Shown: one piece after another, positions 1-64,000 of the stretch
How the letters are laid out: every line of letters begins with the position of its first letter
Numbering within the stretch: the first letter of the stretch is position 1
Source of the DNA: Microthrixaceae bacterium
GTDB lineage: Bacteria > Actinomycetota > Acidimicrobiia > Acidimicrobiales > Acidimicrobilacustridaceae
Length of the DNA: 64,000 bases
Assembly (NCBI GenBank): GCA_947449015.1
Contig: CANFQA010000003.1
Coordinates: 1-64,000, forward strand
Direction: 5' to 3'
Program-made: the position numbers and the translations under genes
The notes under the pieces: model-generated
The model's input: only the letters and a program-made list of their open reading frames with translations
Database searches by the model: none
What the model was told of the DNA's origin: nothing

Positions 1-60
1 AGTTCGGCGCCGGGCGAGTTGTTTTCGTCGTGTTGGCTCGAGCGGTTTCCCGCAAGAGAG

Positions 61-825
61 TTAGCGCTTCTGGCCCGAGAGCTTCCGGTTGGCCAGCTTC
101 GACTTGAGGAAGTCGCGGTTCATCATGGCGATGAAGTCGATCGGAATTTCCTTCGGGCAGGCTTCCTGGCACTCGCCGTAGTTCGTGCAGGAACCGAAGA
201 ACAGCTCCATGGTCTCGACCATGTCCTCGGTGCGCTTGTAACGCTCTGCCTGACCCTGCGGGAGCAGGTTGAGGTGCGCCAGCTTGGCGGAGGTGAACAG
301 CTGCGCAGCGCCATTGGGGCAGGCCGCCACGCAGGCACCGCAACCGATACAACCGGCGGCATCCATGGAGGCATCAGCAGCCGGCTTGGGGATGAGGATC
401 TCGTTGGCATCGCGAGCGGCGCCGGTGTCGGCGGTGATGAAGCCACCCGACTGCACGATTGCATCGAACGCACTGCGATCGACCATGAGGTCCTTGACCA
501 CCGGGAAGGCCGCAGCACGCCACGGTTCGATGGTGACGGTCTCGCCATCATGGAACTTGCGCATATGCAGCTGACAGGTGGTGGTGCCCTTCTGCGGTCC
601 GTGGGCTTGACCATTGATCATGAGGCCGCAGGTGCCGCAGATGCCCTCGCGGCAGTCGCTGTCGAACACGATTGGTTCGCGGCCGGCCTCGATGAGGTTC
701 TCGTTGACGGCATCGAGCATCTCGAGGAAGGACATCTCGTCCTTCACATCGGTGGCTTGATAGGTCTCGAAGTGGCCCGGGTCGTTGGGATTGTCCTGAC
801 GCCAGACCTTCAGAGTGAGTTGCAT
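61..825 (-). CDS. sdhB: Succinate dehydrogenase / fumarate reductase iron-sulfur subunit
   Basis: This subunit carries electrons from the flavoprotein to the membrane anchor in respiratory complex II. The 254-residue protein shows a plant-type [2Fe-2S] site (Cys58, 63, 66, 84), a [4Fe-4S] site (Cys159, 162, 165, followed by Cys169-Pro) and a third cluster motif (Cys213, 219, 223-Pro). The order and length are normal for SdhB. It is the last gene of a minus-strand sdhCAB set, 27 bases after sdhA, with no sdhD between. The ATG at 825 follows a GGAG-type ribosome site. Whether the enzyme runs as dehydrogenase or reductase cannot be read from the sequence. Confidence 0.96.
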
Positions 826-852
826 GTGAGTTCTCCTGAGTGACAGCGTCGG

Positions 853-2778
853 CTACTTGTAGCTGCGCTGGGTCGGCTTGACGTTCTCGAACACGAGCTG
901 TTCTTTATGCAGGGTCTGGGCGATGCCATCACCGTTCCATTCCCATGCACCGACGAACGAGAACTCTTCGTCGTTGCGCTGAGCTTCGCCATCATCGGTC
1001 TGATGTTCGACGCGGAAGTGGCCACCGCAGGACTCCTCACGCATGAGGGCGTCACGGCACATGAGTTCGCCTAGGTCGAAGAAGTCGGCAACACGACCAA
1101 CCTTTTCGAGCGACTGGTTGACACCTTCGGCGCTACCGAGCACTCGCACGTTCTTCTGGAATTCGTCGCGAAGAGCGGGGATCTCCGAAAGTGCCTTCTC
1201 GAGACCGTTCTGCGTACGTTCCATGCCGCAGTAGTCCCAGACAAGCTTGCCAAGTTCGCGGTGGTAGTACTCCGGCGACTTGGTGCCACCAACTGAGAGC
1301 CAGCGACGGGCTTCGTCGCGCACAATCTGCTCGGCTTCGACAAACACTGGGTCGGTCGTGGGAACAACACCCTGGCCCAGCAGTCCGGCGAGGTAGTCGC
1401 CCACTGTGTACGGAGCCACAAAGTAGCCGTCAGCCAGACCCTGCATAAGTGCCGATGCACCGAGACGGTTGGCACCGTGATCGGAGAAGTTGGCCTCACC
1501 AAGGGCGTAGAGCCCTGGCACGGTGGTCATGAGGTTGTAGTCAACCCAGAGGCCACCCATCGTGTAATGGCTGGCTGGGTAGATACGCATCGGAACCTTC
1601 ATCGGGTCCTCGTCGGTGATGCGCTCGTACATGTCGAAGAGGTTGCCGTAACGCTCGAACACGGTGTCATGACCGAGACGCTCGATCGACTCGCTGAAGT
1701 CGAGGAAGACGCCGTTTTTGAGCGGGCCCACGCCACGACCTTCATCGCAGACGACCTTGGCGGCACGCGAGGCGATGTCGCGGGGAGCGAGGTTGCCGTA
1801 GGACGGGTACTTACGCTCGAGGTAGTAGTCGCGGTCTTCTTCAGGGATCTGATCGGCCGGACGGTTGTCGTCGAACTTCTTGGGCACCCAGATGCGACCG
1901 TCGTTACGCAGCGACTCCGACATAAGCGTGAGCTTTGACTGCGACTCATCGCTGGCCGGGATACAGGTGGGGTGGATCTGTGTGTAGCAAGCGTTGGCGA
2001 ACAGTGCGCCCTTCTTATGTGCCCGCCATGCTGCGGTGACGTTGGAGTTCATCGCGTTGGTGGACAGGTAGAAGGCGTTGCCATAGCCGCCGGTGCACAG
2101 CAGGGTGGCGTGACCTGACCAGCTCTGCACCTCGCCGGTGGTGACGTTGCGAGTCACGATGCCAACCGCCACGCCGTCTTTCTTGACGACGTCGAGCAGC
2201 TCGGTCTTGGTGTGCAGTTCCACTCGACCGAGCGACACCTGCTGCATGAGGGCCTGGTAGGCGCCGAGAAGAAGCTGCTGGCCAGTTTGGCCACGGGCGT
2301 AGAACGTGCGGCTCACCTGGGCGCCACCGAACGAACGGTTGTCAAGCAGGCCGCCGTATTCGCGGGCAAACGGAACGCCCTGGGCCACACACTGGTCGAT
2401 GATGTCCACCGACACCTGAGCGAGGCGGTACACGTTGGACTCGCGAGCTCGGAAGTCGCCGCCCTTCACGGTGTCGTAGAAGAGGCGATAGACGCTGTCG
2501 CCATCGTTCTTGTAGTTCTTGGCGCCGTTGATGCCACCCTGGGCTGCGATGGAGTGCGCCCGGCGGGGGGAGTCGTGGAAGGTGAAGCACTTCACCTGAT
2601 AGCCGAGCTCAGCAAGCGTGGCTGCTGCAGCAGCGCCGGCGAGGCCGGTGCCAACGACGAGCACGGTGAACTTCCGCTTGTTGGCGGGGTTCACAAGCTT
2701 CATATTGAACTTGTGGTTGTCCCAGCGGTCCTGGATCGGACCTGAGGGAACCTTGGAGTCGAGAACGACATTGCTCAT
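853..2778 (-). CDS. sdhA: Succinate dehydrogenase / fumarate reductase flavoprotein subunit
   Basis: This is the catalytic subunit of complex II, oxidising succinate to fumarate with covalently bound FAD. The 641-residue protein has an N-terminal dinucleotide fold (VVGTGLAG, residues 41-48) and the FAD-attachment motif HSIAAQGG, whose His75 would carry the flavin. Substrate-binding and capping regions follow, including the ASHYTMGG and [18 protein letters not shown] blocks. It sits 11 bases downstream of sdhC. The length and an extended N-terminus of about 35 residues resemble the SdhA/FrdA group that pairs with a single five-helix cytochrome b subunit. Confidence 0.96.
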
Positions 2779-2789
2779 GGAATCCTCTT

Positions 2790-3560
2790 TCAGCCGATGA
2801 TGCCGGTCATGGCGGCGATGGGGAAGGTGATGTTTGCGCCGGCGACCACGATGGCGAAACCAGCGGCGATGCCCTTACGCAGGGGGTTGTGGCGGGGGTT
2901 GAAACGGGGGCTCAGCGAACCGAAGGTCTGGAACAAGCTCCAGGTGCCGTGGAACAGGTGGAAGCCCAGTGCGAGGTTGGCAACGATGTAGAGACCGCCG
3001 ACGATCGGGTTATGAAGGCTCGCGGTGATGGTCTGATAGGGCTCGCCGGCAACAAACTCGGGATTGGCCCAGCCCCAGGTGATGGTGGCGAGGTGCCACA
3101 GCAGGAACAGGCCGACGATGATGCCGCTCCAGCGCATGGTGCGAGCTGCCCAGTTGACCGCAACGTAGTCACGTGATGACTGGTACTTGACCGGTCGAGC
3201 CTTGCGGTTCATCTGGGTGAGGCTGTAGGCGCAGGCGATATGCAGCACGAATGCCGTGAGGAGACCGGCACGCAGGATCCACAGCACGCCGGTGGGCGGG
3301 ATGATCGGAACCAGAAGCTGACGCAGGAACTCGGCGTATTCGTTGAAGTGTGATTCGCCCAAGTACATCTTGAGGTTGCCGATCATGTGGAACAGCACAA
3401 AGCCCATGAGCATGACGCCCGTGATGCCCATGATCCACTTCTTGCCGACCGATGACTTCCACAGATCGATGACCGGGAATGCACTGCGCTTATGGCGCTT
3501 CACAATCGTCGGTGATGTCACGTCGGAGGTGAGTGCGGGCGGTTCCTTGGTTGCTGTCAC
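2790..3560 (-). CDS. sdhC: Succinate dehydrogenase cytochrome b subunit (five-helix type)
   Basis: This is the membrane anchor that passes electrons from SdhB to quinone. From the GTG at 3560 it is 256 residues with five hydrophobic segments and several histidines placed as in di-haem b558 anchors ([35 protein letters not shown]). I chose the GTG because AAAGG lies seven bases upstream. An ATG at 3623 in the same frame would add 21 Pro/Arg-rich residues with no ribosome site. It is the first gene of the sdhCAB set. No separate SdhD exists, which fits the type B arrangement. Confidence 0.92.
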
Positions 3561-3638
3561 GTGCGGACCTTTCCAGCGAGGAGCGGGTGACGGGGCCGGA
3601 GATTTCCGCAGATGCGGTTCCATGCCCTGAACGAGGAC

Positions 3639-3644
3639 ACGCTA
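3639..3644 (-). promoter_or_regulatory. Possible -10 element for the sdhCAB operon
   Basis: TAGCGT on the minus strand, the same hexamer seen before three other genes here. Transcription starting about seven bases downstream would give a leader of roughly 70 bases before the GTG of sdhC. No convincing -35 was seen. Confidence 0.4.
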
Positions 3645-3708
3645 GCCATCGCTGGGAGCCCACGACGAACTGTGAGTGGGTCCGCCCGAGACTGATCAGC
3701 GGTGTGGG

Positions 3709-5973
3709 TCAGCGCCGCACGAGTCGGTGGTGGGTTCGCTCGTGGGTGGCGATCGTGGAACCGCGTAATTGGACCGTGATGACGAGAGTGTCGGTGCTTG
3801 TGGTGGGTTCGGGGATGGTGACCCGCAGCACGCCCACCCTGGCAACCTCATCGGGACCGATCCGGCCGTTCCAGCCGGCCCGGTGCAGCACTCGGTCGGG
3901 GTCCGACAGCCAGCTGAGCGAGATGGTGACGGTGAGGTCCTCGAGAGCGGCGCGCAGATCACTGACCACATGGATGGGCAGCTTGAGGCGGTCATCGGTA
4001 TGGAGTTCGACCGGCGGGGCCTCAAGCACGGCGATCACGGGAGCGCAGGCGGCCACGAACGCTGGCCAGGCCGGTTTGGGTCGGCGCTCGTGGTCGAAAA
4101 GCGCGGCGGTGATCCCCGGGGTGGTGTCGGCAAGGGCGAACGCCGCGAACCCGCCGGTGGGCCGGTACTTGAGCCGTCGCAGGGTCTCCACATGACTGAC
4201 GACCAACTCTTGTTGGTGGCCCTGCATGGCCGCTGACCACGCATGAGCGTTCGCAAACTGCTCGGGCGCCAACTGCTCGCGCATGGCGGGAAGTTCGAGT
4301 GCGGTGCGCCGGGACAGTTCCGGCCAGTCGAGCGACGGCCATGCAGCGTCCATCTCAGCGGTGATCGACTCGCTTGGTGGGGCTTGGGCCCCGAACTCGG
4401 CGACGAAGCGACCCAGCCCGGGCCACCACCGCAGCAGTCGGGCCAGATCGTGGATGCGACCCCAGCGCCAACCGATCCAGAGATGCGAAGCTCCGGCAGC
4501 AACCTGCGGAAGGTGTGGCCACGAACCGCTCTGGGCCAGCACCGGGCGCGTGGGATCGCTCGAGATGAGTGTGTCGGCCACTGACCGGTCGAGCAGCGTG
4601 CGGTTCCACGAGGGCAAGACCTGCGCAGTGATCATGCGCATCCGCATTGCTCGGCGTCGGGTGTGTTCGCCGTCGCGCCACGCCGCGGGTTCACCGGCCC
4701 AGGGTTCATGATGGGCGTTCCACAGCAGGATCGACGGATGATGGGAGAGCTGATCAACCATCCATCGGGCGACGCGCCTCGCAGCTGGTTTGGTTTGTCG
4801 CAGCAGCGCCCATTGGATGGGAAGGTCCTGCCAGATGAGGATGCCAAGACGGTCGGCCTCTTCGTACAGCTCGGTTCGGGCCATATGCCCATGCACCCGA
4901 ACCAGATCCAGACCGGCTTCAGCCACGAGCGCGATATCCGCCGCGACCTCGGCGGGTGTGGCTTCGGCAATATGCAGCCGCGTGGGACCGAGCGAGATGC
5001 CCTTGAGAAACATTCGTTGGCCATTGACCGTGGTGATGAAGTCCTTGACTTCCACCGTGCGAAGACCGGTGCGCCAAGTGTGGGAATCGCTGACTTCTCC
5101 ATCGATGACGACTTCGATGCCCACGTCATAGAGCGGTTGGTCACCAAGGGAGCGGGGCCACCACAGTGCTGGTGTGGGGATCTCGAGTTCGAGTTCACTG
5201 CGGTTCTCACCAGCAGCGAGCGTGTGTGCGTGATCGATGATGATCTCGGCGCCTTCAGTGGGGTCAAGCAGTGAGAGTTGGTCTTCGACCCTGCGGGCCC
5301 AGGTTCGGATGATCGCCGGCCCGGAATGTTCGGAGTCGAGCACGACCCGCAGCGAGAGCAGGGCGCGTTCCTCGGTGGCTGAGGAACAACGGAGTCGACA
5401 GTGGTCGATATGCACCGGACCGGTGGTGCGAAGTTCGACATCGCGCCAAATCCCACCCGGATTGTGGCCACTGCCCATGAGTGCGGATCGACCGAACGAA
5501 CCCGAGAGATCGCGTGCTCGGCCGGTACCCACCGGATCGAATCCGGCTTCGATCGCCACTACATGTTCGTCCTCAGGCCCAGGCGCAGAGATGGTTCCTG
5601 CCAGCAATCCCGTGATCTCGAAGGTGTGGGGAACTGCGTAACTGCGGGTATCGCCCAGGTACGCGCCGTCGAACCACACGTCACCCGCGGCCATCACCCC
5701 ATGCAAGACGAGGAACATTCGATCATTTGGTCCAATGGCCTCGGATCGGAACCTTCGTCGCAGCAGCAGGGGACCGTCGCTGTTGGCGAACGCGGGGTGT
5801 GATCTCCAGTGTCCCGGGACGTTGAGTTCAGGCCAGCTGGCATCCTCAGTGTCGATTGCCGCCAGTGCGTGGGCGTCGTCGGGGTCGAAGGCGTCATCAG
5901 ACGCCGCTGGGGGAGCACCGAGGTCAATGGCGCGCCACGGCCCAGACAGACTCTGGATGCGGGGCGCGTTCAT
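3709..5973 (-). CDS. Glycoside hydrolase family 2 protein (beta-mannosidase / beta-glucuronidase type)
   Basis: A 754-residue retaining beta-glycosidase. It has the GH2 layout: an N-terminal sugar-binding jelly roll (PGHWRSHP; LHGVMAAGDVWFDGAYLG), an immunoglobulin-like domain, then a TIM barrel starting near residue 315 (FLKGISLGP, LVRVHGHM, DLPIQW). The acid/base is probably Glu423 in LWNAHHEPW and the nucleophile Glu526 in FVAEFG, so the active site looks intact. There is no signal peptide, so it is probably cytoplasmic. It has its own leaderless promoter and lies upstream of sdhCAB on the same strand. Substrate is uncertain; the HHEPW variant of the usual NE motif is seen in mannosidase-like GH2 members. 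Confidence 0.85.
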   Translation of the reverse strand: MNAPRIQSLSGPWRAIDLGAPPAASDDAFDPDDAHALAAIDTEDASWPELNVPGHWRSHPAFANSDGPLLLRRRFRSEAIGPNDRMFLVLHGVMAAGDVWFDGAYLGDTRSYAVPHTFEITGLLAGTISAPGPEDEHVVAIEAGFDPVGTGRARDLSGSFGRSALMGSGHNPGGIWRDVELRTTGPVHIDHCRLRCSSATEERALLSLRVVLDSEHSGPAIIRTWARRVEDQLSLLDPTEGAEIIIDHAHTLAAGENRSELELEIPTPALWWPRSLGDQPLYDVGIEVVIDGEVSDSHTWRTGLRTVEVKDFITTVNGQRMFLKGISLGPTRLHIAEATPAEVAADIALVAEAGLDLVRVHGHMARTELYEEADRLGILIWQDLPIQWALLRQTKPAARRVARWMVDQLSHHPSILLWNAHHEPWAGEPAAWRDGEHTRRRAMRMRMITAQVLPSWNRTLLDRSVADTLISSDPTRPVLAQSGSWPHLPQVAAGASHLWIGWRWGRIHDLARLLRWWPGLGRFVAEFGAQAPPSESITAEMDAAWPSLDWPELSRRTALELPAMREQLAPEQFANAHAWSAAMQGHQQELVVSHVETLRRLKYRPTGGFAAFALADTTPGITAALFDHERRPKPAWPAFVAACAPVIAVLEAPPVELHTDDRLKLPIHVVSDLRAALEDLTVTISLSWLSDPDRVLHRAGWNGRIGPDEVARVGVLRVTIPEPTTSTDTLVITVQLRGSTIATHERTHHRLVRR

Positions 5974-5979
5974 TCGGCC

Positions 5980-5985
5980 ACGCTA
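5980..5985 (-). promoter_or_regulatory. Leaderless -10 hexamer for the GH2 gene
   Basis: TAGCGT on the minus strand, followed by six bases and then the ATG at 5973. Transcription should begin at or next to the A of the start codon, and no Shine-Dalgarno site is present. Confidence 0.6.
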
Positions 5986-6074
5986 GCGAGCAGGGGCGCT
6001 GGGTCTGCTGCTGGTCGCCCAGGCATCGCGCGCCGAAGCGGGCGTTCAAGGTCCCGTCGGGGCGGCGACGGCGG

Positions 6075-6080
6075 TAGCGT
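6075..6080 (+). promoter_or_regulatory. Possible -10 element for the MoxR-type ATPase gene
   Basis: TAGCGT lies 30 bases before the ATG at 6111, which has its own AGGAAG ribosome site, so this transcript would carry a short leader. Confidence 0.4.
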
Positions 6081-6110
6081 GAGCGGCCACGCCACTGCGA
6101 AGGAAGACCG

Positions 6111-7517
6111 ATGTCAGAACGTCCATCAACTCTCGGTGCCCTGCGAACCTCGGGCTGGGTCAGTCGTCCAGTCAAGGAGGAGTTGCGCGCCAATGCCATC
6201 GAGCGCATCCGAGCCGGTGAGCCGTTGTTCCCCAACGTGCTTGGCTATGAAGACACCGTGCTGCCGCAGTTGGAGAACGCGCTGCTTGCTGGTCACGACG
6301 TCATCTTCCTTGGCGAGCGCGGTCAGGCCAAGACCCGCATGATTCGTTCACTCACCGGACTGCTCGACGAATGGATGCCCATCGTCGCCGGTTCCGAGAT
6401 CAATGACGATCCGTACAACCCGGTCTCCAAACACGCTCGCGATCTCGTCGCCGAACTTGAAGACGAAACGCCGATTGATTGGGTGAACCGTGAGGACCGC
6501 TTCGGCGAGAAGCTGGCCACACCCGATACGTCCATTGCTGATCTCATTGGTGAGGTCGACCCGATCAAGGTCGCCGAAGGTCGCTACCTCTCCGACGAAC
6601 TCACCCTGCATTACGGACTCGTCCCCCGCACCAATCGTGGCATCTTCGCCATTAACGAACTCCCTGATCTGGCCGAGCGCATCCAGGTTGGTCTGCTCAA
6701 TGTGCTTGAAGAGCGCGATGTGCAGGTGCGTGGTTACAAGGTCCGTCTTCCGCTCGACGTCATGCTGTTCGGATCTGCGAACCCCGAGGACTACACCAAC
6801 CGCGGCCGCATCATCACGCCGCTCAAGGACCGTTTCGGTGCGCAGATCCGCACGCATTACCCCCTCGATATCGAGACCGAGGTCACCATCGCCTTGCAGG
6901 AGGCCCGTCCGCTGGCCGCCGAGGGCGTGACAGTTACCGTCCCGAGTTTCATGACTGAGATCATCGCTGAGTTCTCTCAGCTGGCTCGGCGCAGCCCGCA
7001 TATCAATCAGCGCTCAGGCGTGTCGGTGCGTCTCACCGTGTCCAATCTGGAAACGCTTGTTGCCAACGCAGCGCGTCGTGCGCTCTCGCAGGGCGAAACC
7101 TCGGTTGTGCCCCGCGTCTGTGATCTCGATGCACTCGCTGCGTCCACCACGGGCAAGCTTGAGATCGAAACCATTGAAGACGGACGTGATGGTCTCATCG
7201 TCGAGCAGATTCTCAAGGCCGCCACGCTGTCGATCTTCCGTGAGCACGTCGCCGTTGAGAACCTTCGCGAGGTCGTTGAAGCGTTCGATGGTGATCGCAT
7301 TGTGCAAGCCGGCGAGGACGTGAGCACCGACGAGTACGTCGCCCTTCTGGCTGATGTTCCCGCGCTTGAGAGTTCTGTTGCTGGTCTGATCGGCGACGAC
7401 CGGGCGCCGGCCATGGTGGCGAGCGCCGTGGAGTTCATCCTTGAAGGTCTGCATCTCTCCAAGCGCCTGAACAAAGAAGCGGTTGGCGCACGCGCCCAGT
7501 ACCGCGGCCGCTCCTAG
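6111..7517 (+). CDS. MoxR/magnesium-chelatase-type AAA+ ATPase
   Basis: A 468-residue AAA+ protein of the chelatase/MoxR superfamily. The Walker A is GERGQAKT (residues 68-75), followed by a long insert rich in Asp/Glu. A Walker B-like GIFAINELPDL has Asn-Glu in place of the usual Asp-Glu, and the sensor-1 region GSANPEDYTNRGR precedes the arginine-finger region. Members usually work with a VWA-domain protein to remodel or insert cofactors into a partner. The expected partner is encoded at 9566-11581 on the same strand, separated by two genes on the opposite strand. Start: ATG with AGGAAG upstream. The substrate is unknown. Confidence 0.85.
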   Translation: MSERPSTLGALRTSGWVSRPVKEELRANAIERIRAGEPLFPNVLGYEDTVLPQLENALLAGHDVIFLGERGQAKTRMIRSLTGLLDEWMPIVAGSEINDDPYNPVSKHARDLVAELEDETPIDWVNREDRFGEKLATPDTSIADLIGEVDPIKVAEGRYLSDELTLHYGLVPRTNRGIFAINELPDLAERIQVGLLNVLEERDVQVRGYKVRLPLDVMLFGSANPEDYTNRGRIITPLKDRFGAQIRTHYPLDIETEVTIALQEARPLAAEGVTVTVPSFMTEIIAEFSQLARRSPHINQRSGVSVRLTVSNLETLVANAARRALSQGETSVVPRVCDLDALAASTTGKLEIETIEDGRDGLIVEQILKAATLSIFREHVAVENLREVVEAFDGDRIVQAGEDVSTDEYVALLADVPALESSVAGLIGDDRAPAMVASAVEFILEGLHLSKRLNKEAVGARAQYRGRS

Positions 7518-7566
7518 TCACCTCACCGCTCTCGCGAACCTGCGGCAGGGCTGAATTATCTGAGGA

Positions 7567-8268
7567 TCAGCGCTGATCGTTGACCAGTTCGTGCACGCCG
7601 GCTGTGCCTGCGACCACGATCCGCTCGACCATCGCGCCCGGGAAGATGCCGTGTTCAACGATGCCCGGCACCGCCCAGAGCGCCGCTCCGAGCGCAACGG
7701 GATCAGCAATGGAGCCGAACTGCGCATCCATCACTAGGTTGCCGTTGTCGCTGCGTCGCTCCCGAGTGGTGACGCTGTGGGCACCGAGTGCGAGGACCGC
7801 GCTGGTGACGACGCCGGGAGCGAAGTCGAGAACCTCGAGTGGCGTGCCGAACGGGCCGAGTGCTTCAACGATCTTGGATTCGTCGACCACCACGATGAAG
7901 CGCGGACTCATGGATGCGATGATCTTTTCGCGGGTATGTGCCGCGCCGCCGCCCTTGGTGAGGTTGAACGCAGGGTCGACCTCATCAGCGCCATCGATGG
8001 CGATATCGAGCGAACCGATCTCATCGGGGGAGATGACACGAAGTCCGAGTGACGTTGCCAGCTCATGGGTCTGTACCGAGGTTGCTGTGCAAATGATGTC
8101 GAGAGCTCGCTCGCCCAACTCCACGATGGTCCAATGCACGGTGGAGCCGGTGCCGAGCCCGACCTTCATTCCGTCGGTCACATAGCCGGCGGCATGACGA
8201 CCGGCCTCTTCCTTCGCCTGCTGCTGGGCCTGTTGTTGGGCCTGAACACGCGCGTCTGCGTCACTCAT
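7567..8268 (-). CDS. rpiA: Ribose-5-phosphate isomerase A
   Basis: Interconverts ribose 5-phosphate and ribulose 5-phosphate in the pentose phosphate pathway. The 233-residue protein has the family motifs GLGTGSTV (phosphate loop), DGADEVD (catalytic Asp pair) and KGGGAAHTREK (catalytic Lys and Glu). The N-terminus carries an unusual Gln/Ala run (residues 8-18) coded by near-repeats. The start ATG overlaps the stop of the upstream GH1-like gene by four bases (ATGA), so translation of the two is probably coupled. Confidence 0.94.
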   Translation of the reverse strand: MSDADARVQAQQQAQQQAKEEAGRHAAGYVTDGMKVGLGTGSTVHWTIVELGERALDIICTATSVQTHELATSLGLRVISPDEIGSLDIAIDGADEVDPAFNLTKGGGAAHTREKIIASMSPRFIVVVDESKIVEALGPFGTPLEVLDFAPGVVTSAVLALGAHSVTTRERRSDNGNLVMDAQFGSIADPVALGAALWAVPGIVEHGIFPGAMVERIVVAGTAGVHELVNDQR

Positions 8269-9536
8269 GGTTTTAGTCTCGCGCTGCCGCCGGCGATGTC
8301 GCGGATGACAGACGCACTCGGACGTGGGTTGCGGTCACGGTCGATGAACCCAGTGGGCACCTCTAGACCACACTCGGGGGTCCATCCGTCGACAGCGGTC
8401 TCCCAGAACACGTGGGTGATGTTCACGCCGTCATCGACCGCACGAGCAACCTCAACTGCGGTGGACTGCATCATCTCGATTCTCCACTGATCTTCGTTGG
8501 CGGTGAGGCCGGTCCCCAGCAGAGCAAGCGGTCGATGGAGTTCCTCATCGGCGAGCCGTCGCAGCGTGATCCCGAGACCCTCGGCCCACGGGGTGCGGCC
8601 ATCGGCCGCGGTGACTGCGTCGGTTGGATAGGGCCCGTCGGTGCCATCAACGAACACACTGCGAGCGCCCCGTTGGGTGAAACCGATGTGGTCGTAGCCA
8701 CCGGCAAGGCCGTCCAGTTCACGCTCGGCGAGGCCGGGGATGGAAATGACGCCATCGCGTAGAGCCCGAATCCACGTGCCGAAGCGCATGCGGTCGATTC
8801 GGTTGGCCCGTTCCATCGCCGCAATCCGTTCATCGGGCTCGCGGGAATGCACGCCGGCGACCGTCGGTTCGGCGTCGATACAGCACACCACTGGCGCACC
8901 GCCACTGCGCAGCAGACGAAGTGCCTCGTAGGAGGCCAGATGCAGCGCGAGAAGGTGATCGAGGAAGTCCTTGTCGGAACGCATACCGGGAGGGCGGGTG
9001 CCCTCGAGGCGTCCATGGCGCGCGATCTCGAACGGGTCGAGCACTGGAACCCAGGCGCTCACGAGATCGCCGAATGTTTCGGCCACCCGATCGACGTATC
9101 GCGGCCACACCCGGCGCAGACCGATCTCATCATCAAGTCCGTTCTGGTCGTCGGCGAACCAGCCCGGGAGCGAGCCATCGTGAAGCACTGCCCACACTTC
9201 GACACCGGCATGGCGCGCCGCACGCAGTACCTCGGAGATCAGATCAATTGCACCGCTGTCCCATCGCCCCTCGAAGGGTTCGAGTCGAGCCCAGTCGAAC
9301 GTCCAACGGAAGGCCCGCAGACCAAGTTCGGCCATCTGCTCGAGGTCGGCACGGAAGTCCACGCCGAAACCGCTGCCATCAGCGGAACCGGGGAGGCGAC
9401 CGTTGGTTTCCCACGGGGCCCAGGTGCTTCGAGCAGCGATGCCAAGCGTGCTGGTGGCGGTGGCCGCGGCACCCCAAATTGGCGCGAAGGAGGCGGTCAG
9501 GATCTGTGTCTCGGGCGACCCTGCAGCGTCAGTCAT
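8265..9536 (-). CDS. GH1-like protein lacking both catalytic glutamates
   Basis: A 423-residue protein that follows the glycoside hydrolase family 1 fold: an N-terminal barrel start, FRWTFDWARLEP, VLHDGSLPGWF where GH1 has HW..LP, and a C-terminal VFWETAVDGWTPECGL where GH1 has WSL.DNFEW..GY. The acid/base block TFNEP reads PVLDP, putting Asp167 where Glu should be. The nucleophile block TENG reads GTGL (341-344), with no acid. It is therefore unlikely to be a normal retaining glucosidase and may bind sugar or have another activity. It is translationally coupled to rpiA and divergent, by 29 bases, from the VWA gene. A GATACT hexamer six bases before the ATG suggests a leaderless start. Confidence 0.75.
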   Translation of the reverse strand: MTDAAGSPETQILTASFAPIWGAAATATSTLGIAARSTWAPWETNGRLPGSADGSGFGVDFRADLEQMAELGLRAFRWTFDWARLEPFEGRWDSGAIDLISEVLRAARHAGVEVWAVLHDGSLPGWFADDQNGLDDEIGLRRVWPRYVDRVAETFGDLVSAWVPVLDPFEIARHGRLEGTRPPGMRSDKDFLDHLLALHLASYEALRLLRSGGAPVVCCIDAEPTVAGVHSREPDERIAAMERANRIDRMRFGTWIRALRDGVISIPGLAERELDGLAGGYDHIGFTQRGARSVFVDGTDGPYPTDAVTAADGRTPWAEGLGITLRRLADEELHRPLALLGTGLTANEDQWRIEMMQSTAVEVARAVDDGVNITHVFWETAVDGWTPECGLEVPTGFIDRDRNPRPSASVIRDIAGGSARLKP

Positions 9537-9553
9537 TCCTTCAGTATCCCCTG

Positions 9554-9559
9554 TACGGT
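9554..9559 (+). promoter_or_regulatory. Leaderless -10 hexamer for the VWA gene
   Basis: TACGGT, then six bases, then the ATG at 9566. The divergent gene at 9536 starts only 29 bases away, so the two promoters must overlap. Confidence 0.6.
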
Positions 9560-9565
9560 GCTCAT

Positions 9566-11581
9566 ATGGGAAAGAGCAACCGGGTCCGCTACTCGCGCTG
9601 GGACGGGACGCAGGTCGGATTCGAACTCGACGCCACCGACATCTTCGGCGAGATCACTGACGATCTGCTCTACCACGGCGATCTCAACGCAGCATTGCGA
9701 CGCATGATGCAGAGCGGTTTCGAGACCAAAGATGGGCAGCGCATGCAGGGCATGCGAGAGATGCTCGAAAAGTTGCGAAAGAAGCGCCGCGAAGCGTTGG
9801 AAAACAACAGTCTCGGCGAGATCTATGACGACATTGCTCGTGATCTGCGCGAGGTCATCGATACCGAGCGTGATGCGCTCGACGCTGCAGCGCAAGAGGC
9901 CCGCGATTCCGGCGATGCGCGTCGCCAGGAACTCACCGAGCAGGCCAATGCAGAACGGCACGCCGCGCTTGATCTGCTCTCGCCGGATCTTGCCGGCATG
10001 GTTCGCGATCTCCAGAACTATGAGTTCACCTCCGCCGAAGCGCGTGAGCAATTCGAGCAACTCATCGAACGTCTGCGTGAGCAACTTATGCAGCAGTACG
10101 TGGATCAGATGAGTGGTGCGGTTGACGGGATGACCCCTGAGGACATGGCCCGCATGAAGGACATGTTCGCCGAACTCAATCAGATGCTCGAGGCTCGCCA
10201 GCGCGGCGAAGAGCCCGACTTCGAGGGCTTCATGGAGCGTTTCGGCGACTTTTTCCCGGAGAACCCGCAGAACCTCGATGAACTGCTCGAGATCATGGCT
10301 CGCCGTATGGCGGCAGCTCAGGCGATGCTCAACTCGATGACGCCCGAGCAGCGCGCGCAACTCCAAGCACTCTCTGACCAGTTGCTCGATGACATGGATC
10401 TGCGTTGGCAGGTCGATCAGTTGGGTCAGAACCTGCAGCAGATGTTCCCCGATATGAACTGGGGCGAGCAGTACGACTTCTCCGGGCAGGATCCGCTCAA
10501 CATGGCCGAGGCCAATCAGATGTTGCAGGATCTCGGGGATCTCGATCAGCTTGAGAACCTGATGCAGGGTGCCAGTTCCCCTGGGGCATTGGCTGAGGTG
10601 GATCTGGATCGCGCCCGCGAACTGCTTGGTGAGGAATCAGCTCGCAGTCTCGAGCAGATGGCCGAGCTCGCTCGTCGCCTCGAGGAGTCAGGGTTGGTCG
10701 AGAACAAAGAGGGCCGCCTTGAGCTCACCCCTCGTGGCATCCGTCAGATCGGGAAGAACTCCCTCGATGAGCTGTTCACCAAGATGGCTATGGATAAGGC
10801 CGGCCAGCATGAGATCTCGCGGATCGGTATTGGTCACGAACGCGATTACTCAACCAAGCCCTACGAATTCGGTGATCCGTTCAACCTTGACATTGGACGC
10901 ACCATGCGCAACGCGGTGCAGCGCGGCGGCAGCGGATCTCCCATTCAGCTCACGCCAGAAGACTTTGAGGTTGAGCGCACCGAGCACATGGTTCGTTCCA
11001 GCACCGTGCTCATGATCGACCTCTCGCTGTCGATGCCGATGCGCGACAACTTCCTGCCGGCCAAGAAGGTCACGATGGCGTTGCACTCGCTCATCACCTC
11101 AAAGTTCCCGCGTGACTACATGGGGATCGTTGGCTTCTCCGAGAGCGCGCGTGAACTCAAGCCCGAGCAACTTCCCGAGGTCTCATGGGATTTCGTCTAC
11201 GGCACCAACATGCAGCATGGGCTGCAAATTGCTCGCCGTCTTCTCTCACGTCAGACGGGCACCAAGCAGATCATCATGATCACTGACGGTGAGCCCACTG
11301 CTCACCTCACCCAATCAGGTGACGTGTATTTCAACTATCCGCCGGTGCAGGCCACGGTTGACGCCACGCTCAAAGAGGTCATGCTGTGCACCCGCGACAA
11401 CATCCGCATCAACACCTTTGTGCTTGATGCCACCCCAGATCTCCGGCATTTCATTGAGAAATTGACCGAACTCAACCGTGGACGGGCCTTTTTCACCACT
11501 CCTGAGACCTTGGGTGACTACGTCCTGGTCGATTTCATCGAGCACAAGCGGCAGCTTCTGCGGGGTCGCCGCGCTGGGTGA
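9566..11581 (+). CDS. VWA-domain protein, partner of the MoxR-type ATPase
   Basis: A 671-residue protein with a long helical, Gln/Met/Glu-rich body and a C-terminal von Willebrand A domain (about residues 470-670). The metal-site motif DLSLSM (DxSxS) and the later TDGEPT are both present, so the MIDAS site looks intact. A LTPRGIRQIG segment before the VWA domain looks like a small winged-helix or stalk element. VWA proteins of this kind act with AAA+ ATPases such as the one at 6111-7517. The reading frame stays open upstream to 8921, but that stretch covers the opposite-strand gene. I place the start at 9566 from the leaderless promoter. Confidence 0.85.
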   Translation: MGKSNRVRYSRWDGTQVGFELDATDIFGEITDDLLYHGDLNAALRRMMQSGFETKDGQRMQGMREMLEKLRKKRREALENNSLGEIYDDIARDLREVIDTERDALDAAAQEARDSGDARRQELTEQANAERHAALDLLSPDLAGMVRDLQNYEFTSAEAREQFEQLIERLREQLMQQYVDQMSGAVDGMTPEDMARMKDMFAELNQMLEARQRGEEPDFEGFMERFGDFFPENPQNLDELLEIMARRMAAAQAMLNSMTPEQRAQLQALSDQLLDDMDLRWQVDQLGQNLQQMFPDMNWGEQYDFSGQDPLNMAEANQMLQDLGDLDQLENLMQGASSPGALAEVDLDRARELLGEESARSLEQMAELARRLEESGLVENKEGRLELTPRGIRQIGKNSLDELFTKMAMDKAGQHEISRIGIGHERDYSTKPYEFGDPFNLDIGRTMRNAVQRGGSGSPIQLTPEDFEVERTEHMVRSSTVLMIDLSLSMPMRDNFLPAKKVTMALHSLITSKFPRDYMGIVGFSESARELKPEQLPEVSWDFVYGTNMQHGLQIARRLLSRQTGTKQIIMITDGEPTAHLTQSGDVYFNYPPVQATVDATLKEVMLCTRDNIRINTFVLDATPDLRHFIEKLTELNRGRAFFTTPETLGDYVLVDFIEHKRQLLRGRRAG

Positions 11582-11653
11582 TTCGGTCTCCGGATCGGGC
11601 AGGAACGTAGTTCCCCCTTGCATTTCGGTGGTTTACGGGGCAAGATCACACCG

Positions 11654-11665
11654 GTGTAATTACAC
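11654..11665. promoter_or_regulatory. 12-bp palindrome upstream of whiB, possible operator
   Basis: GTGTAATTACAC is a perfect palindrome 36 bases before the whiB start at 11701, inside the presumed promoter region. It has the symmetry of a dimeric repressor site, but no regulator is known from the sequence. Confidence 0.35.
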
Positions 11666-11700
11666 GGTTGCACTTGATCTCGTTCCTGGGGGACCGGCAA

Positions 11701-12042
11701 ATGACCGAAACCGCATCACGTTCAACGGCGGCAGCAGGCTTCACGATCACCGACGGTGTGCCCGTCGAGCTCGGTGAGGATAAGTCTTGGCAGGATCTCG
11801 CCAACTGCCTCGGGGTTGACCCCGATCTCTTCTTCCCCGAGCGGGGAGCCTCCACGCGTGAGGCCAAAGAGGTCTGCCGTGGCTGCGTCGTTCGCGATGA
11901 CTGCCTCGAGTACGCGCTTGCCAACGGTGAGAAGTTCGGCATCTGGGGCGGCATGAGCGAGCGTGAGCGTCGCCGCATTCGTCGTCAGAGGGCACTCGCC
12001 CGGGCTGCGGCCACATCGGAACGCACCACCGCCACTGCCTGA
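11701..12042 (+). CDS. WhiB-family iron-sulfur transcriptional regulator
   Basis: A 113-residue WhiB-like protein. Four cysteines that would hold a [4Fe-4S] cluster are present: Cys36, then C-x2-C-x5-C (59, 62, 68). They are followed by the GIWGG turn and a basic tail (ERRRIRRQR) for DNA contact. WhiB-like proteins occur only in actinomycetes and their phages, and act with the main sigma factor. ATG 11701 follows GGGGGA by seven bases; a longer version from 11668 lacks a good ribosome site. Which Whi class it belongs to was not resolved. Confidence 0.93.
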   Translation: MTETASRSTAAAGFTITDGVPVELGEDKSWQDLANCLGVDPDLFFPERGASTREAKEVCRGCVVRDDCLEYALANGEKFGIWGGMSERERRRIRRQRALARAAATSERTTATA

Positions 12043-12139
12043 GCAACACCAGGTTCCTCAGGACTCAGCCGGTCCTGTCCAGCAGGGAACCAACCCGTGA
12101 AGAGCTCAGTTCCTGGGTTTGGTCCTCCGGGGTTCTGCG

Positions 12140-12991
12140 TTACGAGGTTTGGTCTTCCTGAGTGCTCTCGACGTCTCCTCCCCAGAGGAGACGTCGTTCG
12201 CGTTCGGCCAGCCGCCATTCGATCGTTCGCTCCTGAGCCAGGTCCAACATCTCCCACTGACTCGGGTCGCTCTGTTGCAGTACCGAAGCGGGAATGAGGC
12301 CTACGAGTTCGGCGCGGGCGATCTGTGCGTGTGCGGCGACCTGTTCATAGGCCTCGGCCGGGCCGACCGCATCGGGGTTGATGAGGTTCATCGACACCTG
12401 GACCTGATTGCCCACGGCGAGTCCAAGAGCACGGATGGAATCGGAGCGGATCGCCGCGGCGAGGCGTCGTGCCAGCGCAAGGTCAGGTTCGGTCAACCAA
12501 AGGTTGTAGGCCACAAGTGGGGGACGCACTCCGACAGCGATCGCTCCGGCGGACCGATGCGGGGTCGTGGGACCGTGATCGGGGATTAGCGGGTCGAACG
12601 CGTTTCGTCGCAGTTCGGGAAGGGTGCGTTCGGTGCCGTACAGAAAGCACGGGATGGCGAGTTCCTCGGCAGCCCAGGATGCGAATGCATCGCGCGCTAA
12701 GTGTGCCTGCTCGACAGTTGCGGTGCCGAGGGCGATGAACGGCACCACGTCAACAACTCCAATGCGCGGGTGGGCGCCGGAGTGCTCGGTGATGTCGAGT
12801 AACTCCACACTTCGACGTGTGAGAGCTCGCGGTGCGGTTTCGCCGACGACGGTCAGCACCGAGCGATTGTGATGTTGGCAACTGTGCACATCGAGCAGAT
12901 CAGCACCGGCCGCCTCGGCGATCGCTGCGATCACATCAATGCGGCGGCCCTCGCTGATGTTGATGACGGATTCGAGCACGGCTTCACGCAT
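12140..12991 (-). CDS. Glutamate formimidoyltransferase (stand-alone FTCD N-terminal type)
   Basis: A 283-residue protein matching the formiminotransferase half of FTCD. FTCD moves the formimino group of formiminoglutamate to tetrahydrofolate in histidine breakdown. Recognisable blocks are the start (ESVINISEGR), the active-site segment DITEHSGAHPRIGVVDVVPF with its conserved His, and QVSMNLINP. No cyclodeaminase domain is attached and no hut genes are nearby, so the role may be in one-carbon metabolism generally. The gene lies between two whiB genes. A CAGGAT hexamer near the ATG suggests a leaderless start, but this is weak. Confidence 0.85.
   Translation of the reverse strand: MREAVLESVINISEGRRIDVIAAIAEAAGADLLDVHSCQHHNRSVLTVVGETAPRALTRRSVELLDITEHSGAHPRIGVVDVVPFIALGTATVEQAHLARDAFASWAAEELAIPCFLYGTERTLPELRRNAFDPLIPDHGPTTPHRSAGAIAVGVRPPLVAYNLWLTEPDLALARRLAAAIRSDSIRALGLAVGNQVQVSMNLINPDAVGPAEAYEQVAAHAQIARAELVGLIPASVLQQSDPSQWEMLDLAQERTIEWRLAERERRLLWGGDVESTQEDQTS
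12169..12196. repeat. Inverted repeat with 12-bp perfect arms
   Basis: CGACGTCTCCTC and its exact complement are separated by CCCA. The hairpin lies within the last 60 bases of the formimidoyltransferase gene and about 130 bases downstream of whiB. It has no T-run on either side, so it could slow polymerase or protect RNA ends, but it is not a textbook terminator. Confidence 0.5.
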
Positions 12992-13045
12992 TGGGTGATC
13001 CTGCCCTACCAGCGGGTGCGACGCTGGCAGGGCAGGATCAGGTCT

Positions 13046-13068
13046 TCAAAAAACGCACCAAGTGCGTT
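13046..13068 (-). terminator. Rho-independent terminator of the second whiB gene
   Basis: On the minus strand AACGCAC pairs with GTGCGTT around a TTG loop and runs straight into a row of T (A13048-A13053 on the plus strand). It begins about 15 bases after the whiB stop codon. Confidence 0.85.
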
Positions 13069-13082
13069 GGTGGGATGTCGGC

Positions 13083-13334
13083 TCAGAGGCTGTAGATCGG
13101 GATTCGAACTCCGCGAGCCTTGAGGATGCGGCGGCGTTGGCGCTCCGAGGTGCCTCCCCAGACGCCATGGTCAATGCGGTTTTCGAGCGCGAACTCAAGG
13201 CAGGTGTTGACCACCGGGCAGGTGGCGCAGATTCGCTTTGCCACCTCCACTCCCACACCGTCGCTCGGGAAGAACGTGTCGGGGTTGAGATTGCGGCAGA
13301 TTCCGTCTTCCATCCAGTCGGTTGTGGTTTCCAT
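13083..13334 (-). CDS. WhiB-family iron-sulfur transcriptional regulator (short type)
   Basis: An 83-residue WhiB-like protein with cluster cysteines Cys13 and C-x2-C-x5-C (36, 39, 45), the GVWGG turn and a basic RQRRRILKARG tail. The first ATG is at 13334, preceded at seven bases by TACATT, so the message should be leaderless. A TTG nine bases upstream would overlap that hexamer. It is the second WhiB in 1.6 kb, followed by a strong terminator. It is shorter than the 11701 copy and differs in the linker, so the two are not a recent duplication. Confidence 0.93.
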   Translation of the reverse strand: METTTDWMEDGICRNLNPDTFFPSDGVGVEVAKRICATCPVVNTCLEFALENRIDHGVWGGTSERQRRRILKARGVRIPIYSL

Positions 13335-13341
13335 GTGGCGC

Positions 13342-13347
13342 AATGTA
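13342..13347 (-). promoter_or_regulatory. Leaderless -10 hexamer for the second whiB gene
   Basis: TACATT on the minus strand, seven bases before the ATG at 13334. Confidence 0.6.
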
Positions 13348-13431
13348 GGGAGAGGGGCGAAAAGGACCTCTAAGCCAATGGCAAAGTCCCGGCAAAGTCC
13401 TCTCTTAGGTGTTCAGGACCCCTTCGCCGCT

Positions 13432-13437
13432 AAGATC
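13432..13437 (+). promoter_or_regulatory. Possible -10 element upstream of the small unknown gene
   Basis: TAAGAT is the best -10-like hexamer in the 235 bases between the divergent whiB and the small gene. Transcription from it would run through the 15-bp repeats. Confidence 0.35.
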
Positions 13438-13508
13438 ACAGCGCTGCGGAGGCCATCAAGCCATCCGTGCAAGTCGTTCAGGCAAGCCGTTTTGGCAAGT
13501 CGTTTCGA

Positions 13509-13553
13509 CAAGCCACGCTCAGGCAAGCCACGCTCAGGAAAGCCTCGCTCAGG
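13509..13553 (+). repeat. Three tandem 15-bp repeats coding KPRSG pentapeptides
   Basis: Two exact copies of CAAGCCACGCTCAGG and a third differing at two positions, with a partial fourth to about 13560. In the frame of the downstream gene each unit reads Lys-Pro-Arg-Ser-Gly, so the array may be coding. It lies in the 226-base interval between the second whiB and the ATG at 13570. Confidence 0.8.
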
Positions 13554-13569
13554 AAAGCACAGTGCACCG

Positions 13570-13839
13570 ATGTCGATGATTGAAACTCAAACTGACCAGC
13601 CGCCCCGTGGCCATGTCCGAGTGATTTACCTCGGCCCGGTGGCTCCGCACTGGGATGTCCAGGGTGATTCCGAAGTCCGTGGACTCGTCGACGACTTCCG
13701 GTCCCGAGTGATGGCTCGCCTGCTTCTGCTTCCTCCGCACGATCCGCAGTTCCGCCGGAACCGCGAGCGCGTTGTGCGCGACGCTGAGCGCGAGAACCTT
13801 GTGCTCACCTGGGATCTCGGTCAACCCGAGGACAACTAA
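13570..13839 (+). CDS. Small protein of unknown function
   Basis: An 89-residue protein from ATG 13570 that I do not recognise. The core reads like a compact alpha/beta domain (RVIYLGPVAPHWDV, then a basic Arg-rich helix RRNRERVVRDAERENLV, then VLTWDLG), and the end is acidic. No membrane segment or signal peptide is visible. The frame is open far upstream without a stop. A TTG at 13492 in that frame would give 115 residues with an N-terminal (KPRSG)3 basic tail, so the start is uncertain. It lies 49 bases before ppk on the same strand. Confidence 0.6.
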   Translation: MSMIETQTDQPPRGHVRVIYLGPVAPHWDVQGDSEVRGLVDDFRSRVMARLLLLPPHDPQFRRNRERVVRDAERENLVLTWDLGQPEDN

Positions 13840-13848
13840 GCCTCTGAT

Positions 13849-13867
13849 CCCGAAAGGGGTCTTCGGG
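13849..13867 (+). terminator. Weak hairpin between the small gene and ppk
   Basis: CCCGAA and TTCGGG pair around a seven-base loop just after the stop codon at 13839. There is no T-run, so it is at best a weak terminator or mRNA end. Confidence 0.3.
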
Positions 13868-13876
13868 CACCCGATG

Positions 13877-13882
13877 TAGGCT
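13877..13882 (+). promoter_or_regulatory. Leaderless -10 hexamer for ppk
   Basis: TAGGCT followed by six bases and the ATG at 13889; no ribosome-binding site is visible. Confidence 0.6.
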
Positions 13883-13888
13883 CGACGA

Positions 13889-16048
13889 ATGCCCGATGGT
13901 CCTCAAAACAGCGTTGCGGACGCTGCAGTTACAGAGGTCGGGCAGTCGCGGCCCATGCCAGTAGAACCAAGCGTTGCCGAACCCGTCGGTTTCCTTTCCA
14001 GTTCCCCTGATCGGTTCCTCAATCGGGAATTGTCATGGATTGATTTCGACGCCCGCGTGCTTGCATTGGCATCCAATCGGTCAGTTCCGTTGCTCGAGCG
14101 TTTTAAGTTTGTGGCGATCTTTTCGCAGAACCTTGATGAGTTTTTCCAAGTCCGAGTGGCCGGCCTCAAAGATCAGGTGGCGGCTGGTCTCGGGAACCGA
14201 ACTGCTGATGGACGATCGGCTCGTACCCAGCTGCGCGAGATTCGTGAGCGGTTACAGCAGGAACGTCGCCGCGCCGAAGAACTGCTGCTCACCGACCTGA
14301 TTCCGCAGCTTGCTGCCGATGGGGTTGCGTTCGCGTCCATCGCCGAGCTTGATGATGCCGATCGTGAGTACCTCGACAGTTTCTTTCATGATCGAGTGTT
14401 CCCGGTCCTGACTCCGTTGGCCGTCGATCCGGGTCACCCGTTCCCCTATATCTCCGATCTCTCGCTCAATCTCGCCGTTGTGGTCAACGATCCCATCAGT
14501 GGCGATCAGCGATTCGCTCGAGTCAAGGTCCCGAACCTTCTTCCTCGGTTCGTCGCCATGCCCGATGGACATCGATTCGTGGCGCTCGAGGACATCATTT
14601 CCGAGCACCTCGCCGTGTTGTTTCCGGGCATGACCTTGGGTCCGCATCATGCATTCCGAGTCACTCGCAATGCCGACCTCACGCTCGAAGAGGATGAGGC
14701 CGACGATCTTCTCGAAGCAGTCGAACTCGAACTGCGTCGTCGGCGATTCGGTCGCGCCGTTCGACTTGAGGTCGACGACGATGTGTCGACCGAGATCCTC
14801 GATCTCCTCACTCGCGAACTCGATCTCGATCCCGAGGACGTCTATCTCTGTAGCGGCCCGCTGGATCTGGGCGGGCTGATGTCGGTGCACTCCATCGATC
14901 GTCCGGACCTCAAGGACGAGCCATGGAAACCGGTCACTCAGGCTCGTCTCACTGGCGATGCGCCTGACCAACCAGCTGATATTTTCGCCGCCATTCGCGG
15001 GGGCGACGTGTTGCTTCACCACCCGTACGAGTCGTTCTCCACCTCAGTTGAGGAGTTCATTCGTCAGGCGTCTCGAGACCCCAAGGTTCTCGCCATCAAG
15101 CTCACCCTGTATCGCACGAGTTCGGACACCTCCATCATCACTTCGCTTGTGCGGGCTGCTGAGCGCGGCAAGCAGGTCGCCGCGCTGGTGGAGCTCAAAG
15201 CGCGTTTCGATGAGAAGAAGAACATCGGTTGGGCCCGTGAGCTTGAAAACGCCGGAGTGCATGTGGTCTATGGACTCAAGGGTCTCAAGATCCACACCAA
15301 GACCACGCTGGTGGTGCGTGAGGAGGCCGACGGTATTCGCCGCTATAGCCACGTTGGTACAGGCAACTACAACCCGAAGACTGCCCGGCTGTATGACGAT
15401 CTTGGGCTGCTCACCTGCGATCCCGAGATCGGTGCTGACCTCACCCAGTTATTCAATCTCCTCACTGGATTTGCCCGCGACCCGAAGTTCACCAAGTTGC
15501 TGGTGGCTCCGCAGGCGGTGCGACCCGGTATTGCTGACCTCATCGCTGCGGAGGCCACGCATGGCGCCGGTGGTCGGATCGTGTTCAAGATGAACTCACT
15601 CGTTGACCCCGATCTGATCGACGCGCTCTATCGGGCATCGCAGGCCGGTACCAGCATTGATCTGATCGTTCGGGGTATTTGCTGCCTGCGCCCCGGCGTG
15701 CCCGGACTTTCGGAGAACATCAGGGTTCGGTCCATTGTGGGTCGGTACCTCGAACACTCGCGCATCTACTACTTCGCGCATGGCAGTGGTTCTGGTCCGC
15801 TTTCCTACATCGGTTCGGCTGATCTCATGCCAAGGAATCTGGATCGACGGGTGGAAGCATTGGTTCCCATCGAGGACGAGGCACTCCAGAGTCGGCTGCA
15901 GCAGATCATCGATGTGCAACTCGCCGATGATCAACTGGCCTGGTCTCTCGATCCTGATTCGCGCTGGCATCGGGTCGACGCCGCCAATTCCATCGATACC
16001 CATCTCATGTTTGAGGACTTGGCCATGGCAAGACGGGGCGGCCAGTGA
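13889..16048 (+). CDS. ppk: Polyphosphate kinase 1
   Basis: Makes long-chain polyphosphate from ATP reversibly. The 719-residue protein has the PPK1 order: an N-terminal helical domain (FLNRELSWIDFDARVL), a head domain (PLAVDPGHPFPYISDLSLNL) and two phospholipase-D-like catalytic domains (IKLTLYRTSSDT, ELKARFDEKKNI). The catalytic His that becomes phosphorylated is His488 in YSHVGTGNYNPKTA, matching His435 of the E. coli enzyme. About 30 variable residues precede the conserved start. It overlaps the next gene by four bases, so polyphosphate synthesis and the CYTH-CHAD protein are made together. A leaderless promoter heads the set. Confidence 0.96.
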   Translation: MPDGPQNSVADAAVTEVGQSRPMPVEPSVAEPVGFLSSSPDRFLNRELSWIDFDARVLALASNRSVPLLERFKFVAIFSQNLDEFFQVRVAGLKDQVAAGLGNRTADGRSARTQLREIRERLQQERRRAEELLLTDLIPQLAADGVAFASIAELDDADREYLDSFFHDRVFPVLTPLAVDPGHPFPYISDLSLNLAVVVNDPISGDQRFARVKVPNLLPRFVAMPDGHRFVALEDIISEHLAVLFPGMTLGPHHAFRVTRNADLTLEEDEADDLLEAVELELRRRRFGRAVRLEVDDDVSTEILDLLTRELDLDPEDVYLCSGPLDLGGLMSVHSIDRPDLKDEPWKPVTQARLTGDAPDQPADIFAAIRGGDVLLHHPYESFSTSVEEFIRQASRDPKVLAIKLTLYRTSSDTSIITSLVRAAERGKQVAALVELKARFDEKKNIGWARELENAGVHVVYGLKGLKIHTKTTLVVREEADGIRRYSHVGTGNYNPKTARLYDDLGLLTCDPEIGADLTQLFNLLTGFARDPKFTKLLVAPQAVRPGIADLIAAEATHGAGGRIVFKMNSLVDPDLIDALYRASQAGTSIDLIVRGICCLRPGVPGLSENIRVRSIVGRYLEHSRIYYFAHGSGSGPLSYIGSADLMPRNLDRRVEALVPIEDEALQSRLQQIIDVQLADDQLAWSLDPDSRWHRVDAANSIDTHLMFEDLAMARRGGQ

Positions 16049-17559
16049 GGTCTGACGGACCGATCGAACGCGAAATCAAGTTGGCCGGAACGCCGAGTTT
16101 CGCCATGCCGTCATTCGAAGATTTTGTTCATGGGGTGCAGGCGATCGCACGCCCGGTCCTCGATCTCGACGCCACCTATTACGACACCGCCGATCTGCGA
16201 TTGGTGCGCGACGGCATTTCGCTGCGTCGGCGAACTGGCGACGGTGACCCCACCTGGACGCTCAAGCTCCCAGCCGGTCGCTCTGATGCGTTGCTGGAGC
16301 GTCGCGAGTTCGATGTGGTCAGCAATTCCGAGACGATTCCCGACGAACTTTCCTCGCTGGTCACCGGGTGGGTGCGCACCGCCTCTCTGGGGCCGGTGGT
16401 GGACATTCTCAGCCGGCGCGAGCGGATTGCTTTTGTTGATGGCGCCGGCACGGCGTTGGTCGAGATCGACGATGATCAGGTGAGAGTGCGAGAAGACGGC
16501 GAGATCGTGGCTCGGTTCCGCGAGATTGAGGTCGAACAGGTCAACGAGGGTTCAGCTGATCTCATGGCTTCGGTGGCTGCTGCGCTCATCGACGCTGGTG
16601 CCAGTGCTCCCGATCCCATGCCCAAGGTCACTCGTGCACTCGGACCACGAGCAATGACGCCCTCCCCACTCGCAGTCACCATGCTCACCCGAGACGCCTC
16701 AATCGCCGAGGTCATTGCTGGCAGCATCTGTGGTGCGGTCGCCGAGATCATCAGTAACGATCCGATCATCCGGTTGGACCAGGACCCCGCCGGTGTCCAT
16801 CGGGCGCGTTGGGCTGTTCGCCGCCTGCGTGCTGATCTTCGCTCATTTGCTCGCTACGGCGACGTCATGTCGATTGATCCATTGCGGAAAGAACTTCGCT
16901 GGCTCTCGAACGAACTCGGCACACTGCGACGTGCTGATGTGCTTCTCGAGCGGGTGACGGCGGCTACTGCAAACATGGCGCAGAGCGACTTTGGTGCAGC
17001 ACAGCGACTTGTGGCTCGGGCGCAGCGAGAACGTGACTCGGCACGTGAACTCGCACTTGGTGCACTCTCATCCGATCGCTATCGGGAACTCCTCGAGACG
17101 GCATTGGCGCTCGCGGTTTCATCTCGGTTTGGGTCGGAGCGTTCCCAGCTCGCGCTTGAGGTCGTTCCGTCAACCATGCTGCGCACCTGGAAGCGGACTC
17201 GTGCCGCGGTCAGAGAGCTTTCTGATGAGCCAACGCCCGACGAGGTCCGTGCTGTTCGCCGTCAGGTGATCCGCCTTCGCAGCACCGCAGAACTCGCTGC
17301 CCCGATCTTTGGAGCTCCGGCCACGGAGTTCGCCCTGCGCGCCGCTGCGGTCCAACGTGATCTCGGCACCTATCTCGATGCCCGCGAGTGTGAACGCTGG
17401 ATCCGCGAACGACTTGAGCATCTCGACGGACTCGAGCCGTTCATCGCTGGGCAACTCGTTGCTGCGCAGGCATTCGCCGCTGATACTGCGTTGCGCCGGT
17501 GGATCGATACCTGGCGGGCCTGCACACAACGGAGCGCGATCAGTTGGTTCCGCGGATGA
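16045..17559 (+). CDS. CYTH and CHAD domain protein
   Basis: A 504-residue fusion. Residues 1-190 form a CYTH (triphosphate tunnel) domain: EREIKL at the start, YYDTADLRL, LRRRTG, TLKLP, ALVEIDDD. Residues from about 225 form a CHAD domain, with VHRARWAVRRLRADLRSF as its basic helix and a second half with VRAVRRQVIRLRSTAEL. Tunnel enzymes hydrolyse triphosphate-type substrates, and CHAD domains bind polyphosphate and are linked to polyphosphate granules. The GTG start overlaps the ppk stop (GTGA), and the gene's own stop overlaps the Nudix start. The context strongly supports a polyphosphate role. Confidence 0.88.
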   Translation: MRSDGPIEREIKLAGTPSFAMPSFEDFVHGVQAIARPVLDLDATYYDTADLRLVRDGISLRRRTGDGDPTWTLKLPAGRSDALLERREFDVVSNSETIPDELSSLVTGWVRTASLGPVVDILSRRERIAFVDGAGTALVEIDDDQVRVREDGEIVARFREIEVEQVNEGSADLMASVAAALIDAGASAPDPMPKVTRALGPRAMTPSPLAVTMLTRDASIAEVIAGSICGAVAEIISNDPIIRLDQDPAGVHRARWAVRRLRADLRSFARYGDVMSIDPLRKELRWLSNELGTLRRADVLLERVTAATANMAQSDFGAAQRLVARAQRERDSARELALGALSSDRYRELLETALALAVSSRFGSERSQLALEVVPSTMLRTWKRTRAAVRELSDEPTPDEVRAVRRQVIRLRSTAELAAPIFGAPATEFALRAAAVQRDLGTYLDARECERWIRERLEHLDGLEPFIAGQLVAAQAFAADTALRRWIDTWRACTQRSAISWFRG

Positions 17560-18014
17560 GGTCATCGTCAACCAATTCGCCAGACGAGCACGGGGGGACC
17601 GGATCGACCCCGGAGCCCGAGGTTCGTGCTGCCGGCGGCGTGATCTGGAAAGTTGTCGATAGTGCCGTCGAACTCGTCATCGTCTTCCGGCCCAAGTACC
17701 GGGACTGGACCTTCCCCAAGGGCAAGGTTGATCCGGGGGAGACCGAGGAACAGACGGCCCATCGCGAAGTGCTTGAGGAGACTGGCTTCAACTGCATCCT
17801 CGGACGTGAACTTCCCTCCGTGAGATACCTCGACGCCAAGGACAGGCTCAAGCAGGTCCGCTACTGGGAGATGACTGTCGCCTCGGGGTCCTTCGTGGCC
17901 AACGACGAGGTCGACGAGTTGCGCTGGTGCAGCATTGGGCAGGCCCGCCGGCGGCTCACCCACGCCCATGATGTTGAGGTTCTGGACGCTTTCGCCCGAC
18001 TGGCCGAGCTCTAG
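17556..18014 (+). CDS. Nudix hydrolase
   Basis: A 152-residue Nudix protein, starting at an ATG that overlaps the CYTH-CHAD stop (ATGA). The Nudix box is complete: GKVDPGE, then seven residues, then REVLEETGF. The RDWTFPKGK segment just before it resembles MutT1-like and diadenosine-polyphosphate hydrolases. About 30 hydrophilic residues precede the domain. As the third gene of the ppk set it may act on nucleoside polyphosphates or polyphosphate-linked nucleotides, but the exact substrate is not visible. Confidence 0.88.
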   Translation: MRSSSTNSPDEHGGTGSTPEPEVRAAGGVIWKVVDSAVELVIVFRPKYRDWTFPKGKVDPGETEEQTAHREVLEETGFNCILGRELPSVRYLDAKDRLKQVRYWEMTVASGSFVANDEVDELRWCSIGQARRRLTHAHDVEVLDAFARLAEL

Positions 18015-18050
18015 TCGATTCCCGGCCGCTATAGGAAGGCTTGGAGTGCT

Positions 18051-18094
18051 GTTCACCTTCCGGCCACCGGAATTTCGTGTGATGTCCACCTCGC
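18051..18094 (+). promoter_or_regulatory. Candidate PHO box upstream of pstS
   Basis: GTTCACCTTCC at 18051 and GTCCACCTCGC at 18084 are related 11-base units exactly 33 bases apart, with GGCCACCGGAA directly after the first. This 11-base phasing and the GTTCACC core match binding sites of PhoP/RegX3-type regulators in actinomycetes. A possible -10, TAGTTT, lies at 18100-18105. The likely regulator is encoded in the same cluster at 24206. Confidence 0.55.
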
Positions 18095-18162
18095 GCCCGT
18101 AGTTTCTCGTTCAGTCGGGCGGCATCGGTCGATCGACATCACTCATTCAGGGGAGAGTTACC

Positions 18163-19239
18163 TTGCGTTCATCTAAGAAGCACGTCGTCTGGCTCGTTGC
18201 AGTGTTGGCAATGTTCGGTGCGGTGGCATCCGCATGCGGCGGGAGCTCCTCCTCATCGGACAATGACTCCAAGTCCACCTATGACTACGCCTCGCTCTCA
18301 GGCACGCTCAACGGGTCCGGCGCCACCTTCCCGAAGGCGTTCTATGAAGATGCCATCGCCGGTTTCGCCGGTGTCGCCAAGGGCGTCACTGTGAACTACA
18401 ACGGCGTCGGTTCGGGCCAGGGCAAGAAGGATCTCGCTGCCGGCACCGCAGACTGGGCCGGCACCGACAGTCTCGTTGCCGATGCGGACAAGGCAACCTT
18501 CAAGGGACCGTTCCTGTACTTCCCGACAGTGGCGGCTCCCATCACTGTCTCGTACAACCTCTCTGGAGTCTCCAAGCTCAATCTCAGCCCAGCCACGGTG
18601 GCCAAGATCTTCGTGGGGACCATCACCACATGGAACGATCCCGCCATCGCTGCTGAGAACGCAGGTATCACGCTTCCGAACACGGCGATCACCGTTGCGG
18701 TGCGCTCGGATGGTTCCGGCACCACTTCGAACTTCTCGAAGTTCCTCGCCGCCGCTGCACCCGAAGCATTTACGCTCACCGCTGGTGACACCGTGGCCTG
18801 GCCCAAGTCGCAGTCAGCGAAGGGCAATGCTGGCGTGGCGCAGTTGGTGAAGTCCACGAACGGCTCGATTGGCTACGTCGACTTCTCCGATGCCAAGGCC
18901 ACCGGGCTGAGCTTTGCCTCGATCGGCAACAAGGACGGCAAGTTCGTGCAGCCCACCCTTGAAGGCGCATCCGCAGCACTTGCTGGTGCCACCATCAAAG
19001 ATGATCTGACCTACTCGGCGCTGAATGCACCTGGTGCAGATGCCTACCCGATCACTGCCGGTACTTACATCATCGTGTACACGACCATTTCGGATGCGGC
19101 CAAGGCCAGCGCCATTCGCGGTTGGCTGAACTACGTACTCACCGACGGTCAGACCCTTGCCCCGGATGTTGACTTCGCTCCGCTGCCCACAGCGCTGCGA
19201 GATCGAGCGATCGCCCAGATCGCCTCGATCGTCAGCTAG
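18163..19239 (+). CDS. pstS: Phosphate-binding lipoprotein of the Pst transporter
   Basis: Captures phosphate outside the membrane and hands it to PstC/PstA. The 358-residue protein has a lipoprotein signal peptide ending at Cys25 (VASAC), a Gly/Ser linker, and PstS motifs: GSGATFPKAFYED, GVGSGQGKKDL, WAGTDS, TIT.WNDPAI and VRSDGSGTT, which together ring the phosphate. The start is TTG at 18163 with GGGGAGAG eight bases upstream. A candidate PHO box precedes it, and a strong palindrome follows the stop, between it and most of pstC. Confidence 0.96.
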   Translation: MRSSKKHVVWLVAVLAMFGAVASACGGSSSSSDNDSKSTYDYASLSGTLNGSGATFPKAFYEDAIAGFAGVAKGVTVNYNGVGSGQGKKDLAAGTADWAGTDSLVADADKATFKGPFLYFPTVAAPITVSYNLSGVSKLNLSPATVAKIFVGTITTWNDPAIAAENAGITLPNTAITVAVRSDGSGTTSNFSKFLAAAAPEAFTLTAGDTVAWPKSQSAKGNAGVAQLVKSTNGSIGYVDFSDAKATGLSFASIGNKDGKFVQPTLEGASAALAGATIKDDLTYSALNAPGADAYPITAGTYIIVYTTISDAAKASAIRGWLNYVLTDGQTLAPDVDFAPLPTALRDRAIAQIASIVS

Positions 19240-19252
19240 GTCCCAACGCCAC

Positions 19253-20257
19253 ATGGCGATGACTCCCATCGACCAGCACATCGCCCCCGGGAAATTTCCC
19301 GGGGGCGATGCCGCGTCGCTGCTCGGTGATGGACCGGGACGCCGAGGCGACCGCATCTTCCGGGCAGTGGCGCTCGGTGCGGGTCTGGTGGTGCTCGTTG
19401 TGCTGGCACTCATCGCCGCTTCGACCACTCATGAGGCCTGGCCGGCCTTTCGGGCCGAGGGCCTCTCGTTCATCACCTCGAGTACCTGGATTCCGGCCGA
19501 GAACAAATTCGGTGCACTCGCCTTCATCTATGGCACCGTGCTCTCATCGATGCTCGCGCTTGTGTTGTCAGTGCCGGTCAGTCTCGGTATCGCTCTCTAT
19601 GCCAACGAGGCAGCGCCGTCCCGGATCCGACGGCCGATCGTCTATGTGATGGATCTTCTTGCCGCTATCCCTTCGGTGGTTTACGGCCTGTGGGGCATCA
19701 TCGTGCTCGCCCCGTTCCTGGGCCCGAACGTGTATGAGCCAATCAACAACGCCGTGGGTGGATGGCCTGTCATCGGTTGGTTCCTCAAGGGCACCAGCGG
19801 CCGCAGTTTCATGACTGCCGGCATCATCCTCGCCATCATGATCACCCCGATCATCACCTCGCTCAGTCGTGAAGTCATCGCCACAGTTCCTCGAGCGCAG
19901 CGCGAGGCCGCCTATGGCATGGGGGCCACACGGTGGGAGATGATCCGCACCGCAGTTCTTCCTTGGGGGCGTGGCGGAATCGTCGGTGCCGTCATGCTCG
20001 GACTCGGTCGCGCCATGGGCGAAACCATCGCTGTTGCTCTGGTCATCGGTTCGCAGACCGGACAGATAACAACGCATTTGTTCGAAGCTGGTGACTCCAT
20101 GGCGGCGGTGATCGTCAACCAGTTCGGTGAAGCCACCGGTACACATCGCGCTGCGCTCGTTGGGCTCGGCGTCGTGCTGTTCCTCGTCACGATTCTGGTC
20201 AACGTGTCGGCCCGCTCCATTGTCGGACGATTCGACCGTCAGGCTCGGGGAGCGTGA
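19253..20257 (+). CDS. pstC: Phosphate ABC transporter permease PstC
   Basis: One of the two membrane channels of the high-affinity phosphate importer. From ATG 19253 it is 334 residues with six predicted membrane helices and the cytoplasmic EAA-type loop REAAYGMGATRWEMI that docks PstB. About 30 hydrophilic residues precede the first helix. Part of that stretch is coded by a perfect 32-bp palindrome (19279-19310). No clear ribosome site is seen before 19253 or the alternative ATG at 19259, so the N-terminus is the least certain part. It is followed by pstA after one base. Confidence 0.93.
   Translation: MAMTPIDQHIAPGKFPGGDAASLLGDGPGRRGDRIFRAVALGAGLVVLVVLALIAASTTHEAWPAFRAEGLSFITSSTWIPAENKFGALAFIYGTVLSSMLALVLSVPVSLGIALYANEAAPSRIRRPIVYVMDLLAAIPSVVYGLWGIIVLAPFLGPNVYEPINNAVGGWPVIGWFLKGTSGRSFMTAGIILAIMITPIITSLSREVIATVPRAQREAAYGMGATRWEMIRTAVLPWGRGGIVGAVMLGLGRAMGETIAVALVIGSQTGQITTHLFEAGDSMAAVIVNQFGEATGTHRAALVGLGVVLFLVTILVNVSARSIVGRFDRQARGA
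19279..19310. repeat. Perfect 32-bp palindrome at the pstS-pstC junction
   Basis: Each 16-base arm (CATCGCCCCCGGGAAA and its complement) is exact. In RNA this gives a 14-bp GC-rich stem with an AATT loop, 40 bases after the pstS stop. It has no following T-run. It probably caps the 3' end of pstS mRNA or dampens read-through, so that more PstS than channel protein is made. On the coding reading it specifies residues of the PstC N-terminus. Confidence 0.85.
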
Positions 20258-20258
20258 C

Positions 20259-21161
20259 ATGAACGATCTCATTGAACGCACCGACACTGGTGAATTGCTT
20301 CTGCGCGACACCACTCGCCGGTCGCGTCGGGTTCGTAATCGACTGGCGTCGATCTGGATGACCGGATCGCTGATCGTCGCAGTGGTCCCGCTCGCGCTTG
20401 TCATTGGCTATGTCCTCGTCAAGGGCATCGGACAACTCACTCCTGATTGGTTTACTAAGGACCTTCCCGCGGTCACACGTAAGGCCGGTGGCGGCATGGG
20501 GCCGGCCATTGTCGGCACCTTGTTGATTACCCTGACGGCTGCAGTCATGGCTGTTCCCCTTGGAATTCTCGGGGCCATCTACCTCCATGAGTACGGCGGC
20601 CGTGGACGGGTGGCTCGTCTCATCCGATTCATGGCTGATGTCATGACCGGTGTGCCGTCAATTGTCATGGGCTTGTTCGTCTACACGGTCTGGACCATCG
20701 CGCATGGCCTTTCCGCCTTCGGCGGTGCGCTTGCTCTGGCTTGCCTCATGCTGCCGATCATCATTCGCACCACCGAGGAAATGCTCAAACTCGTTCCCGA
20801 TGAGTTGCGTCTGGCCAGTTATGCGCTCGGCAACCGGAAGTGGCGCACCATTGTCACTGTGGTGCTTCCCGCCTCGTTCGGCGGAATCACCTCTGGGGTC
20901 ATGTTGGCCATTGCCCGAGCTGCCGGTGAAACCGCGCCGCTGGTGTTCACCATTGGCGCCGCCCGAAAGCTCAACCTCAGCATCTTCGATGGCCCGACCA
21001 CCTCGTTGTCGGTGCAGATCTTCGGGAACGCGCAAACCCCATTCGAGGCTGCGCAGGCCCGGGCATGGGGTGCAGCGCTGACCCTGGTCGCCATCGTCTT
21101 CATACTCACGATCCTCGCCCGAGTTGTCTCGGCTGCGGTGGCTCGCCGCCACAACGCATAG
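20259..21161 (+). CDS. pstA: Phosphate ABC transporter permease PstA
   Basis: The second membrane subunit of the Pst importer. The start ATG at 20259 has GGGGAG upstream and gives 300 residues with six helices. It has the permease loop [18 protein letters not shown] and the conserved [16 protein letters not shown] segment typical of PstA. It is one base after the pstC stop and 16 bases before the pstB start. Confidence 0.95.
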
Positions 21162-21177
21162 ACCGCAGGAGCACGCC

Positions 21178-22092
21178 ATGACCGAATCGACCAGCACCGA
21201 TCTCCCCCAGGAAGTCGAAGAGCCCATGGCGACAGTTGCCGCCTCTGCATCATCAGTGGGTGGTGGCCCAGCGATGACTCCGGCGGCCTCATCCGATCCG
21301 GCATCCATTGGTGCCGAGGTGGTGTTCGACGTTCGCGACCTTGACGTGTATTACGGCGCGTTCCGCGCGGTGCGCGATGTCAATCTTCAGATTCACAAGA
21401 AGGAGATCACCGCGTTTATCGGGCCATCAGGTTGTGGTAAGTCCACCGTCCTGCGCTGCTTCGACCGGATGAATGACCTCATTGAGGGTGCCCGCGTCGA
21501 GGGCAAGGTGCTCTACCACGGTGTGGATCTTTACGACGATCGCGTTGATCCCGTCGAGGTACGCAAGCGCATCGGCATGGTGTTTCAGAAGCCCAATCCA
21601 TTCCCGAAGTCCATTTACGACAACATCGCGTTCGGCCCTCGACTCGCTGGCAACAAGGAGAACCTCGATGATCTTGTCGAGCGGGCCCTGCGCCAGGCGG
21701 CGTTGTGGGATGAGGTGAAGGACCGTCTGAAAAAGTCGGCAATGGGCTTATCTGGCGGCCAACAGCAGCGGCTTTGCATTGCTCGTGCCATTGCTGTTGA
21801 GCCCGAGGTCATCCTGATGGATGAACCCTGCTCAGCACTCGATCCCATTGCTACTGCTCGCATTGAGGACCTCATGCAGGAACTCAAAGCGGAGTTCACC
21901 ATTCTCATTGTCACGCATAACATGCAACAGGCCGCTCGGGTAAGCGATCGAACCGCGTTCTTCACCACCGAGATCAATTCTCACAGCGATACTCGAACGG
22001 GGTGCTTGGTGGAGTACGCCCCGACAAACAAGATTTTCTCGGCGCCCGAGGATGAGCGCACCGAAAATTATGTGACCGGAAGATTCGGATGA
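21178..22092 (+). CDS. pstB: Phosphate ABC transporter ATP-binding protein PstB
   Basis: Powers phosphate import. The 304-residue protein has the Walker [11 protein letters not shown]-loop VFQKPNPFP (a PstB signature), ABC signature LSGGQQQR, Walker B VILMDEP and H-loop THN. An extra, poorly conserved N-terminal tail of about 45 residues rich in Ala/Ser/Thr precedes the ATPase domain. AGGAG lies seven bases before the ATG. The stop codon overlaps a 26-codon reading frame that leads to phoU. Confidence 0.96.
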
Positions 22093-22169
22093 GTTCAGTG
22101 AACGATCCAGTGGCCGATCCAGTGGCCGATGCGGTCCGCGCTGCCAAGAAGAGGGGTTTCGATGCCTGA
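22089..22169 (+). CDS. Possible 26-residue coupling ORF between pstB and phoU
   Basis: An ATG overlaps the pstB stop (ATGA) and opens a 26-codon frame whose TGA lies just inside phoU (22167-22169). It contains a 12-base direct repeat (GATCCAGTGGCC twice) coding DPVADPVAD, then a basic end. It may only serve to carry ribosomes across the 69-base gap to phoU. It is too short to show from sequence alone that a peptide is kept. Confidence 0.35.
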
Positions 22170-22902
22170 ACAACGGGTGAATTTTCATCAGGATCTCGAT
22201 GAGATTCGCAACGAAATCGTGCAACTCGGAGCGCTTGTGCGCGAGTTCATCCCGCGCGGCACCGACGTCCTTCTTGCCGGTGACCTCGGGGGCGCTCTCG
22301 CACTCATTGAGGCCGATGACGAAATCGATGCGCTCACGTTGCGCATCGAGGAGCAGTGCTACAACGTGCTCGCCCGTCAGCAACCGATGGCATCTGATTT
22401 ACGCAGCATCGTCACTGCGGTGTGGCTGACCGGCGAACTCGAGCGCTCCGGCGACCTCATGGTCAATGTGGCCAAAGCCGCCAGACGTATCTATGGCGCC
22501 CATCTCGATCCGCGACTGCGCGGTCTCATCGAGCGGATGAGCGAGGAAGCCAGCCGTCTCATCTCGTTGTCGCTTGATGCCTATGTTGAACGCGACGCCA
22601 GCCTTGGTGCCGCGCTCGCTGACATTGACGACACACTGGACGCGATCCATGGCGACTACATCGAAGCCATCTTTGATGCCCACTCGACCCACGACCTTGG
22701 TCTGCAGCCCGCGGTACAACTCGCACTGGTCGGTCGCTATTACGAGCGCATTGGCGATCATGCCGTCAATATCGGCCAGCGCGTGCAGTACATGGTCACC
22801 GGTTGGCTCCCCGAGCAGACCGGGGCTGCCCGGCTTAGGGCCCGTGAAGCAACGCTCGTCGATCTTGAATCGACTGAGGACCCCAGGCCCGGAGACCAAT
22901 GA
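22162..22902 (+). CDS. phoU: Phosphate uptake regulator PhoU
   Basis: A 246-residue helical protein with two PhoU repeats (RNEIVQLGALVREF; DLRSIVTAVWLTGELERSGDL; LVGRYYERIGDHAVNIGQRVQYM). PhoU relays the state of the Pst transporter to the sensor kinase and holds back the response when phosphate is ample. ATG 22162 has GAGGGG six bases upstream. The stop overlaps the kinase start by four bases. Confidence 0.95.
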   Translation: MPEQRVNFHQDLDEIRNEIVQLGALVREFIPRGTDVLLAGDLGGALALIEADDEIDALTLRIEEQCYNVLARQQPMASDLRSIVTAVWLTGELERSGDLMVNVAKAARRIYGAHLDPRLRGLIERMSEEASRLISLSLDAYVERDASLGAALADIDDTLDAIHGDYIEAIFDAHSTHDLGLQPAVQLALVGRYYERIGDHAVNIGQRVQYMVTGWLPEQTGAARLRAREATLVDLESTEDPRPGDQ

Positions 22903-24206
22903 CTCCACTTCTTGGTCTTTCACTTCCAACGACAGCGGTATTCGTCGTCTCCTTCCTGCTGCTTTGTGGCGCAGCCGGAGCGCTTGTGTCGACCCTCGTA
23001 ACCCGACGACATGTTCGTCAGCGGTTGGCCGAAACTGCGACGCGCCTGGGTCATACAGCGGGAAGTCACGAGAGCTCAGCCACCGTCGACCAGCTGCTCT
23101 CCTCGATTGAGAGCGCAGTGCGCGACCGCATCTTTGCTGATCAACGCGAGCGCTCAACGGTCGGTCGTTTTCAGGAGGCGCTCGACTCACTGCCACTGGC
23201 TGTTTTGGTGGTGGATGAGACTGGCGAGATCCTTGAGCGCAATATCGCCGCGGGCGCCTTCATTGAAGCCCGTCATTCCGATGCCTTAGTGGGAGCGGTG
23301 GTCAACGAACTCCTCGCTGAAGCAATTGCCGGCCAACCGGCTGAGCGCACAATGGAACTTTTCGGTCCGCCTCGACGCTCTGTCGTCGTCGCCACTCGCC
23401 CGCTTGGAGTTGAGGGTGCTCGATGCGCAGTGGCCATCGTGGAGGATGTCACCGAGCGACGCCGGCTCGAAGCGGTCCGTACCGATTTCGTCGCAAACAT
23501 CAGCCACGAACTCAAAACACCGATCGGAGCCATCGGTCTGCTTGCAGAAACCTTGCAGGCAGAGGATGACCCTGCTGTTGCCGAGCGACTCGCTGGACGC
23601 ATCCAGCTGGAGTCCTATCGGGTTGGTCGCACCATCGAGGATCTGCTCGAACTTTCTCGCATCGAGATCGATGAGAGTCGGGTTGCCGAGGCTGTCGAGA
23701 TCGGGGCCATTGTTGGTGAGGCCAGCGATCGTCTCGCTCCCGCTGCTGAGCAGGCCGGAGTCACGCTGTCGAGCATCGGCGCAGATCTTTCAGTGGCCAT
23801 TCACTGCGACCGTCGACAGTTGGTTTCGGCAGTCACGAATCTCATTGATAACGCCATCAAGTATTCCGATCCGGGTGGCCAGGTCGAGGTGGTTGGTGAA
23901 GTCACCACAGATGCTGTGGTCCTTTCAGTGACCGACCACGGCATTGGCATTCCTGCGCGTGATCTTGACCGGGTGTTCGAACGCTTCTATAGGGTTGATC
24001 AGGCCCGCAGCCGCCAAACCGGTGGAACCGGTCTTGGCTTGGCGATCGTTCGCCATGTGGCGGCAAACCATTCCGGGGTAGTCGAGGTGGAATCCCGCCT
24101 CGGGGAGGGTTCCTCATTCCGCCTTCGTCTTCCCCTTTCACTCGTTGCCATAACCGGATCCAACGAAACCACTGCAATCAAACCGAACACTCCGGAGGAG
24201 TTCTGA
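22899..24206 (+). CDS. phoR: Sensor histidine kinase, PhoR/SenX3 type
   Basis: A 435-residue membrane kinase. Its layout is a short N-terminal membrane region (about residues 10-34), a PAS-like domain (LPLAVLVVDETGEILERN), a dimerisation domain with His203 in NISHELKTPIGAIGLL, and a catalytic domain with N (LIDNAIKYS), G1 (DHGIGIP), F (FERFYRVD) and G2 (GGTGLGLAI) boxes. It has few external residues, so it probably senses phosphate through Pst/PhoU, as SenX3 and PhoR do. Its start overlaps phoU (ATGA) and its stop overlaps the regulator (TGATG). Confidence 0.94.
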   Translation: MTPLLGLSLPTTAVFVVSFLLLCGAAGALVSTLVTRRHVRQRLAETATRLGHTAGSHESSATVDQLLSSIESAVRDRIFADQRERSTVGRFQEALDSLPLAVLVVDETGEILERNIAAGAFIEARHSDALVGAVVNELLAEAIAGQPAERTMELFGPPRRSVVVATRPLGVEGARCAVAIVEDVTERRRLEAVRTDFVANISHELKTPIGAIGLLAETLQAEDDPAVAERLAGRIQLESYRVGRTIEDLLELSRIEIDESRVAEAVEIGAIVGEASDRLAPAAEQAGVTLSSIGADLSVAIHCDRRQLVSAVTNLIDNAIKYSDPGGQVEVVGEVTTDAVVLSVTDHGIGIPARDLDRVFERFYRVDQARSRQTGGTGLGLAIVRHVAANHSGVVEVESRLGEGSSFRLRLPLSLVAITGSNETTAIKPNTPEEF

Positions 24207-24931
24207 TGTCAGAAATTTCTGTGCTCATCGTTGAAGACGAGGAGTCATTCATCGAGGCACTTGAGAGTGGTCTCAGTCGAGAAGGGTTCAAGGTGACCGT
24301 GGCTCGCGACGGCGCTGAGGCCCTCGATATTTTCGAACGGGTCGCGCCTGATCTCATCCTGCTCGACGTCATGCTCCCCAAGGTGTCGGGGATCGACGTC
24401 TGCCGTGAGATTCGGGCCAAGTCCAGTGTGCCGATCATCATGGTCACGGCCAAGGGTGCAGAGATCGACACTGTGGTGGGCCTTGAGGTTGGTGCTGATG
24501 ATTACATCACCAAGCCCTATCGACTGCGTGAGTTGGTAGCACGTATGCGCGCGGTGCTGCGTCGCCGCTCCGGCGGCGAACCCGAGCCCGCAGGAGCTGT
24601 GGCGCCGGCATCTGATGTCGTCGAAATCGGCGATGTCCGTCTTGATCATGAACGCCATGAGGTCACCATTCGCGGTGAAGCAGTGAAGCTCCCACTTAAG
24701 GAGTTCGAGTTGCTCGCGCTGCTTCTTGAGAACGCCGGCCGGGTTCTCACCCGCGACATTCTCATTGATCGGGTGTGGGGCTCTGACTACGTGGGTGATA
24801 CCAAGACACTTGATGTTCACGTGAAGCGGCTGCGCTCGAAGGTTGAGGCCGACCCGGCCGATCCGCAGTGCATCGTCACTATCCGCGGTTTGGGTTACAA
24901 GTTCGAGGTTCCCCGTCAGCCCCGTAGTTGA
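24206..24931 (+). CDS. phoB: Response regulator, PhoB/RegX3 type (OmpR family)
   Basis: A 241-residue regulator. The receiver domain has the acidic pair EDEE, phospho-acceptor Asp in LILLDVMLPK and Lys in YITKPYR. The winged-helix DNA-binding domain ends with TIRGLGYKFE. A GGAGGAG site and a one-base overlap with the kinase tie their translation. It is the likely activator of the pst promoter, where a candidate PHO box lies at 18051-18094, and perhaps of ppk. Confidence 0.95.
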   Translation: MSEISVLIVEDEESFIEALESGLSREGFKVTVARDGAEALDIFERVAPDLILLDVMLPKVSGIDVCREIRAKSSVPIIMVTAKGAEIDTVVGLEVGADDYITKPYRLRELVARMRAVLRRRSGGEPEPAGAVAPASDVVEIGDVRLDHERHEVTIRGEAVKLPLKEFELLALLLENAGRVLTRDILIDRVWGSDYVGDTKTLDVHVKRLRSKVEADPADPQCIVTIRGLGYKFEVPRQPRS

Positions 24932-24996
24932 TCGCTGGTTGGGCTCCGGGGTCTCCGCCGCGCAGGGGTCACAGTCGCTCAGTCACATGACGCTTC

Positions 24997-25002
24997 TACG
25001 AT
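24997..25002 (+). promoter_or_regulatory. Leaderless -10 hexamer for the MFS transporter
   Basis: TACGAT, seven bases before a GTG at 25010. The hexamer includes the ATG at 25001, which argues that this upstream ATG is not used. Confidence 0.55.
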
Positions 25003-25009
25003 GGGGCCT

Positions 25010-26572
25010 GTGAGTTCTGTGAACCCCCCAGATAGTCATGCCGCCGCGCGTGATCCACGTCGACCCTGGGCGCTCTCACCGTTCTCATTGCTGGCTCGCA
25101 CCCATGCAGCCTCGGTCTCCGGCGACGCCCTCTTCGCCATTGGTTTGGCTGGGTCGGTGTTCTTCTCGCTTGATTTCAACTCGGCGCGTTGGCGGGTGGC
25201 GCTGTATCTCGTACTCACTATTGCGCCCTTCGCCGTTGCTGCGCCGCTGATTGGCCCGGCCATCGATCGCATCAAAGGTGGTCGTCGCTGGATCATCGTG
25301 GGATCACTGCTGATTCGTGCCATCTTGGCGTTTCTCATCACCCAACACATGCAGACCTTGTACTTCTATCCCGAAGCATTTGGCATGCTGGTGTTGCAGA
25401 AGATTTATTCGATCTCCAAAAGCGCGGTAGTCCCCGGCACCGTGCACAACGACGCCGAACTGGTCGAGGCCAACTCCAAACTCACGGTGCTCTCGGCGCT
25501 GGCGGTCGTTATCGCTGCGGTTCCCGGCGGCATACTTCTCAAACTTGGCGGGGGAGCTTGGAGCGTCGGACTCAGCGGTGTTGTCTTCCTCGTGGGAACC
25601 GTGCTTGCACTTCGGCTCCGACCCACGGTGGTGGCCGTGGAGCCGGTTGATGAGACCGAGCGAGAGGAACTTCGATCTGCCGGCATTGTGCTGGCCTCCT
25701 CAGCCATGGGTCTGCTGCGCGGCATTGTCGGATTCCTGTCATTCATGCTCGCGTTCGGATTCAAGGACAAGGGTGCGCCACTGTGGGAACTAGGTCTGGT
25801 GGCAGCGTTCGCACAGTTCGGCTTCTTCATCGGTGCCGTTCTCGCGCCACGAATCCGACGGCTGCTCACCGAGGAACGAATCCTCATCGCGTCGCTGGCG
25901 CTCACGGTGGGCGCTGGAGTGCTGTGTGCTGTCATCGGCGGACTTTTCGGCTCAGCGGTGCTGTCGATGCTTGTCGGCATGACCGGAAGCACGGCGAAGC
26001 AGGCCTTCGACTCGATCGTGCAACGCGATGCTCCTGATGCCAACCGCGGTCGATCCTTCGCCCGTTTCGAAACCCGTTTCCAGTTGGTCTGGGTCATCGG
26101 CGCGCTGTTGCCGATCATCATTCCGATTCCCATCGTTATCGGGTTCTCGATCATCGCGGTTGTCGCCGCAGTGGCATTGATCTGGTACCTCATTGGTCTG
26201 CGTCAACTGCGCAACGGTCGACTCCCAACGCAGCCGAGAGGGTTCTTCCGACGCTCCACGACTGAAGATCCAGCCACGCTGGCCAGGGAGGGATTCGCCC
26301 CTCCGGCAGCCTGGGCTGGGGTCGCAGTGCCGACCACTGCCAACAGTTCATGGTCGGCCTCCTCGGGATTCGCGCCGCCGTTCGACCCCTCTGATCCAGC
26401 ATCCGACCCGCCGTTCGATCCTGCCCGTCGGTGGATGCGTCGTTCAGCGCCATTGCCGCCACCTGTGCCGTCACCTCAGTCCACGTCGCGTCGTGGCGAT
26501 GGGCTGCTGTTCAGTGCTGAAGCCTGGGATGACCCGCAGGCGATCGAGGACCGGCGCCCACCGGGAAACTGA
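25010..26572 (+). CDS. Major facilitator superfamily transporter with a long Pro-rich tail
   Basis: A 520-residue membrane protein with about 11 or 12 hydrophobic segments in residues 35-400. An MFS-like loop (GPAIDRIKGGRRWI) follows helix 2. The C-terminal 120 residues are hydrophilic, rich in Pro, Ser and Ala, and probably cytoplasmic and disordered. The substrate cannot be told. The gene has its own leaderless promoter, so it is probably not part of the pho operon that ends 78 bases before. I chose GTG 25010 over ATG 25001 because the latter lies within the presumed -10. Confidence 0.75.
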   Translation: MSSVNPPDSHAAARDPRRPWALSPFSLLARTHAASVSGDALFAIGLAGSVFFSLDFNSARWRVALYLVLTIAPFAVAAPLIGPAIDRIKGGRRWIIVGSLLIRAILAFLITQHMQTLYFYPEAFGMLVLQKIYSISKSAVVPGTVHNDAELVEANSKLTVLSALAVVIAAVPGGILLKLGGGAWSVGLSGVVFLVGTVLALRLRPTVVAVEPVDETEREELRSAGIVLASSAMGLLRGIVGFLSFMLAFGFKDKGAPLWELGLVAAFAQFGFFIGAVLAPRIRRLLTEERILIASLALTVGAGVLCAVIGGLFGSAVLSMLVGMTGSTAKQAFDSIVQRDAPDANRGRSFARFETRFQLVWVIGALLPIIIPIPIVIGFSIIAVVAAVALIWYLIGLRQLRNGRLPTQPRGFFRRSTTEDPATLAREGFAPPAAWAGVAVPTTANSSWSASSGFAPPFDPSDPASDPPFDPARRWMRRSAPLPPPVPSPQSTSRRGDGLLFSAEAWDDPQAIEDRRPPGN

Positions 26573-26615
26573 GGACCGAACCGAACAGGGCTTGGCATTC
26601 TCGATTTTCAGTCAC

Positions 26616-27812
26616 TCAATCTTCGGCGAATTCGATCCTGGCCAGCCACAGACCCGGAGCATCGAGCTCATTGGGTGTGGGCACCGTGCGTTTCGACTCC
26701 CACAGTCGCGACAAGCCTTCAGTACCTGAGCGTTCCACGACTCCGGCGATGAACGCGGCGCCGCGCTCGTAGGTGCGCTGACTGAGCTCGAGGCCGAAAA
26801 GTCGTTCCACGAATCGATCGCTGGTGTCAGCCTCGACACGGCGGCGACGCAGTGCCTCCGAAAGCATCGAGTAGTTCGTCAGTAGCGATCCGCCGACGGT
26901 GTCCATGATGTGATCGACGTAGCCAACGATTGCGGCAACGAGCGCCTCATAGGCGGGCAGCAGTTCACGCTGCGTAGCCGACTGCATGGCACCGAGCAGC
27001 ATTTGCGGATCACTGAAAGTCATTTCGATATTGGTGACTGACGAGGGGTCGGAAAGGTCGAGCTGGTCGAGATGTTGTTCGAGCGCTCCGGGATCGGGCT
27101 CGAAGCTGGAGACGTAGCGAAGCAGGAAGTCATCGAGAAGCGCTCGCACATGGGGAACAAGCAGCACTGAGTGCACTGCAACTTCCTGAAGGCAGATCCA
27201 CAGTCGCAGATCCTCGGCCGGCAGGCTCCACTCCTCGCCGAATGCATCGAGGTTGGAGGGAAGTACGAGCAGTTCGTCGGTGGCCCCGCGGGGGATGGGA
27301 AGGTCGTACTGGCCGAAACAGCGTCGGGCGAGGTGGCCGACCATGGAGCCGGCGGTCATACCCAGCATCATGGGTCCGACCATTTTCATCAGCGGAGCGA
27401 GGAAACTCATCGGATCGCCAGGCACGGGTCCCGGATCGGCGGGGTCGGAGGCTTGTAACGAACCGGCGAGCGCTTCGAACAGCGGCTGCCAGGCCTCGAG
27501 GGCGCTGGTGGCCCATTGTCCGCGGGTCACCGGTGTGATGGTGATTCCCAGACCGCCACGAGAGGCAGGTAGGCCGGTGGCGGCACTGATCTGGAGTTCA
27601 GCCACTCGGGCCAGGGCTTCGAACTGAATTCGTTCCAGCGGATCGACGTTTGGCTCCTGGCCGCCGTCGGTAGCAACGGAAAGCGCGAGCTGGCGAGCAG
27701 CATCCCAACCCGGATTGCCCTGTTGGGCGAAGAGTCGGGCCAGATCACCAAAGATGGGCAAGCCCCCGAAGGGGTTCGTTCCGTCGTCGAAGGGGGATGG
27801 TTCGTCGCTCAC
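26616..27812 (-). CDS. DUF2342 zincin-like protein without the zinc motif
   Basis: A 398-residue protein that I assign to the DUF2342 / putative hydrolase family of actinomycetes. The family normally shows an HExxH zinc motif near the middle. Here the same place reads LQEVAV (Gln209-Glu210-Val-Ala-Val213), so both zinc histidines are gone. The surrounding order, with PSNLDAFGEEWSLP before it and VVERSGTEGLSRLWES near the end, fits the family. It is most likely a non-catalytic member. The GTG at 27812 is supported by TAGCCT seven bases upstream; a longer frame to 28193 overlaps the opposite gene and is not used. Confidence 0.7.
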   Translation of the reverse strand: MSDEPSPFDDGTNPFGGLPIFGDLARLFAQQGNPGWDAARQLALSVATDGGQEPNVDPLERIQFEALARVAELQISAATGLPASRGGLGITITPVTRGQWATSALEAWQPLFEALAGSLQASDPADPGPVPGDPMSFLAPLMKMVGPMMLGMTAGSMVGHLARRCFGQYDLPIPRGATDELLVLPSNLDAFGEEWSLPAEDLRLWICLQEVAVHSVLLVPHVRALLDDFLLRYVSSFEPDPGALEQHLDQLDLSDPSSVTNIEMTFSDPQMLLGAMQSATQRELLPAYEALVAAIVGYVDHIMDTVGGSLLTNYSMLSEALRRRRVEADTSDRFVERLFGLELSQRTYERGAAFIAGVVERSGTEGLSRLWESKRTVPTPNELDAPGLWLARIEFAED

Positions 27813-27819
27813 GCCCTTC

Positions 27820-27825
27820 AGGCTA
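27820..27825 (-). promoter_or_regulatory. Leaderless -10 hexamer for the DUF2342 gene
   Basis: TAGCCT on the minus strand, seven bases before the GTG at 27812; the divergent SDR gene starts 67 bases away. Confidence 0.55.
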
Positions 27826-27879
27826 GGTCTGTTGGGAGCACCTGACACCGGCGCGGGACATTCGGGGCATGATTGGACG

Positions 27880-28956
27880 GTGGCTGAGACCGTCGTGGTG
27901 ACCGGAGCAGATGGGGCGATCGGGCATCGAGTCGTCGCCGCACTCCTTTCCGCTCCCGATGTCGAGGAAGTTGTCGCCGTTGGGCGCAACGTGCGGGCTG
28001 CGGCCTGGGCGCCAATCACCGCAGTGGTCGACACTCGACTCACCATCGCTCCTTGGTCGCTCGATGATCCACGACTCGAGACGGTCGTTGTCGCTGCCAC
28101 CGCGCTTTTGCTTCTTGGTCCCCGTGGGGGACTCGAGATTGACGGCACCGGTGGCGCTGAACTTGATGTGAGCGGAACCCGCGTGCTGCTCAACCGACTG
28201 TCTGGTTCGTCGTCGCTTGCGTTTCTTCTGGTGTTGTCGTCCGCGCTTGTTTATGGCGCTCGGCGCGACAACCCGGTTCCGCTCACCGAACGGACGCGTG
28301 TGCGGCCAAACCCATCGATTCCGGCAGCAATGGAGCGCGTCTCGCTTGAACGGGTTTGCTCTGAGTGGGCCATAGACGAAGGCGTTGCCTGCGCGATTAT
28401 GCGACCCAGTGTTGTTGTTGGACCCGAGAACGGAGCATGGCTGTCGCGCTCACCGTGGTCGACCTCGGGTCTGCAGGTCAGTGATCGCACCGGACCGGTG
28501 CAGTTCTTACATGTCGATGATCTCGTCACTGCCGTCGACGTTTTGCGCTCCGCTCGGTTTAACGGCCCCATGAATGCTGCGCCCGACGGTTGGCTGACTG
28601 CCAGTCAGGTCAGCGCCCTCAAAGGTCCCGTTGCTCGTCTCCGACTTCGTCGGTCCCTTGCGGTGCTTCTTGCCGATCTCGGCGCCCGTCTCGGCCTTGC
28701 GCCGGGCGATCCCTCGATGCTTGTGGCCAGTTCAGCCCCGTGGGTCGTGGCCAACGATGCGCTGCGTTCGCTTGGTTGGGACCCTTCGTTCACCAACGAA
28801 GAGGCCTATGTGGATTCCGACCAGGGCGGATTCTGGGCTCGACTGACACCTCGTCATCGCCAAGAACTTGCCCTTGGCGGCGCCGGAGCTGTTGCAGTGG
28901 CTGTGATCGCCGCCGTTGTTGGCGTAGTTCGTCGGAGGGTCAGGGGCGGTTTGTAA
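27880..28956 (+). CDS. NAD-dependent epimerase/dehydratase-like (extended SDR) protein with membrane tail
   Basis: A 358-residue protein with the N-terminal cofactor loop TGADGAIG (8-15) and the SDR strand LVLSSALVYG. The catalytic Tyr-x3-Lys pair is not found where expected; that stretch reads PSIPAAMERVSLE. The last 30 residues hold one hydrophobic helix and a basic end, so it may be anchored with the bulk in the cytoplasm. It may therefore bind a nucleotide without doing the usual redox step. GTG 27880 is placed six bases after a CATGAT hexamer. Its 3' end overlaps the convergent HtrA-like gene by 17 bases. Confidence 0.7.
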   Translation: MAETVVVTGADGAIGHRVVAALLSAPDVEEVVAVGRNVRAAAWAPITAVVDTRLTIAPWSLDDPRLETVVVAATALLLLGPRGGLEIDGTGGAELDVSGTRVLLNRLSGSSSLAFLLVLSSALVYGARRDNPVPLTERTRVRPNPSIPAAMERVSLERVCSEWAIDEGVACAIMRPSVVVGPENGAWLSRSPWSTSGLQVSDRTGPVQFLHVDDLVTAVDVLRSARFNGPMNAAPDGWLTASQVSALKGPVARLRLRRSLAVLLADLGARLGLAPGDPSMLVASSAPWVVANDALRSLGWDPSFTNEEAYVDSDQGGFWARLTPRHRQELALGGAGAVAVAVIAAVVGVVRRRVRGGL

Positions 28957-30142
28957 GCGTTGCGGTGGTGGTGCGTTGGGCGCCATCACGGATGTAGGTA
29001 ATGGCGATCGTGCTGCCGATTTCACGGGGGCGCAGCACAACCACAAGGTTCGTTGCCGAGGTGACAGGTGCATCGTCGATGGACACGATGATGTCGCCCT
29101 TTGCCAGACCGGCGGTCTCAGCCGGACCACCGGCGGCAATCTCGGTGACAACGGTGCCAGAGCGTCCGAGTCGCGCAGCAGTCGAGGTATCAACGTCCTC
29201 GCTCATAACGCCAAGCCAGGGCTGATGCACGCTGCCGGTGGCGATGATGTCATCGGCGATCTGCACTGCGAACTTGATCGGCGTGGCAAAGCGGATATCG
29301 GGTGCACTGCTCGAGCTTGGGCCGCCATTGACGTATTCGGGGGAACGGGTCGTGAAAATTCCGAGCACCGCGCCATTGGGTGCGCACAGCAGGGCGTCGT
29401 CGAATGTCACGCCATTGGTGCGCGTGCCGATCATGTCGTGAAGCGTGGAACCATCGGCAGCGTCGAAACGCTGGCCCTTCGCCGAGATGGTTTCGTTCAC
29501 GGCAGTGGGTGAGGTCGCGCTGGAATCGACACTCAGCACGATCGCCTGCGTTCCAGGAGCGAGCGACTCGGCGTTACCAAGCACCACTGGAGTGATATCC
29601 GCGGCGTTGATGCTGAGCACCGCGACATCGTCGACCAGATCGACTCCAACAACCCTGGCGCTAACAGCTCGACCATCGGAGAGGATCACCCGGATCGAGT
29701 CGGCGTTGGTGACGGCGTCGGCAGTGGTGATCACGTAGCCATCACTTCGGTAGATCACGCCCGTGGCGGTGGTGATTGACGTGCCGCGAGTTACTTCGAC
29801 CTGGACGATCGAGGGTCGAAGTCGTTCGACGACCGTGTCGAGCGGCGCTGTTGTTCCCGCATCGGTTTCAACCTTTTCGACGACCACACGCGCCGGCGGA
29901 GGGTCAAGGGCACCTGAAACCGAGAGGCCGAGAACGGTGAGGCCGCTGCCGAGAACCACAGCGATAAGGATCAGCGGAAGGGTGAGCGATCGGCTGCGAC
30001 GTGGGCCAGCGGTGACCTGTGAGGTTTTGATGGGCTCGGAGGCCGCCGGTCCGGTCTCCGACGGATGGCGCCAGAGTCGATCATCGGGATGCGGTTGAGA
30101 ACCGAAGACGTTGTCGTCATCGGGGGAGTCCGGCGGGGCCAT
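28940..30142 (-). CDS. HtrA-like trypsin-fold/PDZ protein lacking catalytic His and Ser
   Basis: A 400-residue protein with a cytoplasmic N-terminus, one membrane helix (about 53-77), a trypsin-like domain (100-265) and a C-terminal PDZ domain (about 305-395; VVTEIAAGGPAETAGLAKGDIIVSI). HtrA proteases read TNNHVV at the His; here it reads TTADAV with Asp142. The Asp block DDVAVL is kept (Asp172). The GNSGGP serine block reads TFDDAL, with Phe247 at the Ser position. It is probably an inactive envelope protein that binds misfolded or signal peptides. TAGCGT lies seven bases before the ATG. Confidence 0.78.
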   Translation of the reverse strand: MAPPDSPDDDNVFGSQPHPDDRLWRHPSETGPAASEPIKTSQVTAGPRRSRSLTLPLILIAVVLGSGLTVLGLSVSGALDPPPARVVVEKVETDAGTTAPLDTVVERLRPSIVQVEVTRGTSITTATGVIYRSDGYVITTADAVTNADSIRVILSDGRAVSARVVGVDLVDDVAVLSINAADITPVVLGNAESLAPGTQAIVLSVDSSATSPTAVNETISAKGQRFDAADGSTLHDMIGTRTNGVTFDDALLCAPNGAVLGIFTTRSPEYVNGGPSSSSAPDIRFATPIKFAVQIADDIIATGSVHQPWLGVMSEDVDTSTAARLGRSGTVVTEIAAGGPAETAGLAKGDIIVSIDDAPVTSATNLVVVLRPREIGSTIAITYIRDGAQRTTTATLTNRP

Positions 30143-30149
30143 CTCTCGA

Positions 30150-30155
30150 ACGCTA
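30150..30155 (-). promoter_or_regulatory. Leaderless -10 hexamer for the HtrA-like gene
   Basis: TAGCGT on the minus strand, seven bases before the ATG at 30142. It shares a 60-base divergent region with moaE. Confidence 0.6.
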
Positions 30156-30190
30156 GTTGGATGCCATGCATCGGGCACCGCGCCCCCCAC

Positions 30191-30196
30191 TACCAT
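30191..30196 (+). promoter_or_regulatory. Leaderless -10 hexamer for moaE
   Basis: TACCAT, six bases before the GTG at 30203. This sets the moaE start and rejects the longer upstream reading. Confidence 0.6.
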
Positions 30197-30202
30197 GACC
30201 GC

Positions 30203-30700
30203 GTGCCTGTACCTCCGCCCGACGTTCACACCTGGATCGCCTGCACCGAGCATGTGCTCGATGTGCGCATCGCGTCCGAGTGGGTGGGACGACCTGATTG
30301 CGGTGCGGTTGTCCTGTTCAGCGGGCTGGTCCGCGACCATGCCGATGGCGTCACTGGTGTTACCCACATCGAGTACGAAGCATTCGAGGATCAGGTGATC
30401 ACCCGCCTTGGTGATCTCGCCGATGAGGCACGTCGACGCTGGCCCGAACTCGGTCGCGTCGTTCTGTGGCATCGCATCGGCGCGGTGCAACTCGGTGAGT
30501 CCTCGGTGATCGTTGCCGTGTCCACACCGCATCGAGCGGCCTCATTTGAAGCCGCGAGCTTCTTGATCGACACACTGAAGGCCACAGTGCCGATCTGGAA
30601 GAAAGAGTTCTGGAACGGCGGTGCCGACTGGGCCCGCGCAAGCCAGCACATTGTCGATCTTTCTGACATTGGTTCGACCCGCACTGAGGCAACCTCATGA
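30203..30700 (+). CDS. moaE: Molybdopterin synthase catalytic subunit
   Basis: Joins sulfur to precursor Z in molybdenum cofactor synthesis. The 165-residue protein shows GAVVLFSGLVRDHADG, YEAFEDQV, WHRIGAVQLGESSVIVAVSTPHR and the catalytic lysine block VPIWKKEFW. MoaD, its sulfur carrier, is not in this window. The stop overlaps the start of a small membrane protein (ATGA), which in turn overlaps an mreB-like gene, an unexpected company for a cofactor enzyme. Confidence 0.92.
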   Translation: MPVPPPDVHTWIACTEHVLDVRIASEWVGRPDCGAVVLFSGLVRDHADGVTGVTHIEYEAFEDQVITRLGDLADEARRRWPELGRVVLWHRIGAVQLGESSVIVAVSTPHRAASFEAASFLIDTLKATVPIWKKEFWNGGADWARASQHIVDLSDIGSTRTEATS

Positions 30701-30987
30701 GTGGCATCGGATTTCTCATGATCGTTGTCGTGGTCTTTGTCGTCGGATCACTCATCGTGTGGTTGCGTAATCGCCAGCCCAACAATCCGCTCGGAAGCGT
30801 CGGTGAGTTCGAGCGCGAGATGCAGGCGCTTGGCACCACTCCGGCTGCGGTGGCCGGCGATCATGTCGAGCCGACGCCACGCATACCGATGAACACTGTG
30901 AACATCCGCCCGAACGACCCCACCCCCTCGCTAAATCAGTCCGAGATCAATGATGAGGATTCGCATGATGCCGGGGAGAGTCGCTGA
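30697..30987 (+). CDS. Small single-pass membrane protein of unknown function
   Basis: A 96-residue protein with one hydrophobic helix at residues 4-23, a short basic stop-transfer (LRNRQ) and a hydrophilic, Pro/Asn/Asp-rich tail with no repeats. I do not recognise the family. It overlaps moaE by four bases and mreB by one base, so all three are translated together. Its position before mreB would fit a small anchor or regulator of the filament, but that is inference. Confidence 0.7.
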   Translation: MSGIGFLMIVVVVFVVGSLIVWLRNRQPNNPLGSVGEFEREMQALGTTPAAVAGDHVEPTPRIPMNTVNIRPNDPTPSLNQSEINDEDSHDAGESR

Positions 30988-31982
30988 TGGCCCGCGATCT
31001 CGCCATCGATCTGGGAACCGCCAACACGCTGGTGTACGTGCGCGGTGAGGGCATTGTGCTCAACGAACCTTCGGTTATTGCCCTCAACAGCCGCACCCAA
31101 GAGGTGCTGGCCATGGGGCATGAGGCCTGGCAGATGATCGGTCGCACCCCGAGCTACATCGTTGCCGTGCGCCCGCTTCGTGGTGGCGCCATTACCGATT
31201 TCGACGTCACCCAACGCATGATTCGCCTGTTGCTTGAGCGGGTAGGCGTCAACCGTTTCAATCGACCCCGGGTTGTTATCTGCGTTCCATCAGCGATCAC
31301 CACTGTCGAGCAACGGGCCGTGACCGAGGCTGCCCGTCGGGCTGGCGCCACCGAAGCGCATCTCATCGAGCAGCCCATGGCCGCGGCCATTGGTGCTGGG
31401 CTTCCCATTAACGAACCGCTCGGCAACATGGTCATCGACATCGGTGGCGGTACCTCTGAGGCTGCACTCATTTCTCTTGGCGGCGTCGTCGCTCTCGAGG
31501 CCGTGCGTGTTGGCAGTTTCGATATTGACGCCGCTATTCAGACTCACATTCGACGTGAATACGGCATTGCCATCGGAGAGCGCACCGCAGAGGAGATCAA
31601 GCTCACTATTGGATCGGCATGGCCATCCGATGAGGAGTACGCCGCGGAAGTTCGCGGTCGCGAACTCATGAGCGGGCTCCCGAAGACCGTCGTGCTCACC
31701 GCTGAGGAAGTTCGCGAGGCCATTGACGAGCCGGTCTCGGCCATGGTGGATGCAGTCGTTGCTTGTCTTGGTCAAGCTCCGCCTGAACTCGCGCAGGATC
31801 TCATCGACCAGGGCATCCACCTTGTTGGTGGCGGCGGCATGCTGCGGGGTCTTGATCAGCGCATCGCCTCTGAGGCTGAAGTGCCTGTCCAGCTGGTGCA
31901 GTCACCACTCGAGTCAGTCGTGCTCGGTGCAGGTCACTGCATTGAGTCGTTTGATTCTCTCAAAGTGATGTTCATGGACTGA
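30987..31982 (+). CDS. mreB: MreB-type bacterial actin
   Basis: A 331-residue actin-fold ATPase that forms membrane-linked filaments and guides cell-wall growth. It has phosphate-1 DLGTANTLVYV, the linker RPLRGGAITDFD, phosphate-2 VIDIGGGTSEAALISL and adenosine loop LVGGGGMLRGLDQRI. No mreC or mreD follows; the next gene is on the other strand and overlaps its end by 11 bases. So it may be a second MreB/Mbl copy or a lone MreB. Confidence 0.93.
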   Translation: MARDLAIDLGTANTLVYVRGEGIVLNEPSVIALNSRTQEVLAMGHEAWQMIGRTPSYIVAVRPLRGGAITDFDVTQRMIRLLLERVGVNRFNRPRVVICVPSAITTVEQRAVTEAARRAGATEAHLIEQPMAAAIGAGLPINEPLGNMVIDIGGGTSEAALISLGGVVALEAVRVGSFDIDAAIQTHIRREYGIAIGERTAEEIKLTIGSAWPSDEEYAAEVRGRELMSGLPKTVVLTAEEVREAIDEPVSAMVDAVVACLGQAPPELAQDLIDQGIHLVGGGGMLRGLDQRIASEAEVPVQLVQSPLESVVLGAGHCIESFDSLKVMFMD

Positions 31983-32649
31983 GGTCCTCGGCGGCTTGAC
32001 GCACCTGCCAGTCGCGGTCGGTGCGGGCGGTTTCGAGAGCAGCGTCAACCTCGGGTCCCTCGAACGGTGCCAGTGCAATCACTGCTCGTCGACGAACCGT
32101 GGCGCGATCTTTCGTTGCGGTGAGGATCGCAGGCAGACCCCGTGGGTCGCCAAGTGCGCCGAGTGATGCAACTGCGGCTTCGCGACACAATGCGTCCTCG
32201 TGATCGGTGGCCAGCTCGATGAGGCGATCGAGCATGTCTGGCGGTGCAGGAGGGCGTTCGCCGCAGGCCCAGGCCGCGGTCTCGACGACGGTGTCGTCAT
32301 CGTCGAACAGTCGACGGGTCAGCGCGCTGCCTACCAGCGCCGGCAGAGGGTCTTCGGCGCCGCCGTTCCATCGGGTGGCCTCCTCACAGGCGCGGCGTCG
32401 AACCGCCGGGTCGGGATCCTGGAGGCTGGTGAGCAGTTCCGATTCCTCCAGCGCTCCGAGGCGATTAAGCGCGCCAAGTGCGGTGGCTCTGACCTTGCCG
32501 TCGGGGTGCCCGAGAAGTTCGCGGGCTGACTCGGCATCGCCGGTATGGCCCGCAATGGCTGCCCGCCGGCGTTGCTCGCCGGCGTTGGCCTCCGATGCAT
32601 CGGAATGCAGGCGGGACGGTTCCGCAGCAGGGGAGTTGGGCGAGGTCAC
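31972..32649 (-). CDS. HEAT-repeat protein
   Basis: A 225-residue protein built of repeated helix pairs (LLGHPDGKVRATALGALNRL, LLTSLQDPDPAVRRRACEEA, DDDDTVVETAAWACG, DHEDALCREAAVASLGALGD, DRATVRRRAVIALAPF). This is the HEAT/PBS-lyase type of scaffold and suggests a protein-binding role, but no partner is evident. I use the GTG at 32649; the frame is open to 32757. It converges on mreB and is divergent from the PDZ-Lon protease gene. Confidence 0.75.
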   Translation of the reverse strand: MTSPNSPAAEPSRLHSDASEANAGEQRRRAAIAGHTGDAESARELLGHPDGKVRATALGALNRLGALEESELLTSLQDPDPAVRRRACEEATRWNGGAEDPLPALVGSALTRRLFDDDDTVVETAAWACGERPPAPPDMLDRLIELATDHEDALCREAAVASLGALGDPRGLPAILTATKDRATVRRRAVIALAPFEGPEVDAALETARTDRDWQVRQAAEDLSP

Positions 32650-32738
32650 GATGCATTCTCCCACTCCCGCCTGAGAGGTGGTGCACCCGACCGCAGCAGG
32701 ACATGGCAGGCTTCTCGGGTCAGCAACCGGGAGCGCAT

Positions 32739-33881
32739 GTGTCCGACCTCGATCCACAGCAGCCTGATCACATCACTGGGACAACTAGTAGTGCCGATCC
32801 GAGCACTGAGTTTCACGTCCACAGGCGTGGTTCGCGCCGGCGGCGCATCGTTGTATGGAGCGCGTCCATTGTGGTGGTGGCGCTTGTCAGCGCGGCACTG
32901 TTCATCCGGCTCCCGTATTACACGCTCTCTCCGGGATCATCTCGGGCCACCGAGCCGCTCATCAAGGTTGAGAACGCCCAAAGCTACGACAGCGATGGTG
33001 CAGTCGATTTCCTCACTGTCTCGCTCCGGCAGGCCACTGCGGTCGAGCTGCTTGTGGCCTGGGCCGATTCGGCGGTGGAGGTGAAAAGTGATGACGAGTT
33101 GTTTGGTTCGCAGACCGAATCGGAAAGCCATGCAGCAAATGTTGTGATGATGTCGAACTCCAAGGACGCAGCGACCTATCAGGCACTGACGCGTCTTGGC
33201 TACAACGTCCCGTCGAGTGGGACAGGCGCGGTTGTTGCTTCGGTGCAGCCGAACAGTCCCGCCAGTGGCGTGCTGGGCTCGTTCGATGTCATCGTCGGTA
33301 TCGATGACACTCCCATCACGATGAACAGTCAGCTGGTTCAAGCCATCGGTGATTCAACTCCCGGTGTCACCCGAACGCTTTCGATCGAGAAGTTCGATGG
33401 AACGAACGCACACACCGCGTCAGTGGTGATCGGCGCTCGCCCCGGAGATCCCAGTCGCGGCTACCTCGGGGTCTCCACCACCACCCGCGATCTCAACTTC
33501 TCGTTCCCCGTCACCGTGACCATCAATTCCGGTGCTGTGAGTGGCCCATCGGCCGGTCTGGCGTTCACGCTTGGTCTGCTTGATGTGCTCAGCCCCGGAA
33601 GTCTCACTGGTGGTCAGCACATTGCCGCCACCGGGACAATGGACCTCAATGGAGCAGTTGGGCCGGTTGGCGGCGTGCATCAAAAGGTCGTCGCAGCAAA
33701 ACGAGCAGGGGCCACACTCATGATCGTGCCGAGCAGCGAACTCGATGAGGCCCGTCGGTACGCCGGCTCGTTGCGTATCGAGCCGGCTGACACGCTCGAT
33801 GAGGCGTTGGCGGTTCTCACCACGATTGGTGGCGGTAACGCTGTGCTGCCTCCAGCACCGACCGCGAACGCGCAACCCTGA
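32739..33881 (+). CDS. Membrane-anchored PDZ / Lon-type (S16) serine protease
   Basis: A 380-residue protein with one N-terminal membrane helix (about residues 37-57), a PDZ domain (about 160-235; VVASVQPNSPASGVLGSFDVIVGI) and a Lon proteolytic domain. The catalytic dyad is Ser271 (SGPSAG) and Lys316 (GGVHQKVVAAKRAGA), at the usual 45-residue spacing. This is the YlbL family found in Gram-positive bacteria, acting outside the membrane. Unlike the HtrA-like neighbour, its active site is complete. GTG 32739 has GGGAG nearby. It lies 20 bases before the DivIVA-like gene. Confidence 0.88.
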   Translation: MSDLDPQQPDHITGTTSSADPSTEFHVHRRGSRRRRIVVWSASIVVVALVSAALFIRLPYYTLSPGSSRATEPLIKVENAQSYDSDGAVDFLTVSLRQATAVELLVAWADSAVEVKSDDELFGSQTESESHAANVVMMSNSKDAATYQALTRLGYNVPSSGTGAVVASVQPNSPASGVLGSFDVIVGIDDTPITMNSQLVQAIGDSTPGVTRTLSIEKFDGTNAHTASVVIGARPGDPSRGYLGVSTTTRDLNFSFPVTVTINSGAVSGPSAGLAFTLGLLDVLSPGSLTGGQHIAATGTMDLNGAVGPVGGVHQKVVAAKRAGATLMIVPSSELDEARRYAGSLRIEPADTLDEALAVLTTIGGGNAVLPPAPTANAQP

Positions 33882-33887
33882 CACGGG

Positions 33888-33893
33888 TACCAT
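33888..33893 (+). promoter_or_regulatory. Possible -10 hexamer for the DivIVA-like gene
   Basis: TACCAT, eight bases before the ATG at 33902, inside the short gap after the protease gene. Confidence 0.4.
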
Positions 33894-33901
33894 CGTCGGC
33901 T

Positions 33902-34471
33902 ATGGCCGAGGAGTCAACGGTTCCCGAAGATCACGAGTCATTGATCGACCCCGGTTTCACCGTGGTGCGGCGCGGCTATGACCAGACAGAAGTTCGGCGA
34001 GCACTCATCCGACTCGCCAGCGAACTTTCCGCTGGCCGAGAACGCGAACTTCTCCTGACGCAGCAAGTAGCGGCTGCTGAAGAACGGATTGATGCGATTG
34101 ATCCTCTCGATCCTGCGTATCTCACAAAGTTGCTTGGCGACGAGGTTGCCAGGATCCTTGATGCTGCGCGTTCTGCGGCAGTCGAGATTCGAGTGCGGGC
34201 CGATGACGCAGCAACACGACTTTTCGATGAAACCAAGTCCGAAGCCGCCGCTGATGCTGCGGCCATTGTTGAGCGGGCGCAGCATGAGGCTCGCGAGATT
34301 CTGCGACTGGCCGAAGAACGCCGCGACGCCATGGTGGACAATGACCCAGAGCGTGGTTCGGCTCAATCTTCGAAGACCTCACGCGCCGGGGTTGACCCGT
34401 CCCGCACCGCTGATCTGTTCGCCTCCCTGCGACGGGAACAGGCCGATGCAGGAGATCAGTTAGACACCTGA
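33902..34471 (+). CDS. DivIVA-like coiled-coil protein
   Basis: A 189-residue acidic protein. Near the N-terminus FTVVRRGYDQTEVRRAL matches the DivIVA membrane-binding start (F..RGYD..EV). Two long helical stretches with heptad spacing follow (LIRLASELSAGRERELLL; EVARILDAARSAAVEIRVRADDAATRLF, continuing to about residue 145), then a disordered tail. DivIVA-type proteins mark curved membrane at poles or septa and recruit growth machinery. It follows the membrane protease by 20 bases. Confidence 0.72.
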   Translation: MAEESTVPEDHESLIDPGFTVVRRGYDQTEVRRALIRLASELSAGRERELLLTQQVAAAEERIDAIDPLDPAYLTKLLGDEVARILDAARSAAVEIRVRADDAATRLFDETKSEAAADAAAIVERAQHEAREILRLAEERRDAMVDNDPERGSAQSSKTSRAGVDPSRTADLFASLRREQADAGDQLDT

Positions 34472-34560
34472 TTTCTCGAGAAGCGAGCTCGCGTGACGCT
34501 GTGCTCACCGCCCGATGGGGTAAGTCTGGTTCCTGCATGGTCGCGATGACGGCTTGGCCT

Positions 34561-34566
34561 TAGGCT
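34561..34566 (+). promoter_or_regulatory. Leaderless -10 hexamer for the UPF0182 gene
   Basis: TAGGCT, six bases before the GTG at 34573. Confidence 0.6.
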
Positions 34567-34572
34567 GCGTCT

Positions 34573-37500
34573 GTGCGTGTACCCACAGATCTGCCAACTC
34601 CCCGACATCGCTTCTCCCGCGGACGACTTGCTGTCATCATCGTGATCGCAGTGGTGTTCGCCATCGGATTCTCCCTGCGCGGTATCGCAGGGTTCTGGAC
34701 CGATTTCCTGTGGTTTGATTCCCTCGGGCTGTCCTCGGTGTTCACCGGTGTTCTTGGGGCCAAAATCGCCCTTGGCGTGATCTTCACCGGCATCTTCTTC
34801 GTGTTGATGTTCCTTAGCCTCACGATTGCCGATCGCCTTGCGCCGAAGGTTCGAGCTCAGGGTCCCGAGGACGAATTACTGGATCGCTATCACGCCGTGG
34901 TTGATCGTCGAGCACGTCTGGTCCGCGCCATTGTCTCGTTTGTTCTCGCTCTCATCGCTGGCGCAGGTATGTCGAGCGATTGGAACGAATGGATTCTTTT
35001 CACCAATGGGGGCGCCTTCGGCGTGAAGGATCAAACCTTCCAGACCGATGTCGGCTTCTACATCTTCAAACTTCCGTTCTACACAACCGTTGTGAACTGG
35101 TTGTTCGCATCAGGCATCATCATCCTTCTCGTCACGGTTATTGCCCACTATCTCAACGGCGGTATCCGGCTGCAGGTTCCGGGTCAACGGGTCACGCCGC
35201 AGGTCAAGGCGCATATCTCGGTGATCCTCGGAATGCTCGCTTTGGTGAAGGCAGCTGATTACTGGTTGCAGCGCTACGCGCTGACCTTCTCCACCCGTGG
35301 CGCGGTCAACGGCGCCACCTACACCGATGTCAAAGCGCAACTCCCAGCGACGTACCTGTTGTTGTTCATTGCGCTGCTGTCATTCGGACTGTTCATTTTC
35401 AACATTTTCCGGCGAGGCTGGACGCTTCCGGTCGTTGCCGTCGGGCTTTGGGCACTCGTGTCGGTTATTGCTGGTGTCGGCTACCCAGCTTTCGTACAGC
35501 GCTTCCAGGTCGAGCCTGAGGAATCCACACGTGAGGCGCCGTATATCGATCACAACATTGAGGCCACGCGAACTGCGCTCGGCCTCGACAAGGTGGAGAC
35601 CAGACCGTTCATTTACAACCAGGACAAAGCGGTGGCGACCACGAACGTCAACGCCAACCCGGGCACTATCCGCAATATCCGCCTGCTTGACCCAATGATT
35701 GTGAACCCCACCTATCAGCGTCTGCAGAGCCAGTACGCGTTCTATCGGTTCAACCAACTCAGCATCGATCGCTATCCCATCACCACACCGAGCGGCGATG
35801 TTGCCAACACCCAGGTGGTTGTCGGGTCGAGGGATCTCAACGTTTCCGGTATTCCGCAGCAGTCATGGGAAGGCTCGCATCTTGCCTATACCCACGGCTA
35901 TGGCGTTGCGTTAGCTCCGGCCAACTCCACCACCACGCAGGGTCGTCCGAATTTCCTGATCAAGAACGTGCCGGTGATCGTTGATGAGGCGGCGATCAAG
36001 ACTGATCTGTCCACCCCTCAGACCTATTACGGCGAGAACGTTGCCGGTTACGCCATCACCAATGCTGGTCGCGATGAAGTTGACTACGTCGGTGTTGATG
36101 GCCAGACCCAGTTCACCCAGTACTCGGGCTCGGGCGGGGTCAAGCTTGATTCTCTTGCCAAGCGTGTTGCATTTGCTGCTCGTTTTGGCGACTGGAACCT
36201 TGTCATCTCCAACTTCATCAAGCCCGATTCGCGCATCGTGTTCCAGCGTGATGTTCGCGATCGTGTCGCGGCGGTGGCGCCGTTCCTGCAGTTCGACGGC
36301 GACCCGTACCCGGTCATCACCGACGGGCATATTTCCTACATGTTCGATGGGTTCACCACCAGTAGTCGCTATCCCAATGCCCAGCGTGCCGACTCCAGCG
36401 GACTGCCCAGCAACAGTGGCCTGCAGGGTGTCAGCTTCAATTACATCCGCAACTCGGTCAAGGGTGTGGTTGACACCTATGACGGCACAGTCAAGCTGTA
36501 TGTGGTCGATCCCTCCGACCCGATCGTCAACGCGTATCAGCGGGCATTCCCGGCGCTGTTCAGTTCCGTTGACGACATGCCGGCCCAACTGAAGGCGCAC
36601 TGGCGCTATCCGCAGGATCTGTTCCGGGTGCAGACCAACATGTTTGGCCGCTATCACATCAGTGATGCGGCAGCGTTTTACGAAAAGACCTCAAGTTGGT
36701 CGGTCGCCCAGGATCCTGGGTCATCGGTCAATGGCGCTACTTCGGTGGCAACCGCGAACCAGCTACTCGCCGCTCAAGGTGTGACGACACGAGCCAAGGA
36801 AGCTCGTATCGAGCCCAACTACCAGTTGCTGCGACTTCCCGGTGATACGACCGAGTCCTTTGTGACGCTGCGGCCGTTCGTTCCCTATTCCGAAGATGAT
36901 TCGAAGAAGACGCTGACCTCGTTCATGGTGGCCAACAGTGATCCTGGTCAGTACGGCAAGCTCATCGTGTACGAGATGCCCGGAGGCTTCAACATCGATG
37001 GCCCTGCCATCGTCAACTCCAACATTCTCGCGGCACCCGATGTCGCGCAGCGGCTCACATTGCTCAATCAGCAGGGCTCTCGAGCCCAACTTGGTCAGTT
37101 GCAGTTGGTGCCGATCAACAACTCGATTGTGTATGTGCGATCGCTCTATGTGTCCTCCGATAACACCACCCAGATCCCTGAACTCAAGCAGGTCATCGCA
37201 GTGTTTGGTGGTGAGGTCGTCATGAAGCCGTCGTTGCGTGAGGCATTGCAGACGTTGTTCCCCGGCGCTGATCCGCAAACCTTCGAGAGTGGTTCGATCA
37301 ATCAGGATGACATTGCCAACGGTGGGGCCAATGGCGGAAGCAACGGTGGTGGCAGCACTGATCCATCCACGTCTTCCACGACGACCACGGTTCCCAGCAC
37401 CGGCAATCAGACCAAGGATCAGTTGATTGACCTTGCCGCCAAGGCGTTGGCTGATGCTGATGCGGCGTTGCGCAATGGTGATCTCGCCGGGTACCAAGCC

Positions 37501-37614
37501 AAGGTGCGCGAGGCGCAGGGGTATCTCAATCAGGCCTCAGCACTGAGCAACGGTTCGACCTCGACGACGACCCCGGCAACTCTTGTGCCCTCTGGTCGAG
37601 GCGCACCGGCCTAA
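34573..37614 (+). CDS. UPF0182 family large membrane protein
   Basis: A 1013-residue member of a family found in actinomycetes and some other bacteria. The N-terminal 320 residues hold about seven membrane helices (FWTDFLWFDSLG after helix 1 is a family mark). Then comes a large domain of about 580 residues, probably outside the cell, with INNSIVYVRSLYV near its end. The C-terminus has a Gly/Asn/Ser/Thr linker and a short helical segment with repeated Ala-Asp. The biochemical function is unknown. It is transcribed alone from a leaderless GTG and ended by a strong hairpin at 37668-37698. Confidence 0.92.
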   Translation: MRVPTDLPTPRHRFSRGRLAVIIVIAVVFAIGFSLRGIAGFWTDFLWFDSLGLSSVFTGVLGAKIALGVIFTGIFFVLMFLSLTIADRLAPKVRAQGPEDELLDRYHAVVDRRARLVRAIVSFVLALIAGAGMSSDWNEWILFTNGGAFGVKDQTFQTDVGFYIFKLPFYTTVVNWLFASGIIILLVTVIAHYLNGGIRLQVPGQRVTPQVKAHISVILGMLALVKAADYWLQRYALTFSTRGAVNGATYTDVKAQLPATYLLLFIALLSFGLFIFNIFRRGWTLPVVAVGLWALVSVIAGVGYPAFVQRFQVEPEESTREAPYIDHNIEATRTALGLDKVETRPFIYNQDKAVATTNVNANPGTIRNIRLLDPMIVNPTYQRLQSQYAFYRFNQLSIDRYPITTPSGDVANTQVVVGSRDLNVSGIPQQSWEGSHLAYTHGYGVALAPANSTTTQGRPNFLIKNVPVIVDEAAIKTDLSTPQTYYGENVAGYAITNAGRDEVDYVGVDGQTQFTQYSGSGGVKLDSLAKRVAFAARFGDWNLVISNFIKPDSRIVFQRDVRDRVAAVAPFLQFDGDPYPVITDGHISYMFDGFTTSSRYPNAQRADSSGLPSNSGLQGVSFNYIRNSVKGVVDTYDGTVKLYVVDPSDPIVNAYQRAFPALFSSVDDMPAQLKAHWRYPQDLFRVQTNMFGRYHISDAAAFYEKTSSWSVAQDPGSSVNGATSVATANQLLAAQGVTTRAKEARIEPNYQLLRLPGDTTESFVTLRPFVPYSEDDSKKTLTSFMVANSDPGQYGKLIVYEMPGGFNIDGPAIVNSNILAAPDVAQRLTLLNQQGSRAQLGQLQLVPINNSIVYVRSLYVSSDNTTQIPELKQVIAVFGGEVVMKPSLREALQTLFPGADPQTFESGSINQDDIANGGANGGSNGGGSTDPSTSSTTTTVPSTGNQTKDQLIDLAAKALADADAALRNGDLAGYQAKVREAQGYLNQASALSNGSTSTTTPATLVPSGRGAPA

Positions 37615-37667
37615 ACGAGCAGCCCTGAGGCCCTAAGGCCCTGGTGCTTTGAGGACCTGGGGCTCAG

Positions 37668-37698
37668 AGGTTCTCGGGCACGTCGCGCCCGAGAACCT
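37668..37698. terminator. Hairpin terminator between convergent genes
   Basis: AGGTTCTCGGGC and its exact complement pair around a seven-base loop, midway between the UPF0182 gene and the convergent acyl-CoA synthetase gene. It could serve both strands. There is no T-run. Confidence 0.55.
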
Positions 37699-37712
37699 GC
37701 ATGGACGTTGTT

Positions 37713-39410
37713 TCAGTCCTCGACGAAACCGGCTTCGCCACCATCGGCGAGCACATGCTTGAGAATCTTGCCGCTGGGGTTGCGCGGCAGACGGGCTGTA
37801 CGCAGCTCGATGTAGGTCGGAATTTTGTAGGAGGACAGTGAGCGCTTGCAGTGCTCATGCACCTCGAGATCGGTGATGGACGAATCCTCAGCGATCACAA
37901 TGATGGCTTTGACCTCTTGGCCGAGGATGTCGTGATCGACGCCGATCACCGCGGTCTCAATAACGCCGGGAAGTTCCTCGATGCAGTTCTCGATTTCGAA
38001 CGGATAGATGTTCTCGCCGCCGCGCAGGATGAGGTCGCGTTTGCGTGAGGCGATGTAGAGACATCCGCCTTCCATGCGGCCGAAGTCGCCGGTGTTGAAC
38101 CATCGACCCGGGAAGAACGATTCGGCATTCGCTGAGGGGTGGCGCCAGTACTCGTTCATGAGCAGCGGACTACGAACCGCAATGTTGCCCTCGCCGCCTT
38201 CGGGAACCTCGTTGCCCTCATCGTCGGTGATGCGCACCTGCACGGTGGGCAGCACCGGCCCAATGCATTCTGGTGCGATCTCAAGCATCCAGTTGGGGGC
38301 ATAGGAGATAAGTGAACCGGTTTCGGTGGAGCCGTAGCCGGTGGCCATCGTGTGGTCGAGATGGGGGAATCTGGCCGCAAGGCGACGCATGATTTCGGGC
38401 GTGGTGGCCGAGCCACCCATACCGACCGACATGACCTGCTCGGGCGGGATGTCAGCGCATAGCGGGCTGTCGAGAAGGCGAAGGATGTGGGTGCCAGTAC
38501 CGCTGATGAGATTGACCTTGTTCTCAATGATGAACGGGATGACCGTGTCAGCATCGAAGCGTGCGGTGAACCACGCGCCGGTGGAACCGGTATGCAGGCC
38601 ATTCACCGTGGCGCCGAGACCAGAGACATGAAACAGCGGGAATACGGCGAGGCGGATGGGGGAGGGGCCGGCACCGGGTCCGCGACCGGCGAGCACCATG
38701 CCGCGAGCGCCGATGAAGTTCGACAATGTGGAGTAGTGGATGACGCTGCGATGGGAGAGCACGGCAGCCTTGGGACGACCGGTGGTTCCACTGGTGAAGA
38801 TGAGAATGGCGGCGTCGTCCTCATCAATGTGGTTGCCCGAAATCGGAGCATCAGGTGCGTAGGAGAGCATCTCGGCGAGATCGGCATCAAGGTCGCGGCG
38901 AGCGATGGTGGTGTCCGCGCTCAGGCGTTCGGCGCGGCGCGCATCGAACATGAGCAGCTTGGGTTCGGACAGATCGATGGCATGGCGCATCTCGGGCTCG
39001 GTCCACCAGCCGTTCATGGCAACAGTGGTTGCTCCCATGGAGAGACAGGCCCAGAAGGTGACGATCCAGCCATAGGAGTTAGCTCCGCAGATAGCGACGC
39101 GATCACCGTGACCGATGCCGTGCTCCTGCTGCAGCCAGGCTGCGGCGGAGGCAACGTCGGATCGGAAACTGGCGAATGTGACGCGTCGACCGTCGTCGAA
39201 GATCATCGATTCCTTCTCGCCGAACTCGAAGGAGTTCACGAGCACTTCGCGCAGCGACATGGGGCGATTGCGAATCACACCCATGGTCTCGCCCTGAACC
39301 TCTTTTTCGACGACCTCGAATGGCGCTCCGGGGCCAGTGAGTCGTGCAGTGGCGTCGAGGAATGCCTCCCAACGGGGATCGAGATGGACCGATGTGGATG
39401 AGTTCGTCAC
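37713..39410 (-). CDS. Acyl-CoA synthetase / AMP-dependent ligase
   Basis: A 565-residue ANL-superfamily enzyme that activates a carboxylic acid with ATP and joins it to CoA. Motifs: the phosphate loop IFTSGTTGRPKAAVLSH, YGSTETG, NTGDFGRMEGG, and the C-terminal lysine motif RNPSGKILK, whose Lys adenylates the substrate. It looks complete and of normal FadD length. Chain length and substrate are not evident. I start at GTG 39410 (GGAG five bases before; TACGCT -10 at 39444-39449). The open frame beyond it runs through the tRNA gene and is not coding. Confidence 0.88.
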   Translation of the reverse strand: MTNSSTSVHLDPRWEAFLDATARLTGPGAPFEVVEKEVQGETMGVIRNRPMSLREVLVNSFEFGEKESMIFDDGRRVTFASFRSDVASAAAWLQQEHGIGHGDRVAICGANSYGWIVTFWACLSMGATTVAMNGWWTEPEMRHAIDLSEPKLLMFDARRAERLSADTTIARRDLDADLAEMLSYAPDAPISGNHIDEDDAAILIFTSGTTGRPKAAVLSHRSVIHYSTLSNFIGARGMVLAGRGPGAGPSPIRLAVFPLFHVSGLGATVNGLHTGSTGAWFTARFDADTVIPFIIENKVNLISGTGTHILRLLDSPLCADIPPEQVMSVGMGGSATTPEIMRRLAARFPHLDHTMATGYGSTETGSLISYAPNWMLEIAPECIGPVLPTVQVRITDDEGNEVPEGGEGNIAVRSPLLMNEYWRHPSANAESFFPGRWFNTGDFGRMEGGCLYIASRKRDLILRGGENIYPFEIENCIEELPGVIETAVIGVDHDILGQEVKAIIVIAEDSSITDLEVHEHCKRSLSSYKIPTYIELRTARLPRNPSGKILKHVLADGGEAGFVED

Positions 39411-39443
39411 GGCTACTCCAACGAAGATCGAGGTGGTCGTAGG

Positions 39444-39449
39444 AGCGTA
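39444..39449 (-). promoter_or_regulatory. Possible -10 element for the acyl-CoA synthetase gene
   Basis: TACGCT on the minus strand, about 34 bases before the GTG at 39410, giving a short leader with a GGAG ribosome site. Confidence 0.4.
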
Positions 39450-39487
39450 GTTGCGGCACGCAGTTGGCATCCGAGGGCTGAGACCGG

Positions 39488-39493
39488 TAGGGT
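39488..39493 (+). promoter_or_regulatory. -10 element of the initiator tRNA gene
   Basis: TAGGGT ends 11 bases before the mature 5' end of the tRNA, leaving room for a leader of about four or five bases. Confidence 0.45.
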
Positions 39494-39504
39494 CATTGTC
39501 ACGC

Positions 39505-39581
<77 letters not shown>

Positions 39582-39595
39582 ACGAAACAGCATGC

Positions 39596-39630
39596 GAAGA
39601 GGCCGCCCTCAGGGCGGCTTCTTCTTATTT
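39596..39630 (+). terminator. Rho-independent terminator of the initiator tRNA gene
   Basis: A 13-pair stem (one G-T wobble; GAAGAGGCCGCCC with its partner) and a TCA loop, followed by TTATTT. It begins 15 bases after the tRNA. Confidence 0.85.
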
Positions 39631-39750
39631 GGGACCGGCGTTTCTCGGTCGAGTCGGGCGGTTTCTCGGCTGGAGAGGCGGGCCAACGACTCCGTGAAAC
39701 TCAGGGGGATTTGATGTGATCCCGAACGGGGTGTGAACAAGGGGAGCCAC

Positions 39751-39756
39751 TAACCT
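39751..39756 (+). promoter_or_regulatory. Leaderless -10 hexamer for the Gfo/Idh/MocA operon
   Basis: TAACCT, six bases before the GTG at 39763; it should drive all four overlapping genes to 44330. Confidence 0.6.
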
Positions 39757-39762
39757 TGGTAA

Positions 39763-41232
39763 GTGTCTTCACCAGCAAGAGTTGTCCTCGCGTCCGATCT
39801 GAGTGCCCAAGAACTGGCTGGTCTGGGCCTCGAAGCAGGTGAGATTCTTCCGATCGGCGAGTGGTTTGTCCGACCAGACGCCACGAGGCCCGAAGCGGCT
39901 CGCATGCAACGTGAGACCGCAGTCGTCGGCGCCTTCGAAACTCTTGTGGTGACGGACCCGACTCTCAACACTGTCGTGGCCACAACGAGCATCCACTTCA
40001 CCGACGTGCCCTCGATCATTGAATGCCGGAGTCCCGCCGGTCGGGTGCTTGTCTGCTCCATCCCTCCGGAACGTCTTGCAACGGCCCCGGAGATCGGGCG
40101 CTATCTCGATCGCCTGGCGGTAGGCGGTTCGGGATCGAACGATGCTGCGAAGAGCGCGCCAACCCGCACCATCGGCGTCGGAATCGTCGGTTACGGGCCC
40201 TTCGGTGGCATGGGATATACCCATGGTCTCGCCGCAATGGAAACCGACGGACTCGCATTCGTCGGAGTCTGCGATTCAAACGAGGAGCGTCGCCTCGCCG
40301 CAATGGTCGACTTTCCGACGGTGCAAGGTCACGTAGATCTCGCCTCGCTCAGCAAGGCCAATGATGTCGATGTCGTCATCGTTGCCACACCACCGCTGTT
40401 CCACGCTTCGATCGCTCTCGAACTGCTGCGGGCCGGAAAGCATGTTGTCGTCGAGAAGCCGATGTGCCTCACCGTTGCCGATGCCGAGGAGTTGCTTGCT
40501 GTTTCTGCGGACGTCGGTAGGACAATCACGGTTCATCAGAACCGGCGCTGGGACGGCGACTTCCTCGCTCTGCGTCGGGCAATCGATACGGGACTTCTCG
40601 GCGATGTCTTCAACATGGAGACCTTTGTTGGTTCCTTCGAACATCCCTGTCGCTGGTGGCACAGCGACGAGACGTTCTCGGGTGGCGCGGTTTACGACTG
40701 GGGTTCGCATCACATCGACTGGATCCTCCGCATCTTCGGAAGCCGACCGCAACGAGTCCGAGCGATCTCGCATAAGCGTGTTTGGCGCGACGTAACCAAT
40801 GCCGATCAGATCGATGTTCACATGCGCTGGGATGACGGTCGCGAAGCCCGATTCATCCAGAGCGATGTTGCCGGAATCCGCAAGCCAAAGTTCTATGTGC
40901 AGGGCACCTCGGGCACCGCAGCGGCCGATTACACGCCGGTGACGATCGACCAACTCGTCGATGGCCGCGGACACGTCGCCCACGAGTGGCACCATGCCGA
41001 GGTCGCAGCCGATCTTCGGCTGAGTCGCTATGAACCGGGATACGGAACTGTCGAGATGGTGCTGCCGCCGGTTGCGCGGGTGGGCTGGCCGTTCCATCGG
41101 GCCCTGGCCGATCATCTCCTGCTCGGTGAGGCGATACCGGTTCCTCCTGAAGAATCACGCGATGTCGTTGCCGTTCTCGAAGCAGCGCACGCATCAGGGG
41201 CCGACGGCGGCGTGGAACTCACCTGTGGGTGA
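39763..41232 (+). CDS. Gfo/Idh/MocA oxidoreductase with an extra N-terminal domain
   Basis: A 489-residue protein. Residues 136-489 form a Gfo/Idh/MocA dehydrogenase: Rossmann loop GIVGYGPFGG, the EKPM motif with the catalytic Lys, and GSHHIDWIL for the active-site His/Asp. These enzymes oxidise or reduce sugars, inositols or similar with NAD(P). The first 135 residues are an extra domain that I do not recognise (strands such as TLVVTDPTLNTVVATTSIHF, SPAGRVLVCSIPP). First of four overlapping genes; its stop lies eight bases inside the next gene. The substrate is unknown. Confidence 0.85.
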   Translation: MSSPARVVLASDLSAQELAGLGLEAGEILPIGEWFVRPDATRPEAARMQRETAVVGAFETLVVTDPTLNTVVATTSIHFTDVPSIIECRSPAGRVLVCSIPPERLATAPEIGRYLDRLAVGGSGSNDAAKSAPTRTIGVGIVGYGPFGGMGYTHGLAAMETDGLAFVGVCDSNEERRLAAMVDFPTVQGHVDLASLSKANDVDVVIVATPPLFHASIALELLRAGKHVVVEKPMCLTVADAEELLAVSADVGRTITVHQNRRWDGDFLALRRAIDTGLLGDVFNMETFVGSFEHPCRWWHSDETFSGGAVYDWGSHHIDWILRIFGSRPQRVRAISHKRVWRDVTNADQIDVHMRWDDGREARFIQSDVAGIRKPKFYVQGTSGTAAADYTPVTIDQLVDGRGHVAHEWHHAEVAADLRLSRYEPGYGTVEMVLPPVARVGWPFHRALADHLLLGEAIPVPPEESRDVVAVLEAAHASGADGGVELTCG

Positions 41233-42175
41233 ACCACTGACTATCGGGATCCTCGGAGCCAACTCTTGGATCGCAAACGCAGCTGTCATCCCCGCGATCA
41301 ACGAATGCCCGAATGCGGTTCTCGGTGCGAGTGGCGCTCGGTCGGGACCAATCGGCTATGGCGATGTGCTGTCTGATCCCGATGTCGATGCGGTGTACAT
41401 CGCGCTTGCCAACGGCGACCATCTCGAATGGGTGGAACGAGCAGCGCAAGCGGGAAAGCACGTTCTGTGCGAAAAGCCGCTGGCTATCTCCTCGGGTGAC
41501 GCACGCCGGATGTTCGAAGCCTGCGACGCCGCCGGAGTGCTGCTCGCCGAGGCGTATATGACGCCGTTTCATCCACTCTCTCTTGCGATCGCCGCGCTCA
41601 TCAATGCTGGCGATCTCGGTGAGATCCGCCACGTGGCCTCGCAGTTCACGTTTCCGCTGGCCCTCCCTGAGTCCGACTCGGAGATTAACTATCGCTGGCT
41701 GACCGAGCAGGGTGGTGGGGCGCTTCTCGATGTCGGGATCTACTGCCTCGACCCGGTCCAAAGGATTCTCGGTTCCAACGAGCTCACTATTGATGCACAG
41801 GTCGTTTCCGCCGATACGGGAATCGATCTGACGACATCGGCCTGGCTGCGAAATTCCGCAGGAATCACTGCCTCGGTGTTGACGTCATTTGAACTCCCCG
41901 AGAATCAGGCGCTCCAGATTGATGGAACCGCCGGATCGCTCCGGGTCGATCGTCCGTTCACCCCCGGAACTGACGATTCCATGTTCAGGATCACGAGACG
42001 AGACGGAAGTTTCGATGAGCATCGGATCGAGGGAGCGAACTGCTACGCGCTCATGATCGGAGCTTTTGTCGACGCTGTGCGCGGCTCGACACCTTGGTCT
42101 CGTTCAAGCGCCGATGTGTTGTCGACCATCGGCTTATGCGAGTCGATAGCTGCTGCCGGAAGGGAAACGAAATGA
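41225..42175 (+). CDS. Gfo/Idh/MocA oxidoreductase
   Basis: A 316-residue NAD(P)-dependent dehydrogenase starting at a GTG that overlaps the previous gene by eight bases. It has the cofactor loop GILGANSWIA, CEKPLAIS with the catalytic Lys, EAYMTPFHPLSLAI, and GGGALLDVGIYCLDPVQRIL of the xylose-dehydrogenase-like subgroup. It differs clearly from the first oxidoreductase, so the two probably do different steps on a common sugar-like compound. The loop has Gly-Ala-Asn where Gly-x-Gly is more usual. Its stop overlaps the next start (ATGA). Confidence 0.86.
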   Translation: MGEPLTIGILGANSWIANAAVIPAINECPNAVLGASGARSGPIGYGDVLSDPDVDAVYIALANGDHLEWVERAAQAGKHVLCEKPLAISSGDARRMFEACDAAGVLLAEAYMTPFHPLSLAIAALINAGDLGEIRHVASQFTFPLALPESDSEINYRWLTEQGGGALLDVGIYCLDPVQRILGSNELTIDAQVVSADTGIDLTTSAWLRNSAGITASVLTSFELPENQALQIDGTAGSLRVDRPFTPGTDDSMFRITRRDGSFDEHRIEGANCYALMIGAFVDAVRGSTPWSRSSADVLSTIGLCESIAAAGRETK

Positions 42176-43032
42176 CGACCGAAGAACTTCGGATAACGGT
42201 TGCACCCGAGGTCGAGTTGCGGGCGCTGGCGAGCGGTCTTGATCAGTCGAGAACACCCTTCGTGCTCGTTCATGGTCTGGCCTCGAATGCGCGCATGTGG
42301 GACGGAGTTGCGGCGGAACTGGCTGCGGCGGGTCATCCGGTCGTGTGGATCGATCAGCGTGGACACGGTCAATCGAGCAAACCTGATGACGGCTACGACT
42401 TCGAAACAATCGTGAACGATCTTGTCGTACTGATCGGTGAACTCGGGTTTCGTCGACCGGTCGTCGTCGGTCAGTCCTGGGGCGGAAATGTCGTTGTTGA
42501 ACTGGCAGCAACACATCCAGACATCCCGGGCGCGGTCGTCGCAGTTGATGGCGGGTTCATCGAATTGGCCAATCAGTTCGATAATTGGGACGCGTGCAAA
42601 GCGATGCTGACGCCGCCGCATCTTGTTGGAACGCCCGCGACCTCCATGGAGCGCTGGATGCGTGAAGGCAACGCCGATTGGCCCGAAACTGGAATTGTCG
42701 GTGCAATGGCGAATTTCGAGATCCGCTCCGATGGCACGATCGCTCCTTGGCTGACGCTCGATCGACACCTGGCGATTCTCAAGGCGCTCTATGGCCACAA
42801 GCCATCAACGCGCTATCCACTCATCACCGCGCCAACCTTGCTGGTGCCGGCCGATAGCGGCGACGTTGCCTGGACCACCGACAAGCGAGTCGCCGTGGAC
42901 ACCGCGATCGAACTTCTTCCCAATGGCCGGGCGCACTGGTTCGCGCCGGCCCATCACGATATTCATGCCCAGCACCCGGTCCGGTTGGCCGGAGTGCTTA
43001 AGGAATTTGCCGAGGAGGCTGTACCCGGATGA
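42172..43032 (+). CDS. Alpha/beta hydrolase
   Basis: A 286-residue hydrolase with VLVHGLASNARMW (oxyanion region), the nucleophile elbow GQSWGG and a late His (APAHHDIHAQHP) that completes the triad. It has no signal peptide, so it acts in the cytoplasm. It could cleave an ester, lactone or amide made or used by its operon partners. Start ATG 42172 overlaps the previous stop and has GGAAGGG upstream. It overlaps the next gene by four bases. Confidence 0.88.
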   Translation: MTTEELRITVAPEVELRALASGLDQSRTPFVLVHGLASNARMWDGVAAELAAAGHPVVWIDQRGHGQSSKPDDGYDFETIVNDLVVLIGELGFRRPVVVGQSWGGNVVVELAATHPDIPGAVVAVDGGFIELANQFDNWDACKAMLTPPHLVGTPATSMERWMREGNADWPETGIVGAMANFEIRSDGTIAPWLTLDRHLAILKALYGHKPSTRYPLITAPTLLVPADSGDVAWTTDKRVAVDTAIELLPNGRAHWFAPAHHDIHAQHPVRLAGVLKEFAEEAVPG

Positions 43033-44330
43033 CCCGTTTACTTTCGATCATGGGAAGCGGTGAGACGTCGCCGACAATGGTGAAACCTCATCGCGAGGTG
43101 TTCGAGCAGCTGTCGGCATCGTCACCCATTGATGGTGCGCCTGTTCCATCGATCTTTCTCGATACGCCATTTGGTTTTCAGGAGAACGCCAGCGAACTCT
43201 CGGCGAAAACAGTCGGGTACTTCAAGGTTTCACTCAACCGCGACGTGGATGTCGCGGGTCTCTGTGATGTTGCGACCGCGACGACATTCGAGCGTGAGGT
43301 GGCATTCAACGCGATTCGCCAGGCCAGATTCGTTTTTGCCGGGCCAGGTAGTCCCACCTACGCGCTGCGGCAGTGGGTCGGGACACCACTTCCGGAACTG
43401 CTTGCGGAGAAATTGCAGACCGACGGGGCCGTGACATTTTCGAGTGCGGCCGCACTCACACTGGGCATCAGCACAGTCCCGGTCTACGAGATCTACAAGT
43501 CAGGAGCGGATCCGTACTGGCTCGAGGGTCTCGATCTGTTGACGCCGATCGGTCTGCCTGTTGCGGTCATCCCGCATTACAACAACACCGAGGGTGGCCA
43601 TCATGACACCCGGTTCTGTTATCTGGGAGAACGACGCCTGAAGATGATGGAAGCGCTTCTCCCCGAAGGCGCATTCGTACTCGGTGTCGATGAGCACACT
43701 GGCGTGATCCTTGATCTCGACGCGGACACGGCGAAGATCGTGGGACTCGGTGTCCTCACGATTCGTCGCAACGGCGTCTCAATGGAGATCCCCACCGGCG
43801 AGACCGTGCCGATTGATGTGTTGCGAGAAGGCCCGACAGGCTCTTCATCAAAAGCAACGGGTCAAAGCGTTTCGTCGCCCGAGCCTGCTGTTGCCGAACA
43901 TTCAGTTGCCGCGACTGCGTCGAAAAAGATCGAAGCCTCGTTGGCGGCAGACGTGGACCGCTGCAGTACCGAGTTTGATCGTTCCATGGAACAACGCGAT
44001 GCAGCCGGTGCGGTTGCCGCCACCCTCGATCTCGATGATGCGATTCGCGGCTGGTCCGCCGACACGCTTCAAAGCGATGAAATGGACAAAGCGCGAGCGC
44101 TGTTGCGATCAATGATCGTTCGACTCGGCGAAGCGTCAAAGGGCGGACTCACTGATCCACGAGAGGTCGTGGGTCCGCTCGTCGAGATTGCGCTGTCGGC
44201 TCGTTCAGAGGTTCGTCTGGCGAAGCTCTACGACTTGTCGGATCAGATTCGTGACGGTCTCGCAGATGCTGGAGTCGAGGTTCGCGACACCGCCGATGGG
44301 CAGGTCTGGGAACTGATCAAGCCTGAGTGA
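43029..44330 (+). CDS. S51-peptidase-like domain fused to a CysS-type C-terminal domain
   Basis: A 433-residue two-part protein. Residues 1-250 resemble peptidase S51 / cyanophycinase-type class I amidotransferase folds: MGSGETSPT, GPGSPTYALRQW, a nucleophile-turn-like FSSAAALTLG, IPHYNNTEGGHHDTR and GVDEHTGVI. A flexible linker of about 40 residues follows. The last 60 residues (VVGPLVEIALSARSEVRLAK, then LSDQIRDGLADAGVEVRDT, then VWELI) match the end of cysteinyl-tRNA synthetase, a domain now also seen in CysS/YqeB-type proteins. No HIGH or KMSKS catalytic motif is present, so it is not a tRNA synthetase. Its stop directly abuts the convergent permease stop. Confidence 0.78.
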   Translation: MTRLLSIMGSGETSPTMVKPHREVFEQLSASSPIDGAPVPSIFLDTPFGFQENASELSAKTVGYFKVSLNRDVDVAGLCDVATATTFEREVAFNAIRQARFVFAGPGSPTYALRQWVGTPLPELLAEKLQTDGAVTFSSAAALTLGISTVPVYEIYKSGADPYWLEGLDLLTPIGLPVAVIPHYNNTEGGHHDTRFCYLGERRLKMMEALLPEGAFVLGVDEHTGVILDLDADTAKIVGLGVLTIRRNGVSMEIPTGETVPIDVLREGPTGSSSKATGQSVSSPEPAVAEHSVAATASKKIEASLAADVDRCSTEFDRSMEQRDAAGAVAATLDLDDAIRGWSADTLQSDEMDKARALLRSMIVRLGEASKGGLTDPREVVGPLVEIALSARSEVRLAKLYDLSDQIRDGLADAGVEVRDTADGQVWELIKPE

Positions 44331-45167
44331 TCAGTGGATCATTCCGCCGGCGTTGCCGCGGCCGCGGGCACCAGTCACCGTGTAGACGACGATAAAAACG
44401 AATGCGGCCAGCAGGATGATTGCCGCTCCCGATGAGATGTCGGCGTGGTAGCTGATGACCATGCCGACGGCTCCGCAGGCTGCTCCTACAAGGGGGGCAA
44501 TCACGAGCATGCGGGCAAACGAGTTCGTCACCATGCGGGCGATAACCGCCGGGGTCACAAGCAGCGCACTGATGAGTAGAACACCGACGATCTTCATGGT
44601 GAAGAGAATGGTGACGGCGAGCATGAGCATGAGTAGTGCTTCCATGCGGCCGACATTGACGCCGGTGACATCGGCAACTTCCGGATCGAATGTTGCGAAA
44701 AGAAGCTTCCGGTAAAAGGCGCTGATGATGGCAACAGTGAGCACCCCAACGCACGCGACGGCGATGACCTCAAGCGTCGTGACACCGAGGATGGATCCGA
44801 AAAGGACCGCTTCGATCGACCGCTTTGCCTGTCCGAAAACATTCGAGAGTGCGAGACCGAGCGCGAACGACGCAGTGGTGATCACGCCGATGGCGGCATC
44901 GGCGCCGATCTTTCCGCGGCGGGCAACCCGGCCGATCATGAGCGCAGAAAGAAGACCCCACATTCCGGCGCCGAGGTAGAAGTTCACACCGAGAACCGCG
45001 CTGGCCGCAGCGCCGCCGAAGATGGAATGAGAGAGTCCGTGGCCGATGTAACTCATGCTGCGCAAGACGACGTAGACGCCGACGAGGCCGCAGATGGCCC
45101 CGGCGAGTGTGGCCACCATGAATCCATTGCGGAAGAACTCAAACTGGAAAGGCTCGAACAGTGTCAT
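44331..45167 (-). CDS. Zn/Mn ABC transporter permease
   Basis: A 278-residue membrane protein of the ZnuB/MntB family with about eight helices. Conserved segments are GLVGVYVVLRSMSYIGHGLSHS, GRVARRGKIGADAAIGV and DVTGVNVGRMEALLMLML. It imports Zn or Mn with the ATPase and binding protein encoded upstream. It overlaps the ATPase gene by four bases. Its stop codon touches the stop of the convergent S51-like gene with no spare base, so the two transcripts must end inside each other. Confidence 0.92.
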   Translation of the reverse strand: MTLFEPFQFEFFRNGFMVATLAGAICGLVGVYVVLRSMSYIGHGLSHSIFGGAAASAVLGVNFYLGAGMWGLLSALMIGRVARRGKIGADAAIGVITTASFALGLALSNVFGQAKRSIEAVLFGSILGVTTLEVIAVACVGVLTVAIISAFYRKLLFATFDPEVADVTGVNVGRMEALLMLMLAVTILFTMKIVGVLLISALLVTPAVIARMVTNSFARMLVIAPLVGAACGAVGMVISYHADISSGAAIILLAAFVFIVVYTVTGARGRGNAGGMIH

Positions 45168-45913
45168 TCGGATCCCATCGGGCTGTCGGTGACCAGGAGC
45201 ATGCCGCCGTGTTCAAGGACTTCCATGGGCGCTCCGTAGGTGCGTTCGAGAACCGACGATGTGAGAACTTCGGCAGGAGTTCCGACGGCGATGAGTTCGC
45301 GATTGACGCAAGCGATGCGCGGGAGATGAGCGGCAAGGCCGTTGATGTCATGAGTGGAGAGCACGACCGAGGTGCCGCTGCGATGGAGATCGGTAAGGAG
45401 GTGGACGACCTCGTGGCGGGTGCGCACATCGACACCGGAGGTCGGCTCATCGAGAACGAGCAGTTCAGGCTCGCGATGGAGGGCGCGGGCGAGGAACACC
45501 CGCTGCTGCTGGCCGCCAGAAAGTTCGCGGATGTGCCGGTCTTCGAAACCGCCGAGTCCCAGTTGGTCAAGCAGTTCAGACACCCGCTGGCGTTCCGACT
45601 TGGTGGAACGCTGTCGATACCACTTGGCTGCCGCCGCCATCAGCACGACCTCGCTCACGGTGATGGGGAAATTCCAGTTGACCGTTTCGACCTGAGGAAC
45701 GTACGCGATCCGAAGTCCAGCTCGGCGCCGCACCACGCCCTCGGTGGGTCGGAGATTTCCAAGGACTAAACGCAGCAGCGTGGTCTTTCCCGATCCGGAA
45801 GGGCCAATAACCCCGAGGAATGCGCCTTCATCAATCGTCAAGTGGACATGCTCAAGAACGGTCGGTCCGCCGTACGAGTGTGAGATTCCGTCGAGTTCGA
45901 CCAAGCTTGTCAT
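45164..45913 (-). CDS. Zn/Mn ABC transporter ATP-binding protein
   Basis: A 249-residue ATPase: Walker A GPSGSGKTT, signature LSGGQQQR, Walker B LLVLDEP and a switch His in STHDING. It matches the ZnuC/MntA group in sequence and context. It overlaps the binding-protein gene and the permease gene by four bases each, so the three subunits are made in step. Confidence 0.93.
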   Translation of the reverse strand: MTSLVELDGISHSYGGPTVLEHVHLTIDEGAFLGVIGPSGSGKTTLLRLVLGNLRPTEGVVRRRAGLRIAYVPQVETVNWNFPITVSEVVLMAAAAKWYRQRSTKSERQRVSELLDQLGLGGFEDRHIRELSGGQQQRVFLARALHREPELLVLDEPTSGVDVRTRHEVVHLLTDLHRSGTSVVLSTHDINGLAAHLPRIACVNRELIAVGTPAEVLTSSVLERTYGAPMEVLEHGGMLLVTDSPMGSE

Positions 45914-46986
45914 TGCGGATATTTGGCGTTGTCGGGTGCGACGTCAGCGATGTCGAGACCGCTGAGAGCCGTTGCATCGCCGCCAAGAGCTTCGATCATG
46001 GTCACGTAATCGAATTGCATGAGTCCGAGATACGAGTGTTTGGCATCTCCGGGTTCACCAAGAAGGTCATCGTCACGAAGAACGTCGACGTAGGTGACCC
46101 CGGTCTCGCGGCCGATCTGCTGGAGCACCGCGCTCGGGAAGACTTCGGAGCCGAAGATCGCTCTGACTTTGGAGCTCTTGACCTGAGCGATCAGATCGGC
46201 GACTTCGCGCGGTGTGGGTTCGGCAAAATCTGAAGGTTGGATAGCTCCAAGAATCTGCCATCCGTAGTCGTTGGCGAAGTAGGCGTAGGCGTCGTGATAG
46301 GTGAGCAGCTTGCGATCGTCGGCGGGAAGGGTTGCGCTCGCAGTCACCACGGCAGCGTCAAGCTCGTCAATTTTGGCCGTATAGGCGGCCGCATTCGACG
46401 TATATGACACGGCATTGGCCGGATCCATTTTCACGAGCACATCACGAATGAGGGTGACGTATCTGGCGGCAAGTTTCGGGTCAGTCCAAAGATGGGGATT
46501 GGGCTTGCCGCCATCGACGGGAAACGAGAAGTCGTAGATGTAGTCCTCAACGGGCAACACGGCCGTCCCGAGTTGACAGAGAGCGGCAGATTTCGGGAGG
46601 TTCGTCGCCGCAAGTTCTTTTGTCGGTTCCTCAAGAACGAGTCCGTTCGCGAAGACCACATCGGTAGCCGCGAGCGTTGCCGCCACGCTTGGCGAGGGTT
46701 CAAATGTGTGCGAGTTGGTGCCCTCGGGGACGATTCCGGTGATCTTCGCGAGTCCGCCGGCGATATTGGCAACGATTGACGTGATCGGAGCGACAGTGGT
46801 TGCGATGTTGAGAGTTGAGCCGGCCGGAATGGTCTGTCCAGAGAGGCATTCCGCCAGAGCCTTGCCCTGAATATCGCCAGTTTGGCCAGTTGCGTCGTTC
46901 CCGGATGTCGAGGAACACCCGCCGATGATCGCCAGCGCCAAAATGGCGCCCGCGACGCAAGAAAGGGTGTTTCGCGGTGAAGTCAC
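45910..46986 (-). CDS. Zn/Mn-binding lipoprotein of the ABC importer
   Basis: A 358-residue cluster-9 binding protein. A signal peptide ends at lipobox Cys24 (IIGGC). Likely metal ligands are the His in NSHTFEPSPS, the His in NPHLWTDP and the His in TYHDAYAYF, with an acidic fourth ligand near FGSEVFP or DVLRDDDL. There is no His-rich loop of the kind common in ZnuA, so Mn and Zn are both possible. The GTG start is six bases after TAGGGT, so the operon message is leaderless. No Zur or MntR box was recognised. Confidence 0.92.
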   Translation of the reverse strand: MTSPRNTLSCVAGAILALAIIGGCSSTSGNDATGQTGDIQGKALAECLSGQTIPAGSTLNIATTVAPITSIVANIAGGLAKITGIVPEGTNSHTFEPSPSVAATLAATDVVFANGLVLEEPTKELAATNLPKSAALCQLGTAVLPVEDYIYDFSFPVDGGKPNPHLWTDPKLAARYVTLIRDVLVKMDPANAVSYTSNAAAYTAKIDELDAAVVTASATLPADDRKLLTYHDAYAYFANDYGWQILGAIQPSDFAEPTPREVADLIAQVKSSKVRAIFGSEVFPSAVLQQIGRETGVTYVDVLRDDDLLGEPGDAKHSYLGLMQFDYVTMIEALGGDATALSGLDIADVAPDNAKYPQ

Positions 46987-46992
46987 CGCAAT

Positions 46993-46998
46993 ACCCTA
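46993..46998 (-). promoter_or_regulatory. Leaderless -10 hexamer for the metal ABC operon
   Basis: TAGGGT on the minus strand, six bases before the GTG at 46986. Confidence 0.6.
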
Positions 46999-47186
46999 CC
47001 GAAGTGATCGCGGATGCTCGGGTCCGTGTGTCGAGAAACCGGAAGATCTGGAGCGGTCCTTCTGCTTGCCCACCTTCGCTGGCGACCTTCCGGCGCTACT
47101 TGGGATCCCATCCACCAGAAGGGGGTTCTCCATCGCCCGTGCGGAGTATCTGCGTTGATCGGGCCATCGGTGACTCTGTCGCTGCG

Positions 47187-47192
47187 TACCCT
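47187..47192 (+). promoter_or_regulatory. Possible -10 element for the small membrane protein gene
   Basis: TACCCT lies 78 bases before the ATG at 47270. A start near 47199 would put the hairpin at 47209-47240 at the very 5' end of the message. Confidence 0.35.
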
Positions 47193-47208
47193 CCGATTCA
47201 TCGGTTGC

Positions 47209-47240
47209 CGGTGCACTGCGCTGTGCAGTGCAGTGCACCG
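47209..47240. repeat. Inverted repeat with 11-bp perfect arms upstream of 47270
   Basis: CGGTGCACTGC and its exact complement are separated by ten bases that hold another partial copy (GTGCAGT). It lies in the 283-base region between divergent genes, 30 bases before the start at 47270. It could be an RNA hairpin in the leader or a DNA operator. Otherwise I see nothing coding in 46999-47269. Confidence 0.5.
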
Positions 47241-47269
47241 ATCGCCGCCCCCGATGAAAGGTGATCATC

Positions 47270-47758
47270 ATGTCCAATGTTCCTCCGCCGCCCTCGGCCC
47301 CGCAGTACGCAGCTGCTCAGCCTGCACCGCAGAACTCAGCACCGGCACCACGCCGTGCCGGGGTCTGGATCGCCGTCGCGGCTGTTGTCGCGCTGGTTGT
47401 CGGGGTTGGTGTCGGTGTTGCCGCGGCGCAACCATCCAAGAACTCGGTTGCTGATCAGCGCAACGCCGCGCAGTCTCAGGTCAGGGATCTTCAGGCGAGT
47501 CTGACCTCGGCACAGAGCAGTGCTTCAACGAGTTCAGGAGCACGAGACAAGTGCTCGAAGGCAGCTGCTGACGCCAAGGATCTCATTGCCCAGCATGAGA
47601 ACCTCTGGGCTGACTTCAGTACCTACATGTCATCGCCGTCAGGTTCTGGAGCAGAGGCAGAGATCGTCCTGCACATGGACTCCCAGCAGCAGACGATGAT
47701 CACCCAGCGTGATGTCGTGAACGAGGAACTTGCAGCCTGTCGCGCTGCAGTGGGCTGA
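47270..47758 (+). CDS. Small membrane protein with coiled-coil domain, unknown function
   Basis: A 162-residue protein with a Pro/Ala/Gln-rich cytoplasmic start (about 30 residues), one membrane helix (GVWIAVAAVVALVVGVGVGVA) and an external helical domain (SVADQRNAAQSQVRDLQASLTS). Two cysteines (in KCSK and ACRA) near its two ends could form a disulfide. I do not recognise the family. A ribosome site (AAAGGTGAT) precedes ATG 47270. It lies alone, with an inverted repeat in its leader, and ends 28 bases before a convergent gene. Confidence 0.7.
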   Translation: MSNVPPPPSAPQYAAAQPAPQNSAPAPRRAGVWIAVAAVVALVVGVGVGVAAAQPSKNSVADQRNAAQSQVRDLQASLTSAQSSASTSSGARDKCSKAAADAKDLIAQHENLWADFSTYMSSPSGSGAEAEIVLHMDSQQQTMITQRDVVNEELAACRAAVG

Positions 47759-47786
47759 GCTGATCAGCCTCTGATCCGAGCGTTGC

Positions 47787-49055
47787 CTAGCGACAGGTTG
47801 TCACTCGGGTGACACCGGGTGTGGGCTCAGCGGTCTGTGCTTTCGGCTGATGAGTGGCCCAATCGGTCACGCTGATGCGGATCTCAGCAGAGTCACTCGG
47901 CGTGTCTCCGACGATGTCGAGTCGGAGACACGAGGTACCGGTCAGGCCAATCCAGGTGACGTAGTGATCGCCGCCCCAGCCCTCGCCAGCCATGCGGGCG
48001 AGGGCTGGGGCCAGCGAGGTGCTGAGCATCTCGGTGAGACCAAGTTCCCCAAGGGTGTCATTGGCAACTGCTGGGCGATCGGCTGGGGGAATGCTGAGCG
48101 CAATGGGTTCTTCGCCGGCGAGGTATTTGGCTGGATGAATGATCTGCTCCGAACTTGCGGGAGGTGAGCGGTAGGCATTGTCGATCGCTGCAGCACCGCC
48201 GTTCGCAGTGATGCTGGTGACGAAGTCGAAGCCCAGGGTGTAGGGCGATTCGATGATCTGAATCACCGAGGTCGGGGCATCAACACCAGTTCGGGTCAAC
48301 GCAAAGCGACGCTCCTCGGTGAGTGCTTCTGCTCGTTCGGTGGGCGAACGCGAGGCCGTCCACGCATGATCAACCCAGGTTGCGGTTCCCTCCACCAATG
48401 CTTGGAAACCGAATTGCTGATCTGAATTGGCGGAGTCGAGTTCTGGACGGTTCAGATCAAACCATTGGTCATCGAGCGCGTGGGTGAGCTCATGAGCCAA
48501 CGTCGTTTGAGTGAACGCATTGAGTTCAGTTCCCCGGATGACGAGCGCCTTGGACGATGGGTCGTAGAAGCCGATCACTCCTTGGGTCAGCGATGCTCGC
48601 GAAAGTGTGACGAGATCGGTGTCAGCGGGAATGACACCGAGTGCCTTGAGGGAGGTTTCCTGTTGTCGAAGAGCAGGAATCCCAGTAGCGAAATCATCGA
48701 GTAGCCGTGAGACGAAGGTCGCGTCGTTGACCAACTCGAACTTGACGGTTGTTTTGAACGGAAGCGCTCGCGTTGATTCAACGAACCGCGCGACCTCGGT
48801 TACCCCTGCATCGAAAACGGGATCTCCTGTGGGACTGACCGGATGCTCGAGAGGTTCGATACTCGGGACACTCGGCGAACTCGTTACCGATGAACTTGTG
48901 TCGTTGTTGGCGTTGGGTCCATCCGATGTCGTAAGGCGGATCGCCAACACTGCGACCACCACGAGGACCGCAAAAAGAACGGCAACCGCCGGAGCGAAAG
49001 CGTGCAGTGCAGACGGCCGTGGCTCCTGGGGAGTCGGCTGCTCAGCCATTGGCAT
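47787..49055 (-). CDS. Membrane-anchored zinc metallopeptidase (gluzincin-like)
   Basis: A 422-residue protein from ATG 49055 (420 from the ATG two codons on, which has GAGG eight bases upstream). One N-terminal membrane helix (about residues 19-42) is followed by a Ser/Thr/Pro linker and a large external domain. Zinc ligands look complete: HELTH at 188-192 and a downstream acid, Glu222 in ALVEGTATW. The spacing fits a gluzincin. A family name cannot be given with confidence. The preceding DNA (49056-49184) has no gene; it carries a small tandem repeat. Confidence 0.78.
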   Translation of the reverse strand: MPMAEQPTPQEPRPSALHAFAPAVAVLFAVLVVVAVLAIRLTTSDGPNANNDTSSSVTSSPSVPSIEPLEHPVSPTGDPVFDAGVTEVARFVESTRALPFKTTVKFELVNDATFVSRLLDDFATGIPALRQQETSLKALGVIPADTDLVTLSRASLTQGVIGFYDPSSKALVIRGTELNAFTQTTLAHELTHALDDQWFDLNRPELDSANSDQQFGFQALVEGTATWVDHAWTASRSPTERAEALTEERRFALTRTGVDAPTSVIQIIESPYTLGFDFVTSITANGGAAAIDNAYRSPPASSEQIIHPAKYLAGEEPIALSIPPADRPAVANDTLGELGLTEMLSTSLAPALARMAGEGWGGDHYVTWIGLTGTSCLRLDIVGDTPSDSAEIRISVTDWATHQPKAQTAEPTPGVTRVTTCR

Positions 49056-49160
49056 GCCTCGGTTCCGCTCATGATGTGGCGGCGATCGCGCACTTCCGAT
49101 CAGTCTTGGCAACGCTGCAGGCGCTGTCATCGCCAGATGAGGTGAGAAGAACCAATGGCA

Positions 49161-49196
49161 CCAGATCTCTGTCTGTTGCCAGATCTATGTCTGTCG
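49161..49196. repeat. Two tandem 18-bp repeats at the methyltransferase stop codon
   Basis: Two neighbouring 18-base copies that differ at two positions, each beginning CCAGATCT. The second includes the methyltransferase stop codon (49185-49187, minus strand), so the duplication may have added the spare copy downstream of the gene end. Confidence 0.6.
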
Positions 49197-50072
49197 ATAG
49201 GTAGGTAACCAGCTTCGACGTTCCTGCTCGGAGCCACCTGTGATCCGGGTCGCGGGAGCGATGCGCGTGGCTTTTCGGAACGCAACAATTGAGTCGAAGA
49301 AGGTGATCGATCCGATCTCGGTGGAGGCCAGCTTCGCTCGCTTTCCGATGCGCCCTCGATAGGCCCACTTGTTGAGGCCGTCGACCATGGTCTTGGCCAC
49401 TTCAACGATCTGACCCCGACGGCGCAATCCACCTCCATAACTCTCCCAGTACGCGGTCTGGGTGTCTTCGACGACGTAGATCCCGCCCTCGTTCAGTAAC
49501 GGGAGGAGGATGTCGAGACTGGCGCGTTGGTGTTTGGCGATATGGCTCCCGTCATCGAGGACGATGTCGATGCCACCCATTTCGGCAACGACCCGGGTAA
49601 GGAACTCAGGGTCGTCCTGGGATCCAATCCGCACGGGGTTCTCGGGCGTGTCATACGCAGCGCAGGCCGGGTCGATGTCGATGCCGAAGATCGTGGCCTC
49701 CGGTCCGAAATAGGTGCGCCACAACTCCAGCGAACCGCCGCTCAAAACGCCGATCTCAAGCATGCGGATCGGTCGGTTTGGCGATGACCCCGGCATCCCG
49801 GATCGGTACCGCTCGAAGAGTTGGTCATAGATAGGTAGGTAGTGCACCCACTTCATTATCAGTCGGCCGCTGTGGTTCGCATACAACTCGCCGAACTCTC
49901 CAGCAGGAGGTGTCCAGTCGCTGTCGCTCTCGAAGTATTTGAAAATATCGGGGTGACCGAATCGTTGATTGAACTTTCGCCGCAACGACAGTGGAATCAG
50001 CCTTCGTGGATCGAATCGAGGTAGATCGTTACCAAGCTCCGGGAAACGCTTCCTCGAGAATGTGGGGCGCAT
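49185..50072 (-). CDS. Class I SAM-dependent methyltransferase
   Basis: A 295-residue protein with the SAM-binding motif MLEIGVLSGGSLELW, acidic residue in FGIDIDP, and IDIVLDDGSHIAKHQ followed by LLPLLNEGGIYVVEDTQT. This arrangement matches the group often labelled cephalosporin hydroxylase/rhamnosyl O-methyltransferase, whose members often methylate sugars of glycolipids or polysaccharides. It lies near the polysaccharide locus, so glycan O-methylation is a fair guess. ATG 50072 is ten bases after the stop of the flavoprotein gene; no clear ribosome site is seen. Confidence 0.75.
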   Translation of the reverse strand: MRPTFSRKRFPELGNDLPRFDPRRLIPLSLRRKFNQRFGHPDIFKYFESDSDWTPPAGEFGELYANHSGRLIMKWVHYLPIYDQLFERYRSGMPGSSPNRPIRMLEIGVLSGGSLELWRTYFGPEATIFGIDIDPACAAYDTPENPVRIGSQDDPEFLTRVVAEMGGIDIVLDDGSHIAKHQRASLDILLPLLNEGGIYVVEDTQTAYWESYGGGLRRRGQIVEVAKTMVDGLNKWAYRGRIGKRAKLASTEIGSITFFDSIVAFRKATRIAPATRITGGSEQERRSWLPTYRQT

Positions 50073-50082
50073 GAGTGATTGC

Positions 50083-51210
50083 TCAGCTGTTCGATCGGCG
50101 AAGACCACCGTAGAGCACTCGTTGGACGAATGTGCCAAGCAGAAGTCGTTGGGCGATCGGACGAGGGATACGTACCCGCTTTCCGTTGGGCTGCACCACT
50201 GTGAGCCCGTCGGATTGCAGCCCAAGCAGTGAACCCCAGCGGTACGGGGCTGGCTTGAAGTCTCGGAACTTTGACTCGTGTCCAGAAAGAAGTGCTCGCA
50301 CATTGCCCACGATCACTCGGTAGCCCCAGTTGCGGGCAGAGCTGCGCAGTGGATCACTGGCCGCGACATCGCCCACGGCAAAGACATTCGCCTGGCCGAT
50401 GACTCGCAGGTGCGCATCGACTTCGACGAATCCGTCCTCGTCGAGAACGGACGCAGGAAGGAATGACGTGTGGGGTCGGACGGCACCGACGGCCCACAGC
50501 ACGACATCCGCGCTGAACTGCTCCTGTCCGCTCGACCAGTCGATGGGATCAGTGGTCAGTGTGTCGCCGAGGAAACCGGATGGAATCTGAGCTCGGTGCT
50601 CAGGATGTACGGAAACTCCATCGGACGCGAGTCGGCGCACAATCCAGCGACGGACATCTGGATGGAAGCCGGGGAGTGGTTCGTTGCCGCTGTGGAACAG
50701 ATGCACCTCAGCATCGCTGGAGCGGGCGAGGTTGTCGGCAACGCTCACTCCGGTTGCTCCGCCACCAACCACTGCGATTGTCGATGCAGCGGCGAGCTGT
50801 TCATTGACCGCTCCCATGGTGGTGTCGATGGCAGCGAGGTCCTCGATCCGATCGTGGCGCCAGAATCCGTTGCTTACGCCAGTGGCGATCACGAACGCGT
50901 CGTAATTGGCCCGTCGGAGTTCGCCAGTGGAGGTTTCGATCTCGACAGCCGAGTTCTTGAAGTCGGTCTGGACAATTCGACCATGAACGACATCGATGGC
51001 ATCGAGACGGCGGAAGCGGCGGTAGGGGACCAGGTAGGTGCGACGCCAGCGGGGTAGATCAGTGAGGCGAGTGCCCAACTCTTGGCCGCTCACAAGTGCA
51101 GGGCGGGTGGAGACGCCGATGACATGGCATGAGCGGCTGAGTCGTGTGGCCACAAGCACGCCGGTATCGCCAAGGCCGGCAACAAGCACTGTTGGTCGGT
51201 GACTCCCCAT
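50083..51210 (-). CDS. FAD/NAD(P)-dependent oxidoreductase (type II NADH dehydrogenase / AIF-like)
   Basis: A 375-residue two-dinucleotide flavoprotein. An N-terminal FAD loop (VLVAGLGDTGVLVATRL), a central NAD(P) loop (IAVVGGGATGVSVADNLA) and the second FAD strand (NVFAVGDVAAS) are in the usual order. Members pass electrons from NAD(P)H to quinones. The C-terminal basic amphipathic stretch (IPRPIAQRLLLGTFVQRVLYGGLRR) may bind the membrane. ATG 51210 has GGGGA six bases upstream; the open frame to 51459 is not needed. Confidence 0.82.
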   Translation of the reverse strand: MGSHRPTVLVAGLGDTGVLVATRLSRSCHVIGVSTRPALVSGQELGTRLTDLPRWRRTYLVPYRRFRRLDAIDVVHGRIVQTDFKNSAVEIETSTGELRRANYDAFVIATGVSNGFWRHDRIEDLAAIDTTMGAVNEQLAAASTIAVVGGGATGVSVADNLARSSDAEVHLFHSGNEPLPGFHPDVRRWIVRRLASDGVSVHPEHRAQIPSGFLGDTLTTDPIDWSSGQEQFSADVVLWAVGAVRPHTSFLPASVLDEDGFVEVDAHLRVIGQANVFAVGDVAASDPLRSSARNWGYRVIVGNVRALLSGHESKFRDFKPAPYRWGSLLGLQSDGLTVVQPNGKRVRIPRPIAQRLLLGTFVQRVLYGGLRRSNS

Positions 51211-51268
51211 CGTTGTTCCCCGTTCGATCTCGTGTTGCACACAGCTCTTTGCGAGCAGTGGCGTTTTG

Positions 51269-51829
51269 TCAGGCAGAAGGAGAACCGAACCGTGCTGCGG
51301 CAGCGACCTTCCACTCAGCGACAGGTTGGAACTCCGGCAGTCCAGTGAGTTTCTCACGAGTAGTCGATTCGATCTCGGCGTCACTCGACGAGAGGTCGAG
51401 TCCATCGGCATAAGGCTGGGCGACGTGGAATGGCGAGTCGACGAAACATTCGAGGCCATTGCCTTCAGGATCGGTGAAATACAGCGACCAGGCGTTGCCG
51501 TGGGAGATCGGGGTCACATCGGTAACACCGCCAGCGACGAGGCGATCACCAATGACACGCAGGTCGTCAAGACTTCCAGTGCGGAACGCAAGATGGTCGA
51601 GCATCATGAATTCTGGCGATGGCGGCTCTGCTGTCTCGACGAACACGATCTGATGGTGCTCGTCGGGGTCCTGAGAAATGAATGCCATCGAACCGCCGCC
51701 CGGGATCGGTTCGCCGCGGTTCGTGACATGGAAACCGAGAACCTCGGTGTAGAACGCAACCATGCGGTCGAGGTCACGCACCGCAAGGGTGGTATGGCTC
51801 AATCTGAGACTTGGAGGGGTTTGCGACAT
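51269..51829 (-). CDS. VOC-family (glyoxalase/dioxygenase-like) protein
   Basis: A 186-residue protein with one pair of VOC beta-alpha-beta modules: LSHTTLAVRDLDRMVAFYTE at the start and MLDHLAFRTGSLDDLRVIGD, then SLYFTDPEGNGLECFVD. Metal-ligand candidates are His12, the His in LDHLAF and the Glu in GLECF, as in catechol-dioxygenase-like members. A 45-residue extension follows the domain. It is probably leaderless (TAATCT seven bases before the ATG). The substrate is unknown. Confidence 0.85.
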   Translation of the reverse strand: MSQTPPSLRLSHTTLAVRDLDRMVAFYTEVLGFHVTNRGEPIPGGGSMAFISQDPDEHHQIVFVETAEPPSPEFMMLDHLAFRTGSLDDLRVIGDRLVAGGVTDVTPISHGNAWSLYFTDPEGNGLECFVDSPFHVAQPYADGLDLSSSDAEIESTTREKLTGLPEFQPVAEWKVAAAARFGSPSA

Positions 51830-51836
51830 GTCGGTC

Positions 51837-51842
51837 AGATTA
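51837..51842 (-). promoter_or_regulatory. Leaderless -10 hexamer for the VOC gene
   Basis: TAATCT on the minus strand, seven bases before the ATG at 51829. Confidence 0.55.
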
Positions 51843-51883
51843 CCCAGCCACCAGAACTCGAGGGCTCGCTTGTTGAGGTGGCC

Positions 51884-53731
51884 CTAGGAATTCGAATCTT
51901 CGGCACTGACCTCAGCGAGTCGGGCGAGGTTTTCGAACTCGGAATCACGCGCCACGAGTTCGTCAAACGTGCCGATATCTCGAACGATGCCGTTTTTCAG
52001 GAAGAGGATTCGGTCGCACTTGCGGATGGTCGAGAGGCGGTGGGCGACGACGATCATCGTGAGTGTCCCGTGCAGCGAATTGATCGTCTCCGAGATTCGA
52101 AGCTCAGTTTCGTTATCAAGCGCGGAGGTGGCCTCATCAAGGATGAGCAAGCTGGGTTGGGCGTAGAGGGATCGGGCGATCCCGATCCGCTGGCGCTGTC
52201 CGCCGGAGATGCGCATCCCGCGCTCGCCAACAATCGAATCAAGACCGTTCGGGAGTGAGTCAACGAACTCTGTGAGTTGTGCCTGATCGACAACTTGGCG
52301 CAGGAGATCGCGATCGATGTCGCTTTCATCCATGCCGAAGGCGATATTGGTCATGAGCGTGTCGTCGAGCAGATAAACGTCCTGCGGAACAAGTCCAATT
52401 CGGGACTGCCAACCGGGCAGATTGGTTTGGACGTCGTGGCCATCAACGAGGATGGAACCCGAGTCAGGAAGATGGAGTCCCAGGAGAAGGTCGACAAGTG
52501 TGCTCTTCCCAGCTCCTGATGCACCCACGACTCCGAGAGACTCACCGCGGTTCACTGTGAACGACACGTGATCAAGCACCGGTGCTTGATTGGTGGCGTA
52601 CGAGAACGAAATGTCATCAATCATCAGTTGATGTTCGATAGGCATTGGCTCCGGGTCGAACTCCGAATGGTCCGCGGCGGTATCGGGGAAGGCGATGAGG
52701 TCGGCCACCACGAGATCGAAACCCTTGCGGCCAGTTCGAATCGTTGAGAACGACGCCATCATCTTGATCAACGAAGGCAACAGGCGGAACCCAGCAGCCA
52801 CGAAGAGTGCGAGAAGCCCGAGGACATCTTGGGAGGTGCTGCGAACCACAACCACAAGGCTGAGGAGACCGACGCCGGTGATGAAGATGACCTCAAGCAC
52901 ATATTTCGGGAATTCAGTGAGGAATGAGACGAGACGTTTCGCCTTTGCCATCTCGTGGCGCGCCTCGGAGTACTGGGTGACGAAATACGCGTGACGATTG
53001 CGGATCTTTACCTCTTTGACACCACCAAGAGCTTGATTCGCAGTCTTCAACGAGCGCATTGACTGCTCATTGAGGACTAATCCGGCGTCGGTGGATCGCT
53101 TGGCGATAAGTCGGACGTAGAGAAGCCCAGCGATGAGGAAGTACACAGCAGCGGCAATCGCAGCAGCCGGTTGGATCACGATCAGCACGATGATGATTAC
53201 TGACGCCACAACCGCTTCGGATAGAAGGTTGACGGTGCCGAGGACATAGGAGGAGTACGCCTGCGAAATGGAGTCCATGAGCGTCCGGAGGAACTCGGCA
53301 GAGTTCCGTTCCAGATGGATCCAGTACGGGGCTCTCATGTAACGGTCGAGCAGTTCAGTGGTGGTGCGAGCTTCCTGATTGAAGACATAGCCGTTCGCCC
53401 ACCACCGGAAGATCACGACGAACACTGCTTTGATAATGAACGATCCCATCACGATGCCGGCGAGGATGAGTGAGAGTCGCGACCGGCTCGGATTACCGAA
53501 GAGGTCCTCCATTTTCGCCAACAAGCCGGTGGAGTCCCCGGTGGAACTGAGGAGTTGGACGAGCGGCACGATGGCCAAAAGTCCGATGACCTCGAGGAAC
53601 GACACCGTGATCGAGCCCACAAAGATCATCACCAGACGACCCGGTGACGAAGGTCCGAGCAGAACTCGCAGCCCCTCTCGGCGACTGATTGGCGGGTCGT
53701 TGGTGACCGAAGAACGTGACGCCGCAGTCAT
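51884..53731 (-). CDS. ABC transporter, fused permease-ATPase (PglK-like flippase)
   Basis: A 615-residue half-transporter with six membrane helices in residues 30-330 and a C-terminal ATPase. Its motifs are Walker A GASGAGKST, Q-loop VPQDVYLL, signature SGGQRQR, Walker B LLILDEATSALD and switch VVAHRLST. The KEVKI segment between membrane and ATPase parts resembles PglK-type lipid-linked oligosaccharide flippases. Sitting beside glycosyltransferases and a Wzy protein, it probably flips a lipid-linked glycan. A TAGAAT -10 lies at 53767-53772. Confidence 0.85.
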   Translation of the reverse strand: MTAASRSSVTNDPPISRREGLRVLLGPSSPGRLVMIFVGSITVSFLEVIGLLAIVPLVQLLSSTGDSTGLLAKMEDLFGNPSRSRLSLILAGIVMGSFIIKAVFVVIFRWWANGYVFNQEARTTTELLDRYMRAPYWIHLERNSAEFLRTLMDSISQAYSSYVLGTVNLLSEAVVASVIIIVLIVIQPAAAIAAAVYFLIAGLLYVRLIAKRSTDAGLVLNEQSMRSLKTANQALGGVKEVKIRNRHAYFVTQYSEARHEMAKAKRLVSFLTEFPKYVLEVIFITGVGLLSLVVVVRSTSQDVLGLLALFVAAGFRLLPSLIKMMASFSTIRTGRKGFDLVVADLIAFPDTAADHSEFDPEPMPIEHQLMIDDISFSYATNQAPVLDHVSFTVNRGESLGVVGASGAGKSTLVDLLLGLHLPDSGSILVDGHDVQTNLPGWQSRIGLVPQDVYLLDDTLMTNIAFGMDESDIDRDLLRQVVDQAQLTEFVDSLPNGLDSIVGERGMRISGGQRQRIGIARSLYAQPSLLILDEATSALDNETELRISETINSLHGTLTMIVVAHRLSTIRKCDRILFLKNGIVRDIGTFDELVARDSEFENLARLAEVSAEDSNS

Positions 53732-53766
53732 CGGAGAAGTTCGGTTGCGGGCTGCGGCATCTTCCT

Positions 53767-53772
53767 ATTCTA
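53767..53772 (-). promoter_or_regulatory. Possible -10 element for the ABC flippase gene
   Basis: TAGAAT on the minus strand, 35 bases before the ATG at 53731, within the 70-base gap after the glycosyltransferase gene. Confidence 0.4.
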
Positions 53773-53801
53773 GGTGGGGGCAAGAGTGCAGTTGCGCTTG
53801 C

Positions 53802-54869
53802 TCATACTGATCGTGTTTCCCATTCGGCGATCAAGGTTGCGAGTCGTGTCCGCCCCGCCGCTGGAGAGAAGTGCTGCCGCCATCGGACCGCGCCCTGCTC
53901 CACGAAGTCGGCGACGCGAGCGGGAGCGAACACCATCTCTTTCATTACTGCGGCAAGCGCGGCGGGATTTTGCCTTTGGGCGACCCATGGGTACCCAGGG
54001 CCCACGATCTCTGGCAGTGCACCGGCATTGGTGACCAGGAGTGGCGTGCGACGCGCCAGCGCCTCTGCGGCAACTAACCCGAAGGGTTCATTCCATGTCG
54101 ACGGCACGACGAGGAGATCGATGTCCTGATGGAACGTGTCGCGATCGGTCCATCCGGCGAGCGAGACTCGGTCGGAAATCCGGGCCAGCGCCGCGCGCAC
54201 CGGCGCAGATTCAGCATCCGGAACAAAACGGTCATCACCGGCGACGACAAGTCGCACATCGAGATCCGTTCGGAGCATCCCCACCGCATCAGCGAGCACA
54301 TCGAGCCCCTTGGCCCGTGAAATTCTCCCGATGAATCCAATCCGCACCGGACGATTCGCGCCAAGCGCTTTCCCAGCGTTGTTCGCGACAGGTGATGCGG
54401 TCGAGTTCTGCCGTGTTGCTGGCGGCTCGTCGGTCCAATTCTGAAATGCGGTCGTGCCCGGCATGGCTGCGGCCATGGTGAGCGATGGCACCAAGGTCGC
54501 CAAAGCTCGTCGTCGTGCCGCTCGGAGCAGCACCGCCTGTGATCTACTCGGATACTGATGAAGATGCACGATCCGCGGAACTTTGGCGGTGATGGTCGCC
54601 ATCGAAGGAACTGGGCCGTTGCACCACTGCAGTTCGGCGTTCGATGTACGAGAGTGAGTCGAATAGCTGCGGGCTAGGGTTCGGCGGTCTGTTCCCGGCA
54701 CAGCGATGAGCGGTAGCTCAAGCACCACTGCTCGCCGGGCGACTTCGGAATCTTGTGGTGCGATGACAACCGGTTGGTGGCCGAGGTCAAGCGCCGCCGC
54801 GGCCATCTGGAAGAGCATCACCTCACCGCCACCCATCAGACCGTGGTTGCTGAGGAAGTCGATCCTCAT
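53802..54869 (-). CDS. Family 4-type glycosyltransferase
   Basis: A 355-residue GT-B enzyme. The N-terminal acceptor part begins IDFLSNHGLMGGGEVML. The nucleotide-sugar part has RIGFIGRISRAKGLDVL and the retaining-enzyme motif with two Glu in STWNEPFGLVAAEALAR. It transfers a sugar to the growing lipid-linked glycan at the inner membrane. Start ATG 54869 overlaps the Wzy gene stop (ATGA). The frame is open to 55055 but that would run into the Wzy gene. Confidence 0.86.
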   Translation of the reverse strand: MRIDFLSNHGLMGGGEVMLFQMAAAALDLGHQPVVIAPQDSEVARRAVVLELPLIAVPGTDRRTLARSYSTHSRTSNAELQWCNGPVPSMATITAKVPRIVHLHQYPSRSQAVLLRAARRRALATLVPSLTMAAAMPGTTAFQNWTDEPPATRQNSTASPVANNAGKALGANRPVRIGFIGRISRAKGLDVLADAVGMLRTDLDVRLVVAGDDRFVPDAESAPVRAALARISDRVSLAGWTDRDTFHQDIDLLVVPSTWNEPFGLVAAEALARRTPLLVTNAGALPEIVGPGYPWVAQRQNPAALAAVMKEMVFAPARVADFVEQGAVRWRQHFSPAAGRTRLATLIAEWETRSV

Positions 54870-56209
54870 CGAACGAGCACACCGCCTGGGCTGCGGGGAC
54901 GTCGCAATGTTGGCGTGTTCAGCGATTGCCCAGTCTGAGGTCGTGTGATCCAGTTGATGCAGAAACCGAGCACCACCGCTGCAGGGAGATCGAGGAGAAC
55001 CTCGCCAAGGTGGAATCCAGCAGTGGCGAGGACGATGAGCGCCATCTCGATCCACGTATTGCGAAACACGACCGGCAGAGAGATCAGTCGGACGAATTCG
55101 AAGAGCATGAGGCTCACCACTGCGACTGCTGCGACGATCCCGCCCTCAGAAACGACGGCCAGATAACTGTTGTGAAAATAGAAGTCGTAGGTGGCGTTGA
55201 TTGTGACGGTGACCTTTGCCGTACCGGGGCCATTTCCGAACCAGAACCCGCTGCCAGCCTCGCGCAGTGATGCGGTGAGAATTGACGAGCGAAGCGCGTC
55301 ACTGCCCGAACGGGAGCCGAAGATCGCCGTGTCCTGCAATGTGGTGGGTAGGAGCGAGATTGCCGCCGCAGTGCTACCGATGATGGCAATGCCGGCGGCG
55401 GGGCGCAGGCGTCTGGCGAGGATCCACCAGATGAAACACATCGCGGCAGCGACGAGGGAGCTACGTGACTGGGCGAGCAAGAACGGAACGATGAACAGCA
55501 CGAATACCCAATTGCGACGCGCCCCTTTCCGAACAACCTCGATCGACAGGAAGCCGAGAGCGAGGATGGCAAGCGCTGCCGGATTCGGGTCAGCGAAGAG
55601 CAGGCCGGTGAGTCGACCCGTGTAGCCGTAAGGATCTCGGCCCATCGCGAGATAAAGGATGCCGAACGCGCTTGCGAGGCCGAGACCGATGAGCATGCCT
55701 TTCTGGATCACTCGGCGCGGTAGCAGCCCTGCACCGATCGCAAAGATCAGTCCGCAGTAAAGCCCAAGATGTCCAAGTCGTTTCGCGCTCTCAAGGTCGA
55801 AGTGGTTGCTGAGCGCTGCCGAGATCGCCATCGCAGCCATGAGGACGGCACACGCGACTTTCGGGAACAGCGGTATCGGTTCCCGTTTCCTCGTGTTCTG
55901 CAGAGTTGCGACAACCAGTGCCACTGCTAGGAGAAGTTCGTTGACCGGCAGATGGACACCCGGGACGGAAAGAGCGGTCATCGGGAGCACTGCGAATGCC
56001 ACCCCATAAAGGACGTTCACATTGAGTGCGAACAACGTGATCAACGCTCCCGCGCCCAGCACTCCAGCTGCGATGGCGAATGCCGCTGCCGAGTGGGACG
56101 AACTGGCGTAGGCGGCGATGAGCCCAATGGCGAGAACTATCGAGGCCCACAGGACGGGAAATGCAATCGAGCTCAATCGGGAGCGATCGAGGTATTCGGG
56201 CGTCTTCAC
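54866..56209 (-). CDS. O-antigen polymerase/ligase-like membrane protein (Wzy/WaaL type)
   Basis: A 447-residue protein with about 11 membrane helices. The large loop between late helices carries FGNGPGTAKVTVTINA and FYFHNSYLAVVSEGG, the pattern of the Wzy_C/WaaL family (a His-Asn-Ser-Tyr stretch at the catalytic loop). It would join glycan repeats or attach them to an acceptor outside the membrane. It overlaps glycosyltransferase genes by four bases on both sides. Confidence 0.84.
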   Translation of the reverse strand: MKTPEYLDRSRLSSIAFPVLWASIVLAIGLIAAYASSSHSAAAFAIAAGVLGAGALITLFALNVNVLYGVAFAVLPMTALSVPGVHLPVNELLLAVALVVATLQNTRKREPIPLFPKVACAVLMAAMAISAALSNHFDLESAKRLGHLGLYCGLIFAIGAGLLPRRVIQKGMLIGLGLASAFGILYLAMGRDPYGYTGRLTGLLFADPNPAALAILALGFLSIEVVRKGARRNWVFVLFIVPFLLAQSRSSLVAAAMCFIWWILARRLRPAAGIAIIGSTAAAISLLPTTLQDTAIFGSRSGSDALRSSILTASLREAGSGFWFGNGPGTAKVTVTINATYDFYFHNSYLAVVSEGGIVAAVAVVSLMLFEFVRLISLPVVFRNTWIEMALIVLATAGFHLGEVLLDLPAAVVLGFCINWITRPQTGQSLNTPTLRRPRSPGGVLVR

Positions 56210-57318
56210 TGCAGGACCTTTGTGTACAGCGCGGCGATGGACGTAGTCATCTCGGAAACAGTTGGCCAGCCTGCCGGGAGTGTTGGACGCAATTGCGGTG
56301 ATCGAGCCTGCTCCATTGCTGCATGGGCAATTTCCGATGCATCATCTGCATCGAAGAGGCATGTGGCCGGAAGAAGTTCTGGGTTGCCACCGACCGCGGT
56401 GGCGACGACCCCTGTTGCGGAGCTGAGGGCATCGAGGAGGGTGTACGAGCAGTTCTCCCAGGCTGAGAGTTGCATAATCACATCAGTTCTTCTGAGCAGT
56501 TCACGTGATTCCACGAACCCTTCGAACGCTACCGCCTCGGAAATGCCAAGTTCAGTACAGAGGTCAATCAGCGCGGCGCGATCTGGTCCCTCGCCGGCGA
56601 CCGTGAGCCTCGCCTCTGGTTCGATGCGGTGGATCTCGGCGAACGCTCGAAGCGAGGCGGTGAGCCTTTTCTCATGGGAAAGTCGGGACAGAGTGGCGAA
56701 GCGCAACCCACTGGGCCGTTCCGGAGTAGCTGGGACGTCGCGGTCGATGCCATTTGGGATCGTCTCGATTGGTAGCCGCTTCGGGGGATGCCAGCGCTTC
56801 AGAATTTGTTCTTGGGTCGAACGTGACACGGCGATTACGCCATCGAAGGCACGCAGGCGCATGCGATGCGCTTGAACGGTCGCGAATGAGCGCAGACGAG
56901 AGTCGGCATAGAGCGCTGGGTCGCCGGAGATTCCGTGCTCGGTGGAGATGAGAACGGCGCCTCGTCGCCGCCCGAAGGCGAGAGCGGCAGTGAGATCCGC
57001 ATGGGCGAGGTGGGTGTGGATGAGCGTTGGCTGCAGGCGCTTTGCGCAGCGCTGCAGTGTTCGGACAGATCGTCGAAGTCCGTGATCGGGACCTACGGAT
57101 CCGGCAATCGCCGGCACTCCTGCGGTGTGGCAGGCGTCGATCAGTGGGCCAGCAGGGGCGAGTACAACGATTCGCCAACCGGGCAAACCAGTCGTTGCTG
57201 CGTCGAGCACATGCCGGGCGACTCCGCCGAGGTCGCTCACCGGAACTACCCAAAGGGCGATCGGATCTGGTGGTGCGTCCTGCATCGACGCGGATTCAAT
57301 CATTGACATCGAGGTCAT
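56206..57318 (-). CDS. Family 4-type glycosyltransferase
   Basis: A 370-residue GT-B enzyme: VVPVSDLGGVARHVLDAA at the start, ISTEHGISGDPALYADSRL, RFATLSRLSHEKRLTASL for nucleotide-sugar binding, and SAWENCSYTLLDALSSATG, where the second acidic residue of the EX7E motif is Asp instead of Glu. The start is uncertain: ATGs at 57318, 57309, 57303 and 57285 are all near the neuA stop at 57296 and none has a clear ribosome site. Part of the overlapping minus-strand glycan operon. Confidence 0.83.
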   Translation of the reverse strand: MTSMSMIESASMQDAPPDPIALWVVPVSDLGGVARHVLDAATTGLPGWRIVVLAPAGPLIDACHTAGVPAIAGSVGPDHGLRRSVRTLQRCAKRLQPTLIHTHLAHADLTAALAFGRRRGAVLISTEHGISGDPALYADSRLRSFATVQAHRMRLRAFDGVIAVSRSTQEQILKRWHPPKRLPIETIPNGIDRDVPATPERPSGLRFATLSRLSHEKRLTASLRAFAEIHRIEPEARLTVAGEGPDRAALIDLCTELGISEAVAFEGFVESRELLRRTDVIMQLSAWENCSYTLLDALSSATGVVATAVGGNPELLPATCLFDADDASEIAHAAMEQARSPQLRPTLPAGWPTVSEMTTSIAALYTKVLQ

Positions 57319-58012
57319 TCGAGGCGGGAAGCACTGAGATGGTTCTCAGAGCGCTTTCCGCGATGGTGATGTCGAGTTCGGTGTCGATATCGAGTCCTTC
57401 GATCTCGTCCATCTCGAACAGCGAGATCCGTCCGCCGAGTCGATTCATCCTGGTGTCGTAGATGCCGGTACGCGTCACATAGAGCGAGCCGGTTTCGCGG
57501 AATGGCAGCGTGGCGGGGTCCATGTCCTGACGTCGTTCTCGTGCCTCGACGCGATAGTGCGATGTCGGGGGATCGCCCTGCCACCACAGGAACGGACTGG
57601 AGCGAACGACGCCAACCAATGAATCAGCATCCTCAGCAACGAATTGTGCGATTGCACGATCAATCGAATCCGGACGTCGGATTGGCGAGGTGGCCTGAAG
57701 GAGCACAACTGCGTCGGGTTCCCAACCCTGGGAACGAACCCAGGCAATTGCGTGAAGCACTGTGGGTTCCGTGGGTGCATCGTCAGTGGCCAGTTCGGCC
57801 GGTCGAAGGAACGGAACCTCGGCACCGGCGTCAGCCGCAACCGCAGCGATCTCCTCATCATCTGTTGAGACGATCACCCGCATGGGGGTAGTGCTGCCCA
57901 ATGCGTGAGCAATCGACCAGCTGACGAGCGGTCGACCGGCGACGTTTCGAAGGTTCTTGCCGGGAACCCCTTTGGATCCGCCGCGAACAGGTATCACGCA
58001 AAGGAGGTTCAT
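57296..58012 (-). CDS. neuA: CMP-nonulosonate (sialic-acid-type) synthetase
   Basis: A 238-residue cytidylyltransferase. The nucleotide-binding start is CVIPVRGGSKGVPGKNL, followed by VSTDDEEIAAVA, LLQATSPIRRPDSIDRAI and DIDTELDI, all typical of NeuA-like enzymes. It activates a sialic-, legionaminic- or pseudaminic-acid-type sugar with CMP for a transferase. Which sugar is not resolved. Start ATG 58012 overlaps the next gene's stop (ATGA) and GGAGG-like signals are absent. Its NeuB partner begins at 63822 on the other strand. Confidence 0.88.
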   Translation of the reverse strand: MNLLCVIPVRGGSKGVPGKNLRNVAGRPLVSWSIAHALGSTTPMRVIVSTDDEEIAAVAADAGAEVPFLRPAELATDDAPTEPTVLHAIAWVRSQGWEPDAVVLLQATSPIRRPDSIDRAIAQFVAEDADSLVGVVRSSPFLWWQGDPPTSHYRVEARERRQDMDPATLPFRETGSLYVTRTGIYDTRMNRLGGRISLFEMDEIEGLDIDTELDITIAESALRTISVLPASNDLDVND

Positions 58013-59058
58013 CGTCGCTGTGCCACCCGTTCTTCGATGATGTGGGCAATGACTCGAGCGGGCTCGTCGGCGGAGGCAAATGTGGGTCTGGATGCGTCGG
58101 TCCCGTAGCGCTGCATCCCGTAACGCTTCCATGTCTCTCGTAGCCATGCTGGGGGATCGGGGAAATCTACCCACGAGGACATTCCGGCTGCTGCTGCCTC
58201 AAGGACTCCGGTGGAAAACGCGCTCACGACCTCGGTATCGAGTTCTGTCAGGGGCCTGTTGGTGAGATCGAATCGAATGCCGCGCATCCGCCAGAGTCGA
58301 TGCTGCAGTCGGGATATGAGGTCGATCTCCGATGGATGCGGTCGATACACCGCATCGTTTGATCGACAGAAGTTCACGGCGGCTCGCGCCATCAATCGAC
58401 GCGGAAGTTCGTGCCCGTGGAGTTGTCCGAGGTAGGTGAGTGAGTTTTGGCTGGAGCGTGGTGGTAGCTCTGCGGCCCTGCGGTGCGCGGCGAACAGAAG
58501 TTGGCTTCCGACGGTGCGCGCCGACACATCGGATCGGCCAGCGGTCCAGTAGTTGGCATCGGCTTCGGACCAGGCGAGCAGCTCGGCACCGGATCGAAGC
58601 GGCGGGGCGAATGGCGTCAGGATTCCGTGTTGGACCACAAGGAAGGCAGCGTCGGTATGTGTTGCACTGGAACCAGCGAGGGCGCCGAGGCGCATGTAGT
58701 CGCCAACGGCGACGACACAGCGAAGTCCGGGAAGCGCACGAGTGAGTTCGGCTTCTTCGGTGATTGGCAGTGACTCCAAATGCTGCCCGAACTGTGATCC
58801 AGCTGATGCGGCGGGAGTTGTGAGCACTGCAACACGATCTGCAGCAAGGTGTGCCATCGGCGCAACCAGCGCGGCGAGCTGGCTCGGGCTGAGTGAATCA
58901 ACGACGATGAGGACCTCGGAGTCCGGACCGGGGTTCAGCAGCACTGCCGGCTCGGGGGCCTGCGACCGGAATCGATGTCGGGTGCGTCGGAGCGGACTCT
59001 GCCTTGCTGCGATCGAGGTCTGCCACGCCCCGAGATCGGTGGGGTGGATTAGTCCCAT
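58009..59058 (-). CDS. Putative GT-B glycosyltransferase (capsule/polysialyltransferase-like)
   Basis: A 349-residue protein of uncertain family. Features are VVQHGILTPFAPPL, AWSEADANYW, TYLGQLHGHELPRR, YRPHPSEIDL and SAFSTGVLEAAAAG. The HG, HP-x-E and S-x-FSTG blocks in this order are seen in polysialyltransferase and CDP-glycerol-type GT-B transferases. It overlaps neuA by four bases, so it is a good candidate for the enzyme that adds the nonulosonic acid. No membrane segment is seen. It overlaps the next gene's 3' end by ten bases. Confidence 0.6.
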   Translation of the reverse strand: MGLIHPTDLGAWQTSIAARQSPLRRTRHRFRSQAPEPAVLLNPGPDSEVLIVVDSLSPSQLAALVAPMAHLAADRVAVLTTPAASAGSQFGQHLESLPITEEAELTRALPGLRCVVAVGDYMRLGALAGSSATHTDAAFLVVQHGILTPFAPPLRSGAELLAWSEADANYWTAGRSDVSARTVGSQLLFAAHRRAAELPPRSSQNSLTYLGQLHGHELPRRLMARAAVNFCRSNDAVYRPHPSEIDLISRLQHRLWRMRGIRFDLTNRPLTELDTEVVSAFSTGVLEAAAAGMSSWVDFPDPPAWLRETWKRYGMQRYGTDASRPTFASADEPARVIAHIIEERVAQRR

Positions 59059-60059
59059 AGCGGGTCGATCTGTCGGGCGCGATGTACGAAGGTGTGTTCG
59101 GCGAGCGTGCGTCGTTGGCCCGCCTCGGCAATCCGATCTCGCCAGGTTCGGTCGATGAGTGCTCGTTGGCAGAGAGCGACGAGCTCCTCGGTGCTGGTGA
59201 AGACCTCGACCTCCTTCCCGGGTTCGTACAGTTCGCCGATGTCGGGCCTATCAACGAGTTGCAGGCCACCAGCGCCTGGGATCTCAAAGGTCCGCATGGT
59301 GAACCCGGACTGGTCCTCGTGGATATTCAGTGCGGCAGCAGCTCCACCCATGACCCCGTATGCATGTGAACGGTCGATATCGCGACTCGCAGGTACGTTC
59401 GGCCTCGTGTAGCTCCAGGTCCGGAGTCGGTCCGCCGGGTGATGTGACCAGTCTCGGCCATAGGCATGGACATCAATGTTCGCGGCGACCAACTGGGTCA
59501 TCACCTGTTCGCGAGACGCGTACCTCGCACCAACGAAGACGATGGAATCGCTCGGTGCAACAGTGAATTTCGTGAAGGAGTCGAAGGCGTCAGCAATGTG
59601 GTGGGCACGGTGACCCCAGGCGCCCAGCTGCTCGACGTCGGGCGGGGAGTAGGAGAGGATCGCCCGTGGCGCTGCGAGGTACTGAGATTGGAAGCGCATA
59701 TGGCTCAGTTCGTCATAGAGCCAAAGCACAGTTGGAAGCGATCGGCTCGCCACTGCTGCCCAGAACTCCTCATGCAGACAATCGCCTTTGATGACCAGCA
59801 CCCGGGTTGCGTCGGTGGATCGGATCTTCTCCGCGGCCCTCAGCGTTGCCCAGTGAGCCATCCGTTGACCGGCAGTGGAGCGATGCAGGCGGTCGGGGAG
59901 CTCGAACTGGACTTTGTTGCGGAATTTGGCCGACCATGAGGCGAATTCGTCGTAGTGGAAGACGTCTGTGTCGTAACCGATGGCCTCAAAGGCCCGCGCC
60001 GTGGCGATTCCATAGCCATGGAAACTCGGTGAAATGACCAGAAGCCTGTTGTGATTCAT
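59049..60059 (-). CDS. CgeB-like glycosyltransferase
   Basis: A 336-residue protein matching the CgeB/group 1-like transferases: LLVISPSFHGYGIATARAFEAIGYD at the start, VLVIKGDCLHEEFW, VLWLYDELSHM, ALNIHEDQSGFTMRTFEIPGAGG with the conserved acidic and Arg residues near the sugar nucleotide, and DIGELYEPGKEV. It is the first gene of the minus-strand glycan operon. ATG 60059 has GAGG seven bases upstream. The promoter must lie in 60060-60159, shared with the divergent Wzz/kinase gene. Confidence 0.82.
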   Translation of the reverse strand: MNHNRLLVISPSFHGYGIATARAFEAIGYDTDVFHYDEFASWSAKFRNKVQFELPDRLHRSTAGQRMAHWATLRAAEKIRSTDATRVLVIKGDCLHEEFWAAVASRSLPTVLWLYDELSHMRFQSQYLAAPRAILSYSPPDVEQLGAWGHRAHHIADAFDSFTKFTVAPSDSIVFVGARYASREQVMTQLVAANIDVHAYGRDWSHHPADRLRTWSYTRPNVPASRDIDRSHAYGVMGGAAAALNIHEDQSGFTMRTFEIPGAGGLQLVDRPDIGELYEPGKEVEVFTSTEELVALCQRALIDRTWRDRIAEAGQRRTLAEHTFVHRARQIDPLWD

Positions 60060-60102
60060 AGTGAATCCTCGTGCTTGACCGATCAGTAATAGATGTCCAA
60101 GT

Positions 60103-60108
60103 TAGACT
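60103..60108 (+). promoter_or_regulatory. Possible -10 element in the divergent glycan-locus promoter
   Basis: TAGACT lies 51 bases before the GTG at 60160; the opposite strand of almost the same place reads TAGTCT. The 100-base region 60060-60159 must hold promoters for both directions. Confidence 0.35.
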
Positions 60109-60159
60109 ACGAAACCACGCTGCTCCCTTACGGAGCCACCCCCTGTAGCGGAGCATTGA

Positions 60160-61983
60160 GTGAGTATCCCAGAGGCATCCCCTGCAACACCGAGGCCGAA
60201 TTCACCTGTGGGTGAGGGCGAGGCATTCGGGTCCTCACGGGCGCTTCGGCACTACGCAGCTGTGATGAGGCGCCGCTGGCGCTGGATCGCCGCCGGTCTC
60301 GTACTCGGCATGGTCGGTGGTTTGCTTTCGAGTTTCATCACCACGAGCGACGTATCGAAGCAGACCTACTTCAAAGCGACGACGACCATCGTCTCCACGG
60401 GTGCGGTTACCGGGCCCAAGCTCCAGCAGGTGGCGTTCCTGCTCCAGTCGGCAGAGGTGCAGCAGACAATCTCCAACGATCAGGGCATTCCACCCGAGAC
60501 GCTGCGCGGTTTGATCTCAGCGCAGGCCCAACAGGATGTTTCAGCGATCGACGTGACTGCCATTGGGCTCGACCCGGAGGCCACGGTGAATCTCGCTGAT
60601 GCGAGCGCACGAGTCCTGATGGACGCGGCGAAGACCGACTCGGAGCACCAGTACGAGACCAATCGTGACTCCATCCTTGCCAAGATCGACGACCTCGCTG
60701 CCCGGCGCGCAGATCTCGAATCTCGGATCGCGAAGAGTCCTTCACAGTCATCAATACTCAAGGCTGAGCTCGATTCGACGATCAACCAGTCGCGAGTCGC
60801 CTATGAGCAGTTATCAGCAATCGCGGCACCCGGAGCATCCGACGCCTCGTTCACGGTGTTCCAGTCGGCAAGCGCAGTGCAGATCAACGGACGGGCGTTT
60901 CGCGTTCGCTACGACGCCAACTTGAATTCCCGCGGTGCGCTTTCGGGTGGCGGCAATGGCAACCGGGTGACCTTCTCCGAGACCGACCTCGGCGTGGTCT
61001 CGGGCAGCTCCCGGGCCGCACGACTCGCAATTGGCGGTTTCGTTGGACTTATTCTCGGTCTGGGCACGGCGCTGGTCATTGAGGTTTGGGACGATCGCAT
61101 CCGCCGCCGCGACATTCTCGAGGAAGTCACGGGAATCCCTGTCGTCGCCGAGATTCCTGCGTTCAGTCGTGCGGAGCGACAGGATTTCTCAATCGTCGCC
61201 GTTGATGATCCTCGCTCTCGCACGGCCGAACACTTTCGCTCCATTCGGACTTCGCTTCTGTTCTTCATCGAGGCTCAGGCCCGTCCGGCCGATGGCAGTT
61301 CCCGCACGCCGGTGGTCCTGGTGACCTCTCCGAATCCCAGCGAAGGCAAGACCACCTCCACGTCGAACATGGCGGCGGTATTTGCTGCGGCTGGATCGCG
61401 AACGCTTGTGATCGACTGCGACTATCGCAAGCCTTCGATCAGTCGGTATCTCGCTCCTCGTCTTGACCTCGAGTATCCCGAACGCCCGCAGACCACCCGT
61501 GTGGAAAATCTCTGGTTCATGGCGGCACCCACCACCTCGGCCAGCGCAGCGAAGGTCATCGCAATCCTTGGGAAGACCATCGAGACCTGGCGCGACCAGT
61601 TCGACATCGTTTTTCTGGACACTCCTCCGATGCTCGCCACCAACGACGCCACCGATCTCCTTGAGTGGGCTGACGCAGCAGTGCTCGTGGTCCGGTCTGG
61701 TCAGACACGCAGGCTTGCTGCCGAACGCGCTTCAAGTGTTCTCGCTCGATTTGGTGCTCCCATTGTTGGCACGATCTTCAACGGTTGCGCGGAGCGGGAC
61801 ATGGAGAGTTACTACGGCTACGGCTACTACGGCTCCAAGTACTACGGATCGGATGCCAACTTCGGGACCGGAGGGAGTCGTGCTGGCGGCGCGAATGCAG
61901 CCCGATCGACGAGCGTCGAGCGACAGAGGCCTGCGAGCGAGTCCTCACCCGACAGCTCTGGATCGTTGGGCCTGGATCTGTAG
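60160..61983 (+). CDS. Wzz-type chain-length regulator fused to a BY-kinase
   Basis: A 607-residue membrane protein. Residues 40-65 and about 285-310 are membrane helices that enclose an external Wzz-like helical domain. The cytoplasmic part is a bacterial tyrosine kinase: Walker A SPNPSEGKTTST, A' LVIDCDYRKPS, Walker B FDIVFLDTPP and a Tyr-rich cluster (YYGYGYYGSKYYGS) for autophosphorylation. Such kinases set chain length and switch polysaccharide export. GTG 60160 has GGAG seven bases upstream. No matching phosphatase was found in the window. Confidence 0.9.
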   Translation: MSIPEASPATPRPNSPVGEGEAFGSSRALRHYAAVMRRRWRWIAAGLVLGMVGGLLSSFITTSDVSKQTYFKATTTIVSTGAVTGPKLQQVAFLLQSAEVQQTISNDQGIPPETLRGLISAQAQQDVSAIDVTAIGLDPEATVNLADASARVLMDAAKTDSEHQYETNRDSILAKIDDLAARRADLESRIAKSPSQSSILKAELDSTINQSRVAYEQLSAIAAPGASDASFTVFQSASAVQINGRAFRVRYDANLNSRGALSGGGNGNRVTFSETDLGVVSGSSRAARLAIGGFVGLILGLGTALVIEVWDDRIRRRDILEEVTGIPVVAEIPAFSRAERQDFSIVAVDDPRSRTAEHFRSIRTSLLFFIEAQARPADGSSRTPVVLVTSPNPSEGKTTSTSNMAAVFAAAGSRTLVIDCDYRKPSISRYLAPRLDLEYPERPQTTRVENLWFMAAPTTSASAAKVIAILGKTIETWRDQFDIVFLDTPPMLATNDATDLLEWADAAVLVVRSGQTRRLAAERASSVLARFGAPIVGTIFNGCAERDMESYYGYGYYGSKYYGSDANFGTGGSRAGGANAARSTSVERQRPASESSPDSSGSLGLDL

Positions 61984-62020
61984 CACCCGAATCGAGCCAA
62001 TGAGGTCTCGATAGGTTCTG

Positions 62021-62026
62021 TACGGT
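62021..62026 (+). promoter_or_regulatory. Leaderless -10 hexamer for the glycosyltransferase at 62033
   Basis: TACGGT, six bases before the GTG at 62033. It is identical, with the same spacing, to the one before the VWA gene at 9566. Confidence 0.6.
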
Positions 62027-62032
62027 TGCAAT

Positions 62033-63124
62033 GTGCGCGAAACGGGACTGGTCCACGACTACCTCACCCAACGCGGTGGGGCAGAGCGGGTAGTGCTCGC
62101 ATTGAGCCGGATGCTGCCCGACGCACCAATCCATACCTCCCTGTATGACCCGAAGGGCACCTATCCCGAGTTCGCCGAGCGAGATGTGCGCAGTTCGCCG
62201 CTCAATCGCGTACGTCCGCTCCGCTCCCACCATCGGCTCGCCCTTCCCGTTTTGGCACCGGTCTTCTCCGCTATGCATATCGATGCCGAAGTCACAGTCT
62301 GCAGTTCCTCGGGCTGGGCCCATGGTGCGCAAACCTCCGGTTCGAAGGTCGTGTATTGCCATGCGCCGGCCCGCTGGCTCTACCAAATGGAGGCCTACAG
62401 CGCGGAGTCCTCGCTCATTACCCGTAGCGCGCTGGCGGTGCTGCGCCGCCCTTTGCTTCGGTGGGACCGTCGGGCCGCCGGCACGGCCGATGCCTATGTG
62501 GTGAATTCAAGCCGTACCCGCAACATGGTTCGCGACGCGTACGGCATCGAGTCGGAAATCATTCATCCACCTTCGGAGTTCCTGGCTGAGGGCGCCACGG
62601 TTCCGATGGACGGCATTGAGCCGGGATTCTTCCTGTGTGTTGCACGGCTGCTTCCCTACAAGAACCTTGAATCATTGCTTGCCGCGTTCGAACAGATGCC
62701 TGCAGAACGTCTCGTCATTGTTGGCTCAGGCCCTGATCGCGCAAGGCTTCTGTCCCTCGCACCACCGAACGTGACCTTCCTTCACGATATTTCCGACGGT
62801 CAGCTCCGATGGGTGTACTCGGTGGCCGAGGCGCTGTTTGCGATCGGACTGGAGGATTTCGGGCTCACACCAATCGAGGCCGCAAGTTTTGGCGTTCCCA
62901 CAATCGCCCGAGCGTTCGGTGGTTACCTCGACACGGTCATCGAGGGTGTGAACGGCAGGTTCCTTTCAGGTTTGGAGCCGGCCGACATTCAGACCGCTGT
63001 TGATGAGTTGCGGCGCGATCGACTCGACCCAGTCACAGTCCGCCGCACGACTGAGCGCTTCTCTCAGGCGGAGTTCACTCGGCGGATGTCCGGAGTTATC
63101 GAACGAGTCCGCCGCAGTCACTGA
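62033..63124 (+). CDS. Family 4-type glycosyltransferase (WbaZ/mannosyltransferase-like)
   Basis: A 363-residue GT-B enzyme. It begins TGLVHDYLTQRGGAERV, then has VVYCHAPARWLYQME, FFLCVARLLPYKNLESLLAAF and the two-Glu retaining motif EDFGLTPIEAASFGVP. Similar proteins add mannose in O-antigen or capsule synthesis; the donor here is not known. It has its own leaderless promoter, 49 bases after the BY-kinase gene. The region 63125-63288 after it holds no gene that I can see. Confidence 0.87.
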   Translation: MRETGLVHDYLTQRGGAERVVLALSRMLPDAPIHTSLYDPKGTYPEFAERDVRSSPLNRVRPLRSHHRLALPVLAPVFSAMHIDAEVTVCSSSGWAHGAQTSGSKVVYCHAPARWLYQMEAYSAESSLITRSALAVLRRPLLRWDRRAAGTADAYVVNSSRTRNMVRDAYGIESEIIHPPSEFLAEGATVPMDGIEPGFFLCVARLLPYKNLESLLAAFEQMPAERLVIVGSGPDRARLLSLAPPNVTFLHDISDGQLRWVYSVAEALFAIGLEDFGLTPIEAASFGVPTIARAFGGYLDTVIEGVNGRFLSGLEPADIQTAVDELRRDRLDPVTVRRTTERFSQAEFTRRMSGVIERVRRSH

Positions 63125-63288
63125 ATCGGCGTACGGCGCCTCTCCCAACGCTCCGGTCACCACCGGCGTTAGTGTTGTGGTCGCAGTGCGTTGTTTGACT
63201 GCCAGTGAGTGTCTGCCCCGCACCGTTGCGTCGTCGCAGCGGCGCACACTAGGGATCCGGAAAGGTCCGCATTCCGGGAGGTCCTGTG

Positions 63289-63825
63289 ATGACTGAACCG
63301 ATTCCGTTGCTTTCAGCCATTCCATGGCCGTTGGCGGCCATCGTGTTCGATTTTGACGGAGTGCTCACCGACAACCGTGTGCTCACCTTTCAGGACGGCA
63401 CCGAGGCGGTGTTCTGCTCTCGAAGCGATGGCATGGGCATTGAACTGCTTCGGAGCGTTGACATTCCGATGGTGGTCATCTCCAAGGAACGCAATCCCGT
63501 GACCTCGGCTCGTTGCGCCAAGCTCGGTCTTGAGGTCGTGCAGGGAGTGGATGACAAGGCGCCGGTCATGACTGCATGGCTGGCTGAACGTGACATCGAT
63601 CCGGCCCACACCATCTATGTTGGCAACGATGTGAACGACCTGGCATGTATGCGGCTCATTGGTTGCGCGGTCGCGGTTGCTGACGCACACCCCGTCGTGC
63701 TCGCTGAAGCTGATCTTGTGCTTCCCGAACCCGGAGGCAACGGCGCGGTGCGATTCCTCGCTGACGCTATTGTCGCCAAGGTTCGCTCAACCGATTCTCA
63801 ACTCAACACGAAGGCCAACAGATGA
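63289..63825 (+). CDS. KdsC-type HAD phosphatase (nonulosonate-9-phosphatase-like)
   Basis: A 178-residue HAD phosphatase of the KdsC/YrbI group. The nucleophile motif DFDGVLTDNRV, a Ser/Lys pair (VVISKERNP) and GNDVNDLACM for Mg are present, without a cap domain. It overlaps neuB by four bases, so it probably removes the phosphate from a 9-phosphate sialic-acid-type sugar. A role in KDO synthesis is less likely in an actinomycete. ATG 63289 has GGGAGG seven bases upstream; the GTG at 63286 is less well spaced. Confidence 0.85.
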   Translation: MTEPIPLLSAIPWPLAAIVFDFDGVLTDNRVLTFQDGTEAVFCSRSDGMGIELLRSVDIPMVVISKERNPVTSARCAKLGLEVVQGVDDKAPVMTAWLAERDIDPAHTIYVGNDVNDLACMRLIGCAVAVADAHPVVLAEADLVLPEPGGNGAVRFLADAIVAKVRSTDSQLNTKANR

Positions 63826-64000
63826 GTGACCACCGCATGATCGGCGAGCGACGAGTGGGACCTGGTGCCCCCGTCTATGTGATTGCTGAGATCGGCATCA
63901 ATCACAACGGTGATCTCAATCTTGCTCTGCAAATGATTGCCGCTGCCGCCGCCGCCGGCTGCGATGCGGTGAAGTTCCAGAAGCGCACCCCCGAGCTATG
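63822..64000 (+). CDS. neuB: Nonulosonic acid synthase NeuB (5' part, cut by window end)
   Basis: The first 59 codons are present. IAEIGINHNGDLNLAL and GCDAVKFQKR are the classic start of NeuB-type synthases, which condense phosphoenolpyruvate with a six-carbon sugar to make sialic, legionaminic or pseudaminic acid. The start ATG overlaps the phosphatase stop (ATGA). The part that would tell the substrate lies beyond the window. Confidence 0.92.
   Translation, partial: MSDHRMIGERRVGPGAPVYVIAEIGINHNGDLNLALQMIAAAAAAGCDAVKFQKRTPEL

Follow-up and report, generated by a model that had tools for sequence, protein, structure and literature searches.

The Klotho GH1 folds are described as catalytically inactive and as binding a sugar-mimicking protein partner (PMC7828330). 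MoxR AAA+ ATPases, in their pairs with vWA proteins, act in target remodelling or metal insertion (PMC13036017, PMC10585395). In the window, i.e. the whole stretch of 64,000 nucleotides that was analyzed, a GH1-fold gene lacking both catalytic Glu codons is flanked by rpiA and a vWA gene; on the rpiA side, MoxR comes next and is followed by a GH2-like gene, namely:

3709..5973, minus strand: GH2 (beta-mannosidase-like) protein, head-to-head with MoxR; motif altered to HHEP, nucleophile motif AEFG kept
6111..7517, plus strand: MoxR-type AAA+ ATPase, the tail-to-tail neighbour in most loci
7567..8268, minus strand: rpiA, ribose-5-phosphate isomerase A, neighbour of the GH1-fold gene in the host family only
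8265..8268, minus strand: ATGA overlap of the GH1-fold gene stop with the rpiA start
8265..9536, minus strand: GH1-fold protein gene, 423 aa, ATG start, lacking the GH1 catalytic Glu residues
9566..11581, plus strand: vWA-domain protein with a MIDAS DxSxS motif, the divergent neighbour in nearly all loci

The window protein is a complete GH1 (beta/alpha)8 TIM barrel, as judged by its Pfam match, its PDB sequence match and the superposition of its predicted model on 1vff. The ORF at 8265-9536 matches Pfam PF00232 (GH1) at E 2.7e-13, above the cut-off, and a GH1 Pfam match is present in 61/61 aligned family members. The match to NCBIfam BGL reaches 8.7e-19 but falls far under the BGL cut-off, and PDB entry 1vff is matched at E 5.4e-21. 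The AlphaFold model, for which 61 family sequences served as input, has a mean pLDDT of 94.6 and superposes on 1vff with a Z of 48.7 at 2.2 A over 393 residues. The GH1-fold ORF that the original prediction had proposed is real, and its GH1 homology is beyond chance. Automatic annotation would label all of these GH1 homologues beta-glucosidases.

The catalytic positions were placed by alignment to the PDB GH1 enzymes, to about 70 relatives and to L002, an intact GH1 paralogue in the host genome with the motifs INEP and TENG. The window protein has L166-D167-P168 where the acid/base Glu of NEP is expected and L340-G341-T342-G343 where the nucleophile Glu of TENG is expected, so that D167 and G341 occupy the two catalytic positions. 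This agrees with the earlier reading of the NEP block as LDP with Asp167. The TENG Glu is likewise missing as predicted, but the GTGL proposed for that block is shifted by one residue, and it is LGTG, one residue earlier, that aligns with TENG. The codons concerned, together with two others of the pocket, are:

9036..9038, minus strand: Asp167, acid/base (NEP) position, within V-L-D-P; placed by alignments, invariant in 26 same-family inactive sequences
8670..8672, minus strand: Arg289, conserved pocket Tyr position; invariant in the same-family inactive sequences
8514..8516, minus strand: Gly341, nucleophile (TENG) position, within L-L-G-T-G; placed by alignments
8400..8402, minus strand: Glu379, conserved pocket Trp position (BglA W398, Paenibacillus); two further inactive clades are likewise acidic here

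The rest of the GH1 scaffold had also been thought to be kept, which holds for the barrel but not for the sugar pocket: at 11/11 catalytic and -1-subsite positions checked, the window protein differs from the active members of its family (f1). The list follows what is generally known of GH1 enzymes, with the numbering of Paenibacillus BglA. The -1-subsite set is missing, with S29, D120, G121, L166, E379, T386 and P387 standing where BglA has Q20, H121, W122, N165, W398, E405 and W406, respectively. A new pocket set is invariant across the 26 inactive f1 sequences: G121, L166, D167, T287, R289, L340, G341, T342, W378, E379, G384 and W385. Among 83 positions that are invariant within the active and within the inactive f1 groups, 15 differ between the groups, including all 7 pocket positions represented there (Fisher p 1.5e-6, a value to be read as indicative since the pocket list was set after a first look at the pocket columns). 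As the alignments read, the pocket of the inactive f1 proteins was rebuilt as a unit and afterwards conserved. In a large clade with Asp at several of these positions (the large D clade, e.g. L054, L065 and L068), acidic residues cluster at 166 (D/E), 167 (D), 289 (D) and 379 (D), possibly as a metal site. A salt-bridge swap between 167 and 289 (D/R in f1, E/R in f18 and f3, R/acidic in f41) was considered and set aside; the pattern is suggestive, but the pair ranks only modestly for covariation (1763 of 68308), and in the large clade both positions are D.

The GH1-fold gene occurs in 20/21 same-genus genomes, 31/37 genomes of the host family and, at a threshold of E 1e-30, 72/298 genomes of the order. 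A phylum-wide sample added one further genome, from another order, which carries an inactive copy in the slot divergent from vWA (L112, with LHHP and ITGLG) and a copy elsewhere with an intact nucleophile motif (L113). Taking the 298 order genomes, the family and this one other order together, more than 60 loci lack one or both Glu residues. Every same-genus copy that could be read over both motifs has LDP and LGTG, and an inactive copy is also found in both genomes of genus g3 and in one of the two genomes of genus g4. The expectation that loss of both Glu residues would be conserved and selected across a clade is borne out, and a loss that is clade-wide and under selection is not an error. 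The window protein is very probably a non-hydrolase.

Catalytic loss probably happened more than once. The full-length gene tree places most inactive sequences together and requires one change of activity state; gene trees built without the pocket columns require 2-3 changes, with the f3 clade separating, and the MoxR+vWA(+rpiA) tree requires 5. In the AU test, a single loss is not rejected (p 0.45), and one host-family clade is not either (p 0.32, 0.40). A search for two GH1 copies in one slot, as a source of the mixture, found none except the broken L098. In genus g4, the inactive L135 and the active L145 occupy the same slot in two species; the gene tree places L145 with another genus, as a replacement of the gene would do. 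Partial states also occur: in L058 and L140 the nucleophile Glu survives without the acid/base Glu, and f3 keeps only the acid/base Glu. Orthologues with intact NEP and AE(C/H/A)G motifs (L038, L040, L041, L047, L056 and L145) lie at the same place between MoxR and vWA and are mostly 38-46% identical to the window protein, but unlike it they keep the catalytic residues. These active slot orthologues likely represent the ancestral state.

Every inactive relative with readable surroundings sits in the vWA/MoxR slot. A vWA or MoxR gene lies within the fetched stretch at 59/62 inactive loci; at the remaining three, the contig also carries vWA at a distance of 6.7 kb (L097) or the gene is near a contig end (L068 and L089). 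Seven of the 19 active loci, in contrast, lie elsewhere (inactive vs. active p 1.7e-5, with loci counted without correction for shared descent). The GH1-fold gene is divergent from vWA at all but one of the loci with vWA in view. All 72 order genomes with the GH1-fold gene have vWA, compared with 253/298 overall; MoxR, like vWA, also occurs without the GH1-fold gene, and since about 180 of the 253 vWA genomes have no GH1-fold gene, it is an accessory. Both neighbours retain their motifs, namely: Walker A GERGQAK(T/S) in 50/51 MoxR neighbours (one gapped) and MIDAS DxSxS in 54/56 vWA neighbours (two gapped). The Walker B motif of MoxR proteins is usually Asp-Glu; in the window MoxR it is Asn-Glu (GIFAINEL), and this is invariant in 51/51 relatives. 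Two WhiB genes lie close together near the locus, at 11668-12042 (plus strand) and 13083-13343 (minus strand); they indicate an actinobacterial host, and their order is often kept in relatives. A role in anti-phage defence was also considered and dropped, as PADLOC gave no match of note.

On the far side of MoxR, the GH2-like protein, whose closest relatives are beta-mannosidases, is eroding in parallel. In the window, only the Asn of its motif is changed (HHEP) and both Glu residues remain. The GH2 motif is altered in 21/25 readable inactive loci (HDEP, HDAP, HVDP, SAFG, GGFG and SQFG), and it is canonical (HNEP, TEFG) in the 4 active-slot loci outside f1 where both motifs are readable (L041, L056, L060 and L062). 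The GH2 proteins that are losing catalytic residues include those next to L043, L048, L053, L058, L065, L084, L100-L102 and L146. The GH1 and GH2 losses are associated and not locked together, since an intact GH2 stands beside an inactive GH1 at L064, L066, L067 and L070, and the active GH1 of L145 stands beside an HHEP GH2.

The original prediction had linked the GH1-fold protein to rpiA, by translational coupling, and given it a regulatory or sugar-binding role tied to pentose phosphate metabolism. The ATGA overlap is indeed present in the window and rpiA adjoins most f1 members, but only L143 shares the overlap and most same-genus relatives have a gap of 14-50 bases, so that coupling is not conserved even within the genus. 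The pentose phosphate link fails because rpiA is adjacent only in f1, where it is equally near active (L038, L040, L145 and L139) and inactive copies; no inactive relative outside f1 is near it. The conserved neighbours that a survey of homologues brings out are the MoxR, vWA and GH2-like genes instead of rpiA. Its proximity to rpiA is accidental and local, and a role tied to rpiA is very hard to credit. Equally hard to credit is a gene decaying on its way to loss, with constraint relaxed once its activity had become dispensable. Many relatives do lack the gene, such as G284 of the host family, which has rpiA, MoxR and vWA and no GH1 gene at that place, and a few members (L098 and L140) look frameshifted. 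Against this, the gene is retained across one order and into another, with full-length ORFs at more than 60 loci, and dN/dS is 0.03-0.19 in inactive pairs vs. 0.05-0.13 in active pairs. Low dN/dS together with a conserved rebuilt pocket, including its new invariant residues, is not decay, and within the window's genus, where dN/dS is 0.028-0.055, that explanation is refuted. Loss of the catalytic motif is thus combined here with purifying selection (dN/dS), the combination by which a pseudoenzyme is recognized, and the gene probably encodes a repurposed, non-cutting protein rather than being broken.

Such a pseudo-glycosidase might have a function unrelated to MoxR-vWA, its slot reflecting a shared divergent promoter or a stable gene order. 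Only 29 bases separate the starts of the GH1-fold and vWA genes in the window, and most genomes have MoxR and vWA without it; we nonetheless consider this unlikely, given that the readable inactive members all occupy the slot, to which active ones are not confined, and that the GH2 gene next to MoxR is eroding in parallel. The pocket could also have been rewired as a new active site, the carboxylate having moved from strand 7 to strand 8 (Glu379/Asp379) with an acidic 167 kept, which would give a changed glycosidase, transferase, lyase or metal-dependent activity. Position 379 is acidic in three inactive clades (E in 100% of f1 and of f41, D/E in 87% of the large D clade) where active members have Trp, most inactive clades retain D or E at 167, R84 is kept in 50/52 representatives, the pocket residues are invariant in f1, and the acidic cluster of the large D clade (D/E166, D167, D289 and D379) could hold a metal. 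However, the clades share no single residue set and hence no common mechanism (f41 has Arg at 167, f18 has A/S/T at 379, and L112 has HHP and Q), the sugar-binding residues of the -1 subsite are gone, and the new carboxylates may do no more than pair with R84 and R289. We regard a rewired site as distinctly improbable; the 'new chemistry' once suggested for the protein may still apply, but the analysis brought no positive evidence for it. That MoxR-vWA mature the barrel into a new enzyme or a metal site, built on the strand-8 Glu/Asp379 and the acidic 167 in versions that differ by clade, strikes us as quite doubtful.

On balance, we lean towards a selected pseudo-glycosidase kept as a binding or adaptor protein and linked with the MoxR-vWA module, not with rpiA. 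An active GH1 beta-glycosidase gene, divergent from the vWA gene, would have been the ancestor; its product would have lost the retaining hydrolase mechanism, and the barrel with its rebuilt pocket would have been retained for a non-hydrolytic job. A ligand or partner may be bound through the rebuilt pocket or the barrel rim, Klotho-like in principle, and the GH1-fold protein would serve, or be served by, the MoxR-vWA remodelling pair. Several points weigh against this: MoxR and vWA mostly occur without the GH1-fold gene and so have no need of it, the linkage may come from a shared promoter or from chromosome stability, the Asp167 carboxylate might yet serve as an acid, and a new carboxylate enters the pocket with Glu379, so that some activity is possible.

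The proteins described here make up a set of bacterial pseudo-glycosidases that includes intermediates and shares a conserved locus, and no description of this set was found in the open-licence literature searched. Animals, with Klotho, are the main known source of inactive GH1 folds. The bacterial copies, active and inactive in one slot and even within one genus (L145 vs. L135), form a natural series which, with its intermediates (L058, L112 and L140), bears on how and why a glycosidase becomes a non-enzyme. The GH1- and GH2-fold proteins in turn become two candidate partners for an uncharacterised MoxR-vWA pair.

Compared with the GH1 beta-glycosidases 1vff of Pyrococcus horikoshii and 8kap/9u98 of Streptomyces griseus (SGR_2426), the window protein is alike in size and in the whole (beta/alpha)8 fold, at 21-22% identity, but it lacks both catalytic Glu residues and all of the -1-subsite residues checked. 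It resembles the GH1-like repeats of alpha- and beta-Klotho in being an inactive GH1 fold, and Klotho chains are among its sequence matches. The Klothos, animal membrane co-receptors with the repeats in tandem and with different residues changed, have no genomic or functional link to it. The literature examined on MoxR-vWA pairs yielded no glycosidase-fold component. As in NorQ-NorD, RavA-ViaA and CbbQ-CbbO, the genes flanking the window GH1-fold gene specify an ATPase of the MoxR type together with a vWA protein that has a MIDAS motif.
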